Virus record (IMG/VR): IMGVR_UViG_3300025921_000062
Span: 1-28,609 of that record
Strand: one strand, 5' to 3'
Source of the DNA: a virus
Length of the DNA stretch: 28,609 bases
The position numbers were made by a program, and so were the translations under genes. Under the pieces are notes generated by a model. It worked only from the letters and a program-made list of their open reading frames with translations, searched no databases and was not told the origin of the DNA. Positions 1 through 28,609 of this stretch are shown piece after piece (the first letter of the stretch is position 1; each line of letters starts with the position of its first letter).

Positions 1-1
1 A

Positions 2-199
2 CGCGAGAAGGACATGATCGATGATCTTGTGCTTCTCACCGAGGGGTGGACCGACAACCTCGAACTGGACGGCAAGCCGCTGCTGTTTTCGAAGGAGAAT
101 GCCGCCATTCTCTACCAGCGATTCCCGGAAATCGCAGAGCAGATGACGCGCAACGCGACCAACCGCATCAATTTTATGCCGGCCTCGCCGAAGAAGTAA
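2..199 (+). CDS. tail assembly chaperone, N-terminal part (5' end outside window)
   Basis: The frame is open from base 2 and enters the window without a start codon, so the gene begins upstream; 65 residues are visible, ending in MPASPKK and TAA. It lies directly before the tape measure gene, where long-tailed phages encode the short form of the tail assembly chaperone that coats the tape measure protein during tail assembly. The function is inferred from position and from the overlapping downstream frame, not from a motif. The downstream frame (172-603, -1 relative) continues with protein-like sequence but has no start codon of its own near the crossover, which suggests a G/GT-type arrangement like that of lambda. 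The visible part has no cysteines, membrane segment or catalytic motif. Confidence 0.6.
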   Translation, partial: REKDMIDDLVLLTEGWTDNLELDGKPLLFSKENAAILYQRFPEIAEQMTRNATNRINFMPASPKK

Positions 200-603
200 T
201 CAACTTCGCTGAGGCCGAAATTCTCAAAGCCCTCGGGCTCGGTGACATGGTTGCGTGGCAGCCGCCATCGAGCCCGATGACGCGGCAACTCTGGCGCTGG
301 TTCTGCCAGATCGATGAAAGCCGCGACCAGCTTCGCCTTACCGAGCCGACCACCACCATGACGGGCGCGCTCGCGTGGAAGGTCACCTCGCGCATCATGC
401 GCGCCAAGCCGTCCGAGATTCTGGCGTGGTTCGAGTTGACTGGCACGCGGCCGGACCACCCTTGGCAGGTCGCCGCGCTTCTCCTCATTGACGATTTCTT
501 TGTCCGGACCCGCAATGATCCGCCGGCGCCACAGGTCAAGGCCACGGGCACGGCGCTCAAAGCCATGTTCGCCGCGATCGGCAAGAGGAAGAAGAAAAAA
601 TGA
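172..603 (+). CDS. -1 frame extension of the tail chaperone (GT-like), or separate small tail gene
   Basis: About 143 residues are encoded here, starting near FYAGLAEEVINFAEAEILKA and ending in a Lys-rich tail (IGKRKKKK). The frame is open from base 25, but before about base 170 its translation is Arg/Pro/Gln-rich and looks like a shadow; after that point it looks like normal protein. From 49 to 246 the frame has no ATG, GTG or TTG. The only internal ATG, at 247, lacks a convincing ribosome binding site and would discard a good helix. This favours entry by a -1 frameshift from the chaperone frame, most plausibly at the TTT codon at 173-175, which can re-pair as TTT at 172-174. The stop overlaps the tape measure start as ATGA. 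The alternative is independent translation from 247. I recognise no family motif. Confidence 0.55.
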   Translation, partial: FYAGLAEEVINFAEAEILKALGLGDMVAWQPPSSPMTRQLWRWFCQIDESRDQLRLTEPTTTMTGALAWKVTSRIMRAKPSEILAWFELTGTRPDHPWQVAALLLIDDFFVRTRNDPPAPQVKATGTALKAMFAAIGKRKKKK

Positions 604-3600
604 CCGACATTGCCAATGTTGGCTTTTCGACGGACACCGGCCCGCTGAAAAGCCTGTCCGATCAGGTCGATAGCACCAAGCAGAGCGTCAAGGGCCTCAA
701 CGACGAGATGCAGCGGACGCCGCCGGCGGCACAGGCCGCGGCGGCCTCGCTCAATCAGGTGAACGCGGCGGCGCAGTCGGTGAAGAATGCCGGCGCCGAC
801 ACCGCCATGTCGAACGTCAGCCAAGGGCTGGCCAAGACCGGCGATGCCGCATTGCAGGCCGCCACCGGCATGACGCAAGTCGGCACGGCAACCAAGACGG
901 TGGCGCAGTCTCTCGACGGCAGTCTATCGCCCTCGGTGCAGCGCGCGACCGGCTTCCTTTCCACCTTCCGGCAGGCCTTCCTCGACAGCTTCAACAACGC
1001 GATCTCGCAAGCCAGCGCGCCGATCGCAGAGGCCGGCAAGGTCACCCAGCAGCTTGAAGACTACGTCTCGCGAACCGGCGCGTCCTACACGCAGGCGGCC
1101 GAGGCGATCAAGACAAGCACCGCCGCTCAAGCGGCGATGAATGAGACGACCAAGACATCCGGATCGGCATGGCAGTCGATCAAGGATACCGTGCTCGGCT
1201 ACGCGAGCGGCCTTGGTGGCGCCACGTCGGCGATGGGCACGCACACCACCGCGACGAAGAGCATGGAGGCGGAGCATGAGCGGGCCAACGCGACCGCATC
1301 CGAGTTGCGCGAGACCATGCACACCTTGGAGGCGCCGCTCGATGCGCTCGGCCTGAAGTTCTCGACCATCTCGCAGTTCTCCGGCGCCGCTCGCGCCGGC
1401 CTGCTTGCGCTCGGCGCCTCGATCGCCGGCGACGTGCTGGTTGAGATGCAGAAGATGGCGGATGAGTCCGAAATCCTGCGCACGCGGCTCGAAGGATTGG
1501 CGGGTCTATCCATCGGCGATCGGTTGGCCGAGGAGTTCGAGAAAGCCGTCAATGGCGTCGACAAGCTCCCCGAATCGACCTCGGCCGCGGTGGAAGCCAT
1601 CGTCAAATTCCAACAGGTGCAACTGCCGCAGTTCATCACACCGGCGCAGGTTGCGGGCTTCCAAGACCTGAAGGTCAACTCCGAAGCGGCCGTCGAAGCG
1701 GTCAAGACACTCTATGAGCAGATGCGGCTTGGTGGCGCGTCAAGCTCGGAGGCCATCGCAGCAACCAACAAGTTCTTTCAGGAGGCGCAGCAGAACGGCA
1801 AGATCACCGCACAATCGTTCCAGCAATTGCAGGATGCCTCGCCCGCCGCAGCGCAGGCGATCACCAACGTTTTCTTCCAAGGCCGAGCATCGGCATCCCA
1901 GTTTATCGAGGCGTTGAAGCAGCAGCCGGCGAGCGTGCAGTCGATCATCCGAGCGTTGCAGCAGATGTCGACCGCGACGGACTCTTCGTTCCGCAGCATG
2001 ATCGCCAACCCGAAGACGGTGCAGGACGCCCTCGAAAAATTGCGCGGCGCCTTCAACGATCTCGGACACGATGCCAATCAGGCTTTCCTCGGCGCCGATC
2101 AGGGGCCGGGCATGGTCACGCGCGCGATCAACTTCTTGGCTGATGGCATTGAGGAAATCAACCGCGACCTGCCGGGCATGAAGGCGCAGTTTGATCTCAC
2201 CAGTGCGGCGACGAAGTCGTGGTCGGACATGATCAAGACCACGGCCGATGACACGACGTTGTTCGGCACGCGCATCGACATCGACATCGTCGGCGCCGTC
2301 GAGAAAGCGCTGATCACGATTGGCGACTTCGTCAATCAGGCACCGCAGCAGATGGCGGATTTCGCCAATAGCTCGATCGCCTCGATCGAGGGTTGGGCGA
2401 CAAAATTCGTGCAGAGCATCTCGACGGCGCTCTCCACCGCACTCTCGAACATCCAGAGCTTCGCCTCGCAAGCGCTCGCCGCGCTTCAGAGCGTAAGCTC
2501 CGCCATCACGAGCGCTGCCGGCAGCGCAGCCAATGCCGCCAGCGGCGCGATCGGCGCCAACATGGCCAATGCCGCGAGCCCGACCGGCGTCGACATGACC
2601 GGCGCGTCCTTCGACAACTCCAACATCACGCAGTCGACCGACAGCAACGTGGTGCCGGACTCGCCGTTCCCGGGGTTCGCCACCGGCGGCAGCTTTACCG
2701 TCGGCGGCTCCGGCGGCACCGACAGCCAGCTTATCCAGTTCATGGCCACCCCGGGCGAGCAGGTCACGATCGACCAGCCGGGCGGCTCTGCAACGGGTGG
2801 CACGGCAGCCGCCGGCGTCACGCTGGGCTCGCTCATTCCCGGACCCGATACCGGCCCGGCGAGCGCTGGCGCGCCGGCCGCCTCGCCCGATCTTTTGGTA
2901 GCCGGCATCAAGCAGGCGCTCGATGAGGAGACGGCGAAGCTGACCGACGCCGGCAGCAACAATGCCACCAACATCGCAGCCGCGGTCAACACGTCCTCGA
3001 CCAACATCGTCAATCAACTGAAGCTGATGAGCGGTGTTGCCGCGCCGGTCACGACCACCGGAACGGGCGCGCCGAGCACGACTTCGGGCGCTTCTGGCGC
3101 GGCATCGTCTTCAACATCTTCGCTGCCGTCTGGCGGTGGTGGCGGCGGCACTGGCAACGCCTTCAAGGATATCGATGCTGCACAAAAAGCCGCGGACCAA
3201 GAGGCGGCACAGGAGCAGCAGGCGAGCGCTAGAGCGGCGGCATCCGGGTTCAATCCGATCGGCGGAACGCCCGGGATTGGCCAGTCGATCGGAGACTCTT
3301 CGGAGCAGACGAGCGGCGGTGGCGGTCAGCCAAAGCAAAAAAGGCCGACGGATTACGGCGCCACCCAATCGAACCAGCCGCTCGGCGCGAATGGCTTGCC
3401 TGTCACTGGGCCGTCGGGCTCGCCGGACCTTCAGCAGTACGGCCCGCTCAACAACATCGACACCAGCCAACCCTCGCCCGGCACAGTGCCGGTCACGGTG
3501 AACGGCAAGACCACCTATGTGCCGAAGGAGGAGCCCGGCGCGCCGGTCCAAGGCTATGGCACGATGCAGGAGGTGCCGAGCGGCGGCTCCGGCGATCTCA

Positions 3601-5738
3601 AGCAACAGACGGACACACTCAAATCATCGCAGGACACCGGCTTCAAGTCGGTTTCCGACGCCGTCCAGCAGCAGGCGGACGCGGCTCGCCAAGCCGGCGA
3701 TCAAACCGCGCAACGCTCGCAGCAGGTCGCGGATGCCGTGCAGCAGCAGGGCCAGCAGGCGCAACAGATCGGCCAGCAGACGATCGCGCAGGCGCAACAG
3801 GACTCGGCCACCGCGACGCAGGGCAACTCGCTTGCGCAGGCCGGCAACGACCTTACGCAGTCGATTGGCGACCAAACCGACCAGACGCTTCAGCAGGGCA
3901 ATTCGCAGGCCCAGTCGGCGAGCGACCAGAACGTGCAGGGCTTGCAGGCCAACCAGCAGGCCACCGAAACCGGCGCGAGCGACGTTGCCAACGCGACCAC
4001 GACAGGCAGCGGCAATGTCACCGACGCCGTCAACACCAGTGCGAGCACGATCTCACAGGCGATCTCGCAGGCTATCGGCAGCCTTGCTTCAAGCATGTCC
4101 GCGGCACAGGCCAGCAGCGCCACAGGCGCAAGCGATACAGGTGGTGACACGGGCAGCTTCAACGACACCGGCAGCAGCGACGTCAGCGGCGTCGGCGATA
4201 TCGGGGGCACCGGCACCTCGATCGGCGACAATATGAACGGCGCCGGCGGCTTGCCGATGGAGGAGGGCTTTGCGACCGGCGGCCAGTTCCTTGTCCGCGG
4301 CCCGGGGCATGCCGACACCGAGCATATTTCGTTCATGGCAAGCCCGGGCGAGACCATTACCATCACGCCGCCCGGCGGCGCACCACCACCCAACCCGTCG
4401 ATGGATTCGCATGCGGCTGGCGGCCGAAAGTCCGGCTATGCGACCGGCGGCCAAATGACGCTTGGCGGCGCCATGGGCACGCCGACCGTGCCGCAGGAGT
4501 CTGCCGATCTCCTCACCTCGCACATGGCAAGCCTGCTTTCCAATCAGGCCGCGCAGATCAGCGACAAGATCGGCGTCATGGGGCAGAACATTATTGCCTC
4601 GGCAAACGATTCCGCCTCCACGATCCAGCAGGCGATCAGCACAGTCGCCTCGAAAATCCCTGATCCTGTGGCTCCGGTCGCTGCGGCACAATCATCGTCT
4701 TCGGTGGCCGGAAGCGCGTCGAGCGGCGGAAGCTCCGGGCTAACCATGCAAAATGCATTTGGCCCGGTAAACCAGCTTACCTCGGACGGTGCCTATGTGA
4801 ACGGCGTCAAGTACCTGATGGGGCCGAACGGGTATCAGAAGGCCTTCGCTACCGGTGGCCAGTTCATGGTTGGCGGCGGCACGGGCCTGCCCAGCTTCGC
4901 CACCGGCGGCCAGATCACAGCCGGTAGCAACGACAACGCCGATCCCGGCGCTGATGTCGTTTCCAACTCGATCGACAGCAAGGTCGCGAATGCGACCGAT
5001 GCTATGAAGAAGAAGATCGACACCGCGACCGGCTCGATCAGCAATGCGATGAGCAGCAACAATAACTCGATTGTTGCAGCGGTGAACGCGATCGGAGATC
5101 GTTTCGATGCGTGGCACGCATCGGTGGATATCTCGCCGCATCAAATCGCGGCGCCAGCAATGAGCGGCTTTGCGAGCAGCAGCGGCTCGGCAAGCGGCCC
5201 ATTCGTTGGAGCCAGTGGGCAGGGGCTCAACATGCTCACTTCCGATGGTGCCATAGTGAACGGCTCAAAGTACGTCATGGGGCCCAATGGATATCAGCAG
5301 GTTGGGTTTGCCACCGGCGGACAATTCACTGTCAACCGCGGGCTTGCCGATGGCGGCGTGCTCACCGTGCCGGGTGGCCAAAGCGGAACGGACAGCGTCG
5401 ACGTGCAGGTCAAGGCCGCGCCCGGCGAGAAGATCATGGTGCTGCCAGCCGATCAGGCCGCGAAGATGAAAGCGCAGGCCAAGGATACACAGCAGATATC
5501 GGCCGAGCCGATCGAGGATTACCTGCCGAAGCCACTCAGCGTGCCGGGTAACAGCGGCGCGACCGCGACCAGCAGCGTTGCTTCCGGCATGTCGTCAGCC
5601 TCCGCGCCAGTCGCAGCAAACAGCAACAGGTCCGGCGGCGCCGGTGGCGACCGGCCGATCATCATCCAAGTGCAGCAGGGCGTCACGGCTGACCAATTCA
5701 TTCGCTCGCGGGCGCAGATTGCCGGAGCCTTCAAATGA
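600..5738 (+). CDS. phage tail tape measure protein
   Basis: At 1712 residues this is the longest gene in the window. In siphophages the tape measure protein sets tail tube length and passes into the host envelope with the DNA. Residues 1-180 are Ala/Gln-rich and helical. About 230-500 form the best conserved tape-measure-like part, with an aggregation-prone stretch near residue 260. From about 690 onward the protein is low-complexity Ser/Gly/Ala/Gln sequence carrying six FATGG/YATGG modules (residues 693, 1224, 1280, 1416, 1433, 1570), some continuing as a D-S-x-x-I-x-F-M-A-x-P-G-E motif. A strongly Gln-rich coiled segment lies near 1000-1150. A segment of the form LTSDGAxVNGxKYxMGPNGYQ occurs twice, near 1396 and 1549. 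The start overlaps the preceding stop (ATGA) and follows a purine-rich stretch; the stop overlaps the next start (ATGA). Confidence 0.93.
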   Translation: MTDIANVGFSTDTGPLKSLSDQVDSTKQSVKGLNDEMQRTPPAAQAAAASLNQVNAAAQSVKNAGADTAMSNVSQGLAKTGDAALQAATGMTQVGTATKTVAQSLDGSLSPSVQRATGFLSTFRQAFLDSFNNAISQASAPIAEAGKVTQQLEDYVSRTGASYTQAAEAIKTSTAAQAAMNETTKTSGSAWQSIKDTVLGYASGLGGATSAMGTHTTATKSMEAEHERANATASELRETMHTLEAPLDALGLKFSTISQFSGAARAGLLALGASIAGDVLVEMQKMADESEILRTRLEGLAGLSIGDRLAEEFEKAVNGVDKLPESTSAAVEAIVKFQQVQLPQFITPAQVAGFQDLKVNSEAAVEAVKTLYEQMRLGGASSSEAIAATNKFFQEAQQNGKITAQSFQQLQDASPAAAQAITNVFFQGRASASQFIEALKQQPASVQSIIRALQQMSTATDSSFRSMIANPKTVQDALEKLRGAFNDLGHDANQAFLGADQGPGMVTRAINFLADGIEEINRDLPGMKAQFDLTSAATKSWSDMIKTTADDTTLFGTRIDIDIVGAVEKALITIGDFVNQAPQQMADFANSSIASIEGWATKFVQSISTALSTALSNIQSFASQALAALQSVSSAITSAAGSAANAASGAIGANMANAASPTGVDMTGASFDNSNITQSTDSNVVPDSPFPGFATGGSFTVGGSGGTDSQLIQFMATPGEQVTIDQPGGSATGGTAAAGVTLGSLIPGPDTGPASAGAPAASPDLLVAGIKQALDEETAKLTDAGSNNATNIAAAVNTSSTNIVNQLKLMSGVAAPVTTTGTGAPSTTSGASGAASSSTSSLPSGGGGGGTGNAFKDIDAAQKAADQEAAQEQQASARAAASGFNPIGGTPGIGQSIGDSSEQTSGGGGQPKQKRPTDYGATQSNQPLGANGLPVTGPSGSPDLQQYGPLNNIDTSQPSPGTVPVTVNGKTTYVPKEEPGAPVQGYGTMQEVPSGGSGDLKQQTDTLKSSQDTGFKSVSDAVQQQADAARQAGDQTAQRSQQVADAVQQQGQQAQQIGQQTIAQAQQDSATATQGNSLAQAGNDLTQSIGDQTDQTLQQGNSQAQSASDQNVQGLQANQQATETGASDVANATTTGSGNVTDAVNTSASTISQAISQAIGSLASSMSAAQASSATGASDTGGDTGSFNDTGSSDVSGVGDIGGTGTSIGDNMNGAGGLPMEEGFATGGQFLVRGPGHADTEHISFMASPGETITITPPGGAPPPNPSMDSHAAGGRKSGYATGGQMTLGGAMGTPTVPQESADLLTSHMASLLSNQAAQISDKIGVMGQNIIASANDSASTIQQAISTVASKIPDPVAPVAAAQSSSSVAGSASSGGSSGLTMQNAFGPVNQLTSDGAYVNGVKYLMGPNGYQKAFATGGQFMVGGGTGLPSFATGGQITAGSNDNADPGADVVSNSIDSKVANATDAMKKKIDTATGSISNAMSSNNNSIVAAVNAIGDRFDAWHASVDISPHQIAAPAMSGFASSSGSASGPFVGASGQGLNMLTSDGAIVNGSKYVMGPNGYQQVGFATGGQFTVNRGLADGGVLTVPGGQSGTDSVDVQVKAAPGEKIMVLPADQAAKMKAQAKDTQQISAEPIEDYLPKPLSVPGNSGATATSSVASGMSSASAPVAANSNRSGGAGGDRPIIIQVQQGVTADQFIRSRAQIAGAFK
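2676..5420 (+). repeat. FATGG glycine-rich modules within the tape measure gene
   Basis: Six degenerate in-frame modules begin at about 2676, 4269, 4437, 4845, 4896 and 5307. Each starts with F/Y-A-T-G-G-x-F/M/I; the first, second and last continue into a G-T-D-S or A-D-T-E segment ending in A-x-P-G-E. The modules are separated by helical or low-complexity spacers, so this region looks built by duplication. Such modules are frequent in the C-terminal part of phage tape measure proteins; their role is not established. Confidence 0.8.
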
Positions 5739-6364
5739 CCCTGACTGTCTTCACACAACTCCCGGATTCGGTCGCGCTCGGCGCGCAAGTCTCCTTCATG
5801 CCATCGACGGCGAAGAACCCAAGCGAGAGCGGCAACAATAACCGCTTCTCGCTGCGCCCGATCAAACGGAATTATACCGTCTCGATCAGCCCAGACGATT
5901 CGGATGAGATGCAGGCCATCATCATGGCTCTCTTGGGCGATCGCTTCCCGCTCGCCATGCGCGACTACGCGGCCTATCAGGTCACTGCGGAGGATTGCCA
6001 GTTCGACAATCTCACCGGCGATTGGCTGATGGGCCGAACATGGGCGCCATCAACCGGCAATTTCCAGTTCTTCGAGCGCATCCTCGTACCCGAAAGCATG
6101 GTGGTGTCGCTCAATGGATCGCCGGCGACGACATCGAGCTACGCCATCAGCGACTTCGGCCGCATCCAGTTTTCCGGCGGTGTCACGACAAGTGACACGG
6201 TCTCTATCACCGGCACCTACCTGACGCCGGTCGCGCTCATGGACGCGCCGGCCCTGCAACTATTCGGCTCGATCGGGGGCGTCCCGCAATCGCAGTTTTC
6301 ATCCATGCGATTCGAGCAGCTTTATGAGAAAGAACTGATCGACATCTTGGCGGAGGCGACGTGA
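5735..6364 (+). CDS. DUF2460 family distal tail protein
   Basis: This 209-residue protein matches the usual length and position of the DUF2460 family, whose member in the Rhodobacter gene transfer agent (g12) forms the distal tail ring joining tube to baseplate. The N-terminal part reads F-S-L-R-P-I-K-R-N-Y-T, followed by an acidic helix, a W-L-M-G-R-T-W strand and a Y-L-T-P-V-A-L-M-D-A segment near the C-terminus, in line with this family. It begins in an ATGA overlap with the tape measure stop and ends four bases into the next gene (GTG at 6361), so the three are translationally coupled. No enzymatic motif is present; the role is structural. The assignment rests on pattern memory and gene order. 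Confidence 0.85.
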   Translation: MTLTVFTQLPDSVALGAQVSFMPSTAKNPSESGNNNRFSLRPIKRNYTVSISPDDSDEMQAIIMALLGDRFPLAMRDYAAYQVTAEDCQFDNLTGDWLMGRTWAPSTGNFQFFERILVPESMVVSLNGSPATTSSYAISDFGRIQFSGGVTTSDTVSITGTYLTPVALMDAPALQLFGSIGGVPQSQFSSMRFEQLYEKELIDILAEAT

Positions 6365-7422
6365 GGGACATTCCTTTTTCCCAGAATGCGAGAGGGCTTG
6401 AATATGCGATCTCGATCACCCAGCCGAATGAGACCATCCGCATCGTTACTGGCGTTGACGACATCATGCTCAACGGCCTGCTTTACGAGGCGCGCAACTC
6501 GCTCAACGTGACCCAGATCGCTTTCTCGGCCGATGGCACGGCATCCAACGCCGACGTTCGTATCTCGGCCTCGCAAACCTCGGTGCGCCCCGGCATCGGC
6601 GCCCGCGGCCTGATCGATGGCCTGCAAATCACCATCGAGCTTTACGACCCGCGCCACCCCGAGCTTGGTACGGTCGACATGATGCCGGGCGCGACGATCG
6701 GCAGCGTGTCCGAAGACACCAATCGCATCATCGTGTTCGCCGTGCAGGGACCGTTGTCCGGCCTCAAGGCGCCGATGTGCGAGGTGCATACCGTCGTCTG
6801 CCGCGCGCGCCTTGGCGACGCGCGCTGCAAGGTCCCGCTTGCGGTCGACGATGTCGCGCGCAACACCGCCTATTTCAAAAAGGACACCAACAGCAGCCTG
6901 ACTGCCGGCCCATGGGATACGTGGGCTCGCAAGCAGGAAGGCGGGAGCTACAACGACCGTGTCTATGAATGCACCACCGCCGGCACCACGGCGGCGACCG
7001 CTCCGACCTATCCAACCACGATCGGCGATACCGTCACCGACGGCACAGCCGTGTTCACATGCCGGCAGGCATGGCTATGTGCTGCGAGCGGCGAGGCGCT
7101 GGACTTCTTCAACATCCAACTGGACGCCGACCCCTCCATTGATGTTGCGGTCTCTCCCAACTTCACGCTCGGAAACATCATCCCGCGCACCGGCGACCTG
7201 AAGGACACGCTGATACCGATCAAGTTCTATGATCCGGACACCTTCATCGTGACGACATGGCAGCCCTTTGCGCCCAGCAACTTCCCGAGCGGCACCGTCT
7301 TCGAAATCCATCCCGGTTGCGACCGCCTCATGACGACATGCATCAACACTTTCAACAATCTGAACAACTTCAGGGGCACGCCCTACGCCCCAAACTCTGA
7401 CCTACAAACCGGGAGGGCATAA
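6361..7422 (+). CDS. DUF2163 / BR0599 family hub-like tail protein
   Basis: This 353-residue protein starts with GTG overlapping the previous stop. It resembles the DUF2163 family (g13 of the gene transfer agent, related to lambda gpL), the hub between distal tail ring and tail tip. Cysteines at 147 and 156 (spacing 9) and at 320 and 327 (spacing 7) reproduce the spacing I recall for the four iron-sulfur cluster ligands of lambda gpL. Residues about 200-235 look like an inserted beta domain common in phage tail proteins (Y-E-C-T-T-A-G-T-T...T-A-V-F-T-C), bringing two further cysteines at 204 and 234. The C-terminal P-G-C-D-R...C-x-x-x-F-N-N...F-R-G motif is the BR0599-type end. A [4Fe-4S] cluster is inferred, not shown. 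Confidence 0.85.
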   Translation: MRDIPFSQNARGLEYAISITQPNETIRIVTGVDDIMLNGLLYEARNSLNVTQIAFSADGTASNADVRISASQTSVRPGIGARGLIDGLQITIELYDPRHPELGTVDMMPGATIGSVSEDTNRIIVFAVQGPLSGLKAPMCEVHTVVCRARLGDARCKVPLAVDDVARNTAYFKKDTNSSLTAGPWDTWARKQEGGSYNDRVYECTTAGTTAATAPTYPTTIGDTVTDGTAVFTCRQAWLCAASGEALDFFNIQLDADPSIDVAVSPNFTLGNIIPRTGDLKDTLIPIKFYDPDTFIVTTWQPFAPSNFPSGTVFEIHPGCDRLMTTCINTFNNLNNFRGTPYAPNSDLQTGRA

Positions 7423-10400
7423 ATGTCCTACGCAGACGACCCGGTCACCTACTCGACGAATGCCCAAGGCCAGACTGTGGCGACGTGGACCGGAGGGCCG
7501 AACCCCGGCACATTCGTCTATGAGCAAGACCAGCCGAACGGAAACTATGGTTGGGACAAGATTGTCACGGCCACGCCGACCGGCCCGATCGCCCCGCCGG
7601 CGCCGACCCCGGTCGCGCCGCATCTTCAGTTTTCCAATGCAACGATCGGCAGCAACATCTTCCTGATGTACGGCGATTGCCGGCTGCCCGGGCAGATCGC
7701 ATGGGCTCCCGGGATCGACGCCACCAACAATGTGCTCGACACATCCTTCCTCACCTTTATGACCGTGTACGGCGAGCCGCTCGACCCGAGCGAGTCCGTC
7801 GAGATCGCGAGCATGTCGGCGAACGGCACGACGTTCTATCAAAGCGGAGGCGTTGTCACGGTCGACAATCTCTCGGCCGATGCACAGGCCGCGCTCGCGA
7901 CCAGCGTTGCAACCATGGCAGTCTATACCGGCAGCGAGACGCAACTGCCCGATCCGACCATGGAGGACTATCTCGGTGTCGGCAACGTGCCGGCCTATCG
8001 TGGTCTTCGCTACATCGTCTTTCAGGACTTCCCGATCGAAATCACCAACGGCGCCGTCCCGAACATCATCGTTGAATGGCGGCGCACTGGCGGCTTGCTC
8101 AACGTCTCGGATGTTATGGCCAAGCTGATCAACCGGGTGAACTGGCGCTCGCAATATGCCCAGTCTCGCGCCACCATCTTCTTCGGAGCGCCGACGATCG
8201 ATGGCATCGACGATCTTTGCCAAGGGATTCAGGTCACCTCGCAAAGCTCGCTGCTCGACCACCTCAACAACCATCGCAACCTCTACAATTTCCAGATCAA
8301 GGAAGAGAATCCAGTCAAGGTCGTGCGGCGCGCGGTAGCCTCTGATCTTGTCATCGACATCTCCGTCAATGAGGCGGACCTTGCCGTCGATAGTGGAGCA
8401 CCTGCACTCACGACCAACCGCGCCAACCCGGCCGACTTTCCTGTCGGCTTGAACCTGTCCTATTGCGATCCTGATCACGCCTTCGACATCAAGGTAGCGC
8501 CGGCCGTGTTCGATGGTACGGCGCCGGGAAGGTCGACGGCGACATCATCCGCCATCCTCACGGCGCAGATGGATTACGTGGTCGACGCCACGACCGCGCG
8601 AACGATCGCTTACAATGCGATGTTCGACCTGCGATCGTATGCCGCCCGCGCACAGCTTGTTCTCAAAGACCTTCGTGCCGAGGTCGGCGACGTGGTGGCG
8701 GTGACCACCGCAAACGGCGATGAGTATGTGCTCTTGGTCAATCAGCAGACGATCACCAAGACGCGGTCGAATGCGATGCAGTGCCTGCAACTGTTGTCGG
8801 CCGCCGGCGGCGACGTCAACGGCGATGGCGGCAACGATGGCGGCTCGGCAACCCGGCTGCACTGGCCCGACGAAGTGACGCGACAAGACATCATCGCGAC
8901 TGCGGACAAGATTTACACGACCTGCGACAGCCTCGGCACGGTCATCAGCTTCAACCTCCGCGACACTCCGTTGCGCAAGGTCACCAAGAGCAAGTGGCGC
9001 AATCTGGGGCAGATTGACCCGAATGGTCTCAACTGGGGTGGCGATGCCTTCTACCTTGAGATCGGCGGCCCGGGACGATTTTTCGAGGACGCCTTCTACG
9101 TCTACCTTATCCACATGACCACGCTGGTCATCTCGCGCATCCTCAAGACCGCAACCAACATCAATCAGATCGAGACGATCACCATCGCAGAGGGCTTCTA
9201 TATTGACGGCAATTCCTTGCACGATAACTCCAACCTCGCGGGCAATGTCATCAGCGAGCTTCGTGATGGCATCATCTATATCGGCTGGCTCGGCATCTTC
9301 AACGGTGATGGCAACCAGAACGGGATGCGGCTGGTCACCTTTGACGTCACGTCATGGACCACGTCGGCTTGGACAGTGAATGATTTCGAGACCGCGCTGA
9401 CCGGCGGCCTGCCGTGGCAGCCGCAAGGCATCGCCGTGACAGATAACGGCCACGTCATTATCGCCGCGGCCAATGGCTCCAGCGCACAGCGCTACTACCA
9501 TGCCGCGTTAACCGACCTGACGTCGTGGTCGCATGCGGATGCAAGCTTCACCACGCGCCAAGGCTCCTTCGTTCGGTCCGGCAATGTGCTTTACCTGCCG
9601 GAGGTCGAGATTGGAAGTTTCGGACGCCCGGCCAACAAGAGCCGGATAGCCGTTGTCGACATGACAAGCGGGTCGCCATCGGAGAGCGTTGTCGACCTTG
9701 CCCTGAAGGATTCGAATTGGGAGTGCAACTCCCAAGAGGGCATGAACATCATGGCGGCGTCGGCAACCCACCTCTTTGTCTACGGCAACCATTCGAACGG
9801 CATCAACACGAACCCAACCGCGCCCCAGCAGCACCGCTATATCGGCCGCTTCGACCTTGCCACACTCGATGCGGCAGGCGGCAAATTCCTGTCGGAGCTT
9901 CTGTACAATGAGAACGATTTTGCGATTCTGAGGATGTGCATCGGTCCCGACAATAAGCTCTATTCCTTCGCATCTCCGTTCGCCATCAATCGTAGCTCGA
10001 TCCTCGTGACATCAGAGGATTTGACGGTGCAGAATTTCTATTGGTCGAGCGATCGGCCGATGCCGGTCAATGACAACTTCGCGAGCCCGGCGCTGCTGGT
10101 CGCCGATGTCTCCCAGTTCGGGGACCTGTCCTATGCATCGACTGAGCCAAACGAGCCTGTCCCTGGCTGGCATCCATTCGTCACCGGCGCCAGCAACGAC
10201 ACCATCACCTATTTCAACAATGGGCACTCGGTTTGGTATCTTTTCGTCGCGCCAGCAACGCATACCTATACGATCGCAGTCGAGAATGCCGACAACTTCG
10301 ACACCGGAGGTCTCTTCGACATAGCGATCTATCAAGGCGATGCTCTGGACGCGGTCACCTATGTGACAGGACTGTCGAAAAGCGGGGCCATTGGCAAAGT

Positions 10401-10542
10401 AACGTCGTGCTCGCTGTCGGCAACAGAAGGCGAGAGCTACAGGATTTGCGTCACGCAATTCGTGACTGCCGACGCCTTCGGCGGTGCGATCCCGACGTGG
10501 GATGTCAATCAAGGCAAGTTCCTGATCGAAGCCATCACCTGA
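7423..10542 (+). CDS. large tail-tip protein with C-terminal sugar-binding-like domain
   Basis: The ATG follows the previous stop with no spacer. Of 1039 residues, about 65-460 resemble the phage-tail / host-specificity module of GTA g15-like and lambda J-like proteins, including the sequence P-A-Y-R-G-L-R-Y-I-V-F-Q-D-F-P-I followed by V-P-N-I-I-V-E-W. Residues about 470-870 are rich in short beta repeats (I-I-Y-I-G-W..., V-L-Y-L-P-E...) and could form a propeller-like receptor-binding part. Residues 883-1039 start N-D-N-F-A-S and continue S-V-W-Y-L-F-V-A-P-A, a pattern typical of pre-peptidase C-terminal/jelly-roll domains on surface proteins. It probably contacts the host receptor. The GTA cassette normally has an NlpC/P60 peptidase gene before this one; here it is absent. 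Confidence 0.82.
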   Translation: MSYADDPVTYSTNAQGQTVATWTGGPNPGTFVYEQDQPNGNYGWDKIVTATPTGPIAPPAPTPVAPHLQFSNATIGSNIFLMYGDCRLPGQIAWAPGIDATNNVLDTSFLTFMTVYGEPLDPSESVEIASMSANGTTFYQSGGVVTVDNLSADAQAALATSVATMAVYTGSETQLPDPTMEDYLGVGNVPAYRGLRYIVFQDFPIEITNGAVPNIIVEWRRTGGLLNVSDVMAKLINRVNWRSQYAQSRATIFFGAPTIDGIDDLCQGIQVTSQSSLLDHLNNHRNLYNFQIKEENPVKVVRRAVASDLVIDISVNEADLAVDSGAPALTTNRANPADFPVGLNLSYCDPDHAFDIKVAPAVFDGTAPGRSTATSSAILTAQMDYVVDATTARTIAYNAMFDLRSYAARAQLVLKDLRAEVGDVVAVTTANGDEYVLLVNQQTITKTRSNAMQCLQLLSAAGGDVNGDGGNDGGSATRLHWPDEVTRQDIIATADKIYTTCDSLGTVISFNLRDTPLRKVTKSKWRNLGQIDPNGLNWGGDAFYLEIGGPGRFFEDAFYVYLIHMTTLVISRILKTATNINQIETITIAEGFYIDGNSLHDNSNLAGNVISELRDGIIYIGWLGIFNGDGNQNGMRLVTFDVTSWTTSAWTVNDFETALTGGLPWQPQGIAVTDNGHVIIAAANGSSAQRYYHAALTDLTSWSHADASFTTRQGSFVRSGNVLYLPEVEIGSFGRPANKSRIAVVDMTSGSPSESVVDLALKDSNWECNSQEGMNIMAASATHLFVYGNHSNGINTNPTAPQQHRYIGRFDLATLDAAGGKFLSELLYNENDFAILRMCIGPDNKLYSFASPFAINRSSILVTSEDLTVQNFYWSSDRPMPVNDNFASPALLVADVSQFGDLSYASTEPNEPVPGWHPFVTGASNDTITYFNNGHSVWYLFVAPATHTYTIAVENADNFDTGGLFDIAIYQGDALDAVTYVTGLSKSGAIGKVTSCSLSATEGESYRICVTQFVTADAFGGAIPTWDVNQGKFLIEAIT

Positions 10543-10546
10543 AGTA

Positions 10547-10559
10547 ACGTCTTCTTAGT
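10547..10559 (+). promoter_or_regulatory. intergenic 13-mer shared with 23419-23431
   Basis: ACGTCTTCTTAGT lies in the 41-bp gap between the tail-tip gene and the endolysin gene. A copy with one mismatch (ACGTCTTCTAAGT) lies at 23419-23431 on the same strand, in another gap just after a plus-strand gene. It could be a phage promoter element or processing site. Function unknown. Confidence 0.3.
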
Positions 10560-10583
10560 GTGCAGCCATGATGCTGCGCCATC

Positions 10584-11330
10584 ATGACGAACCTTGTCGC
10601 CCTGTCTGCAACCGAGGATCGGCGCTGGAAAGCCGCCAAGCTGACGCGCCCGTTTGACGCGAGCGCGAGGCATCTGGTCGATCCGACGGCCAAGGCGAGG
10701 TACAAGGCGGTGTCCTCGCGGACCGGCGTTCCATGGTACGTCATCGCCGTGATCCACATGCGCGAATGCCCGACGCTTCGCGACGGCTCGCCGAGCTTCG
10801 ACCACTCGCTCGCCCAAGGCGACCGCTGGAACCAGAAATCGATCCATGTCCCGGCCGGCCGCGGCCCCTTCAAGTCGTGGGAGGATTGCGCGGTCGACGC
10901 GCTGGTCAATTGCGCGCCCTACGCGGCACGCTGGAAAGACTGGTCGATCGGCGGCATCCTCACCATCCTCGAACAGTACAACGGGCTCGGCTACGCCAAC
11001 CGCGGCATCGCCTCGCCCTACATTTGGAGCGGGACGGATCAGTATGTGCGCGGCAAGTACGTCGCCGACGGCCGCTTTGATCCCAACGCCGTCGACCAGC
11101 AACTCGGCTGTGCCGGCCTCCTGATGGCCATGGCCGTGCTCGATCGCGAGGTGGTCTTCGGCGCCACGCCGGCAAACGACAACACGGCCACCGCCACCAC
11201 AACGAACAAGCCTGTGGTTGTCGCGCACCCGACGGCCGCGCCACCTCCCTCCATCACCCATCCGGCGCCGGGCTCGCTGGGGGCTTGGGTTGCTTCCGCC
11301 CTCGCCGCACTCTTCCGAAAGGCCGCGTAA
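10584..11330 (+). CDS. lysozyme-like endolysin
   Basis: This 248-residue protein probably degrades host peptidoglycan at lysis. Residues 30-180 follow the lysozyme-family pattern found in alphaproteobacterial phages: Y-K-A-V...T-G-V-P-W-Y-V-I-A-x-I-H-M-R-E (Glu61 is the likely catalytic acid), then F-D-H-S-L-A-Q-G-D, V-P-A-G-R-G-P, an E-Q-Y-N-G-L-G-Y segment and S-P-Y-I-W-S-G-T. The C-terminal 70 residues are Ala/Thr/Pro-rich and end in a short hydrophobic stretch (L-G-A-W-V-A-S-A-L-A-A-L), which may associate with the membrane. No cleavable signal peptide is seen, so release probably depends on the nearby holin. Two ATGs just upstream (10568, 10571) are in another frame. It opens the lysis block. 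Confidence 0.82.
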   Translation: MTNLVALSATEDRRWKAAKLTRPFDASARHLVDPTAKARYKAVSSRTGVPWYVIAVIHMRECPTLRDGSPSFDHSLAQGDRWNQKSIHVPAGRGPFKSWEDCAVDALVNCAPYAARWKDWSIGGILTILEQYNGLGYANRGIASPYIWSGTDQYVRGKYVADGRFDPNAVDQQLGCAGLLMAMAVLDREVVFGATPANDNTATATTTNKPVVVAHPTAAPPPSITHPAPGSLGAWVASALAALFRKAA

Positions 11331-11348
11331 AACCAACAGGGGCTTACC

Positions 11349-11771
11349 ATGCTTTGGATTTTGCTGATTGCATTGATCGCCTTGGGGCTTGTCTACTTCT
11401 TCGTTGTTCGTCCCGTCCTCAAAAACTCGCCGATGTTCTCCGCCGCCTTCGCCGAAGAGGCGAGCATGATCGAGAAAGTCCAAGCCAAGATCACGGGCTG
11501 GAAAACCATCATCGCCGCGCGGCTGGTCACGATCGGCGGCCTTGTTGTCGGGCTCTACGATCAGGCGCTCCCCTACATCACCGGGCAGGACTGGACGCCG
11601 CTCACCGCAAAGATTCCGGCATGGACGCTGCCGCTGGGGCTGGTCACGATCGGCGTGGTGTTCGAGTGGCTGCGCAAGGTGACGGCTAATCCGCCGGCGG
11701 TGGTGGTGCAGAAGGTCGAAGATACGGGAGCACCCGTCGTGGTCGCGGTGCAGCAGCCTCCGAAAGCCTGA
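11349..11771 (+). CDS. lysis-cassette membrane protein, possible holin or antiholin
   Basis: This 140-residue protein begins with a clear membrane segment (M-L-W-I-L-L-I-A-L-I-A-L-G-L-V-Y-F-F) and has two further hydrophobic stretches, near 53-73 (A-A-R-L-V-T-I-G-G-L-V-V-G-L-Y) and 90-107 (L-P-L-G-L-V-T-I-G-V-V-F-E-W-L). The C-terminal 30 residues are Val/Pro/Ala-rich and uncharged. CAGGGGC lies just upstream of the start. It sits between the endolysin and a 3TM holin. Membrane proteins of this general form are usual in lysis blocks of alphaproteobacterial phages, but I do not recognise a named family. It may be a second holin, an antiholin or a structural membrane protein. Confidence 0.7.
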   Translation: MLWILLIALIALGLVYFFVVRPVLKNSPMFSAAFAEEASMIEKVQAKITGWKTIIAARLVTIGGLVVGLYDQALPYITGQDWTPLTAKIPAWTLPLGLVTIGVVFEWLRKVTANPPAVVVQKVEDTGAPVVVAVQQPPKA

Positions 11772-11781
11772 TAGGTCCGAA

Positions 11782-12219
11782 ATGGGGCTGTTCTCGCTCA
11801 CGCCCGGCGGCATGATCGGCGATCTCGTCAAGAATGCCTTGACGGGGCCGCTGATCGGCGGCCTCGTCGACGCCTACAAGACGAAGCTGTCATCCGGGAC
11901 CACGCAAGACCAGATGCTCGCCGATCTCGCCGGCAAGGAGTTGGCGGTGGAGCAGCGCGAGCGGGAACTGGCGGTCCAGCAAAACATTGCCGATGAAGGC
12001 CGATGGTGGACCGTAGCGCCCCGGGCTATCGTGCAATGGGCACTCGCGATATTCATCGCCAAGGTCGTAGTCTGGGACATCTGCTTGGGCCTCGGCTCAA
12101 CCCCGTCGATCCGCGACCCCCTGATTGCCGCTGCGTTCGGCAAAATCATCATTATGTGGTTCGGCGGAAGGACGATCGAGAAGGTCAGCAAGATCATCGC
12201 CAACCGCTTTGCGAAATAG
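11782..12219 (+). CDS. 3TM-type phage holin
   Basis: The gene encodes 145 residues. The C-terminal half carries the hallmark of the 3TM holin family found beside gene transfer agents and alphaproteobacterial phage endolysins: R-W-W-T-V-A-P-R-A, a hydrophobic segment ending A-K-V-V-V-W-D, and after a short loop I-I-I-M-W-F-G-G-R-T-I-E-K-V. The N-terminal 75 residues contain a weak hydrophobic stretch (I-G-D-L-V-K-N-A-L-T-G-P-L-I-G-G-L-V) and a charged helix rich in Glu/Gln/Arg. Holins oligomerise in the inner membrane and set the time of lysis by letting the endolysin reach the cell wall. It follows the preceding gene by 10 nt and so is probably co-transcribed with it. Confidence 0.82.
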   Translation: MGLFSLTPGGMIGDLVKNALTGPLIGGLVDAYKTKLSSGTTQDQMLADLAGKELAVEQRERELAVQQNIADEGRWWTVAPRAIVQWALAIFIAKVVVWDICLGLGSTPSIRDPLIAAAFGKIIIMWFGGRTIEKVSKIIANRFAK

Positions 12220-12231
12220 GCGGTTTCGGGA

Positions 12232-12648
12232 ATGCCCCGTCAGGGTGAAAACGACCCGCGCAACTACCGAAGGAACGAGGATGTGCCGGTGGTGATTCAG
12301 CAGCAGCTAAACGAACTCACCATGACGGTCGGCGGCCTGAAGCAGGCCGTGGAAAACCTCACCACGAATTGGAAGCGGCAGGACGATGCTGCGACCAGCG
12401 GGCGCCACGCGCTGCATCAGAAAATCGACGACGTGCGCGAAGATGTCAGCGACTTGGGCAACCGGGTCGACAATCTCGACAGGGCGGTCAAGATCATCGA
12501 GCCCTCCATCGCCATCTTCAACGAGGAGAAGCTCCGGGCGGAGGGCGCGCGCGATCTCGGCCGCTGGATATGGGGCGCCTTCCTCGCCGCGGCCGGCTTT
12601 GCCGGCTACTGGCTGCACGAATTTTTCACCTACCTATTCCACAAATAG
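12232..12648 (+). CDS. coiled-coil protein with C-terminal membrane anchor
   Basis: Of 138 residues, about 20-95 are predicted coiled coil by eye, with heptad-like hydrophobics (V-S-D-L-G-N-R-V-D-N-L-D-R-A-V-K-I-I). Then follow a charged linker and one membrane segment, about 111-132 (W-I-W-G-A-F-L-A-A-A-G-F-A-G-Y-W-L), ending in a short tail. It is the last gene of the lysis block, 12 nt after the holin, and is followed by a strong terminator. Similar small coiled-coil/anchor proteins are frequent in rhizobial phages and may resemble DUF1515; that link is weak. Possible roles are holin regulation or a spanin-like contact with the membrane, but no lipobox or signal peptide is visible. Confidence 0.75.
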   Translation: MPRQGENDPRNYRRNEDVPVVIQQQLNELTMTVGGLKQAVENLTTNWKRQDDAATSGRHALHQKIDDVREDVSDLGNRVDNLDRAVKIIEPSIAIFNEEKLRAEGARDLGRWIWGAFLAAAGFAGYWLHEFFTYLFHK

Positions 12649-12696
12649 GCCCGCCGGGCACCCACCTCAAACCGTCCCCTCCGAGGAACCGGCAAG

Positions 12697-12733
12697 AACC
12701 CGCCGCAGCCCTCCTGTCGGCGGGTTTTCTTTT
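12697..12733 (+). terminator. intrinsic terminator of the late (tail/lysis) operon
   Basis: A perfect 9-bp stem AACCCGCCG / CGGCGGGTT (12697-12705 with 12718-12726) has a 12-nt loop and runs into TTTTCTTTT (12725-12733). It lies 48 nt after the last lysis gene and faces the oncoming minus-strand operon. The opposite strand has only a weak T stretch, so termination should be strongest for plus-strand transcripts. Confidence 0.88.
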
Positions 12734-12808
12734 GGAGCGCCGGGGCGGTGGCAGCCAGCCGCGCCCGTGCGTTATTTCGGCTTGGGGGGCTGTCTTTGTG
12801 TCTGGCTG

Positions 12809-12979
12809 TTAGGAGGCCTCTGTACGGGCCTCTAATGGCTCCGCCCCGGAAATGCCGCGCCACCAGCAATTGGCGCATTTTCGATCGGTGTCGTTTGACC
12901 AGCGGGTCACGGCCGCGCCGCAGCCGTGGCATATGAATTGCTGCATGCCCGGGCGGGTGGCTGGCTGGCGGTAGCTCAA
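12809..12979 (-). CDS. small zinc-ribbon protein
   Basis: A minus-strand frame encodes a small protein with C-H-G-C-G near its start and C-A-N-C-W-W about 15 residues later, a compact four-cysteine zinc ribbon. ATG at 12946 gives 45 residues. I prefer TTG at 12979 (56 residues) because GAGGT lies five bases upstream of it, whereas the ATG has no ribosome binding site. The stop is TAA at 12809-12811. It is the last gene of the minus-strand recombination operon, about 58 nt after the preceding small gene, and it ends about 75 nt from the plus-strand terminator. Metal binding is inferred from the cysteines; the partner (DNA, RNA or protein) is unknown. Confidence 0.6.
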   Translation of the reverse strand: MSYRQPATRPGMQQFICHGCGAAVTRWSNDTDRKCANCWWRGISGAEPLEARTEAS

Positions 12980-13037
12980 CCCTCACCTCGCCCGGGCCGG
13001 GCATTCGAGGCCGCTGGGCGAGCCTCGCGCCAAACCA

Positions 13038-13148
13038 TCAATCCACCTTGATCTCTTGAAGCTGCATCGACACGGTCGGGTGCCCCGGCACGTTGGTATC
13101 GATGACCAGCGAGAGCAGCACGTCATTGCCGCGCGCTTTGTCGCTCAT
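13038..13148 (-). CDS. short protein of 36 residues, unknown function
   Basis: The ATG at 13148 overlaps the stop of the upstream gene as ATGA, the same coupling used throughout this operon. The translation, beginning M-S-D-K-A-R-G-N-D-V and ending Q-L-Q-E-I-K-V-D, has alternating hydrophobics suggesting a small beta unit (V-L-L-S-L-V-I-D, then V-S-M-Q-L). No motif is recognised. At this length it could be a peptide regulator, a structural accessory or a remnant. The support is the exact overlap and normal-looking composition. Confidence 0.55.
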   Translation of the reverse strand: MSDKARGNDVLLSLVIDTNVPGHPTVSMQLQEIKVD

Positions 13149-13651
13149 GGCCAGTTATTCTTCAGCAAGGGTGAACCGCCCGCCGCAGACTCGGCGACAT
13201 CCGCATCCTTGGTGTGTGAGTCCAGCGGTTGATTGTCAGGATCATTGCTGGCCACCTTGGACGTTTCCTCCGGCTCCGTGTCCACGAAATCGCCTTCGGT
13301 CCGCGGCGCGCTGTCCCTACCTGCGACGGGCTTCTCTTCAGCCGGCGGCGCCGGCAAATGCTTCGGTGGCGATGCGATGGCATCACCGACCACGACGGCC
13401 TCCTGCGGCGGTCGCTTCAGCTTCGCGACCTGCCGGATCATGCCGAGCATGCCGTCGATGGTGTAGCCTTGCGCGCCGGCGCCACGCCAAAACCCGGTGG
13501 CCGGGTAATAGATGAACACGCCGTTCGCGACGGCATAGGCGTCGCCGGCAACGATCCTGTGCTCGACGCCAAGTTCGCGCAGCGTCTTGAGCCGCTCGCC
13601 GATCTTCGACCGTGACAAACGCCGGCTCCGGGTATCTTCCTCAGTTTCCAT
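13145..13651 (-). CDS. conserved-looking phage protein of unknown function
   Basis: This 168-residue protein has an ordered N-terminal part (about 1-80) that reads I-G-E-R-L-K-T-L-R-E-L-G-V and then V-F-I-Y-Y-P-A-T-G-F-W-R-G, with a hydrophobic I-D-G-M-L-G-M-I-R-Q segment. It has an acidic, Pro/Asp/Ser-rich, probably disordered C-terminal half. The start overlaps the end of recT by 11 nt on the same strand, so the two are co-translated, and the end overlaps the next small gene by 4 nt. Position suggests a helper of the RecT/YqaJ recombination system, but no fold or enzyme motif is evident. Confidence 0.75.
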   Translation of the reverse strand: METEEDTRSRRLSRSKIGERLKTLRELGVEHRIVAGDAYAVANGVFIYYPATGFWRGAGAQGYTIDGMLGMIRQVAKLKRPPQEAVVVGDAIASPPKHLPAPPAEEKPVAGRDSAPRTEGDFVDTEPEETSKVASNDPDNQPLDSHTKDADVAESAAGGSPLLKNNWP

Positions 13652-14990
13652 TTTTTGCCGCCTTCCTAAGCTCGGCCTGCTTTTTCTTCAGCCGCTCCTG
13701 CAACGCCTCGCGCGCATCGCCACCGGTGTTGCTCTTGTTGCGGAGGCCTTTTTCCTCCGCCCACCGCTTATCCCCACTCTCCACATCCGTGAGGCTGTCA
13801 ATCCACGCTTCGGCATGTTTGGCATATTCGGCTTCCGTCGTGGGGAGTCCGGCGGGTCCGTTACTGGTCGAGGACGATGCAGACGGGCCCGCCGCCCCTT
13901 GCGTCTCAGGTCGGTCGGCGGCCTGAGACGTAGCCTTGTCGGTAGCCTTGGCCTTGTCGGCCTTGTTCGACGGGGTGGCCGGGTCGGCCGTGCTTTGCTC
14001 CTGCGGGCGCCCGGCCTCCGACGGTTGCGCGGTTTGTGAGACCCCGTCGGCAGGTTCGCCAGTTTCGAGTACGACACCGTCCTGATCATGCACCGTGCCC
14101 TCTGTTTCATGCATGGCACCCCCGGTTTCTTGCACGGGATCGCCCTCATTATGCACGATCGCCTTAGTGGGCTGCGGCGGCAGTTGCGAGGGCAGGCCGG
14201 CGAGCACGTCGAGCTTGTTGGCAAGGCCCTGCCGGCGCGCACCTTCCTCGCGCGCCTTGTCGAAGTCATAGAGATTGTCATCGCGCCGGATCAGGTCATC
14301 CAAATCGCTCGACGTCGGCAGGTATTTCGAGAGCCGGCGGATGGCGCTCTTGCGCGCCATCTCGCTCCACCACGACACCCATGGCCCAGAATCCTTCGCG
14401 CGGCTGACCTCGCGGATTTTTTCCACGTCGCTGGGGGAGAGCGATTCGACCTTCAGCGTACCGTCCTTCAGCTTGGCGAAGGCAACAATGCGCCGAACCA
14501 CTTCCGTGTCCGGATTTTCGCACGGCTCATAGAGCATGTGCTCGCCGGCGTCATCGATCCATTGCTTATAATTATCACCGCCATAGACCACGAAGGCGCC
14601 GATTGAGGCGATCTCGCCGGAGTTGCGCGCCTTCTTCATGATGCCGAACACCATCGGCATCCATTGCGCCTTGTTGATCCAGCGATCCTTGAAGGTGCCG
14701 TCATCCTGCCGGACGCGCTCCTTCGACCGGTAGATCACGATCGCGCCCTCGCGGCCGTCCGGCAGCAGGCCGTCCTGCGCGGCCTTCATCGCCGAATTGA
14801 ACAGCGATCTCCGGTCGGCATGGATCAGGTCGGGATTGTTCTGGATCGCCGTCATCAGCGAGCGCGCAAAGCGCTCGACTGGAATGTGCGTCGGCAGTGC
14901 TGCTGCAAACTGCCCGTGCATGTTGTCGATGTCTTTGCGCAACAGCGCGAGCGCGTTCTTTTTATCCGGCTCTTGAGCAATATCGTTCAT
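13641..14990 (-). CDS. recT: RecT family single-strand annealing protein
   Basis: This 449-residue protein anneals complementary single strands during phage recombination, usually with a partner exonuclease (here the YqaJ-type gene just upstream). Residues about 15-265 carry the RecT pattern: S-L-M-T-A-I-Q-N-N-P-D-L, S-L-F-N-S-A-M-K-A-A-Q-D-G-L-L-P-D-G-R-E, then Q-W-M-P-M-V-F-G-I-M-K-K-A-R and, later, W-W-S-E-M-A-R-K-S-A-I-R-R-L-S-K. It is longer than a typical RecT (about 270-330) because of an acidic, low-complexity linker that includes seven-residue repeats (14069-14152), followed by a conserved-looking C-terminal segment starting L-P-T-T-E-A-E-Y. AAGGA lies seven bases before the ATG. The gap after the exonuclease stop is 12 nt. 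Confidence 0.93.
   Translation of the reverse strand: MNDIAQEPDKKNALALLRKDIDNMHGQFAAALPTHIPVERFARSLMTAIQNNPDLIHADRRSLFNSAMKAAQDGLLPDGREGAIVIYRSKERVRQDDGTFKDRWINKAQWMPMVFGIMKKARNSGEIASIGAFVVYGGDNYKQWIDDAGEHMLYEPCENPDTEVVRRIVAFAKLKDGTLKVESLSPSDVEKIREVSRAKDSGPWVSWWSEMARKSAIRRLSKYLPTSSDLDDLIRRDDNLYDFDKAREEGARRQGLANKLDVLAGLPSQLPPQPTKAIVHNEGDPVQETGGAMHETEGTVHDQDGVVLETGEPADGVSQTAQPSEAGRPQEQSTADPATPSNKADKAKATDKATSQAADRPETQGAAGPSASSSTSNGPAGLPTTEAEYAKHAEAWIDSLTDVESGDKRWAEEKGLRNKSNTGGDAREALQERLKKKQAELRKAAKNGN
14069..14152 (-). repeat. 21-bp tandem repeats encoding seven-residue units in recT
   Basis: On the plus strand, units of 21 bp begin at 14069, 14090, 14111, 14132 and (partial) 14153, the later ones opening with GCA. 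They encode diverged seven-residue units such as A-M-H-E-T-E-G, T-V-H-D-Q-D-G and V-V-L-E-T-G-E in the linker after the RecT core. The exact 21-bp register keeps the reading frame, so copy number could vary without breaking the gene. Confidence 0.7.
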
Positions 14991-15002
14991 GATTGAAATC
15001 CT

Positions 15003-15950
15003 TTACTTGACCCCGCGGATCACCCGGAATTGCGACTGACTGCAAAAGGCGCCGTCGAGGTGCTTGCACTTGACGTTGCGGCTTTGCGCCTTGTGGCTGA
15101 TCCTGCGCCCATCGGCGATTCGGGCGAAGGAGGCGTGGCCCATCTTGTCGCTGATGTGCGCCTTGGTTTCCTTCTCGATCTCTTCGGCCGCGCTCTTGGC
15201 GGCGCGGGCCTCGATCAGGCGGTCGAGCACTTCCGGCAATTCGTTGTCGCCCGAAAGGTCAATCTCGCTGCCGTCATCCTTCGGGTAGCGCTTAGCGATG
15301 ATATCGCCGTCCATCTTGTAGTTCGGCGGGTAGGGCCGCTTGTCTTTGATGCGCTGCCAAAATTCGGCTACGTCGCCTTTCAGCTTCTCATAGAGCGCGT
15401 CATGGATCGGTACCTCGATCAGCGGTACACTCAGTGCGCGATCGAGAATGAACGGTCCGACATAGGCCACCTCGGCCCCGACCAGCCGCGCCTCGATCAG
15501 GGCTTGGACCACGATCCACAGCGGCGGCTCGATCACGTCATCGACCTCGGTGTCACCAGCCCATACGGTTCTCAGGTCGTAGGGGATCACCGTCTTGATC
15601 TGCACGATGCCCTTGCGGCCTTGCTCGTCGACGATCAGCATGTCCGGCGTAGCCCCGATATTGGCCTCGGCGTCGCGATAGTAGTGATTGACCGGATAGG
15701 TGATGTCCCACTTCGGATGATCGAGCCGGATCAATTCGGCCGCGACCGGCTCCAACAATCGGCCGCGCCGCATGACAGGCGTGTCCTCGACGTCATCCGA
15801 TGACAGGCCAGCTTTGTGATTGAACAGCGCAAGCGCGGTGGTCCATGGATGCACGCCCAGCAGCGCGCCGGCAACCGAGGCGGTGACATCCTGCTTGCGC
15901 ATGGCAAGCCACTCCTCGCGATCAGAAAATGGAATAGCCTCGATCGTCAT
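15003..15950 (-). CDS. YqaJ-type viral recombinase exonuclease
   Basis: This 315-residue protein probably resects double-strand ends to give 3' single strands for RecT. The pattern fits the YqaJ/lambda exonuclease fold: W-L-A-M-R-K-Q-D-V-T-A-S near the start, then G-V-H-P-W-T-T-A, R-R-G-R-L-L-E-P (Glu67), I-G-A-T-P-D-M (Asp103) and G-I-V-Q-I-K-T-V (Lys119), followed by P-P-L-W-I-V-V-Q-A. The acidic residue expected two places before Lys119 is Gln117, an unusual but not unknown variant of PD-(D/E)xK nucleases. The C-terminal 80 residues are charged and helical, with two cysteines near the end. The start overlaps the preceding stop as ATGA. Confidence 0.87.
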   Translation of the reverse strand: MTIEAIPFSDREEWLAMRKQDVTASVAGALLGVHPWTTALALFNHKAGLSSDDVEDTPVMRRGRLLEPVAAELIRLDHPKWDITYPVNHYYRDAEANIGATPDMLIVDEQGRKGIVQIKTVIPYDLRTVWAGDTEVDDVIEPPLWIVVQALIEARLVGAEVAYVGPFILDRALSVPLIEVPIHDALYEKLKGDVAEFWQRIKDKRPYPPNYKMDGDIIAKRYPKDDGSEIDLSGDNELPEVLDRLIEARAAKSAAEEIEKETKAHISDKMGHASFARIADGRRISHKAQSRNVKCKHLDGAFCSQSQFRVIRGVK

Positions 15951-16723
15951 CGGCGGGTCCTCATGTCAAAATCCTCAAAAATGGTGGCGCCGCGGATCGA
16001 GTGCCGGCCGGACTTGATGTAGGCCTTCAGCGCCTTTTCGATATCAGCGCCGGCAAGGAATGGGCGCAGCGCCTCAAGGTCGATGGTGTTGAAATCGACT
16101 TCCTTGAACGTCCAGACGGTTTGCAGCCCGGCCGATCCGCCCGACGTCTTGGTGTGCGCCATGCGGGCCGCCGGCGCCACGGCCGCAGCCTCGGCGACCT
16201 TGGCATCGACCGCGGCCGCGCCGGCGAAGGCGTCGGCCTTGATCGATTCGACGGCATGGCTCGCGCTGGACTCTTTGGCCAGCTTTGCCCGCGCCTCTTC
16301 CGCGGCTTTCTCCGCCTCGCGCGCTTTGGCGCGGGCGGCTTCTGCCTCCGCCTCGCGCCGCGCTCGCTCCGCCGATTGCTTTTTCTTCAGGTAGACAAGT
16401 CCGATCGCATCGATCTCTTGCATGCGCGCGATGGCGCGTGCCTGCAATCCGGCCTTGAAGAAAGCTTGAATGGTGCGGTCGGCGGCAAGGATCGGCGCCT
16501 TCGCCGTCTCGCGCGCGGCATCGGCTTTCTTCTCAAAGGCGCGAAGATCGTTGATCGACTTGGTGATGATCGCAAGGTCCGCGTCATCCTCGCATACGAT
16601 GCCGATCTCGACGCTGGTCAGCGCGACAAGCTCGGCCTCAAGGTTGGCATGGTCGCGCGCAAGCTCCTCGGTGGTGATGAGCGGCGGCCGGTTGTCCTTC
16701 GGCGTGATGGTGCGATCGGTCAA
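15947..16723 (-). CDS. coiled-coil phage protein next to the exonuclease
   Basis: This 258-residue protein consists of an N-terminal region with a long charged helix (F-E-K-K-A-D-A-A-R-E-T-A-K), a highly Ala/Glu/Arg-rich coiled coil at about 120-165, and a C-terminal region reading L-E-A-L-R-P-F-L-A-G-A-D-I-E-K-A-L-K-A-Y-I, then G-A-T-I-F-E-D. Such coiled proteins commonly lie beside the exonuclease/annealase pair in alphaproteobacterial phages, suggesting a recombination accessory role. I know no activity for it. Start and end both overlap neighbours by 4 nt (ATGA), placing it firmly in the operon. The low-complexity coil could cause false similarity to many unrelated proteins. Confidence 0.8.
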   Translation of the reverse strand: MTDRTITPKDNRPPLITTEELARDHANLEAELVALTSVEIGIVCEDDADLAIITKSINDLRAFEKKADAARETAKAPILAADRTIQAFFKAGLQARAIARMQEIDAIGLVYLKKKQSAERARREAEAEAARAKAREAEKAAEEARAKLAKESSASHAVESIKADAFAGAAAVDAKVAEAAAVAPAARMAHTKTSGGSAGLQTVWTFKEVDFNTIDLEALRPFLAGADIEKALKAYIKSGRHSIRGATIFEDFDMRTRR

Positions 16724-16923
16724 AACGTCATGTCCTCATGGTCGTCGGCATCTATGAACACCTCGGAAATGTGGACCACCTCCACAACCTGTGCATCATC
16801 GGGCTTGATGATCGCGTAGGTCGAAATATCGCTAAAACCCGTGCCGAGAGAATTGAAGGTCAGCACATAGCCGCGATGCCATCCATCGCGGCCGGGACGC
16901 CTGAAGCTGCATCTGATCCTCAC
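16720..16923 (-). CDS. small protein of 67 residues, unknown function
   Basis: Both ends overlap neighbouring genes by 4 nt (ATGA), good evidence for translation. The N-terminal part is Arg-rich (M-R-I-R-C-S-F-R-R-P-G-R), followed by a beta-like stretch (Y-V-L-T-F-N-S-L-G) and an acidic C-terminal end (I-D-A-D-D-H-E-D-M). It has a single cysteine and no recognisable motif. Within this recombination operon it may be an accessory or regulatory protein, but that is only context. Confidence 0.7.
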   Translation of the reverse strand: MRIRCSFRRPGRDGWHRGYVLTFNSLGTGFSDISTYAIIKPDDAQVVEVVHISEVFIDADDHEDMTF

Positions 16924-17195
16924 TCGCTGCTCCTCTCATGGTCCGGCGCCGACGTCGGCCGACTCCAAACCGGGCGCGAGCCGAAGGCTTCTTCGACCAT
17001 GTCGCCGAAAGCATCCTGCATCAGTTGCATGAACGCCTTTTTCCGCTCCGGAATTTGCGCCAGCGTAAAGCTCAGCGAGCCGAGCGCCACGGCACCCTCC
17101 ATCGTCTCGGCGCGAGCCCAATAGGCAACCCAGAAATCACCCTCGACGCGGAGGGCTAGGCGGCCGATCGGCTGCTTGTCGAAGATCGTCCTCAC
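16920..17195 (-). CDS. small phage protein of 91 residues, unknown function
   Basis: The GTG at 17195 overlaps the preceding stop (GTGA) and the stop overlaps the next start (ATGA). The translation begins beta-like (R-L-A-L-R-V-E-G-D-F-W-V-A-Y-W-A), continues with T-M-E-G-A-V-A-L-G-S-L-S and then a long helix (E-R-K-K-A-F-M-Q-L-M-Q-D-A-F-G-D-M-V-E-E-A), and ends in a Pro/Ser-rich tail. Proteins with this outline occur repeatedly in alphaproteobacterial phages and prophages in my recollection, without a known role. No catalytic or metal-binding residues stand out. Confidence 0.75.
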   Translation of the reverse strand: MRTIFDKQPIGRLALRVEGDFWVAYWARAETMEGAVALGSLSFTLAQIPERKKAFMQLMQDAFGDMVEEAFGSRPVWSRPTSAPDHERSSE

Positions 17196-17507
17196 AGCGC
17201 GACTTTCCTTCCATCCTTTGCTTCATAAACTGCCTTCGCCTCACGCATCGAGGGGAAGCACTGGCCTTTGAGCCATTCGATGAAGGCTCGGTATCCGGGG
17301 TGTCCTTTTGCTTCATGGTCCTCCACCGCTTTCCACCAATGCGCCGGGCTCGGCACCTCGAACAGCAGCCCGCCGCAGTGCGGGCAGCACGGCAGATATC
17401 ATCTGACCGGAGGTGACGCCCATTTCCGGCTTGGTCTTTCCGACCTTCTCGATGCCGTCCCACCACGCACACCGCGCGCCATAGACGATGCGTCCATCCT
17501 CGCTCAT
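17192..17507 (-). pseudogene. zinc-ribbon gene split by a 1-nt frameshift
   Basis: The ATG at 17507 overlaps the preceding stop as ATGA, and the frame reads M-S-E-D-G-R-I-V-Y-G-A-R-C-A-W-W-D up to about 17397. There the protein-like reading jumps by +1 to L-P-C-C-P-H-C-G-G-L-L-F-E-V (from 17395), continuing G-H-P-G-Y-R-A-F-I-E-W-L-K-G-Q-C-F-P-S-M to a stop at 17192 that overlaps the next GTG. Skipping one base gives a 104-residue protein with a C-C-x-x-C zinc-binding motif. Unshifted, the first frame ends at 17313 after 64 residues with a shadow-like tail. The downstream frame has a TGA just upstream and no start codon before its cysteines. This is an inactivating indel, a sequencing error or, less likely, programmed +1 slippage; no known slippery motif is present. 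Confidence 0.7.
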
Positions 17508-17791
17508 TGATCCGTCACCTCCACTTGCGGCCAACGATCGGCAGTGACGCGATAGGCGCCCGAAATCTCGCTGATCTGCCGGGCATCCATCCAATTCGCC
17601 AAGGCGACCACCTCGCTACCCTTGACATAGGCGAGGTGCCGGCCATCACGATCGCAGACCATGACGGCGTGACGGTCATGCTCGTTGTTGCGCTCGCGGA
17701 TAAGCCGCATCGGCTCGCCGGGCTTCAGGTTATTGACCGCATCGACGGTCCCGCGAAAACGCATGCCGACCATCGTGTAGAGAGATTTCAT
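17504..17791 (-). CDS. stand-alone HIRAN domain protein
   Basis: The 95 residues are nearly all one HIRAN domain: M-R-F-R-G-T-V-D-A, G-E-P-M-R-L-I-R-E-R-N-N-E-H-D, then H-A-V-M-V and H-L-A-Y-V-K-G-S-E-V-V-A-L-A. In larger proteins such as HLTF and Rad5, HIRAN binds 3' single-stranded DNA ends, so a free copy in a recombination operon may recognise stalled forks or broken ends. An in-frame ATG at 17821 would add 10 residues, but the ATG at 17791 overlaps the preceding stop as ATGA and is preferred. The stop overlaps the next start as well. DNA binding here is inferred from the family. Confidence 0.82.
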   Translation of the reverse strand: MKSLYTMVGMRFRGTVDAVNNLKPGEPMRLIRERNNEHDRHAVMVCDRDGRHLAYVKGSEVVALANWMDARQISEISGAYRVTADRWPQVEVTDQ

Positions 17792-17994
17792 CCTCCGAGT
17801 CCCCACCATTTGATCTGACACTCGTCACAGAATTGCGCAACGTGGCCATCTTCCTTCGACAGGATCAGCGGAACGTCATCCTCGCCGATGCCGGCAAAGC
17901 AGTAGGAGCAGACGGCTGAGCGGACCGAATCGGGCTTGCCCCACGCGACATGCTCCCACTTGAAACCAAGCCTCGGCCGGATGGTGAAGCTCAC
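17788..17994 (-). CDS. small zinc-ribbon protein (two CxxC pairs)
   Basis: This 68-residue protein has C-S-Y-C and, about 25 residues on, C-D-E-C-Q-I-K-W-W, so it probably binds one zinc ion. The stretch between the pairs is acidic and hydrophobic (G-E-D-D-V-P-L-I-L-S). The GTG start at 17994 overlaps the stop of the XRE gene (GTGA) and the stop overlaps the HIRAN start (ATGA). The function is unknown; a nucleic-acid-binding or adaptor role is possible given the neighbours. Confidence 0.75.
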   Translation of the reverse strand: MSFTIRPRLGFKWEHVAWGKPDSVRSAVCSYCFAGIGEDDVPLILSKEDGHVAQFCDECQIKWWGLGG

Positions 17995-18371
17995 GCGGTA
18001 GCGGCGACCTTCTGCGCCAGCTTGACGAAGTGGGAGCGGACATCCTCGGACATCACCTTGAAGGCGCGGGCGATCGCGATGCCCTCGCGCGTTGCCATGA
18101 AATCCTGAAGCTCGATGGCCTCTGGGTCGTTGTGGCGACGGCCGTCAGGCGGCGGCATCAACTCGCTCGGATCGCACTTGAGCGACTGGCCGATCAGCAT
18201 CAGGGTCGCGGTCGAGACGCGGTTGACGCCCTTTTCGTATTTCTGGATTTGCTGGAACGTGACGCCCAGCGCCGCGCCAAGCTCCTCTTGGCTCATGTCG
18301 GCGAAGAGCCGCCGGCTTCGGATTTGCTTTCCGATGTATTCGTCAGCACCATTGACGCTTCGCTTGGGCAA
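17991..18371 (-). CDS. XRE-family helix-turn-helix repressor-like protein
   Basis: The helix-turn-helix lies at residues about 27-48 of 126: M-S-Q-E-E-L-G-A-A-L-G-V-T-F-Q-Q-I-Q-K-Y-E-K-G, a textbook XRE pattern, followed by a helix with V-S-T-A-T-L-M-L-I-G and an extended C-terminal helix. No peptidase domain is present, so LexA-like self-cleavage is not expected. The start is TTG with a strong ribosome binding site (GAGGAGG, seven bases upstream). It lies within the second gene of the operon and overlaps the upstream gene by 79 nt. It is a candidate binder of the paired dyads in 18653-18793, which would make it an autoregulator; that link is inferred. Confidence 0.85.
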   Translation of the reverse strand: MPKRSVNGADEYIGKQIRSRRLFADMSQEELGAALGVTFQQIQKYEKGVNRVSTATLMLIGQSLKCDPSELMPPPDGRRHNDPEAIELQDFMATREGIAIARAFKVMSEDVRSHFVKLAQKVAATA

Positions 18372-18652
18372 GATGAACCTCCTCGTTTGAAATCGTGCTC
18401 GATGTGAGCTTGGACACAGGCGTTAAGGATGAGAAGCTGACGGGTCAGGGCCGACATCCGGCCGTGCAGATGCACAAGGCTGGCCGGCGGCGCGCGTGTC
18501 GAGCGCACGCGCTCGATCTCCTGCGTTAAGGTTCCCAAAGCGGAAACCACTTCGCCGATCTCGATTTGCAGGTAGGAGGTACGGAGGAAGAAGTTTTCGC
18601 GGACCGTGTTGGTGGCGACCACCTTCAACATCCGCTTCAACACGTCGCCCAT
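18293..18652 (-). CDS. helical protein of 119 residues, first gene of the minus-strand operon
   Basis: I chose the ATG at 18652 because GGGGAGG lies five bases upstream. An ATG at 18688 would add 12 residues but sits inside the candidate promoter/operator. The protein is helical (M-G-D-V-L-K-R-M-L-K-V-V-A, I-G-E-V-V-S-A-L-G-T-L-T-Q-E-I-E, L-T-R-Q-L-L-I-L-N-A-C). The last about 25 residues (Ser/Glu-rich) lie in the region that also encodes the XRE start. No family is recognised. As the first gene of a phage early operon it could be a regulator. Confidence 0.6.
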   Translation of the reverse strand: MGDVLKRMLKVVATNTVRENFFLRTSYLQIEIGEVVSALGTLTQEIERVRSTRAPPASLVHLHGRMSALTRQLLILNACVQAHIEHDFKRGGSSCPSEASMVLTNTSESKSEAGGSSPT

Positions 18653-18793
18653 ATCCGCCTCCCCATCAGGTTGCACAATGGGAAACATGGGATTGATCCC
18701 TAGTCAAGCGCAATGTGGTGAACGGGGAAAATTTTGCACTTCCGTGTTTGTACCGGTTGACAGCGGGATATTTCCCGTAGCTCTTATGTCGCC
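18653..18793. promoter_or_regulatory. divergent promoter/operator region
   Basis: Two outward-facing -35-like elements are visible: TTGACA at 18757-18762 (plus) and TTGACT at 18707-18702 (minus). Each is followed, two bases or one base downstream, by a 12-bp dyad: GGGATATTTCCC at 18765-18776 and, on the plus strand, GGGATTGATCCC at 18689-18700. Dyads in the spacer between -35 and -10 are a normal place for repressors to act. The -10 elements are weak by eye (TCTTAT near 18782 for the plus side). The two start codons fit transcripts starting near 18670 and 18793. Confidence 0.6.
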
Positions 18794-19039
18794 ATGGGTC
18801 GCATGGCTTCGATGGATCAGTTTTTCAGGTTGGTGGAGCGCTTCGCGGAAGCGAAGGGCATCACCGAAAGCACCGCCTCCGTTCACCTTTTCAACGACGG
18901 CAAGCGGCTGCGGTTGCTTCGCGAGGGCGGCGACCTTGGCGTCCGCAAGATGGAGGACGCGATCCAGTATTTGAGTGACCACTGGCCGGAGGGAACCGGC
19001 TGGCCGCGCGAGATCAAGCGGCCCGACAAGGCGGCGTAA
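18794..19039 (+). CDS. small regulator-like phage protein (81 residues)
   Basis: This is the first gene rightward of the divergent control region. The translation has an N-terminal helix (M-D-Q-F-F-R-L-V-E-R-F-A-E-A-K-G), then I-T-E-S-T-A-S-V-H-L-F-N-D-G-K-R-L-R and a third helix with M-E-D-A-I-Q-Y-L-S-D-H-W-P, compatible with a small DNA-binding (Cro-like) fold. Similar short proteins are common in alphaproteobacterial phages, by memory. The start is uncertain: ATG at 18794, 18803 and 18812 are in frame, none with a good ribosome binding site, and 18812 (M-D-Q-F-F) gives the most compact protein. It may counter the XRE protein. Confidence 0.65.
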   Translation: MGRMASMDQFFRLVERFAEAKGITESTASVHLFNDGKRLRLLREGGDLGVRKMEDAIQYLSDHWPEGTGWPREIKRPDKAA

Positions 19040-19048
19040 GGCGTACCG

Positions 19049-19078
19049 GCCGCCGGGGGAGACTGCGGCAAGTTTTTT
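19049..19078 (+). terminator. weak intrinsic terminator
   Basis: A short GC stem GCCGC / GCGGC (19049-19053 with 19065-19069) is followed two bases later by six T (19073-19078), 10 nt after the small regulator gene. It may only partly stop transcription toward the GcrA gene. A second inverted pair (GCCGCGCG at 19099, CGCGCGGC at 19124) lies in the GcrA leader without a T run. Confidence 0.4.
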
Positions 19079-19146
19079 CGATTTTGGAATTGGTTGGAGC
19101 CGCGCGGTCTCCGATGCCGGTCGCGCGCGGCTTGGGAAGGGGAAAC

Positions 19147-19632
19147 GTGGCAGTCGTGCAAGCACCGTCCGAGTGGACGGATGATCGCGTTGAGACTCTG
19201 AAATCGATGCGCGCCACCGGCTGTTCGGCCGGCGAGATCATGATCGCGCTCAACCGCGACACCGGCTCGGAGTTCACGCGCTCCGCCGTGCTCGGCAAGA
19301 TCGCGCGGCTTAAGCTCCCGCTCTCCGCCGATGCCGGCATCAAGCACGTCAACCGTGACCTAAAGCGGGCGCCCAAGCGGCGCACTCCGGCCGCGCCCGG
19401 GACGATTGAGAGTCCTCCGATCGCACCCGAGCCCAAGAAATTCTTCGTGCGCGAGGTGGCTGGCTTCTCAGCCGAGCGCTGCGAATACGAGACAACGTGC
19501 AAAGAGCCGCCCATCAAGGGGCGGTTCTTTTGCGCCATCCATTGCGCCATCGTCTACACGCCGGCGAAGAAGCCGAACGCCACGTCATACGATGCGCCAC
19601 GCCCGCACTATCGCCCACCCACAAGGAGATGA
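19147..19632 (+). CDS. gcrA: GcrA family cell-cycle regulator (phage copy)
   Basis: GcrA is an alphaproteobacterial transcription regulator that works with sigma-70 at promoters methylated at GANTC by CcrM. The N-terminal motif is clear: W-T-D-D-R-V-E-T-L-K, G-C-S-A-G-E-I, then F-T-R-S-A-V-L-G-K-I-A-R-L-K-L. The C-terminal end has C-E-Y-E and F-C-A-I-H-C-A-I-V-Y-T-P, matching the Cys/His end of the family. An upstream ATG at 19084 would add 21 atypical residues; I prefer the GTG at 19147, with AAGGGG just upstream, giving 161 residues. A phage copy may redirect host cell-cycle promoters or drive phage early genes. It heads a plus-strand operon with the Rmf-like gene directly after. Confidence 0.9.
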   Translation: MAVVQAPSEWTDDRVETLKSMRATGCSAGEIMIALNRDTGSEFTRSAVLGKIARLKLPLSADAGIKHVNRDLKRAPKRRTPAAPGTIESPPIAPEPKKFFVREVAGFSAERCEYETTCKEPPIKGRFFCAIHCAIVYTPAKKPNATSYDAPRPHYRPPTRR

Positions 19633-19634
19633 TC

Positions 19635-20162
19635 ATGGCGACCGACGACGGCAAAGCTACGGGACCACAACTGTCGAACGAGATGAGCGACGACCAGCGC
19701 GCCAAGCTGACGTTCCAGCTTCGCGACAAGTATCTGGTCGCGCTGGATGCGAAGAAGAGGGCGGATAACGCGCTGAAGCTGCTCGGCAAGGAAATCAAGG
19801 CCGACCTCGGCAAGGGCGGCTTGCAGGACATCAAGGACATGATCCGCCTGTCCGAGCCGGAGGGCGAGGAGGCCCTGCGCGAGGAGATGGAGCGCCGCGT
19901 GCGCGTCATGCGCTGGCTCGCCATCCCGATCGGCGCACAGGCTGATCTGTTTCCGAAGGACGATCGCCGGCCCATCACCGAGCGCGCCTTTGCGGAAGGC
20001 AAGAAAAGTGGCCTTGCCGGCGAGACGTTCCGCAATCCCTACCACCAAACCAACGATGGCCATAAGGCCTATGAGAAGGGCTGGCAGGAAGGCCAATCCG
20101 TCATCCTCGCCAAGATGGCTCCGCTCGACACGGCGGCAGCCGCCGACAGTCTGGCGAACTAA
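19635..20162 (+). CDS. Rmf-like phage protein with N-terminal helical domain
   Basis: This 175-residue protein has a helical N-terminal part (L-R-D-K-Y-L-V-A-L-D-A-K-K-R-A-D-N-A) and, at about 115-160, a pattern recalling ribosome modulation factor: A-F-A-E-G-K-K-S-G-L-A-G, then N-P-Y-H-Q, then Y-E-K-G-W-Q-E-G-Q. Rmf in enterobacteria makes ribosomes inactive dimers. Phage copies of this motif are frequent in alphaproteobacteria, but their action is not established, so a translation role is inference. The ATG at 19635 has AAGGAG six bases upstream; an ATG at 19629 is too close to it. It follows gcrA with 2 nt between the stop and the start. Confidence 0.75.
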   Translation: MATDDGKATGPQLSNEMSDDQRAKLTFQLRDKYLVALDAKKRADNALKLLGKEIKADLGKGGLQDIKDMIRLSEPEGEEALREEMERRVRVMRWLAIPIGAQADLFPKDDRRPITERAFAEGKKSGLAGETFRNPYHQTNDGHKAYEKGWQEGQSVILAKMAPLDTAAAADSLAN

Positions 20163-20165
20163 GCC

Positions 20166-20714
20166 ATGCTGGAACGCGGCGAAGTCCTCGGCATCGATCC
20201 GAACACCAACACCGGCTTTGCCTATGGCATCGCCGGCGAGGTGCCGCGGCTCTGGTCGATCGACTTCCGCCGTGATGGCGATCTGCATGACTACTACGGC
20301 AACCTCTTGGCCTATGCGGCGGCCTTCCTTCGCGACAACCCGGTCAAGCTGATCGGGATCGAGGAGCCGCTCGCGCCGTCCGGCATGGGTGGCCGCTCGA
20401 ACCACGACACCACAATGGTGACGATCGGGAGCTTCGCGATCTGGATCGGCATCGCGAAGGCCAAGAAAATTCCCTACCAGCCGGTCCGCGTCGAGACGTG
20501 GCGCAAGCACTTCATCGGCGTGGGCAGGCTTGCGCACATCAAGAGCGCCAGCGAGCGGCGCAAGGAAGGCAAGAGACTGGTCGAGCACCGATGCAAGCTG
20601 CTCGGCTGGAAGGCCCCGGACGATAACGCAGCCGACGCCGGAGGCATTTGGGACTGGGCCGGCGCGTCATTCATGAGCGTCCGGCCCGATCGGCTGCAAT
20701 TGTTTGGGGCCTGA
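20166..20714 (+). CDS. RuvC-like Holliday junction resolvase
   Basis: This 182-residue protein of the RNase H-like fold probably resolves branched DNA formed in phage replication or recombination. Acidic residues sit where expected: Asp11 in L-G-I-D-P-N-T-N-T-G-F-A-Y-G, Glu66/Glu67 in L-I-G-I-E-E-P-L, and Asp153/Asp157 in D-D-N-A-A-D-A-G-G-I-W-D-W-A near the C-terminus. A basic patch (S-A-S-E-R-R-K-E-G-K-R-L-V-E) lies between. It is shorter in the loop regions than cellular RuvC, which is usual for phage versions. It starts 3 nt after the previous stop, with no clear ribosome binding site, so coupled translation is likely. Confidence 0.82.
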   Translation: MLERGEVLGIDPNTNTGFAYGIAGEVPRLWSIDFRRDGDLHDYYGNLLAYAAAFLRDNPVKLIGIEEPLAPSGMGGRSNHDTTMVTIGSFAIWIGIAKAKKIPYQPVRVETWRKHFIGVGRLAHIKSASERRKEGKRLVEHRCKLLGWKAPDDNAADAGGIWDWAGASFMSVRPDRLQLFGA

Positions 20715-20728
20715 AATGGAGCATTGCT

Positions 20729-21034
20729 ATGACGACCGTTAATCTAGGGGAAGTTGCGGTGTCTCTCCTCGCTGCGCAGAGCCAGCTTGAAGACACATCG
20801 CGCAAGCTGCGGCGTGTTTGCATCACCGTCGGGCTATCGGGCATGGGCACCGAGCTTGCCGTCGAGGCGGCCGAGCAAGACGTCGTCAACGTCAAGGTTG
20901 CATTCGAATTGATGAAGCGTATCTCGCGCCATGAAAAGAAAATCCTCACGTACCTCGCGAAGTGCGAGCGCGAGCCGGTCAGTCTGCTCGACAGGGCCAT
21001 CATTCCCATGAGGGCCGTTGCCGCGCTACTCTAA
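20729..21034 (+). CDS. helical protein of 101 residues, unknown function
   Basis: The start at 20729 (ATG) has TGGAG about eight bases upstream, which suits it better than in-frame codons further back inside the resolvase gene. The translation is mostly helical: L-G-E-V-A-V-S-L-L-A-A-Q-S-Q-L-E-D-T, V-E-A-A-E-Q-D-V-V-N-V-K-V-A-F-E-L-M-K. It has two cysteines and no domain I recognise. It lies between the resolvase and the primase-helicase, so a replication accessory role is possible but unproven. Confidence 0.65.
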   Translation: MTTVNLGEVAVSLLAAQSQLEDTSRKLRRVCITVGLSGMGTELAVEAAEQDVVNVKVAFELMKRISRHEKKILTYLAKCEREPVSLLDRAIIPMRAVAALL

Positions 21035-21043
21035 CCTCATTGC

Positions 21044-23362
21044 GTGGCTGTGGCGTACCCATCTGCATTCCTAGACGACCTGCGCGCCCGACTGCCCGTC
21101 TCCGAGGTGGTCGGGCGAACGGTGGAGCTTAAGCGCAAGGGCTCGGAATTTGTCGGGCTTTCGCCGTTCCAGCAGGAGCGCTCGCCCTCGTTTACCGTCA
21201 ACGACAACAAGGCGCTGTGGAAGGATTTTTCCAGCGGCAAGGGCGGCGACATCTTCGCCTTTTGCATGGAAGCGCTCGGCATGGACTTCCCGGCCGCGGT
21301 GGAGGAATGCGCCAAGCTCGCCGGCGTCTCTCTGCCGGGCGAGACGAACGGCGCGAGGCCGCCGGCGCAGTCGAAAAAGTCGACATCACCGAAAGCACAA
21401 AAGCCGGAAGAAGGTCCGCCGGATAACGATCCACCGTTCGATCCAGATGCCTACGACAATTCTGGACGCAGCGAGCCGGGCGGCCCCGTGCAGCGGACCA
21501 AGCGCGAGATCACGCGGACCTATGACTATACCGACCCGGGCGGCGCGCTGATCTATCAGGTGTGCCGGGTCGAGTGGCAGGAGGACGGCAAGCGCAAAAA
21601 GACGTTCATGCAGCGCCGGCCGGGGCCTGATGGCTCATGGATATGGGGGCTGTCCCCGGGCGAGTTTCTCAAGTCCCGCGATGGCGACTGGTATCAGGCC
21701 ACAAAAGAACGAATCGCGAAATGGAAGGGGGCCGAATCAAGAACATTCCCGGTCGGGGCCGAGCACGGGCTCTACCGACTGGTCGAGTTGCGCGAGGCTG
21801 GCGACGATGACGTCGTCTACCTTCCGGAAGGGGAGAAGGACGTCAATACCCTGATCGACGTCATGGGGCTGGTCGCGACCACCAACAGCGGCGGCGCCAA
21901 AAATTGGCGCGCCGACCATGCCGAGTTCTTCCGGGGCCGCGACGTCGTCATCCTCTGCGACAACGACCAGCCGGGCCACGACCGTGCCGATCTGGTCGCA
22001 AACACGCTGCGCGGCATCGCGCGGCGCATCCGCGTCACCGACTTCCTGCCGCTCTGGCCAGAGGCGCCCAAGGGCGCCGACGTCACCGATTGGGTGCGCG
22101 ACCGCGAGGGCAACGCTGGCGAGCTACAGGCCTTCGTCGACACCATCGCCGATTGGAAGCCGGCTCCATTCGAATCGAAGTTTGGCGGCATCCCGTTCGA
22201 AAAGCTCGACGAGCCCGGCGAGGAGCATGAGCACCTGATCGACGGCATCCTGACCGTCGGCGACAAGTCGATCATCGGGGGCGCCTCGCGCTCCGGCAAG
22301 AGCTTCCTTGCGATCGATGCATGCATGTCGATCGCCACGGGCCAAGAGTTCTTCGGCCACAAGGTCATGCGGCCGGGGCTGGCGGTGTATCAGGCCGGCG
22401 AGGGCGGGCGCGGCATCAAAAAGCGTTTCCGCGCATGGCGCCAGTACCATCGCCTCGATCCGGCCGCGCGCATCCCCGTCTACATCCTGCCGGCGCGCAT
22501 CGACATCCACTCGGCCGATGGCGACACCGCCAAGCTGATCGAGGAGTTGCACGGCATCGAGCGCATGTATGGCATGCCCATCGTCGCCTTCTTCATCGAC
22601 ACGCTGGCCAAGGCCTCTGGCGTTGCTGATGAAAATTCAGGGAAGGACATGGGCATCGTCATGGGCAATGTCGACAAGATCAGTGAGGCCTTCCCGCGCA
22701 CGCACGTCTGCTTGGTCCACCACATGAACGCCGGCGGCACCAAGCTTCGTGGCCACACCTCGGTGCATGCCGGCGTGGATCAGGTCATCCTCGTGACGCG
22801 AGATGAGGAAAACCCGCGGCTGCGCACTGCGGTGCTCGACAAGCAAAAGGATGAGGAGGACGGCGCCAAAATCTATTTCGAGCTTCCGCAGATTACGATC
22901 GGCTACCGCGCGATCGACGGCAACCCGATCACCTCCTGCGTGCCGGTGCCAACCGGCACGGACGTAAGCTTCAGGCAATCCGGCAAGCCGAATGTCGAAC
23001 GATCGAAGATGAGCGACACCAACGCGCTGATCTTCCAATCGCTGAAGGACGCCCTCGTCGAGGACGGCATTCCAGCCCCGCCCGCGCTGAAGCTGCCCCG
23101 CGTCATCACTACCGTGGTCCACGTCAAGCACTGGCGCAGCCGGTACAAGGCAGTCGCCTCCGACGTCGACATCACCGACAACGCTGCCAACCAGCAAATG
23201 AAGCGAGCCTCCGAAAAGCTGCTGCGGCTTAAGCTGATTGGAAGGATCAACCCCTATGTTTGGCTGACCGGGCGGGGTTCCTTCACCAAAGCATCCGACA
23301 TTGTCGAGCCGAATGCGGAAGGAGACACGACGCCGGAACAAGGCGAGTTCCCCGAGACGTAA
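21044..23362 (+). CDS. phage primase-helicase fusion (degenerate CHC2 region, Toprim, RecA-like ATPase)
   Basis: This 772-residue replication protein has four parts. Residues about 35-75 match a CHC2 primase zinc finger (G-L-S-P-F-Q-Q-E-R-S-P-S-F, D-F-S-S-G-K-G-G-D), but Ser40, Gln43, Asp61 and Ser64 stand where the zinc ligands should be. About 235-365 form a Toprim-like domain (E262 in P-E-G-E-K-D; D306 in C-D-N-D-Q-P-G-H-D). About 385-640 form a RepA/DnaB-like ATPase, with Walker A G-G-A-S-R-S-G-K-S (Lys419), Walker B F-F-I-D-T (Asp519) and H-H-M-N. The last about 120 residues look like a winged helix. It probably primes and unwinds phage DNA. The start is GTG, with a poor ribosome binding site. 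Confidence 0.87.
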   Translation: MAVAYPSAFLDDLRARLPVSEVVGRTVELKRKGSEFVGLSPFQQERSPSFTVNDNKALWKDFSSGKGGDIFAFCMEALGMDFPAAVEECAKLAGVSLPGETNGARPPAQSKKSTSPKAQKPEEGPPDNDPPFDPDAYDNSGRSEPGGPVQRTKREITRTYDYTDPGGALIYQVCRVEWQEDGKRKKTFMQRRPGPDGSWIWGLSPGEFLKSRDGDWYQATKERIAKWKGAESRTFPVGAEHGLYRLVELREAGDDDVVYLPEGEKDVNTLIDVMGLVATTNSGGAKNWRADHAEFFRGRDVVILCDNDQPGHDRADLVANTLRGIARRIRVTDFLPLWPEAPKGADVTDWVRDREGNAGELQAFVDTIADWKPAPFESKFGGIPFEKLDEPGEEHEHLIDGILTVGDKSIIGGASRSGKSFLAIDACMSIATGQEFFGHKVMRPGLAVYQAGEGGRGIKKRFRAWRQYHRLDPAARIPVYILPARIDIHSADGDTAKLIEELHGIERMYGMPIVAFFIDTLAKASGVADENSGKDMGIVMGNVDKISEAFPRTHVCLVHHMNAGGTKLRGHTSVHAGVDQVILVTRDEENPRLRTAVLDKQKDEEDGAKIYFELPQITIGYRAIDGNPITSCVPVPTGTDVSFRQSGKPNVERSKMSDTNALIFQSLKDALVEDGIPAPPALKLPRVITTVVHVKHWRSRYKAVASDVDITDNAANQQMKRASEKLLRLKLIGRINPYVWLTGRGSFTKASDIVEPNAEGDTTPEQGEFPET

Positions 23363-23513
23363 AAGTGACAGGTCGCGCAAAATGGCCTGTCGCTTTTGGC
23401 GAAGGTGACAAGCCATAGACGTCTTCTAAGTATTTGATACTACTGGTAGACCCAGAAAAAAGTGACAGCTTTTTCGGGCTGTCACTTTTGACCTGTCACT
23501 TTGTCACTTTTTT
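23361..23513. repeat. GTGACA inverted-repeat cluster and bidirectional terminator
   Basis: Between converging operons the motif GTGACA occurs at 23365, 23405 and 23462 (plus) and as TGTCAC at 23480, 23494 and 23502. AAAAGTGACAGG (23361) pairs with CCTGTCGCTTTT (23386-23397) with one G-T pair. AAAAGTGACAGC (23458-23469) pairs perfectly with GCTGTCACTTTT (23478-23489). On the minus strand the latter stem runs into TTTTTT, a good terminator; on the plus strand it ends TTTT. AAAGTGACAGGTC (from 23362) also recurs inverted at 23490-23502, and another half-site ends in six T at 23513. Confidence 0.8.
23419..23431 (+). promoter_or_regulatory. second copy of the intergenic 13-mer (see 10547-10559)
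   Basis: ACGTCTTCTAAGT differs at one base from the element after the tail-tip gene. A small dyad AGTAT-TTG-ATACT (23429-23441) overlaps its right end. Function unknown. Confidence 0.3.
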
Positions 23514-23515
23514 CG

Positions 23516-23845
23516 TCATTCGGCCGCGAAAAGCCGCCGCTTGATCGCGGCGCAAAAGGCGTCCCGAACCTCCCGGCTGGCATCGCGATCGAGCACGTTG
23601 AGCATCCACTCCACATTGCTGGCGACCGGTCCGGTGGGGCCGTCCGGGCTCTTCTCCGCCCGGCGGATCGTATCGGCGCCGTTATTGACCAGCGTCGTGC
23701 CGGCGTCCGGGTGGTTGGACCGATCGGACCGCAGCCGGAAGCCGGTCAGGCCGCAGAGCTTGGCCATCTCGGCATGGGTGAAGGCCCGGCCGATCACGGC
23801 CCGGCCGATGTCGTGTCTGGCGTCGCCCAGTTCTTCGCCGGTCAT
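23516..23845 (-). CDS. phage protein of 109 residues, unknown function
   Basis: This is the last gene of the right-hand minus-strand operon, ending just before the GTGACA terminator cluster. The translation has a helical N-terminal part with F-T-H-A-E-M-A-K-L-C-G-L-T-G, which could be one half of a helix-turn-helix, then a D-G-P-T-G-P-V-A-S-N-V-E-W-M-L segment and a basic C-terminal helix (F-C-A-A-I-K-R-R-L-F). The start overlaps the preceding stop as ATGA. A DNA-binding role is possible; no family is recognised. Confidence 0.7.
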   Translation of the reverse strand: MTGEELGDARHDIGRAVIGRAFTHAEMAKLCGLTGFRLRSDRSNHPDAGTTLVNNGADTIRRAEKSPDGPTGPVASNVEWMLNVLDRDASREVRDAFCAAIKRRLFAAE

Positions 23846-24072
23846 TCGTCTTTGGCCCTCTGGATCGTATCGAGCAGGAAGTGCATGACGCCTCCCGCCT
23901 TGACCGCGTTAGCGAACAAGGCCGGATCGAGCGCCGGGAAGTTGTCGCGGAACGGCATGGTGGATTTTTCCAGCACGGTTGCAGCCGTGATGCATTCCTG
24001 CGCAAGGTCGCGGTAGATCGTCGCCAACTCCCGCGCGGCTTGGTGGAGGTGATGCCTAGTCACGTATGGCAT
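23842..24072 (-). CDS. small helical protein of 76 residues, unknown function
   Basis: The ATG at 24072 has GAGGAG seven bases upstream and lies inside the end of the preceding gene (17-nt overlap). Longer frames upstream read as shadow sequence. The protein is mainly helical (L-H-Q-A-A-R-E-L-A-T-I-Y-R-D-L-A-Q-E), with a short N-F-P-A-L-D-P-A-L-F middle. The stop overlaps the next gene as ATGA. I see no function. Confidence 0.7.
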   Translation of the reverse strand: MPYVTRHHLHQAARELATIYRDLAQECITAATVLEKSTMPFRDNFPALDPALFANAVKAGGVMHFLLDTIQRAKDE

Positions 24073-24394
24073 TTTCGATCTCCTCGTGAGCCACGATCGA
24101 TTTCCAGCGCCGCACAAATTCGGCGAGCCAGAGCCGCTGCGCCGGCGAGAGTGCGGGATCGTCGACATGCTTGTCGGCAGCGCCGAGCTTGAGCCCGTTC
24201 ACAAGGTTGAACGTCTGATACTCGGAAATCAGGATGGCGAAGGTCAGCGCGTTGTCGGCGGCATAGTCGATCGCCTCGGCGAGCGTGTCGAACACCAAGA
24301 GCCCGTCGCCGACTGCGACCATGTCGCCGAAGCTGGTCGGCGCATGGCGAAGCTGATGGCCGGCAATCGCCGGGTATTCCGGAAAGCCGCTCAT
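24056..24394 (-). CDS. phage protein of 112 residues, unknown function
   Basis: The start ATG at 24394 overlaps the previous stop as ATGA, so I discard an upstream in-frame ATG at 24427. The translation has a compact core (F-G-D-M-V-A-V-G-D-G-L-L-V-F-D-T-L-A-E-A-I-D-Y-A) and a second half with L-S-P-A-Q-R-L-W-L-A-E-F-V-R-R-W. It reads like a soluble alpha/beta accessory protein. No motif is recognised. Confidence 0.72.
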   Translation of the reverse strand: MSGFPEYPAIAGHQLRHAPTSFGDMVAVGDGLLVFDTLAEAIDYAADNALTFAILISEYQTFNLVNGLKLGAADKHVDDPALSPAQRLWLAEFVRRWKSIVAHEEIENAIRD

Positions 24395-24810
24395 GGCCGA
24401 AGCTCCGGTGGTGGCGGCTCCGGCCATTGCCAGAGCTTCACGCCGTTGCGATGCGCCTTCGGTCGCATGATCTCGCCGGCATCGATCGCGGCCTCGACGT
24501 CATTCTTGCCGAGATACCATCGGACGTCGGGAATTTGCGACTTCAGCACGTCGACGGTGTCGCCGCGCTCGTCGTAGCCGTAGAGCACGCATGGCCCGGC
24601 GATCAGCCGGTGGCCGATCGAAAAGTAGCTCTGCTCCTCCGCCGGCACGAACAGCCCAAACTCATAGACGACATAGGCGAGCGAGCGGGACAGCGTGCCA
24701 TGGTCGACCGCGTTGGGCTTGAGCCCAGCCATCTCCTCGGCCAGTACAAGCTCCTTCGCATCGACCGTCTCGATGGTGCGCTCCTTCGGTTTGACAATCA
24801 CGAATTTCAA
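24391..24810 (-). CDS. phage protein of 139 residues, unknown function
   Basis: TTG at 24810 is the likely start: it overlaps the previous stop as TTGA and has AAGGAGG eight bases upstream. An in-frame start at 24852 would reach back into the preceding gene. The protein begins beta-like (K-F-V-I-V-K-P-K-E-R-T-I-E-T-V), has a hydrophobic middle (L-A-Y-V-V-Y-E-F-G-L-F-V) and contains W-Y-L-G-K-N-D-V-E-A-A-I-D-A-G-E-I. It ends in a Pro-rich tail (P-E-P-P-P-P-E-L-R-P). No family is recognised. Confidence 0.75.
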   Translation of the reverse strand: MKFVIVKPKERTIETVDAKELVLAEEMAGLKPNAVDHGTLSRSLAYVVYEFGLFVPAEEQSYFSIGHRLIAGPCVLYGYDERGDTVDVLKSQIPDVRWYLGKNDVEAAIDAGEIMRPKAHRNGVKLWQWPEPPPPELRP

Positions 24811-24995
24811 GATTGCATCCTCCTTTTCGATTTGGCCTTGTAGCGCGCCCATCTGAGCGCGCCTTCGTAGTCCGCAGTCTCAAGCGGGCTGTCATCAAGC
24901 GAGCCGGCAAGGCGTGCTTGCAGCGCCTCCTCGATCGCCAAGAGCCGCCGCTTTGAAAGCGACGGCCCACGATTCGGCTTGGTATCCTCGCTCAA
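24807..24995 (-). CDS. small charged protein of 62 residues, unknown function
   Basis: Start and stop both overlap neighbours by 4 nt (ATGA and TTGA). The sequence is helical and charged (L-L-A-I-E-E-A-L-Q-A-R-L-A-G), followed by Y-E-G-A-L-R-W-A-R and a basic end (K-A-K-S-K-R-R), which may contact nucleic acid. No motif is recognised. Confidence 0.7.
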   Translation of the reverse strand: MSEDTKPNRGPSLSKRRLLAIEEALQARLAGSLDDSPLETADYEGALRWARYKAKSKRRMQS

Positions 24996-25231
24996 AACTG
25001 CGGCTCCTCTTCTTCCGGCACGTCACGCGCGGCGATCATCGCGTCCGCCATGCCGTAGCAGGCGACCGCGATGGCGTGCGGGTTGATCGGCGTGTTGAAA
25101 TTTGTCGCCGCGCAAAAGCCTTGCAGCGCGGCGGCGGCAAAGTAGTCGCGTAGCAGCATGCCGCGGTCACCCATCGGCGTGCCGTCGACGGCGGTCCATG
25201 TGAGCGGGAACGTATAAGGCCCATCAGCCAT
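24992..25231 (-). CDS. small phage protein of 79 residues, unknown function
   Basis: The start at 25231 overlaps the preceding gene by 8 nt. It reads M-A-D-G-P-Y-T-F-P-L-T-W, then R-G-M-L-L-R-D-Y-F-A-A-A-A-L-Q-G-F and H-A-I-A-V-A-C-Y-G-M-A-D-A-M-I-A-A-R, an outline I remember from many phage proteins with a G-M-x-L-R-D-Y-F-A motif. Their role is not known. The C-terminal end is acidic. The stop overlaps the next start as ATGA. Confidence 0.75.
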   Translation of the reverse strand: MADGPYTFPLTWTAVDGTPMGDRGMLLRDYFAAAALQGFCAATNFNTPINPHAIAVACYGMADAMIAARDVPEEEEPQF

Positions 25232-25511
25232 TGGCCACCTCCTCGCGCGCTGCAAACCTCGGCACAAAGCAGTTCTCGTATTCGAGCGTCATCGAGTTGA
25301 AGTGGCGCTCGATGCCGAAGATGTCGTGGAAAAAATTCATGTCATCCGCGGCGAGCAAATCGTCGAGCCGCAGCGGCATCATGACGTGAGCCATCACCAA
25401 TTCGGCGCGGACGTTTTGCATCGGGCGCCGATCGGGAAACGCCAGTTCGACGCGCTCCGCGATCTTGATGATGGTGTCGATCTCCGTGCGGGAGATAGGG
25501 CGCTTCTTCAT
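25224..25511 (-). CDS. phage protein of 95 residues, unknown function
   Basis: ATG at 25511 overlaps the preceding stop (ATGA); upstream in-frame codons give Arg-rich shadow sequence. The protein starts basic (M-K-K-R-P-I-S-R-T-E-I), with helices (I-I-K-I-A-E-R-V-E-L-A-F) and a hydrophobic, Met-rich stretch (L-V-M-A-H-V-M-M-P-L-R-L-D-D-L-L). The later half contains F-F-H-D-I-F-G-I-E-R-H. No motif is recognised. Confidence 0.72.
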   Translation of the reverse strand: MKKRPISRTEIDTIIKIAERVELAFPDRRPMQNVRAELVMAHVMMPLRLDDLLAADDMNFFHDIFGIERHFNSMTLEYENCFVPRFAAREEVANG

Positions 25512-25708
25512 CGCCGCGCCTCCCGCTCTTTCTCTCGCGCCGCGTAGCGATCCTCCACTTCCTTGCGGAAGCGATCGAAGGCGGCGAGCACTTGCGGGAT
25601 TTCGAGGTAGACCCAATGATCGCCGTTCTCGCGCCGCGCGCGCAGCTTGTAGCCGAACCCGTCGAATGAGGCGTAGAGCCCATCGCCGAGGTATTCTTCC
25701 TTTGGCAT
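25508..25708 (-). CDS. small phage protein (G-D-G-L-Y-A-S-F-D-G type), 66 residues
   Basis: The translation begins M-P-K-E-E-Y-L-G-D-G-L-Y-A-S-F-D-G, then R-A-R-R-E-N-G-D-H-W-V-Y-L-E, and ends in a charged helix. I recall short proteins with this opening in many alphaproteobacterial genomes and phages, always without known function. GAGGT lies six bases before the ATG. Its leader contains the intrinsic terminator at 25721-25750 only about 12 nt upstream, so expression depends on read-through or re-initiation. Confidence 0.78.
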   Translation of the reverse strand: MPKEEYLGDGLYASFDGFGYKLRARRENGDHWVYLEIPQVLAAFDRFRKEVEDRYAAREKEREARR

Positions 25709-25720
25709 GTTGCACCTCGT

Positions 25721-25750
25721 AAAAACCGGCGCGGCGGAATTGCCGCGCCG
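25721..25750 (-). terminator. intrinsic terminator / attenuator after the DUF932 gene
   Basis: A 9-bp GC stem CGGCGCGGC / GCCGCGCCG (25727-25735 with 25742-25750) with a 6-nt loop is followed on the minus strand by five T (25725-25721). It stops transcription after the DUF932 gene, yet the next gene starts 12 nt later, so it acts as an attenuator within the operon. Confidence 0.85.
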
Positions 25751-25762
25751 TCTCGTTTATCT

Positions 25763-26983
25763 TCAGGCCGCTGCGTCCAAGATCGTGCCGGCAACGATCT
25801 CCTGCGCCAGCCGGTCATCGGTGTTGAGCATGGCCCGCGCGTTGGCGGTAATGGCTTGTGCCATGTCCCACGCCGAGCGCGGCGGAGTGCCTTCCTCCTT
25901 CTCGCCTTGCTCCAAGATCGCCTTGGCGCGCGAGAGCGAGAACTTGCGCGCGGTCAGGAAGGCAACCGCCTCCTCCTGATTGGTGGCGACCTTGGCCTCC
26001 TTCGCGGCCTTGACGCCGTCGATCAGCTTTTGCTGTGAGCCGTCGGCGTAGGCCTTCAGCGCCGGCTGGGCCTGCTGCAACCACCGATCGGGCGCGAGCC
26101 GGGTGTGCGCGATCCTGATCTCTTGGAAGCCTTCGACGCCCCAGAGGTTGCGGTTCATGCACACCCCACGCAGGTAGAACGCGGCGAGCTTCAGCGAGCG
26201 CGAGCCGACTTCCGAGTTTTGCACGAAGAAGCCCCGGAAGATCAGGTCCGGCTCGCCGCTCTTCAGCTTGCCGATCTCGATCGGGTTGCGATCGTCGACA
26301 AGGAACATGAACACGTCGCGGTCGGAGGCGTAGAGCGTGGTCGAGTCCTTGGTCACCGGCGCGTTGGGATCGTAGAGGTTGGTCGACCAGTCGAGCACGC
26401 CGGGAATTTTCCAGCGCATCTCGCCGCGGCCACTGCCGGCGACCTGCCGCACCGCCTCGACCACCTCGTAATCGGGGATGCGGCCGTAGTCCGGACCGGT
26501 CGCGGCATACAGTTCCTCCGATCCGCCGTAGAGCTTGATCTCCTCGATCTCGCGCGCGTGCTTCAAGCGCCACGACAGGACGTCCGCAACCAGCGGCGAG
26601 GGTAGTTCACGCAGGAAGGAAGCCGGCGACTTTGCAAGGCCGGCCATCTGGCCGAAGGCCCAATTCGTCGGTGCAACCTCGCGCGCATCGATCCGCGCGC
26701 CGGTATCGACCTTGACCCCGACCGTCAGCTTGTGAAGGTCGGCCGGCGAATTGATCTCAGGCGTGATCAACTCGAAGTCGTCGGTCTTGGCCCGGGTGGT
26801 GAAGGAGCCCTCGTAGAAATTGCGCTTGAAGTCGTGAAGGTCATTCAGCGACAGGAAGCGCTGGTCGGCAGGGCGCGCCATCCACTGCATCGAAACCTCG
26901 CCGTTATGGCCGCCGCGACTGGGGTCGACGCGGAAGGGGGCCGTGGTGGTTTCGTTGGCTTGGGTGGTCGTGATTGCGTTCAT
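25763..26983 (-). CDS. DUF932 family protein
   Basis: This 406-residue protein is the largest in the right-hand operon. The layout fits DUF932 (phage/plasmid-like proteins): F-R-V-D-P-S-R-G near the start, a middle with V-A-P-T-N-W-A-F-G-Q-M-A-G-L-A-K-S-P-A, W-R-L-K-H-A-R-E, then the region with D-R-D-V-F-M-F-L-V-D-D-R-N and F-R-G-F-F-V-Q-N-S-E-V-G-S-R-S-L. A C-terminal helical part follows (L-T-A-R-K-F-S-L-S-R-A-K-A-I-L). The family occurs on phages and plasmids; its biochemical function is not established. AGGAG precedes the ATG by about 8 nt. The leader contains two hairpins, and a terminator follows the gene. Confidence 0.8.
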   Translation of the reverse strand: MNAITTTQANETTTAPFRVDPSRGGHNGEVSMQWMARPADQRFLSLNDLHDFKRNFYEGSFTTRAKTDDFELITPEINSPADLHKLTVGVKVDTGARIDAREVAPTNWAFGQMAGLAKSPASFLRELPSPLVADVLSWRLKHAREIEEIKLYGGSEELYAATGPDYGRIPDYEVVEAVRQVAGSGRGEMRWKIPGVLDWSTNLYDPNAPVTKDSTTLYASDRDVFMFLVDDRNPIEIGKLKSGEPDLIFRGFFVQNSEVGSRSLKLAAFYLRGVCMNRNLWGVEGFQEIRIAHTRLAPDRWLQQAQPALKAYADGSQQKLIDGVKAAKEAKVATNQEEAVAFLTARKFSLSRAKAILEQGEKEEGTPPRSAWDMAQAITANARAMLNTDDRLAQEIVAGTILDAAA

Positions 26984-27004
26984 TCAGTTCACTCCTCGGG
27001 TTGT

Positions 27005-27044
27005 GAAGCATGATTGCTTCGTGCTGCGGCGACATGCGCCGCAG
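27005..27044 (-). promoter_or_regulatory. tandem hairpins in the DUF932 leader
   Basis: Two perfect hairpins sit between the upstream gene's stop and the DUF932 ribosome binding site: CTGCGGCG/CGCCGCAG (27024-27031 with 27037-27044) and GAAGCA/TGCTTC (27005-27010 with 27015-27020). Neither is followed by a T run on the minus strand, so they look more like mRNA-stability or processing elements than a terminator. Confidence 0.5.
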
Positions 27045-27053
27045 GTCGAAACA

Positions 27054-27239
27054 TCAGTCCTCCTCGATCTGCTCATCGGCCGCGTAGTTCGGATTGGTCA
27101 GCACTTCGGGGCGGTAGCGCGAGAGCTTCTCGCGCTCGCACTTGGCGCAGACGCGGGTAAGCTCGATGCCGCGTGCATCATAAGCCCACCACGATTCGCG
27201 GCCGGAGCCGCAGGGGCACAGTCGGATTTTGTAGCTCAC
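27054..27239 (-). CDS. small cysteine-rich (zinc-ribbon-like) protein, 61 residues
   Basis: The GTG at 27239 overlaps the previous stop (GTGA). It contains C-P-C near the N-terminus and C-A-K-C about 22 residues later, enough for one metal site. It has an A-Y-D-A-R-G-I segment and an acidic C-terminal end (E-Q-I-E-E-D). The function is unknown; it could bind nucleic acid or host protein. Confidence 0.72.
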   Translation of the reverse strand: MSYKIRLCPCGSGRESWWAYDARGIELTRVCAKCEREKLSRYRPEVLTNPNYAADEQIEED

Positions 27240-27424
27240 GCTCGCCTCCTAAACTCGATGTCGCCGGCGAGCACCTCTTCCCGCGCGGCAATCCATTCCA
27301 CCATGTCGCCAAGCGTGCGCTTCAGCGCCAAGCATCCAAAGCCGTCCCGATCCCACCGCCATCGGCTGCCGCGTTTCGACACGGTGCCCATTGGCTTGCC
27401 GAGCACGAAGACGTCATAGCTCAT
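27236..27424 (-). CDS. small protein of 62 residues, unknown function
   Basis: ATG at 27424 overlaps the previous stop as ATGA. A longer in-frame reading would start inside the upstream gene and gives atypical sequence. The translation opens M-S-Y-D-V-F-V-L-G-K-P-M-G-T-V-S-K-R-G, contains R-W-R-W-D-R-D-G-F-G and a helical A-L-K-R-T-L-G-D-M-V-E-W-I. It ends in R-R-R-A and a GTGA overlap. Confidence 0.7.
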   Translation of the reverse strand: MSYDVFVLGKPMGTVSKRGSRWRWDRDGFGCLALKRTLGDMVEWIAAREEVLAGDIEFRRRA

Positions 27425-27678
27425 GCACTGATCTCCCTGACCTCTGGCACACCCTTGCGCCACTTCACCGAGCAGACGATGGTTTCACCGCCGGCTTTCA
27501 CCACGTAGCTGTCACCGCGCGACTTGCGGACATAGTCAGCCGGCAGGTTGCCGGCTTTCATGAACGCGCGGCCGATCTCGAATGCATCGCTCGAAATCGA
27601 CGTCGCAATGTAGGGGCAGCGCGCGTCAGGCTCGGCGAAGTAGCCCTCCAAGAATCGATCAGTCACAACCGTTGCCAT
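27421..27678 (-). CDS. small protein of 85 residues, unknown function
   Basis: ATG at 27678 overlaps the stop of the small membrane gene (TGATG) and has GAGGAA four bases upstream. The protein reads F-L-E-G-Y-F-A-E-P-D-A-R-C-P-Y-I-A-T-S-I, then G-R-A-F-M-K-A-G-N-L-P-A-D-Y-V and a beta-like C-terminal half (S-Y-V-V-K-A-G-G-E-T-I-V-C-S-V-K-W). It has two cysteines, no metal motif and no family I recognise. Confidence 0.72.
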   Translation of the reverse strand: MATVVTDRFLEGYFAEPDARCPYIATSISSDAFEIGRAFMKAGNLPADYVRKSRGDSYVVKAGGETIVCSVKWRKGVPEVREISA

Positions 27679-27779
27679 CACTTCCTCGCTTTCACCTTGG
27701 CCGGCGCCAGCTTCGGGCGCCCGGCCAGCCATGACGCGGCGAGCACGACCACCGCGCCGATCCACACCGCGGCGCCCAT
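27678..27779 (-). CDS. 33-residue single-span membrane protein
   Basis: This short gene is joined to both neighbours by TGATG overlaps (27779-27781 and 27678-27680). It encodes a hydrophobic segment (A-A-V-W-I-G-A-V-V-V-L-A-A-S-W-L-A-G) followed by a strongly basic tail (R-P-K-L-A-P-A-K-V-K-A-R-K), so the N-terminus is predicted outside and the C-terminus in the cytoplasm. The two exact overlaps make translation likely. Small single-span phage proteins often affect host membrane or envelope functions; the role here is unknown. Confidence 0.65.
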   Translation of the reverse strand: MGAAVWIGAVVVLAASWLAGRPKLAPAKVKARK

Positions 27780-28198
27780 CACGCGGCCACCGCGTAGAGC
27801 GCCGGCCGCGCCGCTTCAGCCGCGGCTTCCTCGCGCTTCCGCTTCTCCGCCATCACGGCGAGGTAGGCGGCTTCCACGTAGGCCGCGCGGCCGGGCTTGG
27901 CCCATGAGGCTTCAAGGGCGCCGGACAGGGCATGGGAGTGGCTGGCGCGGATCGCGGCGAGCACCTTGGCGCCAGACGGGGCAGGCTCCGGGCGGGCCAG
28001 CGGCGCCGGCAGCATGGCGCGGTGCTTGGCGAGCACCGCCTTGATGACGGCGGCACCGTAGGCCTTGCGTTCGGACACCGGCATTTCGGCAACCGACCCG
28101 GCCTTGGTGGCGAGGCGGCGAAACTTCTCAACCGAGGCGCCCATGGCGCGGTACTCGGCCGGCATTTCCCGTTCAGACTTTTCGGGGGATTTGGCCAT
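27779..28198 (-). CDS. helical protein of 139 residues, unknown function
   Basis: I chose ATG at 28198 because GGAGATC lies just upstream; longer in-frame starts (28243) extend into the candidate promoter/leader. The protein is helical and Ala-rich (F-R-R-L-A-T-K-A-G-S-V-A-E-M, A-V-I-K-A-V-L-A-K-H), with a charged C-terminal helix (M-A-E-K-R-K-R-E-E-A-A-A-E-A-A). No motif is recognised; it may be a structural or binding protein. Confidence 0.7.
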   Translation of the reverse strand: MAKSPEKSEREMPAEYRAMGASVEKFRRLATKAGSVAEMPVSERKAYGAAVIKAVLAKHRAMLPAPLARPEPAPSGAKVLAAIRASHSHALSGALEASWAKPGRAAYVEAAYLAVMAEKRKREEAAAEAARPALYAVAA

Positions 28199-28289
28199 TT
28201 CGATCTCCATCAAAGGCGGGGCGAAGCCCCTTGGCACAGTCAAAAGCTACGACGTGGCGTCGCAGATTGCAAGCGGAATAGATACGCCA
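28199..28289 (-). promoter_or_regulatory. gap with candidate promoter and small hairpin
   Basis: The 91-bp gap holds TTGCAA (28272-28267) and TAGCTT (28249-28244) with a 17-bp spacer, a reasonable alphaproteobacterial promoter reading leftward. Between it and the next start is a small stem GGGGC-TTC-GCCCC (28218-28230). No gene fits the gap. Confidence 0.4.
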
Positions 28290-28544
28290 TTATGTCGCAC
28301 CTGATTCCCTGATCTTGCGGTTGATCTCGGCAAGGTATTCGCCGATCGGAACCGCCTCATATTTCGCGGTATTCAGGGCTTCCACCACGCGGCGGTTGAA
28401 CGTCTCGAATAGGACCGTTCCGGTCGCTTTTTCTCGCACTACCCAGCTTGCGCATGTTCGCATGTTTAGCTCCCGACAGTAGTCGAACGCGCTGCACGCG
28501 GTCGGCGATCGGCACTGTTCCTTCAGGCAGGACGGGCGCGTCAT
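28290..28544 (-). CDS. cysteine-rich small phage protein of 84 residues
   Basis: ATG at 28544 overlaps the preceding stop (ATGA) and has AGGGAG upstream. The N-terminal part has four cysteines (S-C-L-K-E-Q-C, A-C-S-A-F-D-Y-C) and a fifth follows near residue 30. The rest reads W-V-V-R-E-K-A-T-G-T-V-L-F-E-T-F-N-R-R-V-V-E-A-L-N, a form I recall from small alphaproteobacterial phage proteins, ending A-E-I-N-R-K-I-R-E. An ATG near residue 28 could start a shorter form. Function unknown. Confidence 0.7.
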   Translation of the reverse strand: MTRPSCLKEQCRSPTACSAFDYCRELNMRTCASWVVREKATGTVLFETFNRRVVEALNTAKYEAVPIGEYLAEINRKIRESGAT

Positions 28545-28609
28545 CGTCGCTCCCTGATTGGCAGGCTGTAGACGTAATTCGCCTTGGTCCGCCACCACCC
28601 GCCGCAGGC
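28541..28609 (-). CDS. partial gene at the window edge (C-terminal end only)
   Basis: The last 22 codons of a gene entering from the right are visible: A-C-G-G-W-W-R-T-K-A-N-Y-V-Y-S-L-P-I-R-E-R-R, with the stop overlapping the next ATG as ATGA. It is the most upstream gene seen in this operon. Nothing can be said of its function. Confidence 0.55.
   Translation of the reverse strand, partial: ACGGWWRTKANYVYSLPIRERR

Follow-up and report, generated by a model that had tools for sequence, protein, structure and literature searches.

The 153-bp gap that follows the primase–helicase gene of the viral DNA analysed here (a 28,609-bp IMG/VR virus record, hereafter called the window) holds an array of six GTGACA copies, and we consider it very probable that this array is an iteron replication origin lying directly 3' of the gene for its own self-loading initiator helicase. 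Comparable arrays are found past related helicase genes, and the repeated word varies together with residues of a predicted recognition helix in the helicase.

Repeats downstream of the primase–helicase gene

The primase–helicase gene (21044–23362, plus strand, GTG start) encodes 772 aa and ends in a TAA stop at 23360–23362, while the next gene (23516–23845) lies on the minus strand and hence converges with it. Within the gap between them (23363–23515), three GTGACA copies are on the plus strand at 23365–23370 (3 bp past the stop), 23405–23410, and 23462–23467, and three are on the minus strand at 23480–23485, 23494–23499, and 23502–23507; a degenerate copy, also on the minus strand, reads TGTCGC on the plus strand at 23388–23393. 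Two perfect inverted pairs are formed in the array, one of 12 bp (23458–23469 with 23478–23489) and the other of 13 bp (23362–23374 with 23490–23502). The three direct copies, the three inverted copies, and the perfect 12-bp stem had all been described in a first-pass annotation of this DNA and are real.

No 6-mer exceeded 4 copies when the intergenic stretch was shuffled 20,000 times with its dinucleotides kept, as compared with the 6 observed, and all five occurrences of AAAGTGACA in the window fall inside the array, with 0.07 expected from shuffles. The whole intergenic stretch, when folded as DNA, gave a z of −7.6 against shuffles. An unbiased scan of whole loci was also tried as a means of finding arrays and was abandoned, given that chance GC-rich words turned up besides the 3' arrays; in the window, the top 250-bp stretch of that scan was one with seven copies of CGCCGA and not the GTGACA array. 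Near relatives of the window at the DNA level were not found in the phage collection.

Arrays downstream of related helicases

Homologs of the helicase were collected from viral contigs, phage and plasmid records, genome contigs, and bacterial genomes restricted to a single family and order. Homologs with a core score below 100, without a stop, or without 200 bp downstream were left out, as were the loci L001–L005 and L009–L013 before any counts, and near-duplicate proteins were removed at a 5-mer overlap above 0.6 in the first set (91 loci) and at 0.75 later. Of the 91 non-redundant homologs in the first set, 35 had a significant array within 250 bp past the stop, as compared with 1/91 inside the gene and 5/295 after other open reading frames of the same loci. 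Arrays were present in 56 of 121 homologs of the discovery set (27 of 33 when only the closest cores are taken) and were spread over 30 of 71 core clusters; in the held-out set, arrays were found in 38/65 and 7/9. Whether carried by phages, prophages, or plasmids, the array lies directly past the helicase stop. Exceptions are L072, with its array at +332, and L085, L226, and L234, in which the array is at or before the stop.

In terms of geometry, the 101 arrays of the discovery and held-out sets have a median of 8 copies, the first of which is a median of 5 bp past the helicase stop, and neighbours of the same orientation are 8–13 bp apart in 314 of 472 cases, most often 9. Several short words repeated at roughly helical pitch beside an initiator gene are expected of an iteron origin, and this is the pattern found here. 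Each array uses one short word, and the word differs among relatives: namely, GGGACA, CGGACA, ACAACC, CATACA, GCAACA, and others, with ACA contained in 45 of the 56 discovery words.

No array was found in 54 of the 121 discovery homologs, whose C-terminal domain is nonetheless related by score. The idea that this domain is restricted to array-bearing homologs was accordingly rejected, since the array-negative proteins score too (median 52.6 vs 77.4). We also noticed that the array-negative related helicases have longer C-terminal parts (median 156.5 vs 107.5 residues) and that the L088 cluster is without an array in all seven of its members.

The closest viral relative over residues 351–771 is L006, which is 69% identical there. 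AGTGACA was not found in L006; its word is ACAACC, in the same place and order as in the window (+++−−−) and with copy spacings of 52, 58, 18, and 15 bp vs 40, 57, 18, and 14 bp in the window, while a sixth copy, 82 bp further on, is probably there by chance. A core common to the window and L006 sits between the repeat blocks. L011–L013 were considered as relatives through this shared core and rejected because they look unrelated; among the four viral matches, only the L006 contig has the core past a helicase gene. The window's own word is carried by a Bradyrhizobium contig (L007), and the phages 16-3 and RHph_X2_25 have 15–16 copies of CGTGAC/GTGACA past the helicase gene, with 13/17 and 14/17, respectively, of the exact GCGTGACA matches in their genomes lying within the array. 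Plasmid homologs use the words TGCGGAAG (Caenibius) and GCGCAACA (Methylobacterium). As for the convergent gene at 23516–23845, its 109-aa product matched no Pfam or PHROG family and, among 384 loci, occurs only in L006 (on the same contig as L010 and L020), L007, L024/L026, L025, and L027.

Hairpins and transcription termination

Two hairpins can be formed from the words of the window. One, from copies 3 and 4 (23458–23489), is a possible bidirectional terminator with a fold z of −3.9 on the plus and −3.6 on the minus strand; the other, from copy 1 and the degenerate copy (23361–23397), begins in the stop codon and has a fold z of −4.4 and −1.5, respectively. On the plus strand, therefore, both fold as RNA far better than shuffles. 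The strength of the hairpins, the short T runs that accompany them on either strand, and the convergent next gene are what would be expected if the array were a bidirectional intrinsic terminator between converging genes and the extra copies were its remnants. The TTTT runs are inside the stem ends. A simple terminator scan of 22500–24500 (loop of 3–8 and then 5 or more T in 8), on the other hand, gave no match. Among the relatives, furthermore, the next large open reading frame runs in the same direction as the helicase gene in 60 of the 93 arrays for which it could be called (8 of the 101 could not), 5 of the 101 arrays have copies in a single orientation only, many arrays such as those of L014, L008, and L356 have a separate G+C-rich hairpin, and the word covaries with helicase residues as described below. 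We thus regard the terminator as a very unlikely account of the array, and terminator hairpins would be at most a side function of it. The same counts of single-orientation arrays and co-directional frames give no support to nested alternative stems between converging operons as the main point, which is where the first-pass annotation had placed the emphasis. Conservation of the central hairpin alone, with the other copies random, is contradicted by L006 and L007; both have retained the arrangement of several copies, and in L006 this is so despite a change of word.

The separate hairpin (CCCC...GGGG) ends many arrays and is flanked by inverted words; examples past the helicase stop are L014 (3754–4112), L008 (4680–4725), L282, and L356. 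Perhaps this is the real terminator in those arrays.

C-terminal domain of the primase–helicase

The primase–helicase is composed of a CHC2 zinc ribbon (residues 7–99, Pfam E-value 3.4e-22), an AAA_25 helicase core (residues 378–562, 1.7e-27), and a C-terminal domain (residues 647–757; 22982–23314, plus strand) that is predicted to be a DNA-binding winged helix. Among solved structures, the core is closest to RSF1010 RepA (1g8y, E-value 1.4e-12). While no Pfam family scored above its cut-off in the C-terminal domain, two AlphaFold2 models of it (mean pLDDT of 87.0 and 84.1) both have the predicted winged-helix topology H1-S1-H2-H3-S2-S3, and the structural neighbours of the predicted domain are winged helices, with ORC1 as the best (Z of 9.6) and CRP at about 8. 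Foldseek gave E-values for this domain that were weak and not below 0.001; with the core and the C-terminus together, RepA/RecA-fold proteins were among the best 50 matches listed. Helix 3, the putative recognition helix according to the model secondary structure and the covariation with the word, comprises residues 712–728 (codons at 23177–23227, plus strand), including N716 and Q717 (23189–23194) and R721 (23204–23206). Residues 716, 717, and 721 are presumably spaced like R180, E181, and R185 of CRP.

Across the relatives, the constant unit consists of the helicase core, the C-terminal domain, and the array, whereas the N-terminal part varies: CHC2 in the window, a DnaB N-terminal domain in L006, and Prim-Pol in phage 16-3, with a toprim-like part in L207 that is below the cut-off. 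The same core and C-terminal domain are present with three N-terminal fusions in L006 (2398–4242), L014 (1586–3754), and the window (21044–23362).

Covariation of the word with helix 3

Among pairs with cores at least 75% identical, C-terminal identity was 0.586 for the same word (30 pairs) and 0.415 for different words (71 pairs), and the observed excess was reached in 0 of 2,000 permutations that took in every pair. L196 departs from this pattern; its word is GGGACA, yet it shares no more than about 30% identity in the C-terminal domain with its GGGACA sisters. When the columns of the domain were ranked by mutual information with the bases of the word, residue 716 came first and residue 717 third and fourth, both in helix 3, while residue 631, outside helix 3, came second.

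In the discovery set, K717 went with GGA in 26 of 30 proteins and Q717 with GTGA in 7 of 7. This rule was written down before the held-out search, in which K717 went with GGA in 10/10 and Q717 with GTGA in 2/2; because some held-out loci fall in clades already present in the discovery set, these are new proteins and not new lineages throughout. Held-out proteins without K717 had GGA in 2 of 16 cases (Fisher, 1.2e-5), and those with neither K nor Q at this position in 2 of 14, one of them having the chemically similar R. Arrays that were not alignable at residue 717 (3/56 in the discovery and 19/45 in the held-out set) were dropped from these counts. Within clades of similar cores, the rule agreed with 56 of 61 cases, as compared with 39.1 in shuffles, and none of 10,000 shuffles reached this agreement. 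L048 and L051, with cores 98% identical, have K with GGGACA and Q with GTGACA, respectively. K717 was found without GGA in 4 of 40 proteins (L006, L023, L030, and L091); three of these four belong to the window's own clade, in which the rule therefore holds in 5/8.

At residue 721, R was present in 34 of 34 proteins with K or R at 717 and GGAC in the word. Exceptions were D (L096, CGGGAG), N (L282, CGGGAA), and Q (L356, CGGGAT), at one locus each, and the words of L096 are mixed (six CGGGAG and three CGGGAA); these assignments are single after-the-fact observations, because another held-out search, aimed at residue 721 and preceded by a written prediction, gave R721 cases only. In the table of R721 against ACA (43, 5, 2, and 5), the gapped L120 and L185 were counted as without R, L041 (GGGTAC) as without ACA, and L006 (ACAACC) as with ACA, while L016 was not aligned. 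In several held-out loci (L322, L325, L330, L326, L339, L349, and others), the words are ATCACA, ATCGCA, CTACGA, and the like, and the C-terminal domain of the helicase is difficult to align with helix 3; these helicases possibly represent a second type of reader.

Taken as a sequence pattern, the covariation suggests that the C-terminal domain of the helicase would determine the word. We give about even chances to a more general reading, in which a large group of tailed phages, prophages, and plasmids owe their origin words to a natural recognition code that can be rewritten, with residues 717 (K, Q, A, V, M, and others) and 721 (R, D, N, and Q) selecting bases directly and additively (K–G and Q–T/A; R–C/G, D–G/C, N–A, and Q–T/A). 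Were this code true, all 5–15 iterons would switch together with their reader, even between cores that are 98% identical, and the words would define replication-specificity groups among phages in a manner similar to plasmid incompatibility. Independently of such a code, the arrays provide a natural series of a rare kind, in which a single winged helix has switched repeatedly along with all of its 5–15 target sites, and a joint change in the specificity of initiator and origin becomes directly testable by single residue swaps.

Spacer and proposed initiation

The spacer between the iteron blocks of the window contains a perfect match, TATCAAATACTTA (23427–23439, minus strand), to WATCAANNNNTTR, which we take to be the IHF consensus. 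It is the only such match in the window and falls in the core shared with L006. Perfect matches are present in 14 of the 101 arrays (87 are without), as compared with 0.9 expected from shuffles (maximum of 5), and in 0 of the 54 array-negative homologs. The repeat blocks are 40–100 bp apart in many arrays, and the spacer of the window is 63% AT vs 38% in the gene. As a hallmark of the arrays in general, an AT-rich spacer is weak: the spacer has more AT than the gene in 24 of 31 arrays, but its excess over the entire array is slight (0.497 vs 0.484).

We propose that the primase–helicase would bind the GTGACA iterons through its C-terminal winged helix, with helix 3 in the major groove, residue 717 reading the second base of GTG-ACA or GGG-ACA, and residue 721 reading the C of ACA. 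Several bound subunits, together with bending of the DNA at the IHF-like site in the AT-richer spacer, may melt the DNA, onto which the RepA-type helicase ring would be loaded so that replication starts; the inverted copies could form hairpins and possibly end transcription as a side effect. That the array exceeds what one terminator needs and is a candidate site for protein binding or replication had been suggested in the first-pass annotation, and this is supported by its conservation 3' of the helicase family, the covariation of the word with the recognition helix, and the recurrence of copies at 8–13 bp. An origin and its initiator are predicted in this way, from sequence alone, for many phages, prophages, and plasmids, among them the classical Rhizobium phage 16-3.

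Binding by the winged helix could also serve autoregulation or tethering of the helicase, with the true origin elsewhere, and the covariation, which points to binding, is by itself no proof of initiation. The array is, on the other hand, at the 3' end of the gene and not at its promoter, and arrays at this place in SaPI, PICI, and SCCmec are origins or bind the initiator helicase (sources below); we hence consider this possibility to be unlikely. An operator array for another protein, such as the product of 23516–23845 or a phage repressor, would fit with the conservation of that gene in L006, L007, L024, L025, and L027. The gene is nonetheless found in only 8 match rows of the 384 loci, all in the window's clade, as opposed to arrays in 30 of 71 clusters, and the word follows helix 3 of the helicase, leaving the operator highly improbable. 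Iteron arrays also act as plasmid centromeres, and the array might be a partition, packaging, or recombination site that happens to adjoin the helicase gene. Given that phages, prophages, and plasmids alike have the array directly past the stop of the helicase gene, and that the word covaries with the helicase itself, this is the least probable of the readings. An iteron origin read by the helicase is the interpretation we favour.

Comparison with known replication systems

In the open-licence literature, we found no publication on these arrays or on a code between word and residues. Several systems are nonetheless similar in part. In satellite phage P4 (alpha, ori, and crr), a single protein combines primase, helicase, and winged-helix origin binding, as here, but the helicase is of the SF3 type and ori and crr are placed otherwise. 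Rep of SaPI and PICI is a AAA+/SF3-type helicase, a type to which the present AAA_25 core does not belong, and the helicase class of SCCmec Cch2 is also different from AAA_25.

In terms of layout, SaPI and PICI are close to the window. According to PMC6092414 and PMC7581432, their origin lies immediately 3' of the initiator helicase gene and consists of short iterons, grouped in sets on the two sides of an AT-rich region, and the C-terminal domain of SaPI Rep reads the iterons directly downstream of its gene (PMC7581432). The window and its relatives likewise have iterons immediately 3' of an initiator helicase gene; the helicase core is, however, of the RecA-fold AAA_25/RSF1010 RepA type, and it is also carried by ordinary tailed phages, by prophages, and by plasmids, unlike the SaPI/PICI islands of S. 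aureus and Gram-negative bacteria. Because the helicase has the RecA fold, we have not classified the array system with the PICI-type Rep. In SCCmec, as far as PMC7581432 describes it in the available part, the C-terminal domain of Cch2 binds direct repeats (iteron AAGTG) directly 3' of the gene and requires the direct but not inverted ones; there are three iterons, and that part reports no variation of the word.

The nearest solved core, RSF1010 RepA, belongs to an IncQ system in which initiation involves three separate polypeptides, RepA, RepB', and RepC, according to PMC4234260, whereas the primase and helicase parts are fused here. A plasmid-like oriV (PMC2647930) was set aside as a precedent since it lies upstream of a gene and thus has another layout. 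The crenarchaeal plasmid pRN1, as described in PMC4234260, resembles the window in having its origin directly 3' of a primase–helicase–winged-helix gene, with a dispensable terminator beside it, but differs in that this origin is a large stem-loop without iterons and the helicase is of the SF3 type. If the array is indeed an origin, the origin layout of SaPI and PICI would be extended to an unrelated helicase fold.
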